NCBI RefSeq assembly: GCF_030817015.1
Contig: NZ_JAUSYS010000001.1
Coordinates: 2,108,001 to 2,172,000 of the forward strand
DNA length: 64,000 bases
Origin: Arthrobacter sp. V1I7
Lineage (GTDB): Bacteria > Actinomycetota > Actinomycetes > Actinomycetales > Micrococcaceae
Direction: 5' to 3'
Shown: positions 1-64,000 of the stretch, in pieces
Numbering within the stretch: the first letter of the stretch is position 1
Layout: each line of letters starts with the position of its first letter
Notes under the pieces: generated by a model
Told to the model about the DNA's origin: nothing
What the model saw: the letters and a program-made list of their open reading frames with translations, nothing else
Databases searched by the model: none
Made by a program: the position numbers and the translations under genes

Positions 1-864
1 GTCGCCGACGCCTGCGACCTGTTCGCCCCGGTGGCCGCTGCCACCAAGGGCGTCGACGGCCGCGTCTCGATCGAGGTCGACCCGCGCCTGGCCTGGGACA
101 CCGCCGGCACCATCGCCGAGGCCAAGGAACTCCACGGCCAGGTCAACAAGGAAAACGTCCACATCAAGATCCCCGCCACGCTCGAAGGCCTCGGGGCCAT
201 CACCGCCACCATCGCGGCCGGCATCAGTGTGAACGTGACGCTGATCTTCTCCCTGGAGCGCTACCGCGCCGTCATCAACGCCTTCCAGTCCGGCCTCGAG
301 CAGGCCAAGGACAACGGCCATGACCTCGCCAGGATCCACTCCGTGGCCTCCTTCTTCGTCTCCCGCGTGGACTCGGAGATCGACAAGCGCCTCGACGCGA
401 TCGGCACCGACGAGGCCCGCGCCCTCAAGGGCAAGGCCGGCGTCGCCAACGCCCGCCTCGCCTACCAGGTCTACGAGGAACTCTTCGCCACCGAGCGCTG
501 GGCGCTCCTGGCCGAAGCCGGCGCGCTGCCCCAGCGCCCGCTGTGGGCCTCCACCGGCGTGAAGGACCCGGCCTACCCGGACACCCTCTACGTCACGGAA
601 CTCGTCGCCCCCGGCGTCGTGAACACCATGCCGGAGAAGACCCTGGACGCCACCTTCGACCACGGTGTGGTCACCGGGAACACGATCACCGGCGGCTACG
701 CCGACGCCAACGCCACCCTCAACGCGCTCGACGCGCTGGGCATCTCCTACAACGACGTCGTCGCGGTGCTCGAGTCCGAAGGCCTCGACAAGTTCGTGGC
801 CAGCTGGAAGGAACTGCTGGCCGACGTCGAGGGCGCCCTTGCCGCCGCACGGAAGGACGCCTAG
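1..864 (+). CDS. tal: Transaldolase, C-terminal part (5' end outside window)
   Basis: Transaldolase moves a dihydroxyacetone unit between sedoheptulose-7-phosphate and glyceraldehyde-3-phosphate in the cytosolic pentose-phosphate pathway. The frame is open from base 1, so about 287 codons of a protein usually near 370 residues are present and the N-terminus lies upstream. The segment HIKIPAT at about bases 160-180 carries the Schiff-base lysine of the class I aldolase fold. The '[14 protein letters not shown]' and 'FVASWKELL' tail is typical of the actinobacterial long form. pgi starts 6 bases after the stop, so the genes are co-transcribed. Family assignment is secure; only the start is unseen. 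Confidence 0.95.
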
Positions 865-870
865 TCCACG

Positions 871-2505
871 ATGACGACTCTCAGCTACGACGCCACGGGC
901 GCTGCCCGCCAGGCCCACGAACAGCACCTCCCGGCCCTGCTGGCGGACAAGGTTGCCACCCGGATCTTTGCCAAGGACCCCACGCTCTGGGGTCCCGACG
1001 CCGAAGCGGAGGCTTCCGTCCGGCTCGGTTGGGTTGAGGCTGCCACGGTCTCGCAGCCGCTCGTTGCGGACATCCTGACGCTGCGCGACGCCCTCCGTTC
1101 CGAGGGCGTCCACCGGATTGTCCTGTGCGGTATGGGCGGATCCTCGCTGGCCCCCGAGGTGATTGCCGGGACCGCCGGCGTGGAGCTGACCGTGCTGGAC
1201 AGCACCGACCCCGATCAGGTCGCGGCCGCGCTGGCGGACCGGCTGACCGAAACCGCGATCGTGGTGTCCTCGAAGTCCGGCTCCACCCTGGAGACGGACT
1301 CGCAGCGCCGGATCTTCGAACACGCCTTCACCCAAGCCGGCCTTGACGCCAGGAACCGGATCATCATCGTCACGGATCCTGGTTCCCCGCTGGACAAGTC
1401 CGCCCGCGCGGCCGGCTACCGTGCCGTCTTCAACGCCGATCCGAACGTCGGTGGCCGCTACTCTGCCCTCACCGCGTTCGGGCTGGTGCCCTGTGGTCTT
1501 GCCGGCGTCGACATCCAGGCCTTCCTGGACGAGGCCGAGGAAGCCGCCGAGGTTCTCAACGATGACTCCGAGGAGAACATCGGACTCGCCCTCGGTACGG
1601 CGCTGGGCGGCACCCACCCGCTGCGCAACAAGATCGTCATCGCCGAGGACGGCTCGGGCATTGCCGGCTTCGCCGACTGGGCCGAACAGCTCATCGCCGA
1701 ATCAACCGGGAAGCTCGGCACCGGTGTGTTGCCGGTCGTCGCCGGACCGGATTCGCCGGAAGCCACCGCAGGCGCTCCCGACGTGCTCGTGATCCGCCTC
1801 GTCGCCGCGGATGCTGGTATCGAACTCGGTGAGAACGAGGTGGCCATCGCGGGCGGGCTCCCCACCCAGATGATGGCCTGGGAGTTCGCCACCGCGGTGG
1901 CCGGCCGCCTGCTCGGCATCAACCCCTTCGACCAGCCCGATGTCGAGACCGCTAAGGTCGCGGCGCGCGGGCTGCTGGACGCCCAGCCGGAGCCGACCCC
2001 GGCGAACTATACGGACGGCGCCATCGAGGTCCGCGGCGGGGAATGGCTTGGCGGTGCCGGCACGGCAGCCGAAGCCGTCAGCGCACTGCTGGGAGAACTT
2101 GGCCCGGACGGCTACCTGAGCGTCCAGGCCTACTTTGACCGTCTCGCCTACGCGTCCCTGGAAGGTGTCCGGGACCAGCTGGCGGCGCGCAGCGGGCGTC
2201 CGGTCACGTTCGGCTGGGGTCCGCGGTTCCTGCACTCCACCGGGCAGTTCCATAAGGGCGGACCCGCGATCGGCGTGTTCCTGCAGGTGACGGCCGCGGC
2301 TGGAACCGATCTTGCCATCCCGGGCCTCCCCTTCAGCTTCGGCGAACTGATCTCCGCCCAGGCCGCCGGCGACGCGCAGGTACTCAGCGAACACGGCCGT
2401 CCGGTCCTCCGCCTGCACCTGACGGACCGCGTCTCCGGCGTGCGCCAGCTGCAGGAACTGGTCGCGGCCCTGGCCGGCCAGGCAGTATCCTCCACCGAAA
2501 GCTAA
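871..2505 (+). CDS. pgi: Glucose-6-phosphate isomerase
   Basis: This enzyme interconverts glucose-6-phosphate and fructose-6-phosphate and feeds zwf downstream. The 544-residue product has two SIS-type sugar-isomerase halves: MGGSSLAPEV near residue 88 and KSGSTLETDS near residue 135 form the phosphate-binding loops, and LHSTGQFHKGG near residue 454 lies in the C-terminal half. The sequence belongs to the divergent actinobacterial/pentose-operon group rather than the E. coli-like Pgi; a bifunctional transaldolase-like role is not supported because tal is separate. The ATG lies 6 bases after tal and 14 bases precede zwf, consistent with one operon. Confidence 0.93.
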   Translation: MTTLSYDATGAARQAHEQHLPALLADKVATRIFAKDPTLWGPDAEAEASVRLGWVEAATVSQPLVADILTLRDALRSEGVHRIVLCGMGGSSLAPEVIAGTAGVELTVLDSTDPDQVAAALADRLTETAIVVSSKSGSTLETDSQRRIFEHAFTQAGLDARNRIIIVTDPGSPLDKSARAAGYRAVFNADPNVGGRYSALTAFGLVPCGLAGVDIQAFLDEAEEAAEVLNDDSEENIGLALGTALGGTHPLRNKIVIAEDGSGIAGFADWAEQLIAESTGKLGTGVLPVVAGPDSPEATAGAPDVLVIRLVAADAGIELGENEVAIAGGLPTQMMAWEFATAVAGRLLGINPFDQPDVETAKVAARGLLDAQPEPTPANYTDGAIEVRGGEWLGGAGTAAEAVSALLGELGPDGYLSVQAYFDRLAYASLEGVRDQLAARSGRPVTFGWGPRFLHSTGQFHKGGPAIGVFLQVTAAAGTDLAIPGLPFSFGELISAQAAGDAQVLSEHGRPVLRLHLTDRVSGVRQLQELVAALAGQAVSSTES

Positions 2506-2519
2506 GGCACTTACGAACA

Positions 2520-4082
2520 ATGCCAGAAACCTACAACGGCGGTAGGAATTCCCCGGGCCGGGTGCAGAACCCGCTCAGGGATCCCCGTGACCGCCGCCTG
2601 AACCGCATCGCCGGGCCGTCGTCGCTGGTCCTCTTCGGAGTGACCGGGGACCTCGCCCGCAAGAAACTCATGCCGGCCGTCTATGACCTCGCCAACCGCG
2701 GACTGCTGCCGCCGAGCTTTGCCCTGGTGGGCTTTGCCCGACGGGAGTGGGACGATGACGACTTTGCCGCGCAGGTGAAGCAGTCCGTCATCGCGTATTC
2801 CCGCACGCCTTTCGACGAAAGGGTCTGGGAACAGCTGTCCGAGGGCATCCGGTTTGTGCAGGGCGAGTTCGACGACGACGACGCCTTTGAGCGGCTCGGC
2901 AAGACGCTCTACGAGCTGGACGAGCATCGCGGAACGCGGGGCAACCATGCGTTCTACCTGTCCATCCCGCCGAACGCGTTCGAGCTGGTCTGCCGTCAGC
3001 TCTCGAAGCACGGACTGGCCCAGGCGGAGGGTGACAAGTGGCGCCGGGTGGTCATCGAAAAGCCGTTCGGGCACGACCTCGAGTCGGCCCGGCAGCTCAA
3101 CGACATCGTCGAGTCGGTGTTCCCGCCGGACGCGGTCTTCCGGATCGACCATTACCTCGGCAAGGAGACGGTGCAGAACATCCTGGCGCTGCGCTTCGCC
3201 AACCAGCTCTTTGAGCCGTTGTGGAACGCCAACTATGTGGACCACGTCCAGATCACCATGGCCGAGGACATCGGCACCGGCGGCCGGGCCGGCTACTACG
3301 ACGGCGTGGGCGCAGCCCGCGACGTCATTCAGAACCACCTGCTGCAGCTGCTGGCGCTGACGGCCATGGAGGAACCGATCTCCTTTAACGCGGATGATCT
3401 CCGCGCCGAAAAGGAAAAGGTCCTCGCCGCCGTCCGGCTGCCCCGGGATCTGTCCAGCCATTCCGCCCGCGGCCAGTTCACCGGCGGCTGGCAGGGTGGT
3501 GAGCAGGTGGTCGGGTATCTGGAGGAAGAGGGCATTCCGGCCGACTCCAAAACGGAGACGTTCGCGGCGATCCGGGTGGACATCAATACCCGCCGCTGGA
3601 GCGGTGTGCCGTTCTATCTCCGGGCAGGCAAGCGGCTGGGCCGCCGGGTGACGGAGATCGCCGTGGTGCTCAAGCGCGCCCCGAACCTGCTCTTCACGGA
3701 CCACGGTGAGGACGACTTCGGCCAGAACGCCGTGGTGATCCGGGTGCAGCCCGACGAGGGCGCCACGATCCGTTTCGGTTCCAAGGTCCCGGGCACGCAG
3801 ATGGAAGTCCGCGACGTCACGATGGACTTCGGTTACGGCCATTCCTTCACCGAGTCCAGCCCGGAAGCCTATGAACGGCTCATCCTCGATGTGCTCCTGG
3901 GCGAGCCGCCGCTCTTCCCCCGGCACGAGGAAGTCGAGCTGTCCTGGAAGATCCTGGACCCCTTCGAGGAGTACTGGGCCGGCCTGGACGAACGGCCGGA
4001 GCCCTACGCCCCCGGCAGCTGGGGACCTCCTTCGGCGGACGAGCTGCTTGCCCGTGACGGACGAACCTGGAGAAGGCCATGA
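2520..4082 (+). CDS. zwf: Glucose-6-phosphate 1-dehydrogenase
   Basis: It catalyses the NADP-dependent first step of the oxidative pentose-phosphate pathway. The 520-residue protein has the nucleotide-binding [10 protein letters not shown] loop at about residues 40-49 and the catalytic RIDHYLGKE signature near residue 208, followed by the substrate-binding C-terminal domain. The N-terminal 25 or so residues before the Rossmann domain are slightly longer than in E. coli but normal for actinobacteria. Its TGA overlaps the opcA start as ATGA, so translation is probably coupled to that of its assembly factor. Confidence 0.96.
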
Positions 4083-5020
4083 TCGTAGATCTTCCCGATA
4101 CAACAACCTCCAAGATCTCCAAGAAGATCATGGCGCTGCGTGAGCAGGGCGGCGTGATTGCCCTGGGCCGGGTCCTGACCCTCGTGGTCGTCACCAAGTC
4201 CGGACTGGAGGAGGAGGCGATTGAGGCCGCCAACGAGGCCAGCCGGGAGCACCCCTGCCGGATCATCGTCCTCGCCGACGCCGGTTCCTCGGCCCCGACC
4301 CGCCTGGATGCCCAGATCCGGGTCGGCGGCGACGCCGGCGCCTCCGAGGTGATCCTGCTCCGCGGCTACGGTGAACTCGCGGAGGAAAGCGAGTCGCTCG
4401 TGGCCGCGCTCCTGCTGCCGGACGCGCCGATCGTGGCGTGGTGGCCGCACGGAGCACCGAAGAACGCCTGCGAGACATCGATCGGCCGGATCGCGCACCG
4501 TCGGATCACCGATTCCGCCAACGAGCCGGAACCGCAGGCTGCCCTGGACAACATCCGGCGTACCTACAAGGCCGGTGACACGGACCTTGCCTGGACCCGG
4601 TTGACGAACTGGCGGATCCAGCTGGCTGCGGCCCTGGACCAGGTGGACGACTCACCGGTGACGGCCGTCGCCGTCGAAGGCGCCTCGGACTCCCCCAGCA
4701 CGGTTCTGCTCGCGGCCTGGCTCACGCTGGCCCTGGACGTTCCGGTCACGATCGTGGCGGATCCGGCCGGCACGGGCATCCGGCGGGTGCGCCTGAGCCG
4801 CGCCGGCGGTGACATCCAGTTGTTCCGCCCGGCCCTGACGGTGGCCGAGCTGACGCAACCCGGACAGCCCGCGCAGCGCATTTCGCTGCCGCGCCGGAAC
4901 CTCAAGGACTGCCTGGCCGAAGAACTGCGCCGGCTGGATCCGGACGAAGTGTTCGGTGAAGTGATTACTATGGGACTTCCACGCACGAACCTAAGGAGTG
5001 TCCGTCCCAGTGAGCGATGA
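4079..5020 (+). CDS. opcA: Glucose-6-phosphate dehydrogenase assembly protein OpcA
   Basis: OpcA-family proteins promote assembly or activation of glucose-6-phosphate dehydrogenase and are found almost always next to zwf in cyanobacteria and actinobacteria. The product is 313 residues, cytosolic, with no signal peptide. Features matching the family are the segment DAPIVAWWPHGAP near residue 120 and a conserved C-terminal 'LAEELRRLDPDEVFGEVI'. Translation starts inside the zwf stop (ATGA overlap), and the 3' end overlaps pgl by 11 bases. Identification rests on both sequence and position. Confidence 0.93.
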   Translation: MIVDLPDTTTSKISKKIMALREQGGVIALGRVLTLVVVTKSGLEEEAIEAANEASREHPCRIIVLADAGSSAPTRLDAQIRVGGDAGASEVILLRGYGELAEESESLVAALLLPDAPIVAWWPHGAPKNACETSIGRIAHRRITDSANEPEPQAALDNIRRTYKAGDTDLAWTRLTNWRIQLAAALDQVDDSPVTAVAVEGASDSPSTVLLAAWLTLALDVPVTIVADPAGTGIRRVRLSRAGGDIQLFRPALTVAELTQPGQPAQRISLPRRNLKDCLAEELRRLDPDEVFGEVITMGLPRTNLRSVRPSER

Positions 5021-5828
5021 TCCCAGAGTAAGCATCCATCCCGACTCGACCGTTCTGATGGCTGCGATCGCGGCCCGCCTGATAACCAAGCTCGTGGATA
5101 TCCAGGACAAGCACGGCGAGGCGACTGTGGTACTTACCGGCGGCACGATGGGAATCGGTTCGCTCAAGGCTGTGGCAGAGTCACCGGCGGCCCCCGCCGT
5201 CGACTGGTCAAAGGTCAATTTCTGGTGGGGCGACGAACGCTTTGTCGCCGCCGACGACGCCGACCGCAACGCGCGGCAGGCGCAGGAGGCGTTGCTCGCT
5301 CACATCCCGGTGGATCCCGCCAGGGTGCACGTACCGGGAGCGGCAGGGGAATTCGGCACTCCGGAAGAGGCCGCTGAAGACTACGCCCGCCGGCTCGGCG
5401 AAGCCGCAGCGGCCGAACACGCCGCCGACATGTCCGACGACCGGCTGGAAAACCCCGGCACGCTCCCCCGCTTCGACATCGTCCTGCTGGGTGTGGGACC
5501 GGATGCGCATGTGGCGTCCCTGTTTCCCGAGCAGGCGGGCATCCGCGAGAAGGAGCTCACGGTAGTGGGCGTCCGCAATTCGCCCAAGCCGCCGCCGGGC
5601 CGGGTCTCCTTGACCCTGCCGGCAATCAATACGGCCATGGAAGTGTGGATGGTCGTAGCGGGCGAGGACAAGGCCGGCGCCGTGGGGCTGGCACTCGCCG
5701 GTGCGAATCCGGTGCAGGTTCCGGCGGCCGGTCCCCGTGGCCGGAAGGAAACCCTGTGGCTGATCGACGAAAACGCGGCCGCACGCGTCCCGGCGCAGCT
5801 AGTCAGGAAGGGTGCGTCCGGCTCGTAG
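5010..5828 (+). CDS. pgl: 6-phosphogluconolactonase
   Basis: It hydrolyses 6-phosphogluconolactone, the product of Zwf. The DevB/Pgl-type protein carries WWGDERFV and GVGPDAHVASLFP, the hallmark substrate-site motifs. A longer reading from GTG at 4998 is possible, but AAGGAG at 4993-4998 sits correctly upstream of the GTG at 5010, so that start is preferred (272 residues). The start overlaps the opcA end. The last 30 bases overlap the 3' end of rbpA on the other strand, and a hairpin directly follows the stop. Confidence 0.93.
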   Translation: MSDDPRVSIHPDSTVLMAAIAARLITKLVDIQDKHGEATVVLTGGTMGIGSLKAVAESPAAPAVDWSKVNFWWGDERFVAADDADRNARQAQEALLAHIPVDPARVHVPGAAGEFGTPEEAAEDYARRLGEAAAAEHAADMSDDRLENPGTLPRFDIVLLGVGPDAHVASLFPEQAGIREKELTVVGVRNSPKPPPGRVSLTLPAINTAMEVWMVVAGEDKAGAVGLALAGANPVQVPAAGPRGRKETLWLIDENAAARVPAQLVRKGASGS

Positions 5829-6176
5829 TCGCTCCAGCGCTCCAGCCAGCACGTCTTCGGCGTCCTGGCTGGAGCGCCGTTCTTTAACGTATTCCAGGTG
5901 GCTCTTATAGCCTTCCACCGGGGATTCCTCAAGGCCGAACTGGGCCTCGTCGCGCGTGGCGGTGCAGCCGCAGCGGCGGCAGTCCCAGACTCCGGGAAGC
6001 TGTTCCTCGGGCATCTGGGCGAACACGAGGGCAGTCTCGTGGCCCTTGGCGCACCGGTAGGAGACACGGAGGCGGGGCTGGCCTACGCCAGCCCCGCCCA
6101 GTGGCTCGTGGCGGGGCGGGGCCCCTTCGGTCGCACCAACGCGGATGCCCCTGAATCCGGAAGCAGAATGCAGCAT
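5799..6176 (-). CDS. rbpA: RNA polymerase-binding protein RbpA
   Basis: RbpA is an actinobacterial transcription activator that binds RNA polymerase and group 1/2 sigma factors and stabilises the open promoter complex. The 125-residue product begins MLHSASGFRGIRVGA. Its core domain carries Cys and His in YRCAKGHET and two Cys in WDCRRC, the set that binds zinc in the Streptomyces type of RbpA. The C-terminal YKSHLEYVKERRS stretch matches the basic linker and sigma-interacting helix. The start was chosen at ATG 6176 because GGAG lies 6 bases upstream and the family N-terminus fits; the longer frame to 6272 adds no homologous sequence. It converges on and overlaps pgl. Confidence 0.9.
   Translation of the reverse strand: MLHSASGFRGIRVGATEGAPPRHEPLGGAGVGQPRLRVSYRCAKGHETALVFAQMPEEQLPGVWDCRRCGCTATRDEAQFGLEESPVEGYKSHLEYVKERRSSQDAEDVLAGALERLRAGRTLPD
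5837..5877. terminator. Hairpin terminator candidate after pgl, inside the rbpA 3' coding region
   Basis: Perfect 13-bp inverted repeat GCGCTCCAGCCAG (5837-5849) and its complement (5865-5877), loop 15 nt, starting 9 bases after the pgl stop. There is no T-run, as is common for actinobacterial terminators. The bases also encode the last residues of RbpA on the minus strand, so the hairpin is under double constraint. Confidence 0.6.
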
Positions 6177-6249
6177 CGGGAACTCCTGGCTACTGGACTG
6201 TTGCAATGTGCATGCAACCAGCGACAGTGTAGTTCGGAGTTCCCGATGC
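6173..6249 (-). promoter_or_regulatory. rbpA promoter and start region bracketed by a 14-bp inverted repeat
   Basis: A perfect 14-bp inverted repeat has arms at 6173-6186 and 6236-6249. The inner arm contains the GGAG ribosome-binding site and the rbpA ATG; the outer arm lies just upstream of a -10-like TACACT (minus strand, 6231-6226). A second imperfect dyad, TTGCA...TGCAA, is at 6201-6217. A transcript from TACACT would not include the outer arm, whereas one starting further upstream could mask the ribosome-binding site. GGGAAC in the outer arm resembles the SigR -35 element, but a matching GTT is 20 bases away instead of about 18. Confidence 0.5.
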
Positions 6250-6295
6250 CGGGAGGGCCATAAGGGCCGCATATGGAATTTTTGGAGAAGAATTC

Positions 6296-6553
6296 CTAGG
6301 AATCGGCTCCGGTGCTGAAACGCATCAGCAGGCCGAGGGCGATGATCACCACACCCCAGGTGATACCCAGAATGACCGTGAAGCGGTTGAGGTTCCGTTC
6401 GGCCACACCGGACGAGCTGAGTCCGGAGCTCATGCCGCCGCCGAACATGTCGGACAGGCCGCCGCCACGCCCCTTATGGAGCAGGATGAGCAAAGTCAGC
6501 AGGAGGCTGGTAATGCCCAGGAGGACCTGCAGAATGACATGAAGAACGTCCAC
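6296..6553 (-). CDS. secG: Preprotein translocase subunit SecG
   Basis: SecG is the small accessory subunit of the SecYEG channel in the cytoplasmic membrane. The 85-residue protein has two hydrophobic segments (about residues 4-24 and 59-79) separated by the conserved cytosolic loop containing KGRGGGLSDMFGG. It is the last gene of gap-pgk-tpiA-secG, 49 bases after tpiA, an order common in Gram-positive bacteria. The start is a GTG. Confidence 0.93.
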   Translation of the reverse strand: MDVLHVILQVLLGITSLLLTLLILLHKGRGGGLSDMFGGGMSSGLSSSGVAERNLNRFTVILGITWGVVIIALGLLMRFSTGADS

Positions 6554-6602
6554 GACGGCCTTTCAGAAGGATTGGATTGCGGGGGTCAAAGCTGTGTCCG
6601 GA

Positions 6603-7418
6603 CTAATCCGTCAGCAAATGACTCTCGAACCTGACAATATTAGCAAACTCGGCAGCATCAAGGCTGGCACCGCCGACCAGCAATCCATCCACGTCGCGTT
6701 CCTTGAGGATTGACGCCGCGTTGTTGGCCTTGACCGAACCGCCGTACAGCAGCCGGGTCTTCGCGGCAACGTCCGCGCCGAAGAGGGTGGCCAGTTCGGC
6801 GCGGATGGCGGCGCACATCTCCTGCGCATCCTCGGGCCCGGCGACCTCGCCGGTGCCGATCGCCCAGACCGGTTCGTAAGCGACAACCAGGTCGGCGGCC
6901 TGCTCGGGCGGAAGGCCTTCGACGTCGGTGCGGAGCTGGGCCAGGGTGTGCTCCACGTGGGTGCCGGCCTGCCGGACCTCCAGGCCTTCGCCGACGCAGA
7001 GCACCGGTGTCAGGCCATGGCGGAAGGCGGCCTTCGTCTTGGCGTTGAGCACCTCATCGGACTCGTTGTGGATGGTGCGGCGTTCGCTGTGGCCCACCAG
7101 GACATAGCGGCAGCCGAGCTTGGCGAGGAACTGGGCGGAAACGTCGCCGGTGTAGGCACCGGAGTCGAACTGCGAGAGGTCCTGGCCGCCGTAGGCAACG
7201 TCCAGCTCATCGCCCTGGACGAGGGTCTGGACGCCGCGGAGATCCGTGAACGGCGGGAACACCGCAACCTCCACCCGGCTGTAGTCGTGCTTGGCGTCGG
7301 ACAAGGTCCAGGCCAGCTTCTGCAGGAGGGTGATGCCCTGGACGTGGTCCATGTTCATCTTCCAGTTGCCTGCGATGAAGGGCTTGCGGTCGAACTTGCC
7401 GTTGGTGGACGTGGTCAC
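6603..7418 (-). CDS. tpiA: Triosephosphate isomerase
   Basis: It interconverts dihydroxyacetone phosphate and glyceraldehyde-3-phosphate. The 271-residue TIM barrel shows all the active-site signatures: AGNWKMN near the N-terminus, GHSERR with catalytic His near residue 110, and [12 protein letters not shown] with catalytic Glu near residue 182, then LYGGSV for phosphate binding. The start is GTG with a GGAG-type ribosome-binding site about 8 bases upstream. It follows pgk after a 127-base gap that contains a strong hairpin. Confidence 0.97.
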
Positions 7419-7461
7419 ATGGTCTCCAAAAGGTGCGGATTAAATTAGTCAGTCAGGGAAA

Positions 7462-7524
7462 CAGCCGGCGGCGCGCCCGTGGAGTTGCGCTCCGCGAAGT
7501 GCGGGACGGGCGCGCTGCCGGCTG
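7462..7524. terminator. Intercistronic hairpin between pgk and tpiA
   Basis: Arms of 19 bp (7462-7480 and 7506-7524) pair with a single G-T type mismatch. The 25-nt loop can itself form GGAG-loop-CTCC. The hairpin lies between pgk and tpiA in one transcriptional direction, so it may act as partial terminator or as an mRNA-stability element setting pgk versus tpiA levels. There is only a TTT tract after the stem on the minus strand. Confidence 0.55.
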
Positions 7525-7545
7525 GAGTGCTTAGCGGTCCAGTAC

Positions 7546-8772
7546 TTAGCGGTCCAGGACGCTCAGGCCCGGGAGTTCCTTGCCTTCAAGGTATTCGAGG
7601 CTGGCGCCCCCGCCGGTGGAAATGTGCCCGAACTGGTCATCGGCGAAGCCGAGGGTCCGCACCGCCGCGGCGGAGTCGCCACCGCCGACGACCGTGAACC
7701 CATTCGTTTCCGTCAGGGCCTGGGCGATGGCCCGGGTGCCCGCGGCAAACGCCGGGAACTCGAAAACGCCCATCGGACCGTTCCAGAACACCGTCCTGGC
7801 GCCCTTGATCCGTTCCGCGAACGCGGCCGCCGATTCCGGGCCGATGTCCAGGCCGATGCCCTGGCTGCCGAAGCTGCTGTCCTCGATCGCTTCGGCACGG
7901 ACTGTCTCGTGCTCCGCGTCGGCGGCGAATTTGCTGGCCACGACAACGTCGGTCGGGACAACGAATTCGGTTCCGGCATCCGCGGCGCGCTTGAGGTAAT
8001 CCTGCACCACCGGGATCTGGTCCTCTTCGAGCAGGCTGCCTGCCACCTTGTGGCCCGCGGCGGCGAGGAAGGTGAACAGCATGCCGCCGCCCACCAGGAT
8101 GGTGTCAGCCTTGCCGATCAGGTTGTCGATCACGGCGAGCTTGTCCGAGACCTTGGAGCCGCCCAGGACGACGACATAGGGGCGCTGGGTTTCCGTGGTG
8201 AGCTTGCGCAGCACCTCGACCTCCGTGCGGACCAGGTCGCCCTGGTAGGACGGCAGCCGGGTGGCGACGTCGTACACACTGGCATGCTTCCGGTGCACCG
8301 CGCCGAAGGCATCGTCCACGAAGGCGCCGTTGGATCCCGTCAGGGCCACCAGTTCCTCCGCGAACGCACCGCGCCCGGCGTCGTCCTTGGATGTTTCGCG
8401 GGGGTCAAAGCGCACATTCTCGAGCACGAGGGCTTCGCCGTCCTGCAGCGCAGCAGCGAGTTCCTTCGCCGATTCGCCGACGGTGTCCTTCGCAAGAGAG
8501 ACCTTGAACGAAGCAAGCCCGGCCAGCCGCGACACGGCGGGCTCGAGCGAGTACTTCTCTTCCGGGGCGCCCGTGGGGCGGCCGAGGTGTGCTGTGACCA
8601 GTACGCGGGCACCGGCGTCCGTGAGCTTCGCCAGCACTGGCAGGGAGGCCTTGATGCGGCCATCGTCAGTCACTGTAGAGCCGTCGAGCGGCACGTTCAG
8701 GTCACTTCTGACCAGAACGTACCGCCCGCGGACACCATCAGCGATCAGTTCGTTGAGGGTGTGGAATGTCAT
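7546..8772 (-). CDS. pgk: Phosphoglycerate kinase
   Basis: It transfers the acyl phosphate of 1,3-bisphosphoglycerate to ADP. The 408-residue protein starts [13 protein letters not shown] and has the substrate site [10 protein letters not shown] near residue 22, [10 protein letters not shown] in the hinge region, and the nucleotide-binding GGGDSAAAV near the C-terminus. The ATG at 8772 was chosen because the upstream extension to 8865 lies inside gap and lacks homology. It is 10 bases downstream of gap. The last bases, ending in the stop, are followed by a 15-base tandem duplication. Confidence 0.97.
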
Positions 8773-8782
8773 GTGTCTTACC

Positions 8783-9886
<1,104 letters not shown>

Positions 9887-9960
9887 TTACCAGATCGGAG
9901 GGCGACCAGCCACATTGCTGAAGGCTAACCGCCTTCCGTGACCTATCTTACGTTTAACTG

Positions 9961-9990
9961 AGCCTGCCCCCGCAAGTGCGGGGGCAGGCT
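9961..9990 (-). terminator. Terminator downstream of sodA
   Basis: Perfect 13-bp stem AGCCTGCCCCCGC (9961-9973) with a 4-nt loop AAGT and complementary arm 9978-9990. It lies about 70 bases after the sodA stop in the direction of transcription. A long T-run is absent. It separates sodA from the gap operon, both on the minus strand. Confidence 0.8.
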
Positions 9991-10058
9991 GTCCACGATT
10001 CGGGCTCGACGGCGCGAATTGTGAGCTTTGTTACAAGTCGCTACGGGCTACCTCACAG

Positions 10059-10682
10059 TCAGAGGCTGATGAGGCTGGTGGCGTTCCTGCGTGCGGCCTC
10101 GAAGCGCTTGGCGACGTCGGCCCAGTTCACGATGTTCCAGAAGGCCTTGACGTAGTCCGCCTTGACGTTGACGTAGTCCAGGTAGAAGGCGTGCTCCCAC
10201 ATGTCGAGCATCAGCAGCGGAGTGGTGCCCAGTGCGACGTTGCCCTGCTGGTCGTAGAGCTGCTCGATGACCAGGTTGCCGCCGATCGGCTCGTAGGCGA
10301 GGAAACCCCAGCCGGAGCCCTGCAGCCCGAGAGCGGCAGCGCTGAACTGGGCGCGGAACGCGTCGAAAGAACCGAACGCGTCATCGATGGCCGCCGCAAG
10401 CTCACCCTCCGGCTTGTCGCCGCCGTCCGGGGAGAGGTTGTTCCAGAACACGGAGTGGTTGATGTGGCCACCGGTGTGGAAAGCGAGGTCCTTGGACAGC
10501 CGGTTGATGTTGGCGAAGTCGCCCTTCTCGCGGGCCTCCGCCAGCTGGGCCAGGGCGTTGTTGGCGCCGGTCACGTAGGCGGCGTGGTGCTTGCTGTGGT
10601 GCAGCTCCATGATCCGCGCGGAAATGTGGGGTTCCAGCGCTGCATAGTCGTAGCTGAGTTGGGGCAGTACGTACTCGGTCAC
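10059..10682 (-). CDS. sodA: Superoxide dismutase, Mn/Fe family
   Basis: It converts superoxide to hydrogen peroxide and oxygen. The 207-residue cytosolic protein contains the metal-binding pattern of the family: [10 protein letters not shown] near residue 30, [10 protein letters not shown] near residue 75, and [13 protein letters not shown] with Asp and His ligands near residue 165. Metal preference (Mn or Fe) cannot be settled by eye. The GTG at 10682 has GGAGGA 6 bases upstream; the frame extends to 10820 without homology. A TAGAAT hexamer at 10838-10833 may be its promoter, giving a leader of about 145 bases. Confidence 0.95.
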
Positions 10683-10847
10683 AAAATCCTCCAATGTCGT
10701 GGACGGGTTGTCCGGTTTGGTAACTCTGGGATTGTGCATCCGGATGGTGTGGCACCCGGAAGTCTGTGGTGAATCCGGAACCGGTGGGCATAACCTCCGC
10801 TGCTGCTGAGGTATTTCCACCGTCTGGATCCGATTCTAGGGGCGCGC

Positions 10848-11828
10848 CTACTCGTCCAGCATGTCCGGAGTCACATTGGCCTCAGTGCCGGGGATGCCGA
10901 GGTCCTGGGCGCGCTTGTCCGCCATCGCCAGCAGCCGGCGGATCCGGCCCGCGATGGCGTCCTTGGTCATGACGGGATCGGCGAGCCTGCCAAGTTCGTC
11001 CAGGCTGGCCTGCTTGTGCGCCACGCGCAGTTCGCCGGCGTATTTCAGGTGTTCCGGGACGTCGTCGCCGAGGATCTCGAGGGCGCGGTCCACCCGTGCG
11101 CCCGCCGCCACGGCGGCCTGGGCGGAACGGCGCAGGTTGGCATCGTCGAAGTTGGCCAGCCGATTGGCGGTGGCCCGGACTTCCTTGCGCATGCGGCGTT
11201 CCTCCCAGCCCATCAGCGCGTCGTGGGCGCCCATCCGGGTCAGCAACGCGGCGATGGTGTCACCGTCGCGGATCACCACGCGGTCCACTCCCCTGACCTC
11301 GCGGGCCTTGGCCTGGATGCCGAGGCGCCGCGCGGCGCCGACCAGGGCCAGCGCCGACTCCGGTCCCGGGCAGGTGACCTCCATGGCGGAGGAGCGGCCG
11401 GGTTCGGTGAGCGAGCCGTGGGCGAGGAAAGCTCCGCGCCAGACCGCTTCGGCGTCGGAGGCGGAACCGTTCACCACTGCCGACGGGAGGCCGCGGACGG
11501 GTCGTCCGCGGGCGTCCAGGAGGCCCGTCTGCCGGGCCAGGGCTTCGCCGTCCCGCACGACCCGGACCACATAGCGGCTCCCGCGGCGTAATCCCCCGCC
11601 GGAGACCACAATGATTTCGCTCTGGTGTCCGTAGACCTCGGCGATGGCGGCGCGCAGCCGACGTGCCGTAGAGGCGAGGTCGACTTCGGCCTCGATCACG
11701 ATCCGGCCGGAGATGATGTGCAGTCCGCCGGCGAAGCGGAGCATGGCCGACACTTCAGCCTTCCGGACGGAGGACTTCTTGATGTCCAGCCGGGAAAGTT
11801 CTTCCTTGACTGATGCTGTCAGTGCCAT
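10848..11828 (-). CDS. whiA: Sporulation/cell-division regulator WhiA
   Basis: WhiA is a DNA-binding protein with a LAGLIDADG-homing-endonuclease-like domain and a C-terminal helix-turn-helix; in Streptomyces it works with WhiB to control division genes, and it is conserved in non-sporulating Gram-positives. The 326-residue product begins [14 protein letters not shown], with conserved '[15 protein letters not shown]' in the N-terminal domain and '[29 protein letters not shown]' in the helix-turn-helix. The ATG at 11828 is preferred over the open frame to 11945. It follows yvcK by 10 bases as the last gene of uvrC-rapZ-yvcK-whiA. Confidence 0.95.
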
Positions 11829-11838
11829 GGCACCTTTC

Positions 11839-12858
11839 CTAACTGTTCCCGAAAATGTCGTGGTAGGCCGTGGCCAGACGCAGCGTGTCGTGGATCGGCC
11901 GACGGCTCGACGCCCCCACTTTACCCAAGACGACCTCGGCACCAAGCATCCCGGCCGCCTGCTCGAACTCGCGGAGGTCCGGGACCGATGCCGGATCTGC
12001 CAGGACGATGTCGATCGAGAACTCCGGGGCGTACTCGCGCAGCACGCGGAGGTGGTCCGCGGCAGTCATTCCAAGGGTTTCCTTGGTGTCTGTGGCCAGG
12101 TTCATCGTGAGGCAGCGCCGCGCCTGGGTGTTGCAGAGCGCTTCGCGCATTTCCGGCAGGAGCAGGTGCGGCAGCACGGACGTGTACCAGGAGCCCGGGC
12201 CCAGGATGACCCAGTCCGCGAGTTCAATGGCCGTGAGGGCTTCCAGGCAGGCCGGGGCGTCCTCGGGCAGCAGGCGGACGTGCTCCAGCGAACCGGCAAC
12301 CGCGCATTTCGCCTGACCGCTGAGGGTCTGCAGCACCGAGGTGCCGTCCGGGGCGGAGACGCGGACCTGGCCCTCGATGGTGAGCGGGACGCTGGACATC
12401 GGCAGGACCTCGCCGCGGGCGCCCAGCAGGGCACCGGCCCACCTGAGGCCGGCCACGGTGTCGCCGAGGAGTTCCCAGAGCGTCACGATCAGCAGGTTGC
12501 CCATGGCATGTTCGTCGAGGGACCCGCCGCGGCCCTTGCCGGGCAGGAACCGGTGCTGCATGACATCGCGCCAGGTGCGGCCCCAGTCGGTGTCGTCGCA
12601 CAAGGCGGAAAGCGCCATCCGCAGGTCTCCGGGCGGGAGGACGCCGTACTCTTCGCGCAGCCGCCCCGAGGATCCGCCGTCGTCCGCCACGGTGACGATG
12701 GCGGTCAGTTCCGAGGTAAGCAGTCGCAGGGCGGACAGTGAGGCGGAGAGGCCGTGACCGCCGCCGAGCGCGACCACGGAGGGGCCCTTGTCCTGCTGGC
12801 TGGCGAAAGCAGGGCTGGCCGGCGGGACGAGCGGCAGGGGGCCGGTAAGCAGCGCCAT
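11839..12858 (-). CDS. yvcK: YvcK/CofD-family protein (gluconeogenesis factor)
   Basis: YvcK-like proteins bind UDP-sugars and influence cell-wall metabolism and growth on gluconeogenic carbon sources in Bacillus and Mycobacterium (CuvA). The 339-residue sequence has the Rossmann-like [14 protein letters not shown] near residue 28 and [13 protein letters not shown] near residue 57, both diagnostic. The ATG shares one base with the rapZ stop (TAATG), so translation is probably coupled. The sequence supports the family; the biological role here is inferred from homologues. Confidence 0.92.
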
Positions 12859-13781
12859 TATTCCCGGCCCAGGTCCCGGTGCGTGGTGGTCACGGTGACG
12901 CGCGGATATTGCGCGAGCCGGCGGGAAAGTTCGACGGCGACGGCGACCGAGCGGTGCTTCCCTCCGGTGCAGCCGACGGCAATCGTTGCGTAGTGCTTGT
13001 TCTCACGCCGGTAGCCGTCCAACACCGGTTCGAGGGCCAGGACGTAGCGCTCCACGAAGTTGCTGACGCCCTGGGCCTCGAGCACGTAGTCGCTGACGTC
13101 CATGTCCAGGCCGGTGTGCGGACGCAGCGCCGGGACCCAGTGCGGGTTGGGGATGAAGCGGGCGTCCGCCACGAAGTTCGCGTCCACCGGAAGGCCGTAC
13201 TTAAAACCGAAGCTCATGACATTCAGGCGCAACGCCACCGGTCCTGTTTCGCTGAACAGCTCGGTGATCGCGGTGGCCAGTCCATGCACGTTCAGGGCCG
13301 AGGTGTCCAGGACGATATCGGCAGAAGTCCGCAGTTCTTGGAGCAGTTCGCGCTCGGCGGCGATGCCATCGAGGATCCTGCCACCGCCCTGCAGGGGGTG
13401 CGGGCGCCGGCCCTGTTCGAAGCGGCGGACCAGGACGCCGTCGTCCGCGTCGAGGAAGAGCACCTGGAAGGTGACGCCGCTGGCCTCGAGGGCGCGGAGT
13501 GCGGCGCGGATGTCAGCGAACAGCTCCTTGCTGCGGACGTCCATCACCACGGCGAGCTTGGAGATGGAGCGGGGTGCGTGGGACACCAGTTCGGCGAGCG
13601 TGCCGAGCATCTGCGGCGGAAGGTTCTCCACGACGTACCAGCCGTGGTCCTCCAGTGCGTCCGATGCAGTGCTGCGCCCGGCTCCCGACATGCCGGTCAC
13701 CACGAGCAGTTCCGCCTCATCGGGTTTGACCGGCGTCATGCGGTCCGTTTCCGTGCCGGATCCTGCCGTCGACTCTGCCAT
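12858..13781 (-). CDS. rapZ: RNase adapter RapZ-like nucleotide-binding protein
   Basis: The 307-residue protein has a Walker A motif, GMSGAGRST, near residue 31, and the conserved C-terminal domain with 'SFGFKYGLP', '[10 protein letters not shown]' and '[13 protein letters not shown]', typical of RapZ/YvcJ. In E. coli RapZ directs RNase E to GlmZ sRNA; actinobacteria lack that sRNA, so the role here is unknown. It lies between uvrC and yvcK with a one-base overlap to yvcK. The 117-base gap upstream to uvrC is the largest in the cluster. Confidence 0.93.
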
Positions 13782-13898
13782 CTGTGAAGCCCCGTTCTGC
13801 TGAACAATTCTTTGCCGCGGCCATCCGGTCTGCCTCTTCCGCGCGACCGGACGTGCCGTTTCCCAAGTCCTTACCCTAGCTAAGTTTGCTGGGGCTAG

Positions 13899-15923
13899 CT
13901 AAGATTCCAGGATTTCGCCCGTCGTCATGTTGATGGCCGGCAGGGCGGGGGCCCCGGCGGCGTCCTCCTGGCTGAAGTGCCGCACGATCGCCTCGGCGAG
14001 GGAGGGTCCGATCCCCTTTGCCGCGGTGAGCTCCGCTGGCGTCGCCGCCTTGATGCTTTTGACCGAGCCGAACTGCGCCAGCAGTGTCTTGCGCTTGGAT
14101 GCGCCCAGCCCCGGGACGCTGTCGAGGGCGGACACGGTCATGGCCTTGCCGCGTTTCTGGCGGTGGAAGGAGATCGCGAAGCGGTGCGCTTCGTCGCGGA
14201 TGCGCTGCAGCAGGTACAGCCCGGCGGAGGCGCGCGGGAGTATCACGGGGAAGTCGCTGTCCGGCAGCCAGACCTCTTCGAGCCGCTTGGCCAGGCCGAC
14301 GACGTACACGTCGTCGACGCCCAGTTCGGCCAGCGCACGGGCGGCCGCGTTGACCTGGGGCTTGCCGCCGTCGACCACCACAAGGTTGGGCGGGTAGGCG
14401 AACCTCGCCCGCGGCGTGGGCGTCGTGGTGTCGGTCAGGGCGCCGGTAAGCCCGGCGGCGTCGGCAGCGGCGTTGAGCGGCGCCTGTTGGCCGGGCTGCG
14501 CTGCGGCGTCGGCATGCTCCGCCTTCTCCTGCAGATAGTGCCGGAAGCGGCGGGTCAGCACATCATGCATCGCGGCGGTGTCGTCGTTGGCGGCGGCGCC
14601 GCTGATGGAGAACTTCCGGTAGTCCGACTTCTTCGGCAGGCCGTCCTCGACCACCACCATGGAGCCGACGACGTTGGTGCCCTGCACGTGCGAGATATCG
14701 AAGCACTCGATCCGCATCAGCGCCACGGGAAGATCCAGTGCCTCCTGCAGTTCCTGCAGCGCCTGGGACCTCATGGTCAGGTCGCCGGCCCGCCGCGACT
14801 TGTGCAGCTTCAGGGCGTGCTCGGCGTTGTCCCGGACGGTGGACAGCAGGGCGGCCTTGTCGCCGCGTTGCGGGACGCGGATATCCACGCGGGCCCCGCG
14901 GAGGCCGCTGAGCCATTCGGCGAGCTCGACGGCGTTGCTTGGTTCCGCGGGGACCAGGACTTCCCGCGGCAGCCGTCCCTGGCTTTCGGCCTCCTCGCCG
15001 TAGACCTGCTGGAGCAGGTGTTCCACCAGATCCGGGGTGGTGGAGTCCTCGACCTTTTCCACGACCCAGCCGCGCTGGCCGCGGATCCGGCCGCCACGGA
15101 CGTGGAAGACCTGGACGGCGGCCTCCAGCTCGTCCTCGTGCAGGGCGAACACGTCCGCGTCGGTGCCCTCGGCCAGGACGACGGCGTTGCGCTCGAAGAC
15201 CTTCTTCAGCGCGACGATGTCGTCCCGGATGCGGGCCGCCCGCTCGTAGTCCAGTTCGGTGACGGCGGCAGCCATCTCCTTTTCGAGCCTCGTGACGAAG
15301 GGCTTGGCTTCGCCGCCCATGAAGGTGCAGAAATCCTCGGCGAGGGCACGGTGGTCCTCCGCCGAGATGCGCCCGACGCACGGGGCCGAGCACTTGTCGA
15401 TATAGCCCAGCAGGCATGGCCGGCCGCTGGCTTCAGCCCGTTTCAGGACTCCGGCGCTGCAGCTGCGGACCGGGAACACGCGCAGCAGCGTGTCCATGGT
15501 GTCCCGGATGGCGCCGGCGGTGTACGGGCCGAAATAGCGGGTGCCCTTGCGGCGTTCGCCGCGCAGTACCTGGACGCGCGGGTATTTCTCCGCCATGGTG
15601 ACCGCAAGGTACGGATAGCTCTTGTCGTCGCGGAACATGACGTTGAAACGCGGTTTGAATTCCTTGATCCAGGTGTATTCCAGCTGGAGGGATTCGAGTT
15701 CGCTGCCGACGACGGTCCATTCAACGCTGCTCGCCGCATGGACCATCGCATAGGTCTTGGGCAGCAGTCCGGCAGGGTTCGCGAAGTAGGAATTCAGCCG
15801 CGAACGGAGGTTCTTGGCCTTGCCGACGTAGATGACCCGGCCGTGCGGGTCGCGGAAGCGGTACACGCCCGGATTGGTCGGAATCTCACCCGTCTGGGGT
15901 CGGTAACTCGCTGGATCTGCCAC
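13899..15923 (-). CDS. uvrC: UvrABC excision nuclease subunit C
   Basis: UvrC makes both incisions around a DNA lesion in nucleotide excision repair. The 674-residue protein has an N-terminal GIY-YIG nuclease domain (PGVYRFRD and [13 protein letters not shown] within the first 45 residues), a Cys-rich region with four cysteines around [13 protein letters not shown], the UVR motif near residue 205, an RNase H-like C-terminal nuclease domain ([15 protein letters not shown]), and a terminal helix-hairpin-helix. The start is GTG, preceded by a TAGACT hexamer at only 6 bases, suggesting a leaderless mRNA. It heads the cluster with rapZ, yvcK and whiA. Confidence 0.96.
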
Positions 15924-15929
15924 AGTTCA

Positions 15930-15935
15930 AGTCTA
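15930..15935 (-). promoter_or_regulatory. -10 element TAGACT for leaderless uvrC
   Basis: TAGACT on the minus strand ends 6 bases before the GTG start of uvrC, and no Shine-Dalgarno sequence is present in between. This spacing places the transcription start at or next to the start codon. No clear -35 hexamer is visible. Confidence 0.6.
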
Positions 15936-15966
15936 CTGAGGCGGCGGGGGTGTCCGGGACAGCGCC

Positions 15967-16629
15967 CTACTCGATGGCTTTGCTCTGGTTGTAGCCTGTG
16001 GCGCGTTCCTGGCCGCTGAGTTCCGCAATCGCGTCCATGATCCGGTCGGTGACCTGGCGACGCGCCGGCAGGGAATGGTCCGGACCCGTCTTTTGGAAGT
16101 AGAGCGGCTCGCCGACCCTCATGGTGAAGTGCTGCGGCCTGATGGCCTTGCTGTCCGCAGGCTGCAGGTGTTCGGTGCCGATCAGTCCGACCGGGACAAC
16201 CGGGGCGCCCGTGGTCAGGGCCAGCCAGCCGACGCCGGTACGGCCGCGGTACAGGAGGCCGTCGCGGGAACGGGTGCCCTCGGGGTAGATCCCGATGCCC
16301 CGGCCCGAGTCCAGGATCTCCAGCAGCGTCTTCAGCGCCTGCACGCTGGCAGCCTGCTCGCCACGCTGAACCGGGATCGAACCGACGGACTCGAAGAAGG
16401 ATTTCATGACCTTCCCCTTGACGCCGCCGGTGTTGAAGTACTCGGCCTTCGCGAAGAACGCCACCGGGCGCGGCATGAGGGCCTGGACGATCACGCTGTC
16501 CAGGAAGGAAAGATGGTTCGGGGCCACGATGAACGGACCCTCCTTGGGCACATTTTCCAGGCCGATGACGGTGGGCCGGCAAGTCGAGGTGAGGAGTCCG
16601 CGCGTGGTCCAGCGGATTGCATCAAACAT
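15967..16629 (-). CDS. 1-acyl-sn-glycerol-3-phosphate acyltransferase (PlsC family)
   Basis: The product is 220 residues and carries the acyltransferase motifs NHLSFLD (HX4D, near residue 37) and YPEGTRSRDG (near residue 110), plus VPVGLIGTEHL. Such enzymes acylate lysophosphatidic acid at the membrane surface. The ATG at 16629 is chosen because the product then starts MFDAIRW and overlaps the phosphatase gene by only 8 bases; another in-frame ATG lies at 16635. Actinobacterial genomes hold several paralogues, so the exact acyl acceptor is uncertain. Confidence 0.85.
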   Translation of the reverse strand: MFDAIRWTTRGLLTSTCRPTVIGLENVPKEGPFIVAPNHLSFLDSVIVQALMPRPVAFFAKAEYFNTGGVKGKVMKSFFESVGSIPVQRGEQAASVQALKTLLEILDSGRGIGIYPEGTRSRDGLLYRGRTGVGWLALTTGAPVVPVGLIGTEHLQPADSKAIRPQHFTMRVGEPLYFQKTGPDHSLPARRQVTDRIMDAIAELSGQERATGYNQSKAIE

Positions 16630-17419
16630 TGGCATCGGTGTACACCTCGGTCCGGGCTTCGGTCCGGGCAACGTACGCCATCGCGGCCGCCGCCCGGGCG
16701 GGGGTCAGCCCGGCAACGGTCCCGGCTGCGTCCCGTCGGAGGATCGTCTCGTGCAGGGCGGTGGTGGTCTGCACGATCTCGACGGCGCCCGCCTCGTCGA
16801 GTTCGCCGTCGAGAGCGAAGCCCCAGCCCACGCCGATGCATTCGAGGCCGTTGGCCGCCGCCCCGGCCACGTCCTGCGCGCGGTCCCCCACCATAACGGC
16901 CTGCCGCAGTTCCCCGGCGGATTGGGCTTCCAGATCGGCCAGCGCGGCGGCGACGATCCCGGTCTTTCCCGCCGGAGCGGCGGCATCCGCCTCGGCCGCC
17001 TCATCGGCGGCGGAGCCGCGGATCGTGCCGAAGTGGTCCGCGATGCCGTGGTGTTCCAGCACGGTCCGTGCCAGCCCCTCGGGCTTCTGGGTGGCGACGG
17101 CCACCGGACGTCCGGCGGCGGCGAAGGATTCCAGCAGGTCCCGGACGCCGGGGTACAGCCGGCTCTGGGCAATGCCGGTGGAGACGTAGTGCGCGCGGTA
17201 GATTCGAATGGCGGCCTGCAGCTGGTCGGCCGGGACGCCGGCGATCTCGGTGAGGGAATGACTGAGCTTGGGTCCGATCATCGCGTCCATCCGGGCCTTG
17301 CCGGGAACGGGAAGTCCAAGCTCGGTGAGGGCCGCCGCGATTCCGTCCGTTATTCCGCCGGCGGGATCGACAAGAGTGCCGTCCAGGTCAAAGATCACGG
17401 GCACTGTTGTTTGGGTCAC
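16622..17419 (-). CDS. HAD-superfamily hydrolase, phosphoglycolate phosphatase-like
   Basis: A 265-residue haloacid-dehalogenase hydrolase: motif I FDLDGTLVD at residues 10-18, a helical cap, motif II 'VAVATQKP' and motif IV 'MVGDRAQDV'. It resembles Gph/PgmB-like phosphatases acting on small phosphorylated metabolites; the substrate is not deducible. There is an insertion rich in Ala/Glu/Asp around residue 140. The GTG start follows GAAACT by 6 bases, so the transcript may be leaderless. It overlaps plsC at its 3' end and is probably co-transcribed. Confidence 0.8.
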   Translation of the reverse strand: MTQTTVPVIFDLDGTLVDPAGGITDGIAAALTELGLPVPGKARMDAMIGPKLSHSLTEIAGVPADQLQAAIRIYRAHYVSTGIAQSRLYPGVRDLLESFAAAGRPVAVATQKPEGLARTVLEHHGIADHFGTIRGSAADEAAEADAAAPAGKTGIVAAALADLEAQSAGELRQAVMVGDRAQDVAGAAANGLECIGVGWGFALDGELDEAGAVEIVQTTTALHETILRRDAAGTVAGLTPARAAAAMAYVARTEARTEVYTDANV

Positions 17420-17571
17420 CGGCCTAGTTTCTCACGAGTGCCGGGATGCCAGAAACTCGCATTCCCCGCAGGGAATACATCGGCGGGACTTTCCCCTGCT
17501 GTGCTGGCCCTGCCGGGCCGGCGGCGTTCCGGAACGCGGCCGGCTGCCGCCGGGCAAGGGCCCGGGCGGGC

Positions 17572-20541
<2,970 letters not shown>

Positions 20542-20548
20542 GCTACCA

Positions 20549-20571
20549 ATGCTAATCGAAAACTTCTTCGA
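20549..20571 (-). promoter_or_regulatory. uvrA -10 element and LexA (SOS) box candidate
   Basis: TAGCAT (minus strand, 20554-20549) is 7 bases from the uvrA GTG. Abutting it upstream, 20556-20571 reads TCGAAAACTTCTTCGA, a dyad TCGAA-N6-TTCGA that agrees with the actinobacterial SOS box (TCGAAC-N4-GTTCGA) except at the two inner positions. A repressor bound there would cover the promoter. Confidence 0.5.
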
Positions 20572-20630
20572 ACATCCATTCCCTGCTGTGTCCCACCCCG
20601 GTAAATGCCGTCCGGTGTGTTAACGGGCTG

Positions 20631-21023
20631 TCATGCACGGTCATAGGCGGCGGCAAGCAACTGGACGGCCTCCGCGAAGCTGGCGCCCTGGGCCTTGGCC
20701 GCGGCCGCAAAGTCGGCGGCGGCTGCCGACAGCGAACTCCAGGCTTCGTCCCGGGCGCAGACGACGGTGCCGTTCCGGCCCCGCGTCGCGACGATTCCGG
20801 CCGCCTCCAGTTCCTTGTAGGCACGGGCCACGGTGTGCGGTGCGACGCCCAGTTCGGCGGCAAGGTTGCGGACTGCCGGCAGCCGGGTGCCCGGGACCAG
20901 TGTGCCGTTGTCCGCCCGTTCGATGATGTTGAGCCGGAGCTGTTCGAACAGCGGGACCGAGCTGGCCTGGTTTGGTTTCCAGACGCCGGGAAAACGGTCT
21001 GCAACGTTCTCGGCGGCATTCAC
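20631..21023 (-). CDS. GntR-family transcriptional regulator (YtrA-like)
   Basis: The 130-residue protein has an N-terminal winged helix-turn-helix (PLFEQLRLNIIERADNG..., 'LPAVRNLAAELGVAPHTVARAYKELEAAGIV') and a short helical C-terminus without a ligand-binding domain, the YtrA-subfamily layout. Such regulators normally repress the ABC transporter operon they are part of. The ATG overlaps the stop of the upstream ABC gene (ATGA), so it is the third gene of that operon and probably autoregulatory. The inducer is unknown. Confidence 0.88.
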   Translation of the reverse strand: MNAAENVADRFPGVWKPNQASSVPLFEQLRLNIIERADNGTLVPGTRLPAVRNLAAELGVAPHTVARAYKELEAAGIVATRGRNGTVVCARDEAWSSLSAAAADFAAAAKAQGASFAEAVQLLAAAYDRA

Positions 21024-22288
21024 TGCTCCGGCCCCTGGCGGTCCTGGCGCTGTTCGCGACTGGCGAACTGCGCTTCATAGAGATCGGTGTAAAGCCCGCG
21101 CCCCGCCAGCAGCTGGTGATGGGTGCCGTGTTCAACAATCCGTCCGTGGTCCATGACCAGAATTAGATCAGCGTCCCGGACGGTGGACAAGCGGTGGGCA
21201 ATCACGAAGCTCGTCCGGCCGTGCCGGAGGCGCTGCATCGCCTTGCGGATCTGCACCTCTGTGCGGCTGTCCACGGAGCTGGTGGCCTCATCCAGGACCA
21301 GGATGCTGCGCCCTGCCAGATGCGCCCTCGCGATTGAAACGAGCTGCCGCTGCCCCCGGCTGAGGGAGTCGCCGTCGTTGCCGAGCATGGTGGCGTACCC
21401 GTCCGGCAGCGAGCGGACGAACCGGTCCGCGTGGCTGGCCTGCGCGGCGGCGAGGATCTCGGACTCGCTGGCACCCGGCCGTCCGTACTCGATGTTCTCC
21501 CGGATGGTGCCGGTGAACAGCCACGCGTCCTGCAGGACGGCGCCGACGGCGGAGCGCAGCTCGTCGTGGGGCATGCCCGCAATGTCGGTGCCGTCGAGCC
21601 TGATCCGTCCGGCGTCCAGTTCATAGAACCGCATGAGCAGGTTCGCCACGGTCGTCTTGCCGGCGCCGGTGTGGCCCACGACCGCAACGGTCTGCCCCGG
21701 CTCCACGGTGAAGGTGAGATCCTGCACCGCTGGTGTACCCGGGCGGTAGCTGAAGCCGACCTGCTCGAAGGCGATTCGCCCCCTGGCTCCCGGCGTCCCG
21801 GGTTCGGACGTTCCGGGTTCCGGCGTCGCGGGTTCCCGCGTGCCGGGTTCCCGCGTGCCGGGTTCCGGCGTGCCGGGTTCCCGGGCGGGCCCAGGCAGCG
21901 GCCCGGCCGTAACCTCGGCGGCGTCCAGCAGGGCGAAGACCCGGTCGGCCGAGGCCAGGCAGGACTGCAGAAGTGTCAGCATTCCGCCGACCTGGCCCAT
22001 CGGCTGACTGAAAAGCCGGCTGAACTGGATGAAGGCCTGCAGACCCCCGATCGTCATGGCCCCGGCCGTGACCTGGAGGGCACCGACGACGGCGACCGCG
22101 ACGTAGTTGAGGTTGGAGACGAACACCATCAACGGCTGCACCACGCCCGAAACGTACTGGGCGCGGGCGCTGGCCCGGCTGAGCCTCCTGTTGCTCCCGC
22201 TGAATGCGGCCGCCACGGCGACCTGCCGGCCGAACGCCTTGATGACCTCATGCCCGGTGAAGACTTCCTCCAACTGCGCATGCAGCTC
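21020..22288 (-). pseudogene. ABC exporter subunit 2, 3' part (end of membrane domain and ATPase domain), frameshifted
   Basis: This is the downstream reading frame of one half-transporter gene (21020-23045). It continues from 'LHAQLEEVFTGHEVIKAFG' in coupling helix 2 through the last membrane helices to a complete ATPase domain: Walker A VGHTGAGKTT, signature LSRGQRQLVSIARA, Walker B SILVLDEATSS, H-loop IAHRLS. The upstream frame stops at 22248; deletion of one C in the run 22288-22291 explains the break. The linker between membrane and ATPase domains contains a repeated EPGT(R/P) peptide. If the frameshift is real the protein is lost; if it is a sequencing error the gene is intact. Confidence 0.8.
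21788..21882 (-). repeat. 15-bp tandem repeat encoding the EPGT-type linker
   Basis: About six imperfect copies of a 15-bp unit (core CCGGGTTCC on the plus strand) encode P-G-T-x-E repeats between the membrane and ATPase domains of the ABC subunit. The period is a multiple of three, so copy-number change keeps the frame. Confidence 0.75.
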
Positions 22289-23045
22289 CCCACTGCTCCC
22301 CCCACTGTTCGGTGAAATTGGCCTGCGACTTCCGGGCCACCAGGACCGTGATCAGGGCGGACACCGGGACGGAGACCAGGGCGATCACCGCCAGGGCAGG
22401 TGAGATCCACAGCATCATCACGAGTGCGGCGGAGAGCATCAGCAGGGACATGATCAGCTGGTTCAGTAACTGGTTCAGGGCCTGGGAGATGTTGTCGACG
22501 TCGTCGGTGGCTCGGCTCAGGACCTCGCCCCGGTGCTGGTCGTCGAAATGGCCGGACGTCAAAACATGCAGTTTCTCCTCGACGGAGGAGCGCAGACCGT
22601 AGCTCAGTCGCTGCACGGCCGTGGCGGCCAGCGCTCCCTGGATCCAGCTGAAGACCGAGGCCCCCAGGTACATGAGGGAGACAGCGGTCAGCAGTCCCGC
22701 CAGCTTCGCCTCGTTGAAGGTTCCGCCCAGGACGCTGACAACCACGACATCGGTGGCGTCTCCCAGGTACTTCGGGGCCAAGACATTGAGGGTCACGAAG
22801 GCGCAGGTGGCCGCGATGACGCCTGCCATCCGCCACTTGGACGGCCGGAGCAATCCGAGGAGCCGGCGCCCGGTGCGCCGGCGGGACCCGGAGCCGGCCC
22901 GGGACGCCACCGGGTCAGCCTGCCCCGATGCGTAGCGGACAGACGGCGGGGAATCGGACGGCGTGGAATCAGGCAGCGTGGAATCAGACGGCGGGGCCGC
23001 GGCCGCTCCGGCCAGGAACTCTTCGAGGCCGGGTTTGTGGATCAC
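22248..23045 (-). pseudogene. ABC exporter subunit 2, 5' part (membrane domain), frameshifted
   Basis: The N-terminal fragment has a Pro/Ser-rich cytosolic leader of about 70 residues and then transmembrane helices of an ABC type IV exporter ('GVIAATCAFVTLNVLAPKYLGDATD', 'YGLRSSVEEKLHVL', 'GEVLSRATDDVDNI'). Homology ends near ANFTEQWG at about base 22310; after that the frame runs into 16 or so unrelated residues. The missing downstream part is present in another frame at 21020-22288. The GTG start overlaps the stop of the preceding ABC gene (GTGA). Confidence 0.8.
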
Positions 23046-23986
23046 GGGGTCTCCTTCAGCACGAGCTGGGAAGCTGCGATCTCCTGGTGGCTCGGTGAGG
23101 ACTCCATCAAGTCCTGGTGGCTACCTTGCGCCACGAGGCGGCCGTTTTCCAGCACAAGGATCAGTCCGGCGTCCACGATCGTGGCCACGCGCTCGGCGAC
23201 GACCAGTACCGTAGCGGCGCGCAGCAGCGGCTCCAGGGCTCTCCGCAACCGGTAATCGGTGCCGTAGTCAAGAGCCGAGAAGCTGTCGTCGAACAGGTAG
23301 ACGGGAGCGCGCCGCAGCAGCGCACGGGCGATGCAAAGCCGCTGCCGCTGGCCCCCGGAGAAGTTGGTCCCGCCCTGGCTGACCGGGGACCGCAGCCCCT
23401 GCGGCAACCGGCGGACGAAGCCAGCGGCCTGGGCCGTGGCGAGCACGTCCCAGAGTTCCTCGTCAGTGGCCTCCGGCGACCCCATTCTCAGGTTGTCGGC
23501 GAGAGTCCCGGAAAACAGGTAGGAGTGTTGCGGCACCAGCGCGACGAGGCCCCGGAGCGTTGCCAGCGGCAGGTCCCGGACCTCGCGGCCGCCGATTGTG
23601 ATCTGCCCGGCGGTGGTGCCCAGGAACCGGGGCAGCAGGTTCAGCAGCGTGCTTTTGCCGCTGCCGGTGGCGCCGATGATCGCCGTCGTTGTGCCGGGAA
23701 GTGCCTTGAAGCTGATGCGCTCAAGCACCGGCGCCTCGGCGCCCGGGTAGGCGAAAGAGACGTTCCGGAACTCCACGATGCTGCCCCCGGGGCCGGCGTC
23801 CTCCGGGGCGGGGCAGTCTCGGCCGGCTTCCGCCGGGGCGGGGCCGTCTGCGATGGCGGGTTCAGTATCCAGGACCGCCTGGATACGTTCCGCGCACGCC
23901 GCCGCACGCGGGGCGGTCATGAACACGTACATGGCCATCATGATCGCGATCAGAATCTGCAGGATGTAGGCGATGAACGCGGTCAG
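23042..23986 (-). pseudogene. ABC exporter subunit 1, 3' part (ATPase domain), frameshifted
   Basis: The frame resumes at 'LTAFIAYILQILIAIMMAMYVFMTAPRAAACAERI' (last membrane helix), followed by the ATPase domain: Walker A IGATGSGKST, signature FSGGQRQRLCIARALL, and VYLFDDSFSALD, in which the catalytic glutamate after Walker B is replaced by Ser (DDS). The H-loop is AERVA, lacking the usual His. These changes mark the degenerate site typical of heterodimeric exporters. The upstream part is in a different frame; one extra G in the run 23986-23989 accounts for the shift. Confidence 0.8.
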
Positions 23987-24806
23987 GGGCGCCGAGCCTC
24001 ATCTCGCCGGACTGGATGCGGTGCCCGCCGAACCCCACGACGGCGACGGCGGACAGGTTGAACACGAGCATGATCATCGGCATCATCCCGGCGACGAGCA
24101 GGGCCGAGTGCAGGTTGTTCCGGGTGAGTTCCCTGTTGGCGCCGTCGAACCGGCGGATCTCGTGGCCCTGCCGGACGAAGCCGCGGATGACGTTGGCGCC
24201 AATGATCTGCTCACGCAGTATCCGGCTGATCCGGTCGATGAGCCCCTGGCCCGCCCGGTAGAGCGGAACGAGGCGCCGCACGATCGTGACCATGATGATG
24301 GCGAGCACCGGCACGACGGTGGCGACGATGCCCGACAGCGCCAGGTCCTGCTGCATGGCCAGCACAATGCCGCCGAGGAAAATGGCGGGCGCGGCGACCA
24401 GCATGGTGAACACCAGGATGGCAAGGTTCTGGATCTGGGCAACGTCGTTGGTGGCCCGGGTCACCAGGCTGGCGGTGCCGAACGCGGCGACTTCCTGGGA
24501 GGACAAGGACTGGACCTTGGCGAAGAGCTCTTCGCGCAACTGCCGGCCCACGTCCATGGCCAGGACGGCGCCCAGGTAGCAGGCAGCAACGGCCGCCGCG
24601 ACCTGAACTGCGGCGAGCACGGCCATCCGGACGCCGAAATCCGCGATGATCGCCGGATTCCGGCCGACAATCCCGTCGTCGATGATGGCGGCATTGAGGG
24701 TGGGCAGCAGCAGATTGGCGGTGGTCTGCGCGAGCTGCAGTAGAACGATGGCAAACACGATCACCTTGCGGGCAGCTAACAGGCGCCCCATCAGGCCAAT
24801 AAGCAC
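23862..24806 (-). pseudogene. ABC exporter subunit 1, 5' part (membrane domain), frameshifted
   Basis: The N-terminal membrane domain (MLIGLMGRLLAARKVIVFAIVLL...) spans five or so transmembrane helices and shows exporter landmarks 'FAKVQSLSSQEVAAFGTASLVTRATNDV' and 'GANVIRGFVRQGHEIRRF'. Homology ends at GEMRLGA near 23990. The GTG start has a GGAGG ribosome-binding site 4 bases upstream. This is the first gene of the exporter operon, which resembles the Gram-positive heterodimeric multidrug exporters (BmrC/D, LmrC/D type). The substrate is unknown. Confidence 0.8.
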
Positions 24807-24876
24807 CGAACCTCCATCACTGCATCAGGGCACGGACCCGCGACCAGTCTGGCGGCCGCCCCCCGGCCGCTTCGCC

Positions 24877-24882
24877 ATTCTA
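24877..24882 (-). promoter_or_regulatory. -10 candidate for the ABC exporter operon
   Basis: TAGAAT on the minus strand, 70 bases before the GTG of the first ABC gene. It is the best -10 match in the 171-base gap to tam; no convincing -35 or operator dyad was found. Confidence 0.4.
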
Positions 24883-24977
24883 AGCCCGGTCACAATATGC
24901 TGCTCCTTGTCATACGCTGTCCTACGCTCCGGGGTGCGAACCGAGGGCGACGCGAGGGCCAGGCGGGCCGGGAATCG

Positions 24978-25754
24978 TCACTCGCGCTTGCGGGCCACGG
25001 CGAAGATCCGGCGGAACGGGAAGACCGTTCCGTGCACCGAGGGCGGGTAGGCTTCGGCCAGCCGCGCGGAATACTCGGCCTCGAAGACGCGGGCTTCCTC
25101 CGGGGACAGAGCGGCCAGCACGGGCCGGAGTCCGGCGCCGCGGACCCACTCCAGAACCGCGTTTTCGCCCGGCAGGAGCTGCAGGTAGGTGGTCTCCCAC
25201 GCATCGGCGTCGCAGCCGGCGTCGAGCATGATGCGGAGGTATTCGGCGGCTTCGCCGACGACGTCGTGGCGGAGCACGCCGGTGAGCCGGCCGGACCACG
25301 ACTCGGACTCCGCCAGTCCGCGCATCAGCGTGTGGGATGGCGAGTCGAAGTTTCCGGGGACCTGCAGGGCGAACCAGGCTCCGGGTCTGAGGGCGCCGAG
25401 CCAGCGCGGCAGCAGCTCACGGTGGCCGGGAATCCACTGCAGTGCGGCGTTCGTGACGACAACGTCCGTTCCTGCCGAGGGCATCCAGCCGGTGATGTCC
25501 GCGAGGCCGAAGGAGAGGTTGGGCGTGGCGGCCGACCGTCCAGCGGCTTGAGCCAGCATCTCCGGTGAGGAATCCAGGCCCAGCACCTGTGCCGAGGGCC
25601 AGCGCGCCGCAAGTGTGGCAGTCAGGTTGCCGGGGCCGCAGCCAAGGTCCACCACGAGCCCGGGATTGTCCGCATGGATCCGGGCCGTCAGGTCAAAGTA
25701 GGGCCTGTCGCGGTAGTCTCCGAACTGCACGTACTTGGCGGGATCCCATTTCAC
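24978..25754 (-). CDS. tam: Trans-aconitate 2-methyltransferase
   Basis: A 258-residue class I SAM-dependent methyltransferase. The N-terminus MKWDPAKYVQFGDYRDRPYFDLTARI is the Tam signature; motif I is VVDLGCGPGNLT and 'NAALQWIPGHRELLPRW' also matches. Tam detoxifies trans-aconitate, an inhibitor of aconitase, by methyl ester formation in the cytosol. The GTG start has GGAGG 6 bases upstream. It is a stand-alone gene divergent from the helicase. Confidence 0.9.
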   Translation of the reverse strand: MKWDPAKYVQFGDYRDRPYFDLTARIHADNPGLVVDLGCGPGNLTATLAARWPSAQVLGLDSSPEMLAQAAGRSAATPNLSFGLADITGWMPSAGTDVVVTNAALQWIPGHRELLPRWLGALRPGAWFALQVPGNFDSPSHTLMRGLAESESWSGRLTGVLRHDVVGEAAEYLRIMLDAGCDADAWETTYLQLLPGENAVLEWVRGAGLRPVLAALSPEEARVFEAEYSARLAEAYPPSVHGTVFPFRRIFAVARKRE

Positions 25755-25901
25755 GATGTTCCTCCATTGGCCGGCAAGGATGCGACCTCCGAAGCCTAGC
25801 CGCGTCCGGGGACGGGTCCAAGCAGGCGCGCACCCGGCAGCCCGGGGCGAACTCTGGGAGGAGCATCCGCCGCAGGTTTCCGCCCACTAAGCTGGACAGT
25901 G

Positions 25902-28448
25902 ATGAAACTTGTTGATCAGCTCCCCGCCCCGGCCGCGCGAGTCCCAGGCAGGACCGGAATGGATCCGGACGAGCTGTACACGCGCTTCGTCGAGTGGACA
26001 GAGAGCCGCGGGCTGGCCCTCTATACCGCCCAGGACGAGGCCGTCATGGAACTGGCCTCCGGCTCCAACGTGATCCTGGCCACCCCCACCGGTTCGGGAA
26101 AGTCCCTGGTGGCGATCGCCGCTCACTTCCAGGCCATGGCCAGGGGGCAACGCAGCTACTACACCGCCCCGATCAAGGCCCTCGTGTCGGAAAAATTCTT
26201 TGCCCTGTGCGAGATCTTCGGGGCGGAAAACGTCGGGATGATCACCGGCGATTCCGGGGTCAACCAGGACGCCCCGATCATCTGCTGCACCGCGGAAATC
26301 CTTGCGAACACGGCCCTGCGCGAAGGCGCCGCCGCGGAACTGGGTGCCGTCATCATGGACGAGTTCCACTTCTACTCCGACCCGCAGCGCGGCTGGGCAT
26401 GGCAGGTTCCGCTGCTGGAACTCCCCCAGGCCCAGTTCCTGTTGATGTCCGCGACGCTCGGTGATGTCAGCCGCTTCGAGAAGGGCATCAGCGAACTGAC
26501 CGGGCGTCCGACGACGACCGTCAGTTCCGTGGAACGCCCCATCCCGTTGCACTACTACTACGAGCAGACGCCCGTCCACGAGACCCTCGAAGAGTTGCTC
26601 GCCACGAAGCAGGTGCCCGTCTACGTGGTGCACTTCAGCCAGGTGGAGGCCATCGACCGCGCGCAGAACCTGATGAGCATCAACGTCTGCACCCGCGAGG
26701 AAAAGGACAAGATCGCCGAGCTGATCGCCGGCTTCCGGTTCGCCGCCGGCTTCGGCAAGACCCTCAACCGGCTGGTCCGCCACGGCATCGGCGTCCACCA
26801 CGCCGGCATGCTGCCGAAGTACCGCCGGCTCGTGGAGCAGCTGGCCCAGGCGGGTCTGCTCAAGGTCATCTGCGGCACCGACACTCTCGGCGTCGGCATC
26901 AACGTGCCGATCCGCACGGTGCTCCTGACCGCCCTGAGCAAGTACGACGGCGTCCGCACCCGGCTGTTGAACTCCCGGGAGTTCCACCAGATCGCGGGCC
27001 GGGCCGGCCGTGCCGGCTACGACACCGCCGGGACTGTCGTGGTGCAGGCGCCCGAGCACGTCATCGAAAACGTCAAGGCGATGGCCAAGGCAACGGCAAA
27101 GTTCGGCGATGACCAGAAGAAGCTGCGCCAGGTGGTCAGGAAGAAGCCGCCCGAGGGATTCGTGTCCTGGGGCGAGCCCACCTACAAGCGCCTCGTCGAA
27201 TCGGTCCCGGACCCGCTGACGTCGAGCTTCACCGTGACCCACGCGATGTTGATGAACCTGATGGAACGGCCGGGCGATCCGTTCAAGGCTGCCCGGCGGC
27301 TGCTCACCGAGAACCACGAGCCGCGTGCCTCCCAGCTGCAGCTGATGAAGAAGGCCCTGGGCATCTACCGGGAGCTGCTGGCGGCCGGCGTCGTGGAGCG
27401 CATACCCGCCGGGGAGCAGGGCCGGGACGGTCGCACCGTCCGGCTGACGATCCATCTGCAGGCCAACTTCGCGCTAAACCAACCGCTGTCCCCGTTCGCC
27501 CTCGCGGCGCTGGAACTGCTGGATCCGGAGTCGCCGTCGTACGCCCTGGATGTGGTGTCCGTGATCGAGTCCACCCTGGAGAAGCCGCGGCAGATCCTCT
27601 CCGCACAGCAAAAGAAGGCCCGTGGCGAGGCGATCGCGGCGATGAAGGCCGACGGTATCGACTACGACCAGCGCATGGCCATGCTCGAGGAAGTCAGCTA
27701 TCCGCAGCCGCTGGCGGAGATCCTGGGCGAGGCGTTTGACGTCTACCGCAAGGCGGCTCCCTGGATCGGCGACTTCGAGCTCGCGCCCAAATCCGTGATC
27801 CGGGACATGTACGAACGCGCGATGAACTTCGGCGAATTCGTCCAGTTCTACGGCCTGGCGCGTTCCGAAGGCATTGTGCTGCGCTACCTTGCGGACGGCT
27901 TCAAGGCGCTCCGTCAGACCGTCCCGCAGGACTTCCTGCGCGAGGACCTCGAGGACCTGATCGCCTGGCTTGGCGAGCTGGTCCGTCAGGTGGACTCGAG
28001 CCTGCTGGACGAATGGGAGGAGCTAACGTCCGGCGCCGCACCGACCCCGCACGACGCTCCCCCGCCCCCGCCGCCCTCGCTGACCTCCAACATCCGGGCT
28101 TTCCGGGTGATGGTCCGCAACGAAATGTTCCGCCGGGTGGAACTGTTCGCGGACGAGGACGCCGCCGCGCTGGGCGAGCTCGACGGCGGATCCGGCTGGG
28201 ACGCCGAACGCTGGGAAGACGTCCTCGATGACTACTTCGATGAACACGAGGACATCGGCACCGGACCCGACGCCCGCGGACCGGGCCTGCTGATCATCAC
28301 CGAGGAACCCGGGATGTGGAAAGTCCGGCAGATCTTCGAGGACCCGGCCGGCAACCACGACTGGGGCATCTCGGCCCAGGTGGACCTCGCCGCCTCCGAT
28401 GAGAGCGGTACCGCCGTCGTGCGGGTAACCGACGTCAACCGGCTGTAG
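25902..28448 (+). CDS. DEAD/DEAH-box helicase with DUF3516 domain
   Basis: The 848-residue protein is an actinobacterial superfamily 2 helicase. Walker A ATPTGSGKS is near residue 60, motif II is the variant DEFH in MDEFHFYSDPQRGW, motif III LMSATLGD, and motif VI HQIAGRAGRAGYD, followed by a long C-terminal DUF3516 region that ends in a charged domain. It resembles Ski2/Mtr4-type RNA helicases, but the substrate is not established. GTG at 25899 or ATG at 25902 can start it; TAAGCT at 25888-25893 lies 5-8 bases away and no Shine-Dalgarno is present, so a leaderless start is likely. Confidence 0.9.
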   Translation: MKLVDQLPAPAARVPGRTGMDPDELYTRFVEWTESRGLALYTAQDEAVMELASGSNVILATPTGSGKSLVAIAAHFQAMARGQRSYYTAPIKALVSEKFFALCEIFGAENVGMITGDSGVNQDAPIICCTAEILANTALREGAAAELGAVIMDEFHFYSDPQRGWAWQVPLLELPQAQFLLMSATLGDVSRFEKGISELTGRPTTTVSSVERPIPLHYYYEQTPVHETLEELLATKQVPVYVVHFSQVEAIDRAQNLMSINVCTREEKDKIAELIAGFRFAAGFGKTLNRLVRHGIGVHHAGMLPKYRRLVEQLAQAGLLKVICGTDTLGVGINVPIRTVLLTALSKYDGVRTRLLNSREFHQIAGRAGRAGYDTAGTVVVQAPEHVIENVKAMAKATAKFGDDQKKLRQVVRKKPPEGFVSWGEPTYKRLVESVPDPLTSSFTVTHAMLMNLMERPGDPFKAARRLLTENHEPRASQLQLMKKALGIYRELLAAGVVERIPAGEQGRDGRTVRLTIHLQANFALNQPLSPFALAALELLDPESPSYALDVVSVIESTLEKPRQILSAQQKKARGEAIAAMKADGIDYDQRMAMLEEVSYPQPLAEILGEAFDVYRKAAPWIGDFELAPKSVIRDMYERAMNFGEFVQFYGLARSEGIVLRYLADGFKALRQTVPQDFLREDLEDLIAWLGELVRQVDSSLLDEWEELTSGAAPTPHDAPPPPPPSLTSNIRAFRVMVRNEMFRRVELFADEDAAALGELDGGSGWDAERWEDVLDDYFDEHEDIGTGPDARGPGLLIITEEPGMWKVRQIFEDPAGNHDWGISAQVDLAASDESGTAVVRVTDVNRL

Positions 28449-28455
28449 GGACTAG

Positions 28456-28461
28456 TAAACT
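28456..28461 (+). promoter_or_regulatory. -10 element TAAACT for the leaderless acetyltransferase
   Basis: TAAACT followed by 6 bases and then ATG at 28468, with no Shine-Dalgarno sequence; same geometry as at uvrC, uvrB, coaE and yigZ. It lies 8 bases after the helicase stop. Confidence 0.6.
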
Positions 28462-28467
28462 CGAACA

Positions 28468-28968
28468 ATGAGTGTAATTCGGCCTGCGACGGCGAACGAT
28501 GTCCCCGCAATCCTGCAGATGATCCACGACCTGGCGGTCTACGAGAAAGAGCCGGACGCGGTCCGGAACACCCCCGAGATGCTTGCGGCCGCGCTGTTCG
28601 GGGAGAACCCGCGGATCTTTGCGACGATGGCCGAGAACGAAGCCGGCGACATCCAGGGCTTCGCGCTCTGGTTCCTGAACTACTCCACCTGGGAAGGTGT
28701 CCATGGCATCTACCTCGAGGACCTGTACGTGACGCCCGAGGCCCGCGGTGCGGGCCACGGCAAGGCCCTCCTGCAGCACCTCGCCGCGACCGCCGTCGAC
28801 CGTGGCTATGCGCGGGTGGAATGGAGCGTCCTGGACTGGAACGAACCCTCCATCAGCTTTTATAAGAACCTGGGTGCCGCGCCGATGGAGGAATGGTCCA
28901 CCTTCCGGCTCACCGGAGCCGCGCTGGAATCCTTCGGCACCTCCCGCCGGGCCCAAACCTTTGGCTGA
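28468..28968 (+). CDS. GNAT-family N-acetyltransferase, polyamine/diamine acetyltransferase-like
   Basis: The 166-residue protein begins MSVIRPATANDVPAILQMIHDLAVYEKEPDAV and has the acetyl-CoA binding motif 'LYVTPEARGAGHGKALLQHLA' and 'VLDWNEPSISFYKNLGA', features typical of the spermidine/spermine (SAT1-like) acetyltransferase group. It would acetylate small amines or amino acids in the cytosol. It sits 19 bases after the helicase and ends just before the hydrolase. Substrate specificity cannot be inferred further. Confidence 0.85.
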   Translation: MSVIRPATANDVPAILQMIHDLAVYEKEPDAVRNTPEMLAAALFGENPRIFATMAENEAGDIQGFALWFLNYSTWEGVHGIYLEDLYVTPEARGAGHGKALLQHLAATAVDRGYARVEWSVLDWNEPSISFYKNLGAAPMEEWSTFRLTGAALESFGTSRRAQTFG

Positions 28969-28975
28969 CCGTCCG

Positions 28976-30385
28976 GTGGCTGATCTGCCGCTGACCGGGC
29001 GCGCCGCCGCGGACCTGTATGAGGCAGAGGGCGGCCGATCCTCCGGCACCGTCCCGGGCACCGTCCCGCATACCGTCAAGGCGCGGCACGAGTATCGCGG
29101 CATGCGCACCGTGGAGCACTATTTCGAGGTGCCGCTGGACCACTTCGGCGGCGCCGACCCGAGTCCCGGCTGCGAAGAGACGATCACCGTGTTCGCCCGC
29201 GAGTATGTCGCCGCGGAACACAGCGAGGAGGAGGCGGCCGAGCTGCCCTGGCTGCTTTACCTGCAGGGCGGTCCGGGCGGGCGCGGCAACCGTCTCCCCG
29301 CCCTCGGCGGCTGGAGCAAGGCAGCCGCCAAGGACTTCCGCATCCTCATGCTGGACCAGCGGGGCACCGGCCTGTCCTCCGTCATCGACCGCAACACGCT
29401 CCCCCTGCGGGGCAACGAAGCGGACCAGGCCGGGTATCTGTCCCATTTCCGCGCGGACTCCATCGTCGCGGACGCCGAAGCCATCCGGCGGGCCCTGGGC
29501 TCGGCGCCCTGGACCATCTACGGCCAGAGCTATGGCGGGTTCTGTGCCCTCAGCTACCTCTCCTCGGCCCCTGAGGGCCTTCGCGAAGTCCTCATCACGG
29601 GCGGGCTGGCTCCGCTGACGGGATCCGCGGACCGCGTGTACCGGGCCACCTTCCGGCGTGTCGCCGCCCGGAACGCCGAATACTTCGGTTGGTATCCCGA
29701 GGACCGGCAAGCTGTCAGCAGCATTGCCCGGCACTTGAGGGAGACCGAGGAGATCCTGCCGGACGGCTCACGGCTGACGGTGGAGCGCTTCCAGATGGCG
29801 GGCGCATGCCTGGGCGGAAACACCCGGGTGGACGCGCTGCACCACCTGCTGGAGGACGCTTTTGTCAGTACTCCCGACGGCGAGAGGCTCTCGGACGCCT
29901 TCCTGGAACAGGTCCGCTGCCTCGTCACCCGCTCCCGCAACCCGCTGTACGCGCTGATGCACGAATCCATCTACGGCCAGGGCGAGGCCACTGACTGGGC
30001 CGCCTGGCGGGTCCTCCAGGATTTTCCCGAGTTCCAGCCGGACGTACCGGAGCCGCTGCTGACCGGTGAAATGGTCTATCCGTGGTACTTCGAACAGGAC
30101 CCGGCACTCCGCCCGCTTCGGAAGGTCGCGCAACTGCTGGCGGAAAAAGCCGACTGGACGCCGCTGTACGACCCGGACCGCTTGGCCCTCAACAGCGTTC
30201 CGGTGGCCGCCGCCGTCTACACCGACGACATTTACGTCGACCGGGACCTCTCGCTCGAGACCGCGGCCGCTGTCCGCGGGCTGCAGGTCTGGGAGTCTGC
30301 GGACTTCCACCATGACGGCATCGCGGATGACGGCGAGGGGATCTTTGCCCGTCTACTGGGCATGACCCGCTCGGTCCGGCACTGA
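28976..30385 (+). CDS. Alpha/beta hydrolase, proline iminopeptidase-like (peptidase family S33)
   Basis: A roughly 470-residue S33-type enzyme. Oxyanion-hole motif LYLQGGPGG, LMLDQRGTGLS, nucleophile elbow GQSYGGF (Ser near residue 185), an acid in 'TDDIYVDRD' and His in 'SADFHHDGI' complete the triad. Members release N-terminal proline or act as broad aminopeptidases. No signal peptide is seen, so it is cytosolic. The start is uncertain: TTG 28961, GTG 28976 (used here) or ATG 29102, which is the first position with clear family homology. The stop lies inside a 20-bp tandem duplication. Confidence 0.85.
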   Translation: MADLPLTGRAAADLYEAEGGRSSGTVPGTVPHTVKARHEYRGMRTVEHYFEVPLDHFGGADPSPGCEETITVFAREYVAAEHSEEEAAELPWLLYLQGGPGGRGNRLPALGGWSKAAAKDFRILMLDQRGTGLSSVIDRNTLPLRGNEADQAGYLSHFRADSIVADAEAIRRALGSAPWTIYGQSYGGFCALSYLSSAPEGLREVLITGGLAPLTGSADRVYRATFRRVAARNAEYFGWYPEDRQAVSSIARHLRETEEILPDGSRLTVERFQMAGACLGGNTRVDALHHLLEDAFVSTPDGERLSDAFLEQVRCLVTRSRNPLYALMHESIYGQGEATDWAAWRVLQDFPEFQPDVPEPLLTGEMVYPWYFEQDPALRPLRKVAQLLAEKADWTPLYDPDRLALNSVPVAAAVYTDDIYVDRDLSLETAAAVRGLQVWESADFHHDGIADDGEGIFARLLGMTRSVRH

Positions 30386-30471
30386 CCCGGTCGGTCCGGC
30401 ACTGACCCGGCCGCCTCAGCCGGCGAATACATAGCCGGACGTAGGCTCCGGCCCGGAAACCTGGCCGGCAA

Positions 30472-30513
30472 ACAGGACGGCGCCGGACCCTTGAGGGTCC
30501 GGCGCCGTCCTGT
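30472..30513. terminator. Strong terminator between the S33 hydrolase and terC-like gene
   Basis: Perfect 19-bp stem (30472-30490 with 30495-30513) closed by a TTGA loop. On the minus strand it lies 17 bases after the TerC-family stop and is followed by TTT. It can also terminate the plus-strand hydrolase transcript, so it probably serves both convergent genes. Confidence 0.9.
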
Positions 30514-30530
30514 CTTGCACTGCTGCGGAG

Positions 30531-31559
30531 TTACTCGGCGTCGCTGAGGCTCTTGCGGGAGTCCTCTTCGAGGCGGGCGTCGAGCTTTGCCTTGGACGCC
30601 TTGGAGCTGGCCAGGCTGGCAATGACGGCCACGACGATGGTGCCGATGATCACGCCGAGGGAGACGAACGTCGGGATCTCAGGAGCCCACTCGATGTGCT
30701 GGCCGCCGTTGATGAACGGCAGTTCGTTGACGTGCATGGCGTGCAGGACGAGCTTGATGCCGATGAACGCGAGGATCACGGACAGGGCGTGCTTCAGGTA
30801 GATGAGGCGGTTCATCAGGCCGCCGAGCAGGAAGTACAGCTGCCGCAGACCCATCAGGGCAAAGATGTTCGCGGTGAAGACGATGAAGGCGCTCTGGGTG
30901 AGGCCGAAGATCGCCGGGATGGAGTCGACCGCGAAGAGCAGGTCCGTCATGCCGATGGTCACGAAGACGATCAGCATCGGGGTGAAGACCTTCTTGCCGT
31001 CCACGACGGTGCGGAGCTTGCCGCCGTCGAACTTCTCCGACATCGGCAGGACCCTCCGGATCCGGGCGATCAGCGGGTTTTCCTTGTCTTCCTCGTCCTC
31101 GCCATCATCCTGGGCCTGCTTCCACGCCGTCCATAGCAGGAAGGCACCGAAGATGTAGAAGACCCAGCTGAACTGTTCAATCACGATTGCGCCGAGAAGA
31201 ATGAAGATGCCGCGGAGGATCAGCGCGATGATGATGCCCACCATGAGCACTTCCTGCTGGTACTTACGCGGTACCGAGAAGCGCGCCATGATGATGATGA
31301 ACACGAACAGGTTATCGATGCTGAGGCTGTATTCGGTCACCCAGCCGGCGAGGAACTGTCCGCCGAACTCCGGGCCGGTAAAGGCGAACATGGCGCCCGC
31401 GAAAACGAGGGCGAGCGCGATGTAGAAGGAAACCCACAGCCCCGCCTCCTTCATGGAAGGCTCGTGCGGGCGCTTCAGGACCAACAGCAGGTCAATGGCG
31501 AGGATGATGCCGAGAGCGACAAAAGAGCCGACCTCGAACCAGATAGGAAGTTCGGGCAC
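30531..31559 (-). CDS. TerC-family integral membrane protein (probable Mn2+ exporter)
   Basis: The 342-residue protein has about nine hydrophobic segments and the TerC signatures 'EYSLSIDNLFVFIIIM' near residue 80 and 'TDLLFAVDSIPAIFGLTQ' near residue 210, each with acidic residues inside the membrane that are thought to bind metal. A charged cytosolic loop (DDGEDEEDKENP) lies between. Homologues (Alx, MeeF/MeeY) export manganese or metallate secreted enzymes. The GTG start has an AAAGG ribosome-binding site. A likely Mn2+ riboswitch in the leader supports a manganese role rather than tellurite resistance. Confidence 0.92.
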   Translation of the reverse strand: MPELPIWFEVGSFVALGIILAIDLLLVLKRPHEPSMKEAGLWVSFYIALALVFAGAMFAFTGPEFGGQFLAGWVTEYSLSIDNLFVFIIIMARFSVPRKYQQEVLMVGIIIALILRGIFILLGAIVIEQFSWVFYIFGAFLLWTAWKQAQDDGEDEEDKENPLIARIRRVLPMSEKFDGGKLRTVVDGKKVFTPMLIVFVTIGMTDLLFAVDSIPAIFGLTQSAFIVFTANIFALMGLRQLYFLLGGLMNRLIYLKHALSVILAFIGIKLVLHAMHVNELPFINGGQHIEWAPEIPTFVSLGVIIGTIVVAVIASLASSKASKAKLDARLEEDSRKSLSDAE

Positions 31560-31589
31560 GAAGATACCTTTCGCAGGGTGCGGATTAGC

Positions 31590-31703
31590 GGTGTAAGTCT
31601 CTCCGACTGCCGGCGTCGTACTGCCTGGCTGCCCGCTACGCCCGGCAGGGCATCTGTGCCGTGCGTGTTGACGATCGTAGCGCTTGGGATACTCCCCTAC
31701 GTC
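31590..31703 (-). ncRNA. yybP-ykoY (Mn2+) riboswitch candidate in the TerC-family leader
   Basis: On the minus strand the leader begins near GGGGAGTA (31697-31690), the invariant 5' segment of the yybP-ykoY aptamer. It continues with ATCGTCAACACG, matching the conserved TCAA...CG internal loop, has GC-rich paired arms, and ends with GGAGAGACTTACACC, matching the conserved 3' segment (GAGACCTTTACC-like). It lies about 30 bases before the start codon. yybP-ykoY aptamers sense Mn2+ and commonly precede TerC/Alx or MntP genes. Confidence 0.72.
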
Positions 31704-31709
31704 CGAACC

Positions 31710-31715
31710 ACTTTA
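31710..31715 (-). promoter_or_regulatory. -10 element TAAAGT for the TerC-family riboswitch transcript
   Basis: TAAAGT on the minus strand sits 12-18 bases before the GGGGAGTA of the riboswitch, placing the transcription start near 31703. It lies just past the uvrB stop. Confidence 0.5.
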
Positions 31716-31717
31716 CC

Positions 31718-33799
31718 CTAGGCGTGCCCGGCGGACTGCATCTGCCGGAGTTCCTTCTTCAGCTCGCCGACCTCGTCGCGCAGGCGGGCGGCGAGTTCGA
31801 ACTGGAGCTCCGCGGCGGCGGCGTGCATCTGTTCGGTCAGCTGTTCGATCAGTCCCACGAGGTCCTCGGCAGGAGCGGCCGCGAGCCCGTCGGCCCGGAC
31901 CTTGGAAGCGCCCTTGCCCTTGCCGCGTGCCTTGCCCGCGGCGGCCAGCAGTTCGCGGGTGTCCGCATCCTCCTTGGCGATCTGATCCGTGATGTCCGCG
32001 ATTTTCTTCCGCAGCGGCTGCGGATCGATCCCTTTTTCGGTGTTGTACGCGACCTGGATCTCGCGGCGGCGGTTGGTCTCGTCGATCGCCTTGGCCATGG
32101 AATCGGTGATGCGGTCCGCGTACATGTGGACTTCGCCGGAGACATTGCGTGCGGCACGGCCGATGGTCTGGATCAGCGAGGTCGCCGAGCGCAGGAACCC
32201 TTCCTTGTCCGCGTCCAGGATGCTCACAAGCGATACCTCCGGCAGGTCAAGGCCTTCACGGAGCAGGTTGATGCCCACCAGGACGTCGAAGACGCCCATC
32301 CGGAGTTCGCGGAGCAGTTCCACCCGGCGGAGGGTGTCGACGTCCGAGTGCAGGTATTCGACCTTGACGCCGTGGCCCAGCAGGTAATCGGTAAGATCCT
32401 CGGCCATCCGCTTTGTCAGGGTGGTGACCAGGACGCGTTCATTCTTTGCCGTGCGGGTCCGGATCTCACCCAGGAGGTCATCGATCTGGCCCTTGGTGGG
32501 TTTGACGATGACTTGGGGGTCGATCAGGCCGGTGGGACGGATGATCTGCTGGACGAAACCGTCGGACTTGCCGAGCTCGTACTTGCCCGGGGTGGCAGAC
32601 AGATAGACGGTCTGGCCGACGCGGTCCTGGAACTCGTCCCATTTGAGCGGCCGGTTGTCCATTGCCGAGGGCAGCCGGAAGCCATGGTCCACCAGGTTCC
32701 GCTTGCGGGACATGTCGCCCTCGTACATGGCGCCGATCTGCGGCACCGTCACGTGGGATTCATCAATGACCAGGAGGAAGTCGTCCGGGAAGTAGTCGAT
32801 GAGGCAGTGCGGCGCGGTCCCGCGGGCGCGGCCGTCGATGTGCGAAGAATAGTTCTCGATGCCGTTGCAGAAGCCCATCTGCTGCATCATCTCCAGGTCG
32901 TAGGTGGTGCGCATCCGGAGCCGCTGGGCTTCCACGAGCTTGTTCTGGCTCTCAAGCACCGCGAGCCGCTCGGCCAGTTCGTCCTCGATCCGCTTGATCG
33001 CCCGGCCCATGCGTTCCGGACCGGCCACGTAGTGCGAGGCCGGGAAGACGTACATCTCGGTCTCGTCCCGGAGGACCTCCCCGGTGAGCGGGTGCAGGGT
33101 GTAGATGTTCTCGATCTCGTCCCCGAAGAACTCGATCCGGATCGCCAGCTCCTCGTACATCGGGATGATTTCCACGGTGTCGCCGCGGACCCGGAACGTG
33201 CCGCGGTGGAAGTCCATGTCGTTCCGGGCGTACTGCATGGAGACGAACTTGCGCAGCAGGGCGTCCCGGTTCATCTCCGCCCCCTTGCGGAGGGTCACCA
33301 TGCCGGCAATGTATTCTTCCGGGGTGCCGAGGCCGTAGATGCAGGAGACGGTGGCCACCACGATCACGTCCCGCCGGGTCAGCAGCGCGTTCGTGGCGGA
33401 GTGCCGGAGTCGTTCCACCTCCTCGTTGACGGAGGAATCCTTCTCGATGAAGGTGTCCGTCTGCGCGACATAGGCCTCGGGCTGGTAGTAGTCGTAGTAG
33501 GAGACGAAGTACTCGACCGCGTTGTTCGGGAGCAGTTCGCGGAATTCGTTGGCCAGCTGCGCGGCGAGGGTCTTGTTCTGCACCATCACCAGGGTGGGCC
33601 GCTGGACCTGTTCGACCAGCCAGGCCGTCGTAGCGCTCTTGCCGGTACCGGTGGCTCCGAGCAGCACCACGTCCTTTTCGCCGCCCTTGATGCGCTCGGT
33701 CAGTTCGGCGATGGCAGTCGGCTGGTCACCCGCCGGCTGGAACTCGCTGATGACCTCGAACGGCGCCACGACACGGTTGATCTCCTGGGCAAGACTCAT
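31718..33799 (-). CDS. uvrB: UvrABC excision nuclease subunit B
   Basis: UvrB is the damage-verifying helicase of nucleotide excision repair. The 693-residue product has Walker [15 protein letters not shown] near residue 45, the beta-hairpin '[11 protein letters not shown]' near residue 93, the DESH Walker B in [11 protein letters not shown], helicase motif VI 'QTIGRAARN', and a C-terminal UVR motif '[28 protein letters not shown]' that binds UvrC. The ATG follows a TAAATT hexamer by 6 bases with no Shine-Dalgarno. It lies 40 bases downstream of coaE, which is transcribed the same way. Confidence 0.97.
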
Positions 33800-33805
33800 G
33801 CATCT

Positions 33806-33811
33806 AATTTA
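33806..33811 (-). promoter_or_regulatory. -10 element TAAATT for leaderless uvrB
   Basis: TAAATT on the minus strand, 6 bases before the uvrB ATG. It lies in the 40-base coaE-uvrB gap, so uvrB has its own promoter besides any read-through. Confidence 0.55.
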
Positions 33812-33839
33812 CCGCCGGGCGGCGACAAGAATTCGGGAT

Positions 33840-35153
33840 TCAGCTTTGGGCGGTACCGGGTCCGGCTCCCGAGGAGCCCCGGGTCCCCGTGCCGGTTCCT
33901 TCCGCTGTGCCGCCCGCTACGCCCGCCGCTGTTCCGGCGGCTGCGCCGTACGACGGCGGCTGCCAGCCCGTGCGCTGCGCCCAGGCCTCCATCCGTGGGG
34001 CGGCATAGTCGGTGAACCAGCTCTCCTTGTCGGCAGCGTATCCGGCAGTGGACTTGTCCGCGACGTGACGCCTGGCAACCCGGCGCTTTTCGGCCAGGTA
34101 ATCAACCCGGGCGGCGGCGTCGTCGCGCAGCCAATCGCGGAAGCAGAGCGCAAAACGCCAGCCCGGCGACCCTGCGGCCCGGATGTGGACGTTGACGGCC
34201 CGGCCGGGGTCCGCATTGCCGTGCAGCCGCTTGACCCAGTCGGCCGGGTCCGGATGGGCCGGCTTGGGATTGTCCGAGACGGTCCCCGGCCAGCGCGGGA
34301 ACCCGGCTTCGGCCAGCAGCGGTGCGATCCGGTCCGCGGCGGCCATGTCCCACACGCCGAGCTGGAGGTCGAGAACGTCCTTGGCGTCGAGCCCGGGAAC
34401 GGCAGTGGAGCCGACGTGGTCCAGCGCCACGATCTCCTGCGGGGCCGCTGCCTGCAGGCGCGCGATCAGCCGTCCGGCCTGCGCCGGCCAGTCCGGTTTG
34501 GCCGTCGTGATCACTGGCCCGCCCGTCCGGGGGGCGACACGGCGGTCCTTCAGATTTGCTGCGAAGGGTACCAGCCGGAACTTCCAGAGCCGGTCCACGG
34601 CGTCGCGCAGTTCCTCTTTTGAACCCGAGTTGTCCAGCACGACGTCGGCAGCGGCCAACCGGTCCTCCCGCGAGGCCTGGGCAGACATTCTGGCGTGGGC
34701 GTCCTCTTCGGTCATATGCCGGTGTTGCACCATCCGCTGCACCCGGACCGCGTCCGGAGCGTCCACCACCAGGACCAGATGGAAGTGGCTTCCCTGCCCG
34801 GTTTCCACCAGGAGCGGGATGTCCTGGACCACGACGGCCCCCGCCGGGGCACCGGCCACCAGCGCGGCGGCGCGCTCCCGGACGAGGGGATGGACGATGC
34901 CGTTCAGCACCGCGAGGCGTTCCGGGTCGCCGAAGACCAGGGCTCCCAACCGGGGGCGGTCTAGGTGGCCGTCCGGTGTCAGGATTCCGGAGCTGAACGC
35001 TTCGACGACCCGCGCCAGTCCGGAACTCCCCGGCTCGACGACTTCCCGCGCAAGCGCGTCGGCGTCGACCAGCACCGCGCCGAGATCGCGCAGGCGCGAG
35101 GCAACCACTGACTTCCCTGAGGCTATGCCGCCCGTTAACCCGATCTTCAGCAC
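33840..35153 (-). CDS. coaE: Dephospho-CoA kinase fused to a GrpB/UPF0157 domain
   Basis: The N-terminal ~200 residues are dephospho-CoA kinase, the last step of coenzyme A synthesis: P-loop GLTGGIASGKS at residues 6-16, 'DADALAREVVEPG', and 'QDIPLLVETG'. Residues about 215-400 form a GrpB-like nucleotidyltransferase-fold domain (VALDHVGSTAVPGLDAKDVLDLQ, 'VNVHIRAAGSPGWRFALCFRDWLR'). The last 40 residues are Gly/Ala/Thr-rich low complexity. This fusion is known in actinobacteria including Mycobacterium. The GTG start lies 6 bases from a TAGTCT hexamer that overlaps the divergent yigZ-like promoter. Confidence 0.93.
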   Translation of the reverse strand: MLKIGLTGGIASGKSVVASRLRDLGAVLVDADALAREVVEPGSSGLARVVEAFSSGILTPDGHLDRPRLGALVFGDPERLAVLNGIVHPLVRERAAALVAGAPAGAVVVQDIPLLVETGQGSHFHLVLVVDAPDAVRVQRMVQHRHMTEEDAHARMSAQASREDRLAAADVVLDNSGSKEELRDAVDRLWKFRLVPFAANLKDRRVAPRTGGPVITTAKPDWPAQAGRLIARLQAAAPQEIVALDHVGSTAVPGLDAKDVLDLQLGVWDMAAADRIAPLLAEAGFPRWPGTVSDNPKPAHPDPADWVKRLHGNADPGRAVNVHIRAAGSPGWRFALCFRDWLRDDAAARVDYLAEKRRVARRHVADKSTAGYAADKESWFTDYAAPRMEAWAQRTGWQPPSYGAAAGTAAGVAGGTAEGTGTGTRGSSGAGPGTAQS

Positions 35154-35159
35154 TCCCCC

Positions 35160-35169
35160 AGACTAAACT
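35160..35169. promoter_or_regulatory. Overlapping divergent -10 elements for coaE and the yigZ-like gene
   Basis: The 22-base gap 35154-35175 holds TAGTCT on the minus strand (35165-35160) 6 bases from the coaE GTG, and TAAACT on the plus strand (35164-35169) 6 bases from the GTG at 35176. The two hexamers share two bases, so both promoters cannot be occupied at once. Confidence 0.65.
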
Positions 35170-35175
35170 GATCCG

Positions 35176-35874
35176 GTGGCAGATGATGCAGTGATCGCGG
35201 AGAGCCGGGCCACGGCGTACACGACGCTGGCCGAACCGGAGTTCCGGCACGAGTTTGAGGTCAAGCGTTCCCGGTTCATCACCGTGCTGCACCGCACGGG
35301 AGACGAGGAACGGGCCCGGTCGGTGCTGGCCGGGCTCCGCAAGGAATTTTACGATGCACGGCACCACTGCTCGGCGTTCGTCCTGGGGGCAGACCGGAGC
35401 GTGCAACGCTCCAATGACGACGGCGAGCCCTCCGGGACGGCCGGCGCCCCGATGCTGGAGGCGCTGCTCAAACGTGAGACCGCTCCCGGGGTGACGGACC
35501 TCAGCGACGTGACGGCCGTCGTCGTACGCTATTTCGGCGGAATCCTGCTCGGCGCGGGCGGACTGGTACGGGCCTACTCCGAATCCGTGTCCGCTGCCCT
35601 GGACCAGACGCGGCTGGTGAAACGGCGACGGCTGCGCATCTGCGCCGTTCCAGTGCCGCACACGGCGGCGGGCCGGCTGGAAAATGACCTGCGCGCCGCG
35701 GGCTATGTCATGGCGGACACGAGTTACGAGGCGCAGAATACTACTCTCAGGATCGCCCTGCCGGACGATCCGGCCGGGCTGGACGAGGCCGCTGAGCGGC
35801 TCGCGGGCCTGTCAGCGGGACGCGCGGTGCTGGTGCCCGGAGAAACGGAGTGGGTCGATGTCCCCATCAGCTGA
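35176..35874 (+). CDS. YigZ/IMPACT-family protein
   Basis: The 232-residue cytosolic protein matches the YigZ family: 'EFEVKRSRFITVL' near residue 33, 'DARHHCSAFVLG', the signature DDGEPSGTAGAPML near residue 83, and 'VVRYFGGILLGAGGLVRAYS'. The C-terminal domain has the UPF0029-type ferredoxin-like fold. Homologues of eukaryotic IMPACT are widespread in bacteria but their biochemical role is unsettled. GTG start, apparently leaderless. The 3' end overlaps the next gene by 17 bases. Confidence 0.9.
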   Translation: MADDAVIAESRATAYTTLAEPEFRHEFEVKRSRFITVLHRTGDEERARSVLAGLRKEFYDARHHCSAFVLGADRSVQRSNDDGEPSGTAGAPMLEALLKRETAPGVTDLSDVTAVVVRYFGGILLGAGGLVRAYSESVSAALDQTRLVKRRRLRICAVPVPHTAAGRLENDLRAAGYVMADTSYEAQNTTLRIALPDDPAGLDEAAERLAGLSAGRAVLVPGETEWVDVPIS

Positions 35875-36379
35875 GTTGTCCCTTACCGTGTCGCTCGTGG
35901 ATGTCGGGGAGGACGTGCTGGAGCACCTCCTGGCTGTCGCGATCCGGGACGCCGATGCCGACGAGGTGACGCCACCGCTGGGCAGCGGGGCCGGCTGGAG
36001 CTCGGAGCGGATCAGCTGGTTCCGCGGATACCACCACGCGGCGTCAGGGCTCGACGGCCCCGCACAGCAGAAGAGCTGGGCCATCCGCTGCGACGGGGAG
36101 CTGGCCGGCTCCATCCGGCTCAGGTGGACGGGACCGGGGACTCTCGAAACCGGGATCTGGATGGCGCGGGGCTGGCGCGGCCGGGGTATCGGCCACGAGG
36201 CCCTGCGGCAGGTGAAGGCCCACGCCGCGGCCTCCGGCGCCACCGGATTGGACGCTGACACGACCGCCGGCAACGGCGCGGCGCTCGCCCTGCTGCGCGG
36301 GGCCGGCGCCGAGCTGGTGTTCGCCGCAGCATCCGGCGCCGCGGCGGTGCCGGTGAAGGCCCGCATCCCGCTGCTCTGA
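35858..36379 (+). CDS. GNAT-family N-acetyltransferase
   Basis: A 173-residue acetyltransferase of the RimJ/RimL-like type, starting MSPSAELSLTVSLVDVGEDV. The acetyl-CoA site is 'GIWMARGWRGRGIGHEALRQVKAHA' near residue 100, followed by 'LDADTTAGNGAALALLRGAGAE'. GGAG lies 8 bases before the ATG, inside the end of the yigZ-like gene, so the two are co-translated. Substrate unknown. Repeat array A follows 15 bases after the stop. Confidence 0.8.
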   Translation: MSPSAELSLTVSLVDVGEDVLEHLLAVAIRDADADEVTPPLGSGAGWSSERISWFRGYHHAASGLDGPAQQKSWAIRCDGELAGSIRLRWTGPGTLETGIWMARGWRGRGIGHEALRQVKAHAAASGATGLDADTTAGNGAALALLRGAGAELVFAAASGAAAVPVKARIPLL

Positions 36380-36394
36380 CGCGGGCTCCCCCAC

Positions 36395-36770
36395 GTGCAC
36401 CCCCGGGGGACATGCCCCATGCTCCCCTCGACCGCTGGACACAGTGCCCAAGTGCCCATTCTTCGAGCCCAGGACTGGGCATGTCCTCCCGTGATTCCTG
36501 CCAGGGGCATGTCCTCCGGGGCCACGCCCGCGGCATGGACATGCCCAGCCTTGGGCCATGCCGCTGGGCATAGACCCATGGTGCCCATTCCCCGGACCCA
36601 GGACTGGACATGTCCCCCCCGTAGGTCCCACACCCGTGGCATGGACATGCCCAGCCTTGGGCCACGCCGCTGGGCATAGACCCATGGTGCCCATTCCCCG
36701 GACCCAGGACTGGACATGTCCCCCCGTGATTCCTCCCAGGACTGGACATGTCCTCCCGAGTTCCGCGAGG
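36395..36770. repeat. Palindromic repeat array A (GGACATGYCC family)
   Basis: A gene-free stretch between two convergent genes. It contains two near-identical tandem units of about 106 bp (for example TAGACCCATGGTGCCCATTC at 36571 and 36677) plus diverged partial units. The units are rich in GGACATGTCC, a perfect 10-bp palindrome, and its variant GGACATGCCC/GGGCATGTCC. The 18-mer CCAGGACTGGGCATGTCC at 36469-36486 recurs, reverse-complemented, in every unit of array B about 23 kb away. Open frames through it are repetitive and not credible as genes. Confidence 0.85.
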
Positions 36771-36800
36771 GTCAACGCGGCCCGGGCGTCTTGATGCAAA

Positions 36801-36831
36801 AGCGGGCCCCTGCATATGGCAGGGGCCCGCT
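36801..36831 (-). terminator. rpsA intrinsic terminator
   Basis: Perfect 13-bp GC-rich stem (AGCGGGCCCCTGC 36801-36813 with 36819-36831), 5-nt loop, followed on the minus strand by TTTT (36800-36797). It starts 38 bases after the rpsA stop. Confidence 0.9.
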
Positions 36832-36868
36832 TGAGTCAGCCCTCGATCGCTCGGGAGCTGGCGGCAAA

Positions 36869-38344
36869 TTAGTTGCCGGTCAGCTTCTCGCGCAGTGCTG
36901 CAAGAGCCTCGTCCGAAGCAAGCGTGCCTGCACCGGTCTCGGTTGCAGCCGGCTCGGAGGAGTAGCTGGTGGTGCCGGAGTCGCTCTCGCCGGACGTTGC
37001 AGCTGCAGCGTCGTCGGCAGCGTGCTGGGCAACCTGCTTCTTGTGTGCTTCCCAGCGGGTCTGGGCGTCAGCGTACTGCTGCTCCCAGACGGCGCGCTGC
37101 GTCTCGTAGCCTTCAAGCCACTCGTTGGACTCCGGGTCGAAGCCCTCCGGGTACTTGTAGTTGCCTTCTTCGTCGTACTCAGCGGCCATGCCGTAGAGAG
37201 CCGGATCGAATTCGGTGCTCTCAGCGTCAACGCCCTCGTTAGCCTGCTTGAGGGAGAGGGAGATGCGGCGACGCTCGAGGTCGATGTCGATGACCTTGAC
37301 GAACAGCTCGTCACCAACGGACACAACCTGCTCGGCCAGCTCAACGTGGCGGACTGCGAGCTCGGAGATGTGGACCAGGCCTTCGATGCCGTCTTCAACG
37401 CGGACGAACGCGCCGAACGGAACCAGCTTGGTGACCTTACCCGGAACAACCTGCCCGAGGGCGTGGGTGCGGGCGAAGGTCTGCCACGGATCTTCCTGCG
37501 TAGCCTTGAGCGACAGGGAAACACGCTCGCGGTCCAGGTCGACCTCGAGAACCTCGACGGTGACTTCCTGGCCGACTTCGACAACCTCGGACGGGTGGTC
37601 GATGTGCTTCCAGGACAGCTCGGAAACGTGTACCAGGCCGTCTACGCCGCCCAGGTCCACGAAGGCACCGAAGTTGACGATGGAGGAAACGACGCCGGGA
37701 CGAACCTGGCCCTTTTCCAGCTTGTTGAGGAACGTGGAGCGGACCTCGGACTGGGTCTGTTCGAGCCAGGCACGGCGGGACAGCACAACGTTGTTGCGGT
37801 TCTTGTCCAGCTCGATGATCTTGGCTTCGATCTGCTGACCGATGTACGGAGCAAGGTCGCGCACACGGCGCATCTCGACGAGGGATGCGGGCAGGAAGCC
37901 GCGCAGACCGATGTCGAGGATAAGACCACCCTTGACAACCTCGATGACGGTACCGGTGACAACACCGTCTTCTTCCTTGACCTTCTCGATGTCGCCCCAG
38001 GCACGCTCGTACTGAGCACGCTTCTTGGAGAGGATCAGGCGGCCTTCTTTGTCTTCCTTGGTGAGCACCAGGGCTTCGACCAGATCGCCGACGGAGACGA
38101 CGTCTCCGGGATCAACATCGTGTTTGATGGAAAGCTCACGGGAGGGAATGACACCTTCGGTCTTGTAACCGATGTCGAGCAGAACTTCATCGCGGTCAAC
38201 CTTGACGACGGTACCTTCGACGAGATCTCCGTCGTTGAAGTACTTGATGGTGGCGTCGACTGCTGCGAGGAAGTCCTCAGCGGTACCGATGTCGTTAATG
38301 GCGACTACGGGGGTACCGGGCTTCTCGGTGGAGGTGATGGTCAT
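36869..38344 (-). CDS. rpsA: 30S ribosomal protein S1
   Basis: The 491-residue protein has four S1 RNA-binding domains: starting near residues 35 (GDLVEGTVVKVDRDEVLLDIG), 120, 205 (GQVRPGVVSSIVNFGAFVDLG) and 290 (GQVVPGKVTKLVPFGAFVRVEDG), the compact actinobacterial form. An acidic, Ala/Ser-rich tail of about 110 residues contains 'DPALYGMAAEYDEEGNYKYPEGFDPE', a conserved actinobacterial C-terminal motif. S1 binds mRNA 5' regions and aids initiation. It has its own consensus promoter and a strong terminator, and is transcribed alone. Confidence 0.97.
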   Translation of the reverse strand: MTITSTEKPGTPVVAINDIGTAEDFLAAVDATIKYFNDGDLVEGTVVKVDRDEVLLDIGYKTEGVIPSRELSIKHDVDPGDVVSVGDLVEALVLTKEDKEGRLILSKKRAQYERAWGDIEKVKEEDGVVTGTVIEVVKGGLILDIGLRGFLPASLVEMRRVRDLAPYIGQQIEAKIIELDKNRNNVVLSRRAWLEQTQSEVRSTFLNKLEKGQVRPGVVSSIVNFGAFVDLGGVDGLVHVSELSWKHIDHPSEVVEVGQEVTVEVLEVDLDRERVSLSLKATQEDPWQTFARTHALGQVVPGKVTKLVPFGAFVRVEDGIEGLVHISELAVRHVELAEQVVSVGDELFVKVIDIDLERRRISLSLKQANEGVDAESTEFDPALYGMAAEYDEEGNYKYPEGFDPESNEWLEGYETQRAVWEQQYADAQTRWEAHKKQVAQHAADDAAAATSGESDSGTTSYSSEPAATETGAGTLASDEALAALREKLTGN

Positions 38345-38499
38345 GTAGTAGGGGCTCCGTTGTGGATAGTTAGTCGGTCAGGGAAACCACTTCGCCCGCA
38401 CTATGGAATGCAAGCCAAACGCACGGCGTCTCAACTGCGATCAGCCGGGTCTTCCTGATTTGTGGATTGTAGATGCGCGCACGTAGTCCACGCCCGCTT

Positions 38500-38529
38500 A
38501 GTCTAGTCGTTTACGTCAACGCCGGTCAA
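38500..38529 (-). promoter_or_regulatory. rpsA sigma-A promoter
   Basis: On the minus strand: -35 TTGACC (38529-38524), 18-bp spacer, -10 TAGACT (38505-38500), close to the housekeeping consensus. It leaves a 5' leader of roughly 150 bases before the ATG at 38344, long enough for translational autoregulation as known for S1, but no specific structure was identified. Confidence 0.75.
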
Positions 38530-38575
38530 AGCGCAACGGGTGGCCGAGCGGTCCGGCGGGGCGCCCGTTTTCCGT

Positions 38576-39862
38576 TCAGAAGTGGGTGAGGCAGTGCGGT
38601 GCGCGCTCGACGGCGAACATCCGCCGGGCGGTCAGCGCTGCTCCGGCGGCGCGCTGGCTGATCCGGCCGGCAGCGGCAAGCGTGACCGGGCAGACACCGC
38701 CGAGGTAGATGGAGCCCAGCGCCGCGACGTCCATGACCAGATCCGTTCCGCGGTCCTCCCCCACCCGGGTGACGGTGGCGTCGCCGTCGCGCACCACCAG
38801 CTCGAACGTCCCGCCGGCAAGTCCGAGGCCGTCCAGGATCCGCAGGACGAGGGTGCCGTCCGCGGTATAGCGGCGCGCCGCCAGGGCCGCCGCGGTGTCC
38901 AGGATCCTGAGCCAGAGCATGTCGCGGTGGTCCGAGGCCTCGATGCAGCGCGCGTCCTCCAGCGCCCAGCCCAGCGGATCGTCAACCGGTGACTCCTGCC
39001 AGCTGACCCGCTCCACCAGGTCGATGCTGCCCAGGAACTGCCACAGCTCCAGATACGCTGCGTCGGTGGCAGCCAGCAGGTCCACAATCTTGACCATCGG
39101 AGGTTTGGCCTCCCAGCCGGCAAACTTGTAGGAAACGTAGCCGTCCACAGTACCGTCGGCGTCGTAGTGCAGGGCGCACTTGACCGCGCCGTCCTCGGAA
39201 CCGTCTTTGGACCAGGCCCCGGAAACCCTTTGCCGGTACGCCTCCTGACGGCCCAGCGAACCGGGAGTATGCCGGTGGACGCGGGCAAACACCTCGGGGG
39301 CGAGGTCCAGCAGAACCCTGGGGTCGGCGATTTCCACCCGGCCGGTGGCGCCATGCCGGAGCCGGAACCGCGGCCCGGTATCCACCTGGATGATGCGTTC
39401 AAAGGTGGCGACGCCGTAGCCGAATCGTTCGTAGATCGACGCTTCCGAGGCCGTCAGGGCGGCTACGGCCATCCCGTCAGCGCGGGCGGCCGTCAGGTCC
39501 TCCGTCATCATCCGGCGCAGCAGCCCCTGGCGGCGGTGCGTGCCGCGCACCGTAACGGAGGTGACCATGTGGGCCGGCAGCTGCCGGCCGTAACCGATGT
39601 TCAGCTCCTTCCGAAAGGTCGCGAAGGTGGCGACTGGAACGTCCCTGGCCAGGGAGTGGGCCGCCACCTCACCCTGGTAGACCCCGGTCAGTTCCCGGTT
39701 GTCCACCCGGTTCATGGCCAGGAGCTTGTCCACGAACTCTTCCTTGTGCCGGTCGTCGTAGAAGCCGACGCCGACGCCGCGGAGCCACTCCGCGCCCGCG
39801 GCGTAGCCCGGTCCGTCCTTCTCTGCCGCCCGGAACCGCCTGATCTCGTACTGCCCTGCCAC
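38576..39862 (-). CDS. Eis-like GNAT N-acetyltransferase
   Basis: The 428-residue protein matches the Eis family (two GNAT domains plus an SCP2-like C-terminal domain). 'VTSVTVRGTHRRQGLLRRMMTEDL' near residue 90 is the acetyl-CoA site; 'ALTASEASIYERFGYGVATF' is another family hallmark, and the C-terminus ends 'HCLTHF', providing the terminal carboxylate used as base in Eis. Mycobacterial Eis acetylates aminoglycosides and host kinase; the natural substrate here is unknown. GTG start, with GGGGGA upstream. It follows polA by 66 bases if polA is intact. Confidence 0.85.
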   Translation of the reverse strand: MAGQYEIRRFRAAEKDGPGYAAGAEWLRGVGVGFYDDRHKEEFVDKLLAMNRVDNRELTGVYQGEVAAHSLARDVPVATFATFRKELNIGYGRQLPAHMVTSVTVRGTHRRQGLLRRMMTEDLTAARADGMAVAALTASEASIYERFGYGVATFERIIQVDTGPRFRLRHGATGRVEIADPRVLLDLAPEVFARVHRHTPGSLGRQEAYRQRVSGAWSKDGSEDGAVKCALHYDADGTVDGYVSYKFAGWEAKPPMVKIVDLLAATDAAYLELWQFLGSIDLVERVSWQESPVDDPLGWALEDARCIEASDHRDMLWLRILDTAAALAARRYTADGTLVLRILDGLGLAGGTFELVVRDGDATVTRVGEDRGTDLVMDVAALGSIYLGGVCPVTLAAAGRISQRAAGAALTARRMFAVERAPHCLTHF

Positions 39863-39928
39863 GTACTTCCCCCTGTGAAAAGAACTGCCGGTGAATCCCG
39901 CCGCCCGGCAAAGCCGGGGCGGAACAGC

Positions 39929-42774
39929 CTAATGCCCGGCGTCGTACCAGGTGGGGCCGACGCCGATCTGGACTTCCAGCGGAACGCTCTGAGGTCGGCC
40001 GCAGCGCCCATCTGTTCGGTGACCAGCCTCTCCACGGCCTCCCGCTCCCCGGTGGCGACCTCAAGGACAAGTTCGTCATGGACCTGCAGGAGCATGCGCG
40101 ATTTGAGCCCCTGCTCGGCCAGCGCGCCGGAGACGCCAAGCATGGCCCGCTTGATGATGTCGGCGGCCGATCCCTGGATGGGTGAGTTCAGCGCGATGCG
40201 CTCCGCGTTCTCGCGAAGTTGCCGGTCCGAGCTGGTGAGATCCGGGAGGTAACGCCGGCGGCCTTCGATGGTGGCCGTATAGCCGTCGATGCGTGCCTGG
40301 TCCACGACGCCGCGGAGGTAGTCGCGGACAGCGCCGAACCTGTCGAAGTATTCCTTCATAAGGGTGCGTGCCTCATCCACGGAAATCTCCAGCTGCTTGG
40401 AGAGACCGAAGGAGGTCAGCCCGTAGGCAAGGCCGTAGGACATGGCCTTGACCTTGGAGCGCATCGCGCTGGTGACCTCCTCGGTGGGCACATGGAAAAT
40501 GTTGGAGCCCACGAAGCGATGAAGGTCCTCGCCTTCCCTGTAGGCCGCGATCAGCCCCGCGTCGCCGGAAAGGTGCGCCATGATCCGCATTTCGATCTGC
40601 GAGTAGTCCGCCGAGAGCAGGCACTCGTAGCCCTCGCTGACTACAAAGATGCCGCGCACGCGGCGGCCCTCCTCACTGCGGATGGGGATGTTCTGGAGGT
40701 TCGGGTTGTTGGACGAGATCCGCCCCGTCGCGGCCACATTCTGCGCGTACGTGGTGTGGATCCGGCCGTCCTCGGCGACGGACTTCTTCAGTGTCTCCAG
40801 CATCTGCCGCAACTTGGCGGATTCGCGGTGCGCCATCAGCTGGACCAGGAATTCATGCCCGGTCTTTTCCAGGAGGTTCTTCAGCGAGGCCGCGTCGGTG
40901 GTGTAACCGGACTTGATCTTCTTGGTCTTGGGCAGCTGGAGCTCGTCGAAGAGCACCGTCTGCAGCTGCTTGGGCGATCCCAGGTTCACCTCGTGGCCGA
41001 TCGCGGCGAACGCCAGCTCCTGCGCGTTGTCGATCACCTTGGCAAGATCGGACAGCTGCTCGTCCATCCGCCGCATGTCGATGGAGATCCCGGCGAGTTC
41101 CATGTCGGCCAGGACCCGGCTGACCGGAAGCTCGAGGGTGGACAGGAGCTCCTGCGCCTGGCGTTCCTTCAGCTCCGCCTCGAAGTAGCAGCTCAGGGCG
41201 TGGACGACGGCGGCAACCTGGACGAGTGCGCCGGCGGCGGCTTCATCGCCATCAAAGTCCAGCTCCAGCTGCCCCGCTTTCGCCGCGGCGGTGGAGATTC
41301 CGATGTTGAGGTGGTGCTGCGCCAACTCCGCGAGCTCATAGCTGCGGCGGTCCGGCTCGATGAGATAGCCGGAGATCGAGGTGTCATCCACCACGCCCTC
41401 GAGGGCCAAACCACGGGCCGTCAACGCCTTCAGGGCAGCCTTGTACCCGTGCATCACCTTGGCCGACCCAGGGTCCCGGAGCCAAGCTGCCAGGGCGTTC
41501 TCGGAGTCGGCGTCCTGGCTGGCCAGCTCGATGTAGGCGGCGGCGCCGTCACGGACGATCGCCAGTGCCGCGGCATCCTCGCCAATCCGGCCCGGGACGA
41601 GATCGACGGCTACCGCGGATCGCTGCCCGGCGCCTGCGGCCAGGAAGGCACGCAGCTCAGCCGCCCCGGTGGGGGTCACGAAATGCGGCGTGTCGAGGCT
41701 TTCCCGCTCCGCGCTTTCCGGCACCTCATCGCCGTAAAGGGCAAAGAGCCGGCTGCGGATGGTCTTGAATTCGAGGGTGTCGAACAGCTCCTCGAGGGCT
41801 GTTTGGTCCGGCCGCGGATCGGCAAGCTCGTCCAGCGTTACCGGGAGTTCCAGATCGGTGTGGAGCCTGTTCAACCGCCGGTTGCGCCTGACCGACTCCA
41901 CATGTTCGCGCAGGGCGTCCCCCACCTTCCCGCCGATCGACTCCAGGTTCTCGAGGACTCCCTCGAGCCCGCCGTAGAGGTTGATCCACTTGGCTGCCGT
42001 TTTGGGACCGACGCCGGGAACACCGGGGAGGTTGTCCGCCGACTCCCCCACCAGGGCGGCAAGGTCCGAGTACTGCGCGGGGCTGACGAAGTACTTCTCC
42101 TGGATGGCTGCCGCGTCCATTCGGGGAATATCGCTCACCCCTTTTTTCGGGTAGAGCACGACCACGTTTTCCGTGATGAGCTGGAAGGCGTCGCGGTCGC
42201 CAGACACGAGCAGCACCTCGTAGCCGGCCCGTTCTCCCATGGCGGCCAGCGTGGCCAGAATGTCGTCGGCTTCGTAGCCGGGCAGCTTGATCGTCTTGAT
42301 GCCCCACGCGCGCATGACCTTGTCAATGAGGTCGATCTGGCCGCTCATCTCCCGGGGGGTTTCGTTGCGACCACCCTTGTAATCGCTGTACTCGGCCTTG
42401 CGGTGGGTGGTTTCATCCGAGACGTCGAAGGCTACGGCAATGTGCGTGGGCTTCTGTTCCTTGATGAGGTTGATGAGCATGGACGTAAACCCATGGATCG
42501 CGTTGGTGTGCTGACCGTTGGCAGTGGAGAACTTGTCCGCCGGCAGCGCGAAGAAGGCCCGGAAGGCCATGGAGTGGCCGTCGAGGACCATCAAGCGGGG
42601 CTGGTCCGTGATGGGAACCACCGGCGCCACCGTCGCTGAAACCTCCGCGTCAGAGCGGCGGGGCCTCTGAACCGGTTCAGCGACCAGGACGGATGCGTCC
42701 CCTGCCGCTGCTGCGTCTGCCGGGAGGGGGGAAGGGGGGAGGGCGGAAGGGGCAGGTTTGGTAGTTTCACTCAC
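39929..42774 (-). CDS. polA: DNA polymerase I, with a frameshift near the C-terminus
   Basis: PolA fills excision gaps and removes RNA primers. From GTG 42774 the protein has a variable Pro/Ala-rich leader (about 55 residues), the 5' nuclease domain (LMVLDGHSMAFRAFFALP, 'LPGYEADDILATLA'), a degenerate 3'-5' exonuclease domain, and a full polymerase domain (LLSADYSQIEMRIMAHLSGD, 'AMSYGLAYGLTSFGLS', LLQVHDELVLEV). Near 39989-39992 the frame breaks after AAADL; the family C-terminus (VPLEVQIGVGP...DAGH) follows in another frame and would stop at 39929. As read, the frame runs to 39712 into the next gene. A one-base deletion, possibly a sequencing error, explains this. A TAGGCT hexamer is 7 bases before the GTG. 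Confidence 0.93.
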
Positions 42775-42781
42775 AGGTGCC

Positions 42782-42787
42782 AGCCTA
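42782..42787 (-). promoter_or_regulatory. -10 element TAGGCT for leaderless polA
   Basis: TAGGCT on the minus strand, 7 bases from the polA GTG, in the 19-base divergent gap to the thioesterase gene (ATG 42794), so the two start regions overlap. Confidence 0.55.
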
Positions 42788-42793
42788 GTTGGC

Positions 42794-43258
42794 ATGATGG
42801 ACAATTTCACGCCCGGCCCGTTTGCGGCAGAGCTGGCGGCCGCGGGAGTTCCCGAGGAAATGCATGGTTGGCTCGGCCAGTACGGCGTTGGCACCCTCGT
42901 GGTCAAGATGGGGATCCATTTCCTGGAGATAAGCCCCGAGCGCACGGTGGCCACCATGCCGGTGGAAGGCAACACCCAGGTGGCCGGCATCCTGCATGGC
43001 GGGGCTCATGTGGTCCTCGCCGAAACCCTGGGTTCCTTTGCAGCCGGAATGCACGCCGGCCCCAAACGCCAGGCCCTTGGGATAGAGGTCGGGGCGACGC
43101 ACCACCGGGCCATCGCGAAGGGCACCGTCACGGGGACGTGCATTGCCATCCACCTCGGCCGTACCCTCACCACACATGAAATCGTGATGACCGACGAGCA
43201 GGGCCGCCGGCTGTCCACTGCGCGCATCACCAACCTGATCCGGGACATCGCCGCGTAA
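42794..43258 (+). CDS. Hotdog-fold thioesterase (PaaI/YdiI family)
   Basis: The 154-residue protein carries the hotdog-family signature 'GNTQVAGILHGGAHVVLAETLGSFAAGMHA' with the catalytic acidic residue in AET, and 'IEVGATHHRAIAKGTVTG'. It would hydrolyse acyl-CoA thioesters in the cytosol, as do YdiI (1,4-dihydroxy-2-naphthoyl-CoA) and PaaI. Two adjacent ATGs (42794, 42797) can serve as start; the frame upstream to 42758 overlaps polA and lacks homology. Confidence 0.85.
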   Translation: MMDNFTPGPFAAELAAAGVPEEMHGWLGQYGVGTLVVKMGIHFLEISPERTVATMPVEGNTQVAGILHGGAHVVLAETLGSFAAGMHAGPKRQALGIEVGATHHRAIAKGTVTGTCIAIHLGRTLTTHEIVMTDEQGRRLSTARITNLIRDIAA

Positions 43259-43292
43259 AACCTCAACACCGGCGCCTCAGACCCGCGGCGCC

Positions 43293-43844
43293 TCAGACCC
43301 GCTGACCACCGAAGCCGTAACGCAACTCCAGGATTCCACGGCCCATGGCGTGGGAGGCGATCAACTCCAGCGGCTGCGTCGGGCCGGTCATCGGAAGCAC
43401 CGCCTTGCCGTTGCCAAGCACCACCGGGATGATCGAGATGATCAGTTCGTCCAGCGCTCCGGCGTCGGCGAACTGCGCGGCGAGTACGCCGCCGCCCACT
43501 ATCCAGACGTTCCGCCCGCCGGCCCGCTCCTTGAGGTCCTCGACGAACTCCCCGACCGGCCCGCGGACGAAGGTGATGTCGGATCCTTGAGGAGCCGAAA
43601 GTTCGTGGTGGGTGAAGACCCAGCACGGCGTGGTCGGATAGGGCCAGTTGCCGGGTTCGTGCTCCATCAGCCAGGCGTACGTTCCGCCGCCCATGACGAT
43701 GCACCCGACCTCGGCCATGAACGCGTCGTAGCTTTCCTTGCCGCCGGCGAAGCCGTCGAACTGCAACAGCCAGTCCAGATTGTCATCGGCAGTCGCTATG
43801 AATCCGTCCAGGGACGAGGCCACAAAGTACTGGAAGCTCGGCAT
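43293..43844 (-). CDS. Dihydrofolate reductase family protein (RibD C-terminal-like)
   Basis: A 183-residue RibD_C/DHFR-like reductase: 'FVASSLDGFIATADDNLDWL' at the N-terminus, 'IVMGGGTYAWLM', 'VWIVGGGVLAAQFADAGALDELIISIIPVVLGNG' near residue 115. Such stand-alone proteins bind NADPH but their substrate is usually unknown; it is not a housekeeping folA. The ATG follows TAGGCT (43856-43851) by 6 bases, another leaderless-type start. Confidence 0.85.
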   Translation of the reverse strand: MPSFQYFVASSLDGFIATADDNLDWLLQFDGFAGGKESYDAFMAEVGCIVMGGGTYAWLMEHEPGNWPYPTTPCWVFTHHELSAPQGSDITFVRGPVGEFVEDLKERAGGRNVWIVGGGVLAAQFADAGALDELIISIIPVVLGNGKAVLPMTGPTQPLELIASHAMGRGILELRYGFGGQRV

Positions 43845-43850
43845 GGCCCC

Positions 43851-43856
43851 AGCCTA
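43851..43856 (-). promoter_or_regulatory. -10 element TAGGCT for the leaderless reductase gene
   Basis: TAGGCT on the minus strand with a 6-base spacer to ATG 43844 and no Shine-Dalgarno. Confidence 0.5.
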
Positions 43857-43886
43857 GCGATTCCGGACCGGAGTGCCCAGAGCCGG

Positions 43887-44108
43887 CTACTTGCTGAAAT
43901 AGGGAATGATCAGGTACAGCCCGAAGAGGACAGCGACGCCGCACAGGCCGAAGCACACGTAAGACAGCGGCCGCACCCAGCCCGGCCTGCTCTCCTGGAT
44001 GTCACCGGCAATGGCGGTGAGCCGGACTCCGAGGGAGTAGAGGACGACGACGGTCACCGCGGCGACGAGCGTTGCGCCCGCGACCTGCACGAGTTCCAGC
44101 CACTTCAT
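43887..44108 (-). CDS. Small two-helix membrane protein after the Pit transporter
   Basis: The 73-residue protein has two transmembrane segments (about residues 8-29 and 49-69) with a short loop containing AIAGDIQESRPGWVRP. No family was recognised. Its ATG shares one base with the stop of the phosphate transporter (TAATG), which implies translational coupling and suggests an accessory or stabilising subunit of that transporter. No PhoU-like gene is present beside it. Confidence 0.75.
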   Translation of the reverse strand: MKWLELVQVAGATLVAAVTVVVLYSLGVRLTAIAGDIQESRPGWVRPLSYVCFGLCGVAVLFGLYLIIPYFSK

Positions 44109-45304
44109 TACTGGCCGCCCTTCGGCTTGTTGTTTCTACGACTGACGGCAATGGCCTTCTTCTTGCGGAAGCGCACGGCCTGGCCGGCTTCTTCGACCTC
44201 GACGGCGTTATGGTGTCCCACATGCGACTTCCTCGAGTGGAGGAACATGTACAGCACAGCACCGGTGCCCGCGACGGCGGCGATGACCACGCCGACGACG
44301 CCGGTCTTCACCAGGATTGCGGTGAGCGCGCCGACGATTCCGGCGGCCGGGAGGGTGAAGAGCCAGCCGAGCGCAATTTTTCCTGCGGTTCCCCAGCGGA
44401 CTGACGTGCCGCGGCGGCCGAGGCCCGATCCGATTACGGAGCCGGAGGCTACCTGCGTGGTGGACAGTGCAAATCCCAACTGCGAGGAGGCAAGGATTGC
44501 GGAGGCCGTGCTGCTTTCCGCGGCGAAGCCCTGGGCGGGCTTCACGTCGGTGAGTCCGGATCCCATGGTCCGGATGATCCGCCAGCCACCGGCATACGTG
44601 CCGATCGCGATGGCGAAAGCGCAGGCGGCGATGACCCAGAACTGGGGACCGGAGCCGGTCTGCTGGGTGCCCGCCGCGATCAACACGAGCGTGATGATGC
44701 CCATGGTCTTCTGCGCGTCGTTGGTTCCGTGGGCGAGGGCGACCAGGCTGGAGGTGAAGATCTGGCCGGTGCGGAAGCCGCCGCGCTTCTGGGTGAGCTT
44801 GCTGCCGGTTTCCGGGTCGTGGCGTGCGGTCAGCGCGTAGGCCAGCTTCGTGCAGAGGTAGGCGACGCTGGCGGCAATGACCGGAGCGAAGATTGCCGGG
44901 AGGATCACCTTCTGCATGAGGCCCTCGAGGTTTATCGAGTGGATGCCGATGCCGGCGATGGCGGCGCCGATCAGGCCGCCGAAGAGCGCGTGCGAGGAAC
45001 TGGACGGCAGGCCTTTCAGCCAGGTGATCATGTTCCAGAGGATCGCGCCCATCAGTCCCGCGAAGATGATGTCCGGGGTGATCTGAATCCCGTCGGAACC
45101 TTCCTTGATGATGCCGCCGGACACGGTCTTGGCCACTTCCGTGGAAAGAAACGCGCCCACCAGATTCAGCACCGCCGCCAGGGCGACTGCCGTTTTGGGT
45201 TTGATGGCACCGGTCGCGATGGGCGTGGCCATCGCGTTGGCGGTGTCATGAAATCCGTTGGTGAAGTCGAAGAAAAGCGCCAGCGTTATAACCAGCGCCA
45301 CCAT
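44108..45304 (-). CDS. Pit-family inorganic phosphate transporter
   Basis: A proton/metal-phosphate symporter of about 400 residues with 10 or so membrane helices. The duplicated Pit signature appears as FDFTNGFHDTANAMATPIATGA at the N-terminus and 'VALAHGTNDAQKTMGIITL' near residue 205. The C-terminal tail is basic and His-containing (RKSHVGHHNAV, RRNNKPKGGQ). ATG 45304 is used because AGGTGG lies 11 bases upstream; GTG 45319 is an alternative, adding five residues. Pit systems are low-affinity and usually constitutive. The small membrane gene follows with a one-base overlap. Confidence 0.92.
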   Translation of the reverse strand: MVALVITLALFFDFTNGFHDTANAMATPIATGAIKPKTAVALAAVLNLVGAFLSTEVAKTVSGGIIKEGSDGIQITPDIIFAGLMGAILWNMITWLKGLPSSSSHALFGGLIGAAIAGIGIHSINLEGLMQKVILPAIFAPVIAASVAYLCTKLAYALTARHDPETGSKLTQKRGGFRTGQIFTSSLVALAHGTNDAQKTMGIITLVLIAAGTQQTGSGPQFWVIAACAFAIAIGTYAGGWRIIRTMGSGLTDVKPAQGFAAESSTASAILASSQLGFALSTTQVASGSVIGSGLGRRGTSVRWGTAGKIALGWLFTLPAAGIVGALTAILVKTGVVGVVIAAVAGTGAVLYMFLHSRKSHVGHHNAVEVEEAGQAVRFRKKKAIAVSRRNNKPKGGQ

Positions 45305-45319
45305 TACGGTGATTTCCAC

Positions 45320-45617
45320 CTGTTGCCCAATCTGCAGAGTCGACGGTCAGCAGTTTCAGTTATCCGTTGCCGCACAGAGTTAATCCGGTCGTCGACCGGG
45401 AGGACTTGCGGCGCTGGGCAAAGTAGCTTGAAACCCTATAGATCGTACGCGGGAATGACAGCAGGGCAAAACAGCAGCTTCTACAGAAATGCCCGCACAG
45501 AGTCCAGCTCGGCTCTCGACAGCCCCGTCCGGGGGCGGGGTGAAATCGACAGAGGCGCACCCTCAAGAACGCAGCCCAGGATGTGCCTCCCGCTCAAAAT
45601 CGAGGTACCAGACGCCG
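45320..45617. other. Intergenic region upstream of the Pit transporter
   Basis: No gene is supported here. A TAGGGT hexamer (minus strand, 45438-45433) could be the Pit -10 with a leader of about 125 bases. A GC hairpin CCCCG...CGGGG (45523-45540) about 80 bases after the coiled-coil gene stop may terminate that gene. Short frames in the region have no recognisable content. Confidence 0.4.
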
Positions 45618-46286
45618 TTACCCCTTTGGCCCGGCTTCCAGCACCCCGGCTATCTTTTCCTCGAGGACCGCCAGCGTGACGTCCGGCAGCACAATCAGGC
45701 CGTCCAGCTCACGCCGGGCCCGTTTGTAGGCCGTCTGCCGTTCGGCCGGTGTGGCGGCGGCGTCGGAAGCGATCCTGAGCAGTTTCCGCGCCGTCTCCAG
45801 CCGCTCGCGCTCCGGACCGGTGAAGTTGCTGTCTTTGATGCGCCGCGCCTCCCGCTCCGCCACGTCGAAGGCCACCTCGAAGCTGCGCACTGCCGCGCGG
45901 TAGTCCATCAACCGGGCCGGCGTGGTGATAGCACCCGGCGTGGCCGGCCGCAGCCCGTCAGCCTCCCGCTTGGCGCGCAGGAACGCCACGGTGAGCGGTT
46001 CACGCACATCCGTCATTACGGGGAAATCAATGAGTTTGCCCACGTCCAGCTCGTAGGCCAGCCAGCGCCGGCTCACCTCGTCGTGGGCCGCCAGCAGCGA
46101 CTGGACCTCGGCCTGGCTCGCCGCCTCGGCTTCCGCCGCCCGGTTGCGCAGCTGGTATAGCTCCACCCGACGGCGGTGCCGGCGTTCGCTCGCCTTGGAC
46201 CACGAGCGGGCCCAGCCGCCCATCAGTCCGCTCAGCGGAAACACCAGCCACCAAAAATCACTGACGAAATCGAAAAAGGGATCCAC
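45618..46286 (-). CDS. Conserved hypothetical protein, one membrane anchor and coiled coil
   Basis: The 222-residue protein has an N-terminal hydrophobic segment (about residues 7-25), then a basic stretch (SKASERRHRRR) and long Ala/Glu/Arg-rich helices likely forming coiled coils (residues 30-75 and 120-185). It begins MDPFFDFVSDFWWLVFPLSG. The topology suggests a cytosolic helical domain tethered to the membrane. No domain family was recognised; the composition and codon use fit a real gene. It is transcribed alone, with a 107-base gap to the universal stress gene. Confidence 0.7.
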   Translation of the reverse strand: MDPFFDFVSDFWWLVFPLSGLMGGWARSWSKASERRHRRRVELYQLRNRAAEAEAASQAEVQSLLAAHDEVSRRWLAYELDVGKLIDFPVMTDVREPLTVAFLRAKREADGLRPATPGAITTPARLMDYRAAVRSFEVAFDVAEREARRIKDSNFTGPERERLETARKLLRIASDAAATPAERQTAYKRARRELDGLIVLPDVTLAVLEEKIAGVLEAGPKG

Positions 46287-46393
46287 CGCATCATCCTCCC
46301 ACCCGCCGCTGACCGCGGAAACCCCTCTTCCCGGTGGTGGTCCGAGCCTGCATTTCGCCGCCGCGGCCGGACAAACCGGATCCCCACCCGGCG

Positions 46394-47263
46394 TCAGTCC
46401 TCGTGCTGGACCTTATGTAGCCGGGTGACGACGGTGGGGCACGGCACGTGCAGCAGGACCGCGTGGGCGGTTGAGCCGAGCACCAACCGGGAGAAGCCGC
46501 CGCGCCCGCGGCTGCCCATGACCAGGAGGCGCGCCCCGGTGGCGATGTCGACCAGCGCCTTGGCTGGCTCGGTGTCCGTTTCCAGGCGCTGGTGGATCGT
46601 CAGGTCGGGATACGTCTCACCCAGTCCGACCACGGATTCGGACAGGACGACCCGTTGTTCCTCAATGATGGTTTCGGCGAGTCCGCGCGACGGCAGCTGA
46701 TTCTCAAACCACCGGGCGGGACTCTTGAACGCAAGCACCACGGTCAGCTCATCGCCGCCGCGGTCGGCTTCGGCGGCAGCGAACCGGACTGCCTGCAGCG
46801 CCTCCTCCGAGCCATCCACGCCGACGACGACGCCCCTGTCCCCGGTCCCCTGCCCGGCCGGGATGACGGCGACCGGGCTGTCCGAAGCGGAAGCGATCTG
46901 CAGGGCACGGTCCTTCAGCGGCCCGCCATCCATCCAGTGCCTGTCATGCGCGCCGACCACCACCATCGACGCCTCCTTGGACGCCTCCCGCAACGCCGCG
47001 CCGACGCTGCCATGACGAAGCTCCACCTCCACCTTGACGTCAGGGGCCTGCGCGGTGGCGGTGGACTGTGTTTTCTTGAGCAGGTCCATCCCCGATTCCC
47101 GGATGAGCTCCTGGTACTGAAGCTCCGGGGACATCCAGCGGTCGTCCACCGCGTGAATGATGATGAGCGGAAGCCTGTGCCGCGACGCCCGCTGGAGGGC
47201 CCAGGCCAAAGCAGCCTGGCTTCCGGCAGAGCCGCTGATCCCGACGATGATTGGTTTGTTCAT
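46394..47263 (-). CDS. Universal stress protein with two UspA domains
   Basis: The 289-residue protein has tandem UspA domains: the first from MNKPIIVGISGSAGSQAALAWA, the second from 'GVVVGVDGSEEALQAVRFA' near residue 150. The second ends with the ATP-binding pattern MGSRGRGGFSRLVLGSTAHAVLLHVPCP, so it is of the ATP-binding type. Such proteins respond to starvation, hypoxia or redox stress. The ATG at 47263 is used; the frame to 47329 is unsupported. No partner gene is adjacent. Confidence 0.9.
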   Translation of the reverse strand: MNKPIIVGISGSAGSQAALAWALQRASRHRLPLIIIHAVDDRWMSPELQYQELIRESGMDLLKKTQSTATAQAPDVKVEVELRHGSVGAALREASKEASMVVVGAHDRHWMDGGPLKDRALQIASASDSPVAVIPAGQGTGDRGVVVGVDGSEEALQAVRFAAAEADRGGDELTVVLAFKSPARWFENQLPSRGLAETIIEEQRVVLSESVVGLGETYPDLTIHQRLETDTEPAKALVDIATGARLLVMGSRGRGGFSRLVLGSTAHAVLLHVPCPTVVTRLHKVQHED

Positions 47264-47404
47264 TCTGAGCTCTGCTCTTCTCCGTAGCACGGTGGCGTTT
47301 GCAGCGCATGACACGTCCAGCGGCGCCAACGGTCCGCCGGCACTCCAGTGTGCGCCGCCAGCCAGCTGCGGGGTCAGGGCCTTAAGCCCCGCACGCTTTG
47401 CGGG

Positions 47405-48718
47405 CTAAAAACCCGTGGGTTCGGTCTCGAATTCGGCGTGCCGCGCGGGTCCTTCATGGTGCAGCGGGCGCAGGGCGGCGGTGTGCTCAAGCCAGACCAG
47501 CGCGTCGTAGCGTTCACCCATCACGGTGGGGACGTAATTTCGCGACTCCCGTTCCGGGTGGTAGACCACGCCGATCGCACGGTGGCCGAGCCGGCTGGCG
47601 AGCCACGACCCGGTCCTGTCTTCGCCGAAGTCCAGCACCGCAGGGACGCCCAGCGCCTCGTGCAGGAAGTCCTCGTGACTGCCGGACCGGGCCGGGGGTA
47701 CGGGCAGGATCCGCTCGGGGCTGCCCCAGTTGCCGGCAGCGATGACCTCGCCTCGATGGGAGGCGAAGCCCACCAGCATCACGCCCTCCGCGGCGTGCCG
47801 TTCGCGCAGCAGTTGCCCCAGGTTGACCAGTCCGTCCTGGGCCATGTCGGTGGCCCGCGCGTCCCCGATGTGCGTGTTGTGTTCCCAGATGATGCCCTTG
47901 GATTCCGGACCGAGGTGCGTGCTGAGCCGGTCTACCGTGTCAGCCATATGGTGGTCGCGGATGTTCCAGGACTGCCGGTCACCGCGGACCATGATCCGGT
48001 AGTAGTGCTCCGCGTTCGCGGCTACCTCCGCGTTCTGGACGGCATCGAACGCCTGTTCATCATGGTCGCCCGGCGAGGACACCCGGTTCCTGACCTCCGC
48101 GAGGAGGGCGACGACGTCGGCCTCGCAGGACTGCGGCACCAGCCGCGCGCTCCGGGCGTACTCGTGCGGGTCCTCGTGGTGCGGCACGAAGCATTGCCAC
48201 GCCCGCAGGGCGGTGGGGACGGCCTCTGGGACGTTCCCTTCCAGCCAGCCGATGATCTCCCGGAGCGACTCCCACAGCGAATAGACGTCAAGCCCGTAGA
48301 AGCCGACCCGTTGACTCATCGGACGGCTAAGATTCCAGCCGCGCAGCCAGTCCAGGAACGACGCCACTTCTTCATTCGCCCACATCCACGTGGGCCACCG
48401 TTCAAACCCCGCGAGCAGGGCGTGGACGCCCTGCTCCTGCCCGCTGTAACCCCGGACCCAACGGTTAATCCGCCAGCAGTCCGGCCAGTCCCCCTCCACC
48501 CCGATCCAGTTGTAGCCCTCCTCCGCGATCAGGCGCCGGCTCAGGGTATCGCGCCAGGTGTAGAACTCGTGCGTGCCGTGGGAGGCCTCGCCGATGGCGA
48601 CGTAGCGGCTCTCTGCGGCGCGCCGGACGAGCCCGTTGAAGTCCTGGTCAGTCCGGAGCGGACGGGCGAGGGCATGGATCTGTGCCAGCACGGAGGCCTT
48701 CGGGACCGAGGGACTCAT
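47405..48718 (-). CDS. Erythromycin esterase-like protein
   Basis: The 437-residue protein belongs to the EreA/EreB-like superfamily. The N-terminal motif GEASHGTHEFY near residue 44 contains the essential His, 'VEGDWPDCWRINRWVRG' and 'VGFYGLDVYSLWESLREI' follow, and 'IIWEHNTHIGDARATDM' near residue 280 carries further active-site residues. Most chromosomal members are not proven macrolide esterases (some are succinoglycan-related or unknown hydrolases), so resistance should not be assumed. The ATG has GAGGAG about 6 bases upstream. Confidence 0.87.
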   Translation of the reverse strand: MSPSVPKASVLAQIHALARPLRTDQDFNGLVRRAAESRYVAIGEASHGTHEFYTWRDTLSRRLIAEEGYNWIGVEGDWPDCWRINRWVRGYSGQEQGVHALLAGFERWPTWMWANEEVASFLDWLRGWNLSRPMSQRVGFYGLDVYSLWESLREIIGWLEGNVPEAVPTALRAWQCFVPHHEDPHEYARSARLVPQSCEADVVALLAEVRNRVSSPGDHDEQAFDAVQNAEVAANAEHYYRIMVRGDRQSWNIRDHHMADTVDRLSTHLGPESKGIIWEHNTHIGDARATDMAQDGLVNLGQLLRERHAAEGVMLVGFASHRGEVIAAGNWGSPERILPVPPARSGSHEDFLHEALGVPAVLDFGEDRTGSWLASRLGHRAIGVVYHPERESRNYVPTVMGERYDALVWLEHTAALRPLHHEGPARHAEFETEPTGF

Positions 48719-49267
48719 CGAGGCTCCTCAACGAAGATGTGTTCCAGAGGCAGGGGCACCCGGGTCGCAAGTCCAGCTCGCGCCTCAACAACGCGCCTCA
48801 ACAGGCGGCTCCGCTGCGCACGCGGCCTGGGTACACCCAGCTTGCGCCGAAGACGGGCCCGAACCTAGGGCCGAAAGTCACGTGCGCCCCCAGGACCTCG
48901 GGCTGTGGCGACAGAACGATCCATCGGGCGGCGCGGGCGGACCTCAAACTTCCAAAGGGCCCGCTCGCGCGTTACAGTCGGGGCCTCATCGCTCCGCACG
49001 TGAGGCGGAGCCGGACACAGCGGAATCCCACGGCGCCAAGGAGGAATGCCCTCGGCGCCGCGGGATCGTTTGATGTTCTGAGACCTTCCGCGTCCCGGTC
49101 CACACGGCCGGCGACGCAGGCGCCCGGGTACTGACCACCCGGGTTGCTGCTGGTGTTTTCCGGCCGGGTACTTGATACCTGCCGGTGATCTACTTATGCG
49201 CGGGATGGTGGGCCTGATGGTGAGTCCAGTGCCGTGTCGAACAAAAACCCTTCCGAAAACGAAGACA
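48719..49267. other. Intergenic region without a supported gene
   Basis: About 550 bases between the esterase-like gene and the terminator of the giant peroxidase gene. Open frames on the plus strand are Arg/Pro-rich antisense-like translations without homology or ribosome-binding sites. A small hairpin CCCGGGT-N7-ACCCGGG lies at 49123-49143. Nothing else is recognisable; a small RNA cannot be excluded. Confidence 0.4.
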
Positions 49268-49300
49268 CCGGCCGGCGGGCCGTGGTGGCCCGCCAGCCGG
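49268..49300 (-). terminator. Terminator of the giant peroxidase gene
   Basis: 14-bp stem with one mismatch (49268-49281 with 49287-49300), loop GTGGT, followed on the minus strand by TGTCTTCGTTTT. It begins 18 bases after the stop codon at 49318. Confidence 0.85.
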
Positions 49301-49317
49301 CAGTCTCATACTGCTGC

Positions 49318-52300
49318 CTAGAGCGCCGATCCGGTCGTGAACGTCCACGTCCGGGTGGTCAGCGGGTTGCCGGCCGTATCCCGGACAGCAGCCGTGCCAC
49401 CCGTGATCTGGACGCGGTACTGGGTGCCTGCGGCCAGGGTTGCGGACGGGTTGATCGTCAGCACCCTGGTCAGGGGGTTGAAGGTGAGCGCCGAGGTTAC
49501 GACCGCACCGCTGGCGACATTCGTGATCTGCACTGTACTGGTTGAGAACCCCGTGATGATCTCACTGAAGGTCGCCGTGACGTTGCTGTTCCGCGGGACA
49601 GCTGTGACAGCCGACGTCGCCGTGACCGTTGGCGCCGGACCGGTGAGGAACGACCAACTGCTCGCCGCCATCGTGTTGCCCGCTGCGTCGCGGATTCCGG
49701 AGGCGGTAGCCGTGTACGTCCGGTCGGCAAGCAGCGTCGCGGTCGGGTTCAAGGTAGCAACCCGGGTCGTGGCGTTGTAGGACACGACGGCGGGAATCAC
49801 CGTCGTGTCGAGCCGAAGCACGATGTTGGTGCTGTTGACTCCGGTCACCGGTTCGCTGAAGGTTGCCGTGACGTCGGCTACCTGGCTCACCGAACGGGCG
49901 CCCGTTGCCGGGGTCCGCGCCGTTATCGTCGGAAGCACAAACTCCGCGCGGGGGGTCACAAACAGCAACGTTGTAGCCGAAGCTGCTCCGGTGCCGGCCG
50001 CATTGATGGCTGCCACGTCGAACCTGTAGGAGTTCCCATTGGTGAGTCCGGTGACCACTGCGCTGCCGACGTTGCCGGTGACCGTCTGGGTCCTGGACAG
50101 CGTCGTTCCGGCGTAAGCCCGCACCCGGTAACCCGTGATCGCCGAACCGCCGTTGGAGGCCGGGGCGGTCCATCTCACGGTTGCCGAAGCGACCCCGGCC
50201 GTGGCCGTCCCGATGGTCGGAGCCCCGGGGACGGTCACCGGCGTTGCCGGTGCTGCCGGCGTTGCCGGGTTAGAAGCAGCCGAGGCAGCTCCCGTACCGA
50301 CGCCGTTGGTGGCGGCGACGTCGAACGTGTACGCCGTGCCGTTGGTGAGCCCGGTGACCACGACGGTGCCTACGTTTCCGGTCACCGTCTGGGTCCTGGC
50401 CACCGTGGTGCCCGCGAAGGCGCGCACCTGGTAGCCGGTGATCGCCGAACCGCCGTTGGAGGCCGGTGCGGTCCAGGTCAGGGTTGCCGAAGCGTTCCCG
50501 GCCGTTGCCGAACCGATGGTCGGGGCTCCGGCGAGGGTCGCCGGCCTCACCTGGTTGGAGGCCGCCGAGGCCGCCCCCACGCCCACCGCGTTCACCGCGG
50601 CCACGTCAAAGGTGTACGCCGTGCCGTTGGAGAGCGCCGTGACTACGACGGTCCCTACGTTCCCGGTGACCTCCTGGGTCCTGACCACCGTGGTGCCCGC
50701 GAGGGCGCGCACTCGGTACCCGGTGATCGCCGAACCGCCGTTGGAGGCCGGGGCGGTCCAGGTCAGGGTTGCCGAAGCGTTCCCGGCCGTTGCGGTACCG
50801 ATGGTCGGGGCTCCGGCGAGGGCCGCCGGCGTTGCCGGATTGGAAGCAGCCGAGGCAGCTCCTGTGCCGGCTCCGTTGATGGCTGCGACGTCGAACGTGT
50901 ACGCCGTGCCGTTGGTGAGCCCGGTGACTAGGACGGTACTGATGTTTCCGGTGACCGCCTGGGTCCTGACGAGCGTTGTGCCGGCAAAGGCCCGCACACT
51001 GTAACCGGTGATCGTCGAACCGCCATTGGAGGCCGGGGCCGTCCAGGTCAGGGTTGCCGAAGCGTCCCCGGCCGTGGCTGTACCGATGGTCGGGGCCCCG
51101 GCGAGGGCCACCGGTGTGGCGAGGTTGGAAGCAGCCGAGGCCGCTCCCGTCCCCACGGCGTTGATGGCGGCCACATCGAACGTGTACGCCGTGCCGTTGG
51201 TGAGCCCGGTGACCAGGACGGTGCCGACGTTTCCGGTGACCGTCTGGGTAGCGGCCACCGTTGTGCCGGCGAAGGCCTGCACCCGGTAGCCGGTGATCGG
51301 GGATCCGCCGTCAGAGGCGGGAGCGGTCCAGGTCAGGGTTGCCGAAGCATTCCCTGCCGTCGCCGTTCCGATCGCCGGGGCCCCGGGGGCCGTCGCCTCG
51401 GCCAGCAGCGACGGCGTCACTGCGTTGGAAGCGGCGGAGAAAGGGCTGGTTCCGTGGTCGTTGGTAGCGGCTACCTGGAACTTATAGGTGGAACCATTGT
51501 TCAGGCCGGCTACCACCAGGCTGGTGGCGTCAGCTGGCGCGGTCCGTGGCGTGCCAACTTCGACACCGGCCGGGTCCGTCGTGACGTCCAACACCCTCAC
51601 GGAGAAGCTGTTGGCGGTACCGACGGTCGGAGCCGTAAAGTTGACCGTTGCCCGGCCGTTGCCGGCCGTTGCGGTGCCGATGGCCGGTGCGTTGGGAGCA
51701 ACGCTGTCGGAGAACTGGAGTACCTCGACATTGCGGAGGGTATCCGTACCATCGATGCCTGCCCCGTTGTGGACCACCGTGGTGACCGACCCGGGCGAGC
51801 CGAGGGCGGCGTCGACAGGGGTCGTGGTGACCGTGTAGTTCGCCCGGACATCCGAGAAGACCGCCGTGTCGGTTCCGCCGGAGCCGGTCAGGATCTCCCG
51901 GACGGCCACGATGTTTCCAGGGTCGACGGTGCCGGCAAAGACAGCTTCCTGGAGCGTCGGCCCGGTCAGTGCACCGTCGCCGTCACGAAGGTACTGCGTG
52001 GTCATTCCCGTGGCACTGCCGATCTCGGTCGCCGCGACGGCGGCGTCCGTCCGAACACTCAGGCGGACATTGAAGTAGGCGTCACCGTCGATGATGTCGT
52101 CGAAGCCGCGTCCCTCCATCAGGTCGCTGCCGCCACCGCCGAGGAGGATGTTGCCATCGCCCCAGACGTTCGGACCGCTCAGGAGCGGGCAGTCGTTCGA
52201 TGCCGACGCCGCAACTACGGAACCCAGCGGAGTGTTCAACGGCGGCACCAGTGCGTCGAGGCCGGCGATGCGGTCAAGGCCTGCCTGGTCCAGCACATCG

Positions 52301-54843
52301 CACCCGATGAACCCGCCGCCGCCTACGGCCTTGGGATCCAAGTCGTCGCCACGGAGCGTGTCATTCAGACCCGCGCCGGACAGCGCCTCAACCTCGTTGA
52401 ACTTGTCGCGGACACCGGCCTGCAGGATGTCCAGCGGAGCGATCGGGAGGGCCAGGTCAGCATCCTGTGGCTGTGGGTCACCCTGACCGATCTCCCAGTC
52501 GTAGCCCGAGGCTCCGGCGACCTTCTCGACGCCCGGACCGGCAACACCGACGTCGTCGCCGCCTTCCATGTCGTAGTCGTCGTCACCGCCCTGGCCGATC
52601 AGGATGTCGTGTCCGGGCTTCTGGGAGTCGTCCAGGAAGAACAGGTTGCTGCTGTCCCCGATCATGAGGTCAGGTTGGTCCCCGCCCTCTTCCCAGTCGT
52701 CGCCGCTGTCGCCGAAGGCGGCATCGATACCTTGACCGAGGCTAATGAAGTCGTCGCCCACCCCACCGAAGGTCTCGTTGGCGTTGGCACCACCGTTCGT
52801 GAAGTCCTTGCCATCGCCACCCATGATGATGTCGAGGCCCGGGCCGGCGTTGATGGCGTCGTTACCGGGACCGCCCTTGTGCACGTCGTCGCCGGCAAGG
52901 TCGGTGATGATGTCATTGCCTTCGCCGCCGAGTGCGACGTCGGCTCCGTCACCACCTTCGATGATGTCGTTGCCGAGTCCACCCCAGAAGGTGTCGCTGT
53001 CGTTTCCACCGGAGACGCGGTCGACGCCGGCAGTGCCGTTGTAGACGCTCTGTCCGTTGATCCCGGAGGGATCGATGGTGTTCCTCGCACGATACTTGAT
53101 CGTGCCGTCAGGCATGCGGATCAGCAGATCCGGCTCGCTGCATTCCGAATCCGGGTCGTCTGCAACCCTGTTGCCGCCGGAGTCAATAAAGCCCTGGGCA
53201 GTCCCCGCCAGCTTTTTCAGCTCGAACTTGCAGTCCGCCGTGGCGAACGCATCGGCCTTCAGAGTATGCGCGTTTGTGTTGCGCATCATCAGCTCGGCGA
53301 ACGAGTTGCCCTCGAGTTGCGTCCTCAGGTTCATGCCCGGGGTGCGCGCGAGATAGTAGAGGCGGTCGCCGTTCTGAAGGTCCGTGAGTTGGTTCTCGAA
53401 CACGTAGTTGAAGGTGCTTCCCAGCAGGCCACCGAACACAACCGTCTGCTCCGCGAGTCCGCCGATCCAGAGGTCGACGTTGTCCAGGCCGGTAACCGAC
53501 TTGGTGCCGTCGTTGGCCCAGGGGCCGATGCTGTTCATGAAGTCGGCAGCATCAGCAGGAGCAACGTCCCCGGCTGTGACATCAGGGCTGACAATCGCCC
53601 GTGCAGCCGCCCGCCGAGAGGCCAGGGTTGCCGGACCGTCGTCGGGAGTTCCCACGGTGACATCCGGACCGGCGTCCGTGAGGATCGTCGGGTGCTGTCC
53701 GTAGGCCGCGACGAAGTTGACGAGTGACTCAGGGTGCTTGATTCCCTCCCCGAAATCGATCCAGTTGGTGTAGGGCTTCAGCTGCCCGTCGTTTGTCGCG
53801 TTGAACAGCTCCCGCCGAAGTGCATTCAACCGCGGGACGCCCTCGGACCGGGCCCGCGTCATGTTGATCGTTGCCAGGTCCAGCGGCAGGCCCAGCAGGT
53901 TGTTGCGCAGCGTCTCGGTCACGAACTCATCGAGTTCGTTACCGACCTGATCGGACATGCCCATGATGATGCTGCCCGCAGCCTCCTCGGAGGTGAGCGG
54001 ACCGGCAGGGCCGCCGTCGGTGTACTCCGGAGGGTTGAGGAACCCCTCGAGCAAGGAGACGTCGTTCTTAGTCCCCAAGATGTCGTCGGACGTGCCGAAC
54101 TGGTCGTCGCCGCCGGGCCTGTCCTCGTTTCTGCGGTCGATCGTCTCGGTCAGCATGGAGTGGCCGAAGCGGTACACCGCGTGCGCAAACTCGGCCTTGA
54201 CCGCCGGGTTGAGCTCCGTCTGAGTGAACGCAAACGGCTCGAAGGGGTTGATCGCCGGCTGGATCTTGCGGGCGAACTCCTCGAACACGAGGTGCTGGTA
54301 CTCCATCTCGGTGATGAACCGTGCCGCCTGGAAGAGGCGCTCACCGTTCCAGTCGGCCGCGCCCGCTGCCGACTGCCATTCGGCCAGGGCAGCTACCCCG
54401 CGATCTGAGGTGTCGGTGGTCAGCACCCTCTTGATGTCGTCGACGAGCCGGTCGTGCTCCGAGTGGAACACCTGGTGGATTGCCGTCAGGCCGATGTTCT
54501 CGTTGACGCGCCCGTCACCGGCGGCGAAGTGGGCGTCGAGCATCTCGTTGTCGTATGTGCCTGCGGGCTGGTTGGCGAAATCTGCCGAGGCCGATTCATC
54601 GATATCGGGAGTCAGGCAACCGGCCGGGTCCCGAGGCTCGACATCGGTAGCAGTGAGGCAGGGCTTGCCCGGGTCGGCGTTGTGCGCGATGTCTGTCAGG
54701 AAGGGCGTTTCGAAGTACTTCACGTCGGTGGGAACCTTCACGGGGAAGGCAAGGTTGCCTTCCACCAATCCGTGCCCCGTGACGTACTGCGGCAGTCCGT
54801 TGTCGCCGGGGATGAAATTCCCGTACGCGTCGGCAGCGATCAT
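49318..54843 (-). CDS. Giant secreted haem peroxidase/RTX/Fn3 protein, main part (frameshifted from its N-terminus)
   Basis: The 1841-residue frame starts in mid-domain (MIAADAYGNFIPGDNG) and holds most of an animal-type haem peroxidase domain: proximal His in 'FAHAVYRFGHSMLTETI' near residue 235, 'LDLATINMTRARSEGVPRLNALRREL' near residue 325. It continues with hemolysin-type calcium-binding repeats (GGxGxD, residues ~600-790), more RTX-like units near 900, six fibronectin-III repeats (~1047-1630) and two SbsA/Big_5-type Ig-like domains to the end. Such proteins are secreted and calcium-stabilised. The first peroxidase part is in the upstream frame (54840-56072); a lost base in the G-run 54845-54847 joins them. 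Confidence 0.85.
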   Translation of the reverse strand: MIAADAYGNFIPGDNGLPQYVTGHGLVEGNLAFPVKVPTDVKYFETPFLTDIAHNADPGKPCLTATDVEPRDPAGCLTPDIDESASADFANQPAGTYDNEMLDAHFAAGDGRVNENIGLTAIHQVFHSEHDRLVDDIKRVLTTDTSDRGVAALAEWQSAAGAADWNGERLFQAARFITEMEYQHLVFEEFARKIQPAINPFEPFAFTQTELNPAVKAEFAHAVYRFGHSMLTETIDRRNEDRPGGDDQFGTSDDILGTKNDVSLLEGFLNPPEYTDGGPAGPLTSEEAAGSIIMGMSDQVGNELDEFVTETLRNNLLGLPLDLATINMTRARSEGVPRLNALRRELFNATNDGQLKPYTNWIDFGEGIKHPESLVNFVAAYGQHPTILTDAGPDVTVGTPDDGPATLASRRAAARAIVSPDVTAGDVAPADAADFMNSIGPWANDGTKSVTGLDNVDLWIGGLAEQTVVFGGLLGSTFNYVFENQLTDLQNGDRLYYLARTPGMNLRTQLEGNSFAELMMRNTNAHTLKADAFATADCKFELKKLAGTAQGFIDSGGNRVADDPDSECSEPDLLIRMPDGTIKYRARNTIDPSGINGQSVYNGTAGVDRVSGGNDSDTFWGGLGNDIIEGGDGADVALGGEGNDIITDLAGDDVHKGGPGNDAINAGPGLDIIMGGDGKDFTNGGANANETFGGVGDDFISLGQGIDAAFGDSGDDWEEGGDQPDLMIGDSSNLFFLDDSQKPGHDILIGQGGDDDYDMEGGDDVGVAGPGVEKVAGASGYDWEIGQGDPQPQDADLALPIAPLDILQAGVRDKFNEVEALSGAGLNDTLRGDDLDPKAVGGGGFIGCDVLDQAGLDRIAGLDALVPPLNTPLGSVVAASASNDCPLLSGPNVWGDGNILLGGGGSDLMEGRGFDDIIDGDAYFNVRLSVRTDAAVAATEIGSATGMTTQYLRDGDGALTGPTLQEAVFAGTVDPGNIVAVREILTGSGGTDTAVFSDVRANYTVTTTPVDAALGSPGSVTTVVHNGAGIDGTDTLRNVEVLQFSDSVAPNAPAIGTATAGNGRATVNFTAPTVGTANSFSVRVLDVTTDPAGVEVGTPRTAPADATSLVVAGLNNGSTYKFQVAATNDHGTSPFSAASNAVTPSLLAEATAPGAPAIGTATAGNASATLTWTAPASDGGSPITGYRVQAFAGTTVAATQTVTGNVGTVLVTGLTNGTAYTFDVAAINAVGTGAASAASNLATPVALAGAPTIGTATAGDASATLTWTAPASNGGSTITGYSVRAFAGTTLVRTQAVTGNISTVLVTGLTNGTAYTFDVAAINGAGTGAASAASNPATPAALAGAPTIGTATAGNASATLTWTAPASNGGSAITGYRVRALAGTTVVRTQEVTGNVGTVVVTALSNGTAYTFDVAAVNAVGVGAASAASNQVRPATLAGAPTIGSATAGNASATLTWTAPASNGGSAITGYQVRAFAGTTVARTQTVTGNVGTVVVTGLTNGTAYTFDVAATNGVGTGAASAASNPATPAAPATPVTVPGAPTIGTATAGVASATVRWTAPASNGGSAITGYRVRAYAGTTLSRTQTVTGNVGSAVVTGLTNGNSYRFDVAAINAAGTGAASATTLLFVTPRAEFVLPTITARTPATGARSVSQVADVTATFSEPVTGVNSTNIVLRLDTTVIPAVVSYNATTRVATLNPTATLLADRTYTATASGIRDAAGNTMAASSWSFLTGPAPTVTATSAVTAVPRNSNVTATFSEIITGFSTSTVQITNVASGAVVTSALTFNPLTRVLTINPSATLAAGTQYRVQITGGTAAVRDTAGNPLTTRTWTFTTGSAL
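49955..51705 (-). repeat. Six fibronectin-III repeats, the last five nearly identical
   Basis: The units are about 290 bp long. Conserved peptide landmarks recur in each: APxIGTATAG, LTWTAPASNGGS, ITGYxVxAFAGTT, GLTNGTAYTFDVAA. The first unit is divergent and lacks most landmarks. DNA between units is highly similar, for example the block around 50153, 50454, 50742 and 51030. Confidence 0.9.
52475..53045 (-). repeat. RTX calcium-binding nonapeptide repeats
   Basis: Tandem GGxGxDxxx-type nonapeptides (GGLGNDIIEGGDGADVALGG and following) forming a parallel beta-roll that binds Ca2+. A shorter RTX-like group (LGGGGSDLMEGRGFDDIIDG) occurs separately near 52075-52150. Confidence 0.88.
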
Positions 54844-56072
54844 CGGGTGTTCGTGACGTCCTTGTCCTCGAGCTGGAGGCCGAGGAGTGTTCGGGCCTGT
54901 TCCTTCACCGTGTGCCAGGTGGCCATGCCATTGGCGGCCTTGGTCCCGGCGATGCCGCCGAGCAGCTTGCCGGTGGAGACCGGCTTGCCGGCGGGGTTGT
55001 TGGCGTACTCCCGCAGGAACACCTGGTGGGAGGAGTGGGACGTGTAGGTTTGGCTTTGATCAACCAACGGCGTGTCCGTGTTGAGTGCGTTCTGGACGTC
55101 GTCGGCGCTTTCGTCGGCAGGCGTCAAGGGATTGTCGCCAGCGACTCCGTCCGGGCCGGGCTGGTTCTTGCCCCGGGTCAGCACCATGAACCGCAAGTCC
55201 TGCCGCAGATCGTCGGTGTTGCCGAAGATGTGGTCCGGGCCAGCGACCAGCGGATCGTCGTCCTTGAGGGGAACAAATACCGTCCCGCCGCCCTTGACAG
55301 TCTGGTCCACACCGTGGTCGAAGAACTGACCGAACAGGGTGAAGAGGGAGTTGTAGGGCGGGGAGAGTCCGACGTCGGTGGTGACGTTCGGGATGAACAT
55401 AGTCTCTCCCGCCGGGACACAGTCTGCGACCGGCGGGTCGGGCTGGGGAACGGGGCACTGGACAACGCCGGTGTTGCCCTGGGTCCGCACCGGATTGCTG
55501 GCGGCTGCCACTGCGGCAGGATTGCTCGCGGTCTGGTCCACGATCAGGTTGCTGATCGTCCGGGGCTCAGAGTCGAAGACCAAGCCCTTCTTTTGCGCAT
55601 ACGTGCTTGTACCTGGCGGGCCGAAGCCCTCGGGCACTGCCTCGGCGGCCTTAAATTCGGGCTTCGCAAGGCGCGGGAACGTCTGATCAGCAGCGCCGAA
55701 CGTTTCCTGGCCGGCCTGAATGTTGGTGCACGAGCCGTCCACCGTCCGCAGCCCCGCGGAGACGAGGGGGTTCGGGATCTGACTGGGCCCGGTGCCGACG
55801 AGGGCGCCGCACGGCCCGGTGGCCAACGTGGTGTTGGCCACGTGGGCTTCGGCGATCTTGATCTGCTTGAGGATGAACGCCAGGTCGGACGCCGTGACGG
55901 TGAAACCCGCGCCAGCCGGGGCGACTTCGGCGCTGGCCGTCACCGCCGTCGTGGCGAGTCCGATAAATCTGAGCAGCGCCATTGCTGTCCCTGCCGCAAC
56001 TATGCGGGTCGGCTTGCCGAAGACACGTCTTTGGCCCTCGACCTCGTGCTCGCGAACACATTCATGTCGCAC
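54840..56072 (-). CDS. Giant haem peroxidase, N-terminal part (frameshifted)
   Basis: This frame supplies the export region and first half of the peroxidase domain. A basic start then hydrophobic stretch (RIVAAGTAMALLRFIGLATTAVTASA) is a signal peptide or Sec anchor. The distal haem side is marked by 'FTLFGQFFDHGVDQTVKGG', and 'DLRFMVLTRGKNQPGPDGVAGDNPLTP' is also family-like. It ends LLGLQLEDKDVTN where the frame breaks. The start is uncertain: GTG 56072 is used, but the frame is open to 56171. Intact, gene and protein would be about 6.75 kb and 2250 residues. Confidence 0.75.
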   Translation of the reverse strand: MRHECVREHEVEGQRRVFGKPTRIVAAGTAMALLRFIGLATTAVTASAEVAPAGAGFTVTASDLAFILKQIKIAEAHVANTTLATGPCGALVGTGPSQIPNPLVSAGLRTVDGSCTNIQAGQETFGAADQTFPRLAKPEFKAAEAVPEGFGPPGTSTYAQKKGLVFDSEPRTISNLIVDQTASNPAAVAAASNPVRTQGNTGVVQCPVPQPDPPVADCVPAGETMFIPNVTTDVGLSPPYNSLFTLFGQFFDHGVDQTVKGGGTVFVPLKDDDPLVAGPDHIFGNTDDLRQDLRFMVLTRGKNQPGPDGVAGDNPLTPADESADDVQNALNTDTPLVDQSQTYTSHSSHQVFLREYANNPAGKPVSTGKLLGGIAGTKAANGMATWHTVKEQARTLLGLQLEDKDVTNTR

Positions 56073-56256
56073 CTGTCTCTTTAGAGTGAATGATGATGCA
56101 ACAGTGCTGGGCATTTCTTGGAGAAATCTTGAAGGAGCTAGTTTCCAGCAATCCCGACCGAAATATGACAATTAAGTCGCGCGGAAGAGGCCTATTCTGC
56201 ACCCTTCATTATCGGTCGAAGGCCCGTATTCGCAGGTAAAAGAAAGGGAAGTAATT

Positions 56257-56683
56257 GTGACTTCCTACTGGGGAAAATGGCGTCCTGTCCCTTGAAGATC
56301 TGCCTGAAGTGCGCTTCTTCCATGGTGCACGAGTAGTCACTACCCTAATTCAGCGCCATGATCTCCCGAATACTTGGAGAACGAAACCCGGCTACTGGGA
56401 AATTGAATTCTTACCAAGTGGTCCACAGGTTTCAGGTCCCCGCTCCGAATTCGAGGCTGCGGTCGAACGAACTACCCGCCGGGCCGGAGGGATTCCAGTC
56501 ACCTCATGGATCATGAATTACCGCCGGACCGCAGCCGCCCGGAACACCATGGCGGAAATAGAATACTTGCCAACCTCGAGCGGCCCTGGCCCGATCAGAC
56601 ACGGTACCGCCCCTCCCGTTATCGGGTCCTTCGGCTGCTCACTGGACACCAGGCGGAACCGCAGTGCCGCCGTCGGCGCCTGA
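56257..56683 (+). CDS. Possible hypothetical gene, apparently frameshifted at its 5' end
   Basis: From 56279 the frame reads GVLSLEDLPEVRFFHGARVV... and stays open to 56683, with protein-like composition for the first 95 residues. No in-frame ATG/GTG with a ribosome-binding site precedes it, but AAAGGGA followed by GTG at 56257 begins VTSYW in another frame, and removing one G from the run 56270-56273 would join the two. No family was recognised. Local GC content is lower than in neighbouring genes. The rest of the region 56073-56789 shows no supported gene. Confidence 0.3.
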
Positions 56684-56789
56684 TTCCTTGCGGCACTCCG
56701 GAACAGCTGATAGGCCTGAGGGTATGGTGCGCAGTGGTAGCCGAGCGCACCATCCAAACCCCGAGGTGTTTGTAGAAGGGAAGTTCGAC

Positions 56790-59147
56790 GTGACGCGCAA
56801 GAATCCTCACGTGGAGGAAACTGACGAAAAGGACCTTGAAGTCGGCCACGGCCCGAAGGATTGGGCCGCCGGAATCCCGGGCGTCCTGCACTCCATGAAG
56901 CCCGCGATCGAACACATGGGTCTGAACCGCACGCGTAAGACCGTCCTGGCGATGAACCAGAAGGACGGCTTCGACTGTCCCAGCTGCGCCTGGCCGGATC
57001 CGCACCACCGTAAGGCCTTCGAGTTCTGCGAGAACGGCGCCAAGGCTGTCACTTGGGAGGCGACGCCGGTGGTCATCGCCCGGGAGTTCTGGGAAGAGCA
57101 TTCGGTGACCGAACTGCGCGGCCGCTCGGAGTACTGGCTGGGCATGCAGGGCCGGCTCACCGAGCCGGTCTTCAAGGCCGCTGGCGAGGATCACTACAAG
57201 CCGGTCAGCTGGGACGAAGCGATCCGCATCGTCGCGGACAAGCTCACCAGCCTGGAGTCCCCGGACCACGCCGCGTTCTACACGAGCGGCAGGACGTCGA
57301 ACGAAGCAGCCTTCCTCTACCAGTTGCTCGTCCGCGGCTACGGCACCAACAACCTCCCGGATTGCTCCAACATGTGCCACGAATCCTCGGGCTGGGCGAT
57401 GGGCCAGACCATCGGCATCGGAAAAGCCACGGTGTCCTTTGACGACTATGCCAAAGCGGACCTGATCATCATCATGGGCCAGAACCCCGGCACCAACCAC
57501 CCGCGCATGCTCACCGAGCTGGAGGCCTGCAAGGAAAACGGGGGCGAGATCGTCGCCGTCAATCCCCTGCCGGAGGCCGGCCTCCGCCGGTACAAGAACC
57601 CGCAGAAGGTCAAGGGCATCGTTGGCCGCGGTACCGAGATCGCGGACCAGTTCCTGCACATCCGGATCGGTGGCGACATGGCCCTGCTGCAGGCGATCTC
57701 CAAACGTGTGTTCGACGCCGAGGAACGTAACCCGGGGACTGTTCTGGACCACGCCTTCCTGACCGAACACTGCGAGGGCCTGGCGGAGCTCAAGGAACAC
57801 CTCGGCCGCCTGGATGAGCAGTCGGTACTGGAAGCGACGGGGCTCCGCGTCGAGGAAATCGATGAGCTCGCCGCCCGGTACCTGAAGGCCGAGAAGGTCA
57901 TCATCACCTGGGCCATGGGCATCACGCAGCAGAAGAAGGCCGTGGCGACGATCAAGGAAATCATCAACCTGCTCCTGCTCCGCGGCAATATGGGCAAGCC
58001 GGGAGCGGGCGCCTCCCCCATTCGAGGCCATAGCAACGTCCAGGGCGACCGCACGATGGGCATCTGGGAGCAGATGCCGCAGGCCTTCATGGACGCGCTC
58101 GGCAAGGAGTTCGATTTCGAGCCGCCGCGCGAACACGGGGTGGACTCTGTGGAGACCATCAGCCGGATGCGCGACGGCGGGATCAAGGTCTTCGTAGCGC
58201 TCGGCGGCAACTTGGTGGGCGCCATATCGGACACCAACGCGGCGGAGTCGGCCATGCAGAACACTGAGCTGTCCGTCCAGATCTCCACGAAGCTCAACAG
58301 GTCCCACACGGTGACCGGTGCTGCAGCCCTCATCCTCCCGACGATGGGCCGGACCGAGATCGACATCCAGGAGTCGGGGCAGCAGTTCGTGTCCGTCGAG
58401 GACACGGTCTGCGCCGTCCACCCGTCCTGGGGCAGCGTTGAACCGGTATCCCATAATCTCCTGTCCGAGCCGGCGATTGTCAGCCGCCTCGGGAAGGCCG
58501 TGGTCGGCAATCGGATCAAGGCCGACTGGGATGGCTTCGAGAAGAACTACGACCTCATCCGGGACCACATTTCGCGGGTCGTGGGCGGCTGTGAGAACTA
58601 CAACGAGCGGATCCGCCACGAAGGCGGCTTTGTCTTGGCGCATGGCCCGCGGGATTCCCGCACTTTCCCGACGCCGACCGGCAAAGCCGTGCTGACGGCC
58701 AACACCCTGAAACACGTGGAACGGCCAGAGGGCACGCTGATCCTGCAGGGCATCCGCTCCCACGACCAGTTCAACACCACCATATACGGCCACAACGACC
58801 GCTACCGCGGCATCAAGAAGGGGCGCCACGTGGTGTTCGTGAACCCGGACGACATCGCCGAGCTGGGGTTGGCCGACGGGATGTTCGTCGACATCCGCAG
58901 CGAGTACAAGGACGGCGCGGAACGTATGGTTCGAAAGTTCCGGGTGGTCTCCTACCCCACCGCCCGCGGCTGTGCGGCCGCCTACTACCCCGAAGCGAAC
59001 GTGCTGGTGCCGCTGAACCATACGGCCGAGGGCAGCAACACCCCGGTGTCCAAGGCGGTGATTGTCCGGCTCGAACCCAGTCTGGACCAGTCACCGGACG
59101 GTTCCGCTACGCTGGCGTCCGGCGCGACGCCTCCCGCGTCACCCTGA
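56790..59147 (+). CDS. FdhF/YdeP-family molybdopterin oxidoreductase
   Basis: A 785-residue molybdopterin-dependent oxidoreductase of the YdeP type. CPSCAWPDPHHR near residue 65 is the family's N-terminal Cys motif, 'GRTSNEAAFLYQLLVRGYGTNNLPDCSNMCHESS' near residue 170 lies at the cofactor site, 'GQNPGTNHPRML' follows, and a C-terminal molydopterin dinucleotide-binding domain ends the protein. Substrate is unknown; E. coli YdeP is linked to acid resistance. The GTG at 56790 is chosen because GAAGGG lies 9 bases upstream. There is no twin-arginine signal, so it is cytosolic. The DUF6457 gene lies beyond the repeat array. Confidence 0.9.
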   Translation: MTRKNPHVEETDEKDLEVGHGPKDWAAGIPGVLHSMKPAIEHMGLNRTRKTVLAMNQKDGFDCPSCAWPDPHHRKAFEFCENGAKAVTWEATPVVIAREFWEEHSVTELRGRSEYWLGMQGRLTEPVFKAAGEDHYKPVSWDEAIRIVADKLTSLESPDHAAFYTSGRTSNEAAFLYQLLVRGYGTNNLPDCSNMCHESSGWAMGQTIGIGKATVSFDDYAKADLIIIMGQNPGTNHPRMLTELEACKENGGEIVAVNPLPEAGLRRYKNPQKVKGIVGRGTEIADQFLHIRIGGDMALLQAISKRVFDAEERNPGTVLDHAFLTEHCEGLAELKEHLGRLDEQSVLEATGLRVEEIDELAARYLKAEKVIITWAMGITQQKKAVATIKEIINLLLLRGNMGKPGAGASPIRGHSNVQGDRTMGIWEQMPQAFMDALGKEFDFEPPREHGVDSVETISRMRDGGIKVFVALGGNLVGAISDTNAAESAMQNTELSVQISTKLNRSHTVTGAAALILPTMGRTEIDIQESGQQFVSVEDTVCAVHPSWGSVEPVSHNLLSEPAIVSRLGKAVVGNRIKADWDGFEKNYDLIRDHISRVVGGCENYNERIRHEGGFVLAHGPRDSRTFPTPTGKAVLTANTLKHVERPEGTLILQGIRSHDQFNTTIYGHNDRYRGIKKGRHVVFVNPDDIAELGLADGMFVDIRSEYKDGAERMVRKFRVVSYPTARGCAAAYYPEANVLVPLNHTAEGSNTPVSKAVIVRLEPSLDQSPDGSATLASGATPPASP

Positions 59148-59149
59148 CC

Positions 59150-60130
59150 CTCCGCGGGACATGCCCCACCGGGGTCACCTGCTACCCCGCGGGACATGCC
59201 CAGTCCTGGCCGCGGGCACTGGACATATTGCCAACTTGTCCATCCGCCGCGGTGAAGGGAGGGCATGTCCCACGGGGGTGACTTGCTGCTCCATGGGACA
59301 CACCTAACCAGGGTCACCTCCTACTCCGCGGGACATGCCCAGTCCTGGCCGCGGGCACTGGACATATTGCCAACATGTCCATCCGCCGCGGTGAAGGGAG
59401 GGCATGTCCCACGGAGGTGACTTGCTGCTCCATGGACACGCCCAACCAGGGTCATCTGCTACCCCGCGGGACATGCCCAGTCTTGGCCACGGGCACTGGA
59501 CATATTGCCAACATGTCCATCCGCCGCGGTGAAGGGCGGGCATGTCCCACGGAGGTGACTTGCTGCTCCATGGGACACCTAACCAGGGTCACCTGCTACC
59601 CCAGGGGACATGCCCAGTCCTGGCCGCGGGCACTGGACATATTGCCAACATGTCCATCCGCCGCGGTGAAGAAAGGGCATGCCCACGGAGGTGACTTGCT
59701 GCTCCATGGGACACGCCCAACCAGGGTCATCTGCTACCCACGGGGGACATGCCCAGTCCCGGCCGCGGGCACTGGACATATTGCCAACATGTCCATCCGC
59801 CGCGGTGAAGGGCGGGCATGTCCCACGGAGGTGACTTGCTGCTCCATGGGACACCTAACCAGGGTCACCTGCTACCCCAGGGGACATGCCCAGTCCTGGC
59901 CGCGGGCACTGGACATATTGCCAACATGTCCATCCGCCGCGGTGAAGAAAGGGCATGCCCAACCAGGGTCACCTGCTACCCCAGGGGACATGCCCAGTCC
60001 TGGCCGCGGGCACTGGACATATTGCCAACATGTCCATCCGCCGCGGTGAAGGGAGGGCATGTCCCACGAGGTGACTTGCTACTCAGTGGACATGCCCCAC
60101 CAGGTCACCCGCTACTTCACGGGACATGCC
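59150..60130. repeat. Palindromic tandem repeat array B (seven ~138-bp units)
   Basis: Seven copies of a unit with periods of 139, 138, 137, 139, 137 and 104 bases (measured at CATATTG: 59224, 59363, 59501, 59638, 59777, 59914, 60018). Each full unit is a nested palindrome: outer arms GGGACATGCCC and GGGCATGTCCC, inner hairpin TGGACAT-ATTGCCAAC-ATGTCCA, then a second stem AGGTGAC...GTCACCT. Changing period length breaks any reading frame, so repetitive ORFs here are not genes. The array fills the gap between the convergent YdeP-like and DUF6457 genes. Confidence 0.92.
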
Positions 60131-60152
60131 CAGTCCTGGCCGGCTAGTGCGG

Positions 60153-60470
60153 CTACTGTGCCCGCTTGGCCCAGCCCTTTTCGTCGGGGCCGCCGGATTC
60201 GCCGTGCTTGCACAGCTCGAGGACCTTGTTCGAAGCGGCGTCAGCCGCTTCCTTGGTGCTCTTCCTGCCGTCGGTCGAAGCGGTGCCGGCAGCGTAGCCG
60301 ACCAGGAACGCGCTGATGGCGTCCGCATGAGGCCCGACGGCCTTCGTGGATTCATCTGCTACCTGGACGATCTTCTCGTGGTCGACGTCCAGATCAAGGA
60401 TCTGCAGTGCTTGGATCAGGCGGCCGCTCCAGTGGCGCAGTGAGCTGTCTTCATCCCGGGACAAGGTCAT
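60153..60470 (-). CDS. DUF6457-type small protein
   Basis: The 105-residue cytosolic protein resembles the DUF6457 family (LRHWSGRLIQALQILDLDVDHEKIVQVADESTKAVGPHADAISAFLVGYAAG near the N-terminus, and a Lys/Glu-rich C-terminus). Related proteins are often found near molybdenum-cofactor genes such as mobA, which fits the molybdoenzyme gene facing it; this link is an inference. The ATG has AGGAG 5 bases upstream. It is divergent from the large regulator gene. Confidence 0.7.
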   Translation of the reverse strand: MTLSRDEDSSLRHWSGRLIQALQILDLDVDHEKIVQVADESTKAVGPHADAISAFLVGYAAGTASTDGRKSTKEAADAASNKVLELCKHGESGGPDEKGWAKRAQ

Positions 60471-60734
60471 TGGTACTCCTCTTCGTAAGGTGCATGAGTC
60501 GATCGTCTACCCCACTAGGGTTAGCACCGAGACCGTGCGGGTGCAATGCGCCACCGCGGCTGTGCCCGCCAAGTCCCTGGCGCCGATCACCCCTTCGGCG
60601 GAGTCGAGCCAAAGTGGTCAGCCCACGGTAGGACAATTGTCGCGGAAAGAGGTCACCCACTCGATCCATAGGCACAGGAGCCCTACACTGTAAGCCACGC
60701 TGGGGACCCGATCCTTCTGGGAAGCAGGGACGGC
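60471..60734. other. Divergent intergenic region before the STAND/SARP regulator
   Basis: No gene is supported. ACACTGTAAGCC at about 60683-60694 contains TACACT, a plausible -10 for the regulator with a 45-base leader. No operator dyad was found. Confidence 0.35.
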
Positions 60735-63700
60735 ATGACAGCCACACAGCACGGGGATTGCATGGGGCCGGAAATCACCGGCCTCGTGCGGCCCCGACTG
60801 ATCCCCGCCGGTGAAGGCACGTCCAACACGCGGCTTGGGCTCGTGATTGCACCGCCTGGCACCGGGAAAACCACTCTCCTGGCGCACTGGGCGGCGCGGC
60901 GGTCCACCACCGTGGCGTGGTACCGATCGAGTCCGGGTGACTCAAAGCCGGGCCGGATGCTGGCACGATTCGCCAGCGCCCTGGCCTCGGCCCTCGATGA
61001 GGAATTTCCCCGCACTTTTCCTGAGCTGGAGCTCTTGGCCCGGCGGCTGGACGAGCCGCTCGTCTTCGTCGTGGATGATCTGCATGCCCTGGCCCACACC
61101 TCCGCGGAGTCGGAGCTCGAGCGACTTCTCACACTCAACTCACCGCTGGTGTACTTCCTGGTGGGCAGCCGCCGCCCCCCATTCTTCAATTTGGCCAGGT
61201 CGGAGCTGCCTGCTGCAGTGACTGTTTGCGGGGACGACTTGCGCTTTCGCCCCAGCGAAGTCGACCAGCTCTTCCGGACCACTTACAAACAACCACTGAC
61301 TTCCGCAGGCGCCCTGAACCTGACCCTGAGGACGGACGGATGGGCCGCGGCGCTGCACCTCTTCCACCTCGCGACAAAGAACCGATCCTCCGTTGAACGG
61401 CGGCGGGCAGCGGAGTCCTTCGGCCCGGCGTCCCGCCATGTCCAGGATTACCTGACACACCATTTCCTGGCCGGAGTCTCCGAGGACATGGAACTGCTGC
61501 TGCGCCGCAGCTGCCTTTTCGACGTGCTGACACCCTCCCGTTGCGACGCACTTCTTGAGGGCAGCGACAGCCGGCCGCTGCTGCACCGCCTTGAGCAGCT
61601 CGGAGTACTTTCGAGAGAGGACGACGGCGCTACGCTGCGGGTCCCGGAATTGCTTCGGCAGTACCTCGTCGCCACCGTTGACGCGCGGCACGCAGACCGG
61701 GACGGCGGCACCCTGGAGCGCACAGCCACGATCCTCGAACGGGAAGGCGCCTTCGGACCGGCGTTGGGCGTGCTGGCCCAAGGCAAGGACTGGGGCAAGG
61801 TGCGCAACCTTCTGCAAAGGGCGCGGAAAAATGCGGTGCAGCCTGGGGCGTGCGGATGGGCAGCCCTGATTCCTGCCCCGCTGCTGCGGGAGGATGCCGG
61901 GTATGCCGTCGCCGCGGCGCGGCAGTTGCTCGACGACGGTTGCCTGGCAGCCGCCCACAGGACCGCTGCGGAGGTCCCGGCACTGACGAGCGATCCCGAG
62001 TGGCTGGCACTGGCCCTGGACCTTCAGCTGACGGCCGCGCGATGGGGCGGGAACGCAGGTGTCGAGGGCCCGGGTCCGGCCGGCAGCCTGCGGGAAGCGG
62101 CCCGTGGGAACCCCGGCAGAGCGGCCCGGTCCATGCGCGTCCCCTACCGGCCGCAGGAATTGCTGGCGCAGGGTTTGTCCTTTCTCCTCGGCGGTGATCA
62201 ACGCTCTGCCCTCGATCGACTGCGGCAGTGTACCGGGCGGCTCGCCGACGAACCGGGGCCCGCACTGGCGGCCCAGCTTGCGCTTGCCGTTTTTGGGCCG
62301 GAAACATCTGCTTGGGACCTGGACGCTCCTGCCGCGGAAGTGGACGCCGTGCAGCGGCAGGCTGAACGGCGCGGATTCACATGGCTGGCGCGCCTGGCCC
62401 GGGGAGTCCAAGCCGCGCTCTCCGGAACCTCCAGTTGCCAGGAGTCCGTCCGCTCCATCGTCGACAGCTGCCAGCAGCGAGGTGACGAGTGGGGTGCGGC
62501 GCTCGTCGCTGCCGCCGCTGCCCTGATGCGGTTGCGGGCGGGTCGCCCTGACGTGCGGGGGTTCGAGGCACTGGCAGGGCGTTTCCGCAGGCTCGATGCT
62601 GGCGCACTGGAAGCCTGGGCACAGTCGGCACAGGCGCTGGTCAGTGCCACGCTTGACCTGCCGGGAGCCGCTGAGGAGGCGCGAACTGCGGAAGCATTTG
62701 CCCGGGCGGCGGGAGTGCCCGGAGCGCATGCGGTCGCCTACGCCGCTATGGCACTGCAGTGGCCGGAGCACCATGGCGAACTTATGTGTGCGGCCCGCGA
62801 AACCGGTGCCTCTGCGGGCTTGATGTGCCGTCCATGGACATGGATAGCACCCGAACCGCGCGCCCGGGCGAGCCAACGCGCCCTGACGCAAGTTTCGGCA
62901 ATCGGCCCTGCGGATTCTGCCGGCCGGACCCCGGGTGGCACCGCCGTGGAGGTAGTGGCCGGTGCGCCCCAGCCATCCCTGCAGGTGGGCTGCTTCGGCG
63001 GATTCACGCTCCGCAACGACGGGGCCGCCGTGGATCTGTCCAGAGTGCGGCCCCAGGCCAGGACCGTGCTCCGGATCCTCTCACTCAACGCCGGCCGGCC
63101 GGTGCACCGGGAACGGCTTGCGGGCATCCTGTGGGCAGACTTGGACACCCCCGCAGCACTCCATGCCCTGCAGGTGAGCGTATCCAGTCTTCGCGGTGCC
63201 CTCCAGACCGGGTGCCAGGCGGAGGGCCAGCAGCTCCTCGTTCGGCAGGGTGAGGCCTATGCCCTCGTGCTCGCCAGCGGATCGGCCTTCGATCTGGCGG
63301 ATTTTGACCAGACCCTGCATGCTGCCTCGCGGGCACGGTCCGTGGGAGACCACCCCAGCGCCGCCGAAGAGCTCCGCCGCGCCCTCGAGCTGTATACCGG
63401 TGAGGTGCTCCCGGAAGACGGGCCGGCGGAGTGGGTTGCCGACACCCGGGAGAGGTACCGCCTGCGGGCCGCCGAAGCTGCGGCGTCGCTTGCCGGTCTT
63501 GAACTCGTTTTGGGGAACCCTGCCAATGCGGCCGCCGCCGCGACCCGGAGTGTCGAGATCGATCCCTGGCGGGACGAATCCTGGCGGACCCTGGTCGAGA
63601 CATTCCGCCGTCTCGGCGATCCGGCCGCCGCGGAACGCGCGCAAAGGCGTTACGAGCTCATCCTCAACTCCTTGGGGGTACCAGCTTCATCTGGGCCTTT

Positions 63701-63812
63701 AGGCCCGGCTGAGCCTTTAGGCCAGGCGTCGGGCATCGCTACCGGCCGGCGAACTGGACCTCCGCTACAGACACGCGTGCCCCCGCCGGACCCTTCGATT
63801 CCAGGATATTGA
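60735..63812 (+). CDS. STAND-type ATPase transcriptional regulator with C-terminal SARP/BTAD domain
   Basis: The 1025-residue protein has an N-terminal NTPase of the MalT/LAL or AfsR-like STAND class: Walker A APPGTGKTTL near residue 40 and Walker B LVFVVDDLHAL near residue 112. A long helical middle (about 250-720) resembles TPR-type sensor repeats. The C-terminus, from about residue 749, is a SARP-type winged-helix DNA-binding domain (LQVGCFGGFTLRNDGAAV, 'RLAGILWADLDTPAALHALQVSVSSLR') followed by a bacterial transcriptional activation (BTAD) domain to about 1000. Usual SARP regulators carry the DNA-binding domain first, so the order here is reversed. Inducer and targets are unknown. Confidence 0.88.
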   Translation: MTATQHGDCMGPEITGLVRPRLIPAGEGTSNTRLGLVIAPPGTGKTTLLAHWAARRSTTVAWYRSSPGDSKPGRMLARFASALASALDEEFPRTFPELELLARRLDEPLVFVVDDLHALAHTSAESELERLLTLNSPLVYFLVGSRRPPFFNLARSELPAAVTVCGDDLRFRPSEVDQLFRTTYKQPLTSAGALNLTLRTDGWAAALHLFHLATKNRSSVERRRAAESFGPASRHVQDYLTHHFLAGVSEDMELLLRRSCLFDVLTPSRCDALLEGSDSRPLLHRLEQLGVLSREDDGATLRVPELLRQYLVATVDARHADRDGGTLERTATILEREGAFGPALGVLAQGKDWGKVRNLLQRARKNAVQPGACGWAALIPAPLLREDAGYAVAAARQLLDDGCLAAAHRTAAEVPALTSDPEWLALALDLQLTAARWGGNAGVEGPGPAGSLREAARGNPGRAARSMRVPYRPQELLAQGLSFLLGGDQRSALDRLRQCTGRLADEPGPALAAQLALAVFGPETSAWDLDAPAAEVDAVQRQAERRGFTWLARLARGVQAALSGTSSCQESVRSIVDSCQQRGDEWGAALVAAAAALMRLRAGRPDVRGFEALAGRFRRLDAGALEAWAQSAQALVSATLDLPGAAEEARTAEAFARAAGVPGAHAVAYAAMALQWPEHHGELMCAARETGASAGLMCRPWTWIAPEPRARASQRALTQVSAIGPADSAGRTPGGTAVEVVAGAPQPSLQVGCFGGFTLRNDGAAVDLSRVRPQARTVLRILSLNAGRPVHRERLAGILWADLDTPAALHALQVSVSSLRGALQTGCQAEGQQLLVRQGEAYALVLASGSAFDLADFDQTLHAASRARSVGDHPSAAEELRRALELYTGEVLPEDGPAEWVADTRERYRLRAAEAAASLAGLELVLGNPANAAAAATRSVEIDPWRDESWRTLVETFRRLGDPAAAERAQRRYELILNSLGVPASSGPLGPAEPLGQASGIATGRRTGPPLQTRVPPPDPSIPGY

Positions 63813-64000
63813 GCCTCACGGTGGTGATCTGGTCCGCCCCAAAGTAGAAGTTTTGAGGTGCGGACACATCGCTTAGGTCAACCGTCAGGGAGGACCGGCT
63901 TCCATCGTCCCGGGCGGCGATGATCTCCACCTTGGCCGGCCGCCGTTCCTTGTCGAAGTCCTGCTTCACGCTGGAGGCGCCGCCGTTAATGATCACATAC
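63739..64000 (-). CDS. C-terminal end of a protein with a discoidin/NADase-type glycan-binding-like domain (5' part outside window)
   Basis: At least 86 codons are present and the frame is still open at base 64000. The sequence 'KVEIIAARDDGSRSSLTVDLSD', 'TTVRLNILESKGPAGARVSVAEVQFAGR' resembles the carbohydrate-binding F5/8-like domain found at the end of actinobacterial zinc-ribbon membrane proteins. It converges on the regulator gene and overlaps it by 74 bases. Confidence 0.65.
   Translation of the reverse strand, partial: YVIINGGASSVKQDFDKERRPAKVEIIAARDDGSRSSLTVDLSDVSAPQNFYFGADQITTVRLNILESKGPAGARVSVAEVQFAGR

Follow-up and report, generated by a model that had tools for sequence, protein, structure and literature searches.

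The window analysed here is a stretch of 64,000 nucleotides from the genome of Arthrobacter sp. V1I7. Towards its end a plus-strand gene for a molybdopterin oxidoreductase (PF00384, PF01568; 56664..59147) and a minus-strand gene for a DUF6457 protein (PF20058; 60153..60470) converge, and a tandem repeat, array B, lies between them. Seven copies were located at 59164..60089 with a 132-nt reference unit, with spacings of 139, 138, 137, 139, 137 and 104, and TRF finds periods of 139 and 276 across 59156-59961. The first-pass annotation of this DNA had placed the array between convergent genes and had given the same seven copies and spacings exactly. The parts of the unit that it listed, an outer pair GGGACATGCCC/GGGCATGTCCC, a TGGACAT-9 nt-ATGTCCA inner hairpin and a GGTGAC/GTCACC stem, are all present in the sequence. 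The right-hand motif is GGGCATGCCC in two of the seven copies (59675, 59951). The GGTGAC/GTCACC stem is confined to array B and does not belong to the module that is conserved at other loci. That module is 79 bp long and contains three palindromes. In array B the first one is found at 59192..59270 on the plus strand and modules 2-7 start at 59331, 59469, 59606, 59745, 59882 and 59986. A single extra motif, GGACATGCCC, stands upstream of module 1 (59157..59166) and two more stand 3' of the last module (60088-60097 and 60122-60131), and with these the array covers 59157-60131 overall.

Array A (36408..36753) belongs to the same family and also lies between convergent genes, with modules at 36408, 36537 and 36643 and additional single motifs. 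It is on the 3' side of a minus-strand gene (36869..38344) that we take to be rpsA, which encodes ribosomal protein S1. The window holds two other tandem repeats. Units of about 285-303 bp at 50039-51386 are part of a long predicted minus-strand gene (49318-54843) and are probably repeated protein domains. A 15-bp repeat with CCGGCGTGCCGGGTT units is located at 21781-21883 within a predicted gene.

The place of array B can be followed in related genomes. Motifs are present between the orthologous neighbours in 8 of the 12 genomes that have a DUF6457 orthologue, are absent in 3 and unclear in 1, and the number of modules varies between genomes (0, 1, 2, 3 or 7). In G373, G374 and G383 the gap has diverged too far to reveal an insertion junction. 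In two loci where array B is missing (L264 of G374 and L267 of G373), the convergent gap holds an ordinary GC-rich terminator-like hairpin. DUF6457 itself was considered as a linked factor and rejected. It is at least 84% identical in 11 clade I genomes (split in G377) and at most 50% identical in clade II positives, and is thus a marker of the clade and not a factor.

The 79-bp module and where it occurs

The conserved core, compiled from 20 fetched stretches and the window, is GGRCATGYCC-18-TGGRCATA-N7-TATGYCCA-18-GGRCATGYCC. In our own reading of the oriented profile, the half-sites form inverted pairs 3 bp apart and the pairs are 9 bp apart (columns 4-17/21-34 and 44-57/61-74). The module is slightly directional, with an aligned total of 5921.7 vs a mean of 5873.6 (sd 7.1) for 10 nulls. 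The oriented profile, built from 71 modules, has no conserved GTAG or CGTC tag inside the module or up to 10 bp from it. The genome, searched as a 4.87-Mb contig and a second contig, has 144+117 (261) matches to GGACATGYCC vs 11+9 (20) to the reversed control, which excludes chance. A BLAST search of the own genome with one 93-nt unit gave 98 matches at E<=1, and among the matches listed all are on the large contig. Of the 526 distinct pairs of neighbouring motifs at most 150 bp apart, 167 have a spacing of exactly 69 bp, and there are further peaks at 32 bp (80), 29 bp (56) and 22-23 bp (26). The first-pass annotation knew of no named family with this unit. None was found here either. Rfam gave no match at the gathering threshold and just five weak matches to miRNA families (E 0.07-0.33).

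The unit is not peculiar to this place, since copies are found genome-wide and in many congeners. With one mismatch allowed, the outer-pair pattern is matched in 36 of 395 genomes of the family. In the same genus 17 of 77 genomes carry 6-62 copies, 4 carry one and the rest none, and in other genera 15 genomes carry 1-2 copies. The inner pattern occurs 7-45 times in 33 of 121 same-genus genomes, once in 5 and not at all in the others. Across the order the full pattern was found in 2 of 297 sampled genomes, both among the 8 of the same genus, and in 0 of the 289 outside it. Within the genus the module core is all-or-none, at 0-1 or at least 7 copies. A universal enzyme such as gyrase, which the first-pass annotation had suggested as a binder, fits poorly with this distribution. 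On a 30-genome rpsA tree the label of module presence requires 3 changes. Among the 80 loci listed (at least 120 in total), named records with modules come from Arthrobacter species, Pseudarthrobacter oxydans and one metagenome bin labelled Ramlibacter. The last (L133, JAQGMS010000365.1) has an Arthrobacter-type module and is probably a mis-binned contig. Carriage by phages or viruses was considered and rejected, with no exact match in viral contigs.

Copies do not fall at random with respect to genes. Genes cover 80% of the bases but contain just 20 of the 528 exact motifs, in agreement with the non-coding character and the BIME-like extragenic position proposed for the repeats in the first-pass annotation. 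Of 102 arrays with both neighbours called, 37 are convergent, 57 co-directional and 8 divergent, vs 93, 338 and 90 available intervals, respectively. The convergent excess (Fisher p 9e-7 vs divergent and 7e-6 vs co-directional) is drawn from loci chosen by motif at orthologous places that recur, so the cases are not independent. The genes were called with a simple caller made for the analysis, which misses some genes, for example at 60735-63812. The distance from a module to a gene has a median of 58 bp at 3' ends (n 153) and 175 bp at 5' ends (n 87), and a single module in some convergent gaps leaves just 8-17 bp on each side. No marked bias in chromosome position was seen (KS p 0.098, calculated without a located origin). 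The region 3' of rpsA has motifs in 15 of 17 positive genomes and modules in 0 of 13 negatives; the gene names rpsA, typA, fdxA and clpB are presumed from recognition of the sequences.

The region 3' of rpsA that holds the GGACAT module in relatives is occupied in three loci (L231, L235 and L237, in G391, G289 and G357) by a hairpin-like repeat unrelated to the module, AACGCGGGGTCACTTACGGCCC with an inverted partner. This repeat is probably a second extragenic family. An autoregulated factor beside the divergent arrays was looked for and rejected, as the 8 cases are flanked by genes that we presume from recognition to be clpB-like (4) and purD-like (2) and by unrelated genes. Four of these eight divergent-promoter arrays (L040, L121, L136 and L147) are upstream of the ClpB-like gene.

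How are modules at different loci related to each other? At 25 loci of the own genome (57 modules) the best match at another locus has a mean spacer identity of 0.682, compared with 0.619 in equal-sized samples of other genomes, a comparison made without a significance test. Eight cross-locus module pairs reach 0.7. In the four pairs inspected, which are 0.01-2.9 Mb apart on the contig, homology is limited to the module and at most about 25 bp beside it. From these comparisons the module itself seems to be the unit of copying, as in REPINs; gene conversion would give the same pattern. Neither a target-site duplication nor a clean empty site was seen in tight single-module sites and empty-site comparisons, which were not systematic.

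Double-stranded DNA or a folded strand

The first-pass annotation left selection on structure and selection on protein binding side by side. A single unit folds better than its shuffles (z -4.6 as RNA and -3.8 as DNA), and nested palindromes alone would give rise to such values. For 92 non-redundant modules the fold energy is -40.07 with the real spacers vs -36.73 with shuffled spacers, and vs -39.60 in spacer-swapped chimeras (z -1.2). Spacer arms do not covary about the central dyad above shuffles (sum z -0.3 for 18 pairs in 71 non-redundant of 196 modules); in this set one pair is depleted (z -4.0) and one is raised (z 3.0), and one arm pair is again outlying in the 92-module set (z 3.2). 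Pairing about the side dyads shows no excess over shuffles (sums z -7.1 and -1.8). When motif pairs are divided by spacing, the arm-pairing sum z is 3.6 at 22 bp and 2.6 at 23 bp, both small classes (8 and 10 cases), and -4.8 at 29 bp (36 cases) and -7.7 at 32 bp (44 cases). Extended complementary arms are present in a minority of modules, so there may be a weak structural tendency near the module centre. Selection on folded structure is unsupported by these results, with no covariation of arms and an energy like that of the chimeras.

The module was also compared between genomes in 58 alignments, selected from 114 hits with a flank identity of 0.50-0.93 and one per locus pair. Divergence is 0.072 in motif columns, 0.310 in spacers, 0.368 in the centre and 0.196 in the flanks. 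The ratio of motif to spacer divergence is 0.23 (0.20-0.28), so spacers change about four times faster, in a set where most loci were fetched by motif and motif columns are favoured. When the subject loci were fetched by RpsA protein, the values were 0.086 for motifs and 0.360 for spacers in 15 pairs, which are not all orthologous, include one identical pair and still have motif-chosen queries. With spacers that diverge four times faster than motifs and no covariation between paired arms, the probable target is duplex DNA and not a hairpin.

A nuclease gene bracketed by the motifs

Among genes adjacent to arrays, one family, noticed without a screen of each of the other families, is enclosed by motifs in six loci. 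It encodes a protein of 269 aa that matches PF13338 (AbiEi_4) above the cut-off and PF18741 (REase_MTES_1575) below it, and all 3 orthologues that were scanned pass the PF13338 cut-off of 25, with 27.9-30.1. Predicted residues 1-163 resemble the AbiEi structure 6y8q (E 7.8e-6). Residues 166-266 match EDxHD/Vsr-type folds, including the homing endonuclease I-Bth0305I, and have invariant acidic and His residues. The label EDxHD for this domain is putative. The domain is predicted to have a PD-(D/E)XK-like fold with conserved catalytic-type residues. PADLOC models match the protein weakly (AbiEi best E 1.9e-7, Hhe 3e-6), NCBIfam gives only a fragmentary Hhe match, and a sequence search of the PDB gave no match. 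The own-genome copy of the gene, at G000:C1:1011232-1012032, is about 1.1 Mb away from the window and was out of sight for the first-pass annotation.

The nuclease gene is bracketed by motifs. All 37 orthologue loci, including those of the broken genes in G377 and G357, have a motif no more than 400 bp from the gene on each side, vs 13 of 308 control genes in motif-chosen loci, and some of these 13 may be the nuclease gene itself. The nearest motif is at a median of 70 bp on one side and 62 bp on the other. In 32 of the 37 loci a full module (at most 6 mismatches of 36) lies no more than 600 bp away on each side, and in L044, L108 and L110 the nuclease gene is the sole gene called between the modules that enclose it. 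G106 and G427 have motifs on both sides of the gene within 1.5 kb. The 37 genes are orthologous and syntenic, so that their bracketing is possibly one ancient event that was retained.

Modules and orthologues also occur together. With an orthologue threshold of at least 69% identity (the partial match of G427 was counted), 30 of 121 genomes have both, 3 (G421, G423 and G444) have modules only, 2 have the orthologue only and 86 have neither (Fisher p 1e-22, kinship ignored). On the 30-genome rpsA tree this amounts to just 2-3 independent changes, therefore the co-occurrence has no phylogenetic significance alone. Modules without an intact orthologue are found in G421, G423 (a 59-residue fragment), G444 (83% complete) and G309. 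In the 30-genome set, outer pairs number 8 in G309, where the gene is absent, and 11 and 18 in G357 and G377, where it is broken. Of the genomes with the orthologue only, G364 has arrays of a 68-bp variant, and in G106 the gene is bracketed by the variant GAGCATGTCC.

Fusions of an AbiEi winged helix and a Vsr-type nuclease are found in 119 of 121 same-genus genomes, with 1-6 matches each, and a different palindrome accompanies the divergent homologues. In 15 module-negative genomes the locus of the nuclease gene carries a homologue of 47-56% identity, whose flanks contain the palindrome TGYGCASGGRCWGTCCSTGCRCA (motif 2), clear in some and weak in others. The motif-2 pattern has 2-11 copies in 15 of 15 homologue genomes and at least 2 in 4 of 106 others, counts that include sites beside the gene. 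Among the matches listed, it stands on both sides of the gene in 4 of 15 and on one side in 7 of 15, and the rest were seen by eye at most. As motif 2 is low in copy number, genome-wide amplification has been demonstrated in a single subfamily. Repeats shared by both flanks have a median of 36 bp in 20 paralogues vs 18 bp in 184 control genes (p 1e-5), and of 30 bp in 13 of the 15 genes of the 50% class (p 0.013). This sharing is weak for single genes: the control 95% point is exceeded by 5 of the 20 paralogues and by 2 of the 13 genes in the 50% class. The distant AbiEi-nuclease paralogues (L339 in G009, L340 in G465, and L369-L388) often have repeats common to both flanks, for example TTTCTGCACCGC, CAGCTGTCCCA, GGGGCAC/GACACGGACACGCC and CTGGCCCAGTTTT.

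Possible explanations and known systems

Array B is best explained as a REPIN-like, non-coding element of 79 bp that has expanded in tandem at this place; other copies are spread over intergenic positions, and the element would be read in double-stranded form. The most likely reader of this element is the 269-aa AbiEi-Vsr nuclease fusion of the genus, the gene of which is bracketed by the motifs. We give a probability of about 0.6 to a system that works like a REPtron and is run by an AbiEi winged helix-turn-helix joined to a Vsr/EDxHD-type nuclease unrelated to RAYTs. The winged helix would bind GGRCAT half-sites in inverted pairs, and the nuclease domain would nick or cut at or near the element. 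Repair would then copy modules to extragenic sites that tolerate them, for the most part close to the 3' ends of genes, or lengthen arrays in tandem. Cutting would drive the spread, and the nuclease may have no other main role. A wider idea, which we put forward tentatively, is a general class of nuclease-REPs in which each fusion subfamily is bracketed by and mobilises its cognate palindrome, with an origin independent of RAYTs and with amplification to dozens of modules in one subfamily.

What else could maintain such arrays? They may serve as binding sites for chromosome architecture or as a roadblock to transcription at 3' ends, bound by AbiEi-Vsr or another protein, with any spread being incidental. 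The constraint on the motifs, the convergent and 3'-end placement (median 58 bp vs 175 bp), the conservation of positions between species, for example 3' of rpsA in 15 of 17 positive genomes, and the discrete spacing classes are all consistent with this role. It is nevertheless unlikely, as the all-or-none occurrence in the genus, the turnover of copies at one locus and the likeness limited to modules suit an element better, and the nuclease domain is left unexplained.

We consider it improbable that the motifs serve the nuclease gene as operators or mark self DNA in a restriction-like defence, with the copies across the genome titrating or protecting. The motifs flank the gene on both sides and not at the promoter alone, and many copies are near gene 3' ends, distant from the nuclease gene. 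Motifs at a median of 70 and 62 bp from the sides of the gene and the weak PADLOC matches (AbiEi 1.9e-7, Hhe 3e-6) would agree with it, as would an excerpt of PMC7319586, in which AbiEi is an autorepressor on inverted repeats.

Bidirectional intrinsic terminators acting as RNA hairpins are very improbable. Convergent placement, the 8-17 bp that a single module leaves on each side in some gaps and folding better than shuffles (z -4.6; -40.07 for real vs -36.73 for shuffled spacers) are in line with terminators. Furthermore, another terminator-like site is found in 0 of 8 one-module convergent gaps shorter than 160 bp vs 13 of 40 module-free gaps (40-160 bp). Against this, the arms do not covary, stability is like that of spacer-swapped chimeras (z -1.2), the T-tract is inconsistent, and the module supplies a terminator-like site in just 4 of 42 convergent module intervals. 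Separate terminator-like sites lie outside the modules in 6 of 7 intervals 3' of rpsA, and the frequency of sites outside modules, 12 of 42 vs 24 of 58, does not differ significantly (p 0.21). A classical REP/REPIN moved by an HUH transposase (RAYT) shares the anatomy of extragenic inverted palindrome doublets and tandem arrays, but it is hardly tenable here, as the oriented profile has no conserved GTAG tag and PF01797, whose model is positive in 5 of 14 controls, is found in 0 of 34 genomes (17 positive), which contradicts a RAYT-driven system barring a transposase too divergent for the model.

If the nuclease-run system that we prefer is correct, the enzymes behind bacterial repeats would come to include a nuclease of the homing type whose DNA reader is a repurposed antitoxin. 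In the open-access literature, no link of GGRCAT-type repeats to Arthrobacter, or of AbiEi/DUF559 nucleases to dispersed palindromic repeats, was found, and this type of enzyme has not previously been linked there to self-spreading palindromic repeats. It would also give a meaning to proteins named 'type IV toxin-antitoxin system AbiEi family antitoxin domain-containing protein'. The case can be tested, with one small protein, one 79-bp target, natural presence and absence, and broken and variant-motif cases. The sister subfamily with its different palindrome allows comparisons of specificity.

Excerpts of PMC8266576 and PMC3733652 describe REP, BIME and REPIN sequences with RAYT (TnpA-REP) as extragenic inverted doublets and tandem arrays with cognate pairs of repeat and enzyme, and REPtrons as having a single-copy enzyme gene near or flanked by its own repeats. 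Arthrobacter livingstonensis is named in a table of REPs excerpted from PMC12306157. The module family resembles REPs and REPINs in being high-copy and extragenic (261 vs 20; 20 of 528 genic) and in forming 69-bp inverted pairs and tandem arrays. Like REPtrons, it has an enzyme gene flanked by its repeats and a palindrome that differs with the homologue. Unlike REPtrons, it lacks an HUH/Y1 transposase (0 of 34) and a GTAG tag and shows no sign of selection on a folded strand, and the enzyme has an unrelated fold. As the HUH transposase is missing, the family is not classed as a REPtron despite its REPtron-like working. AbiEi binds inverted repeats 3 bp apart, according to an excerpt of PMC7319586; unlike in that antitoxin, the domain here forms a fusion with a nuclease-like domain, and the sites presumed for it occur across the genome. 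The partner of the putative nuclease is a short repeat, which differs from the homing endonuclease I-Bth0305I. MITEs are also short, non-coding, inverted-repeat elements between genes, but a parental insertion sequence or target duplication was not seen for the modules in comparisons that were not systematic, and the module spacers, unlike MITEs, turn over at a fixed spacing.
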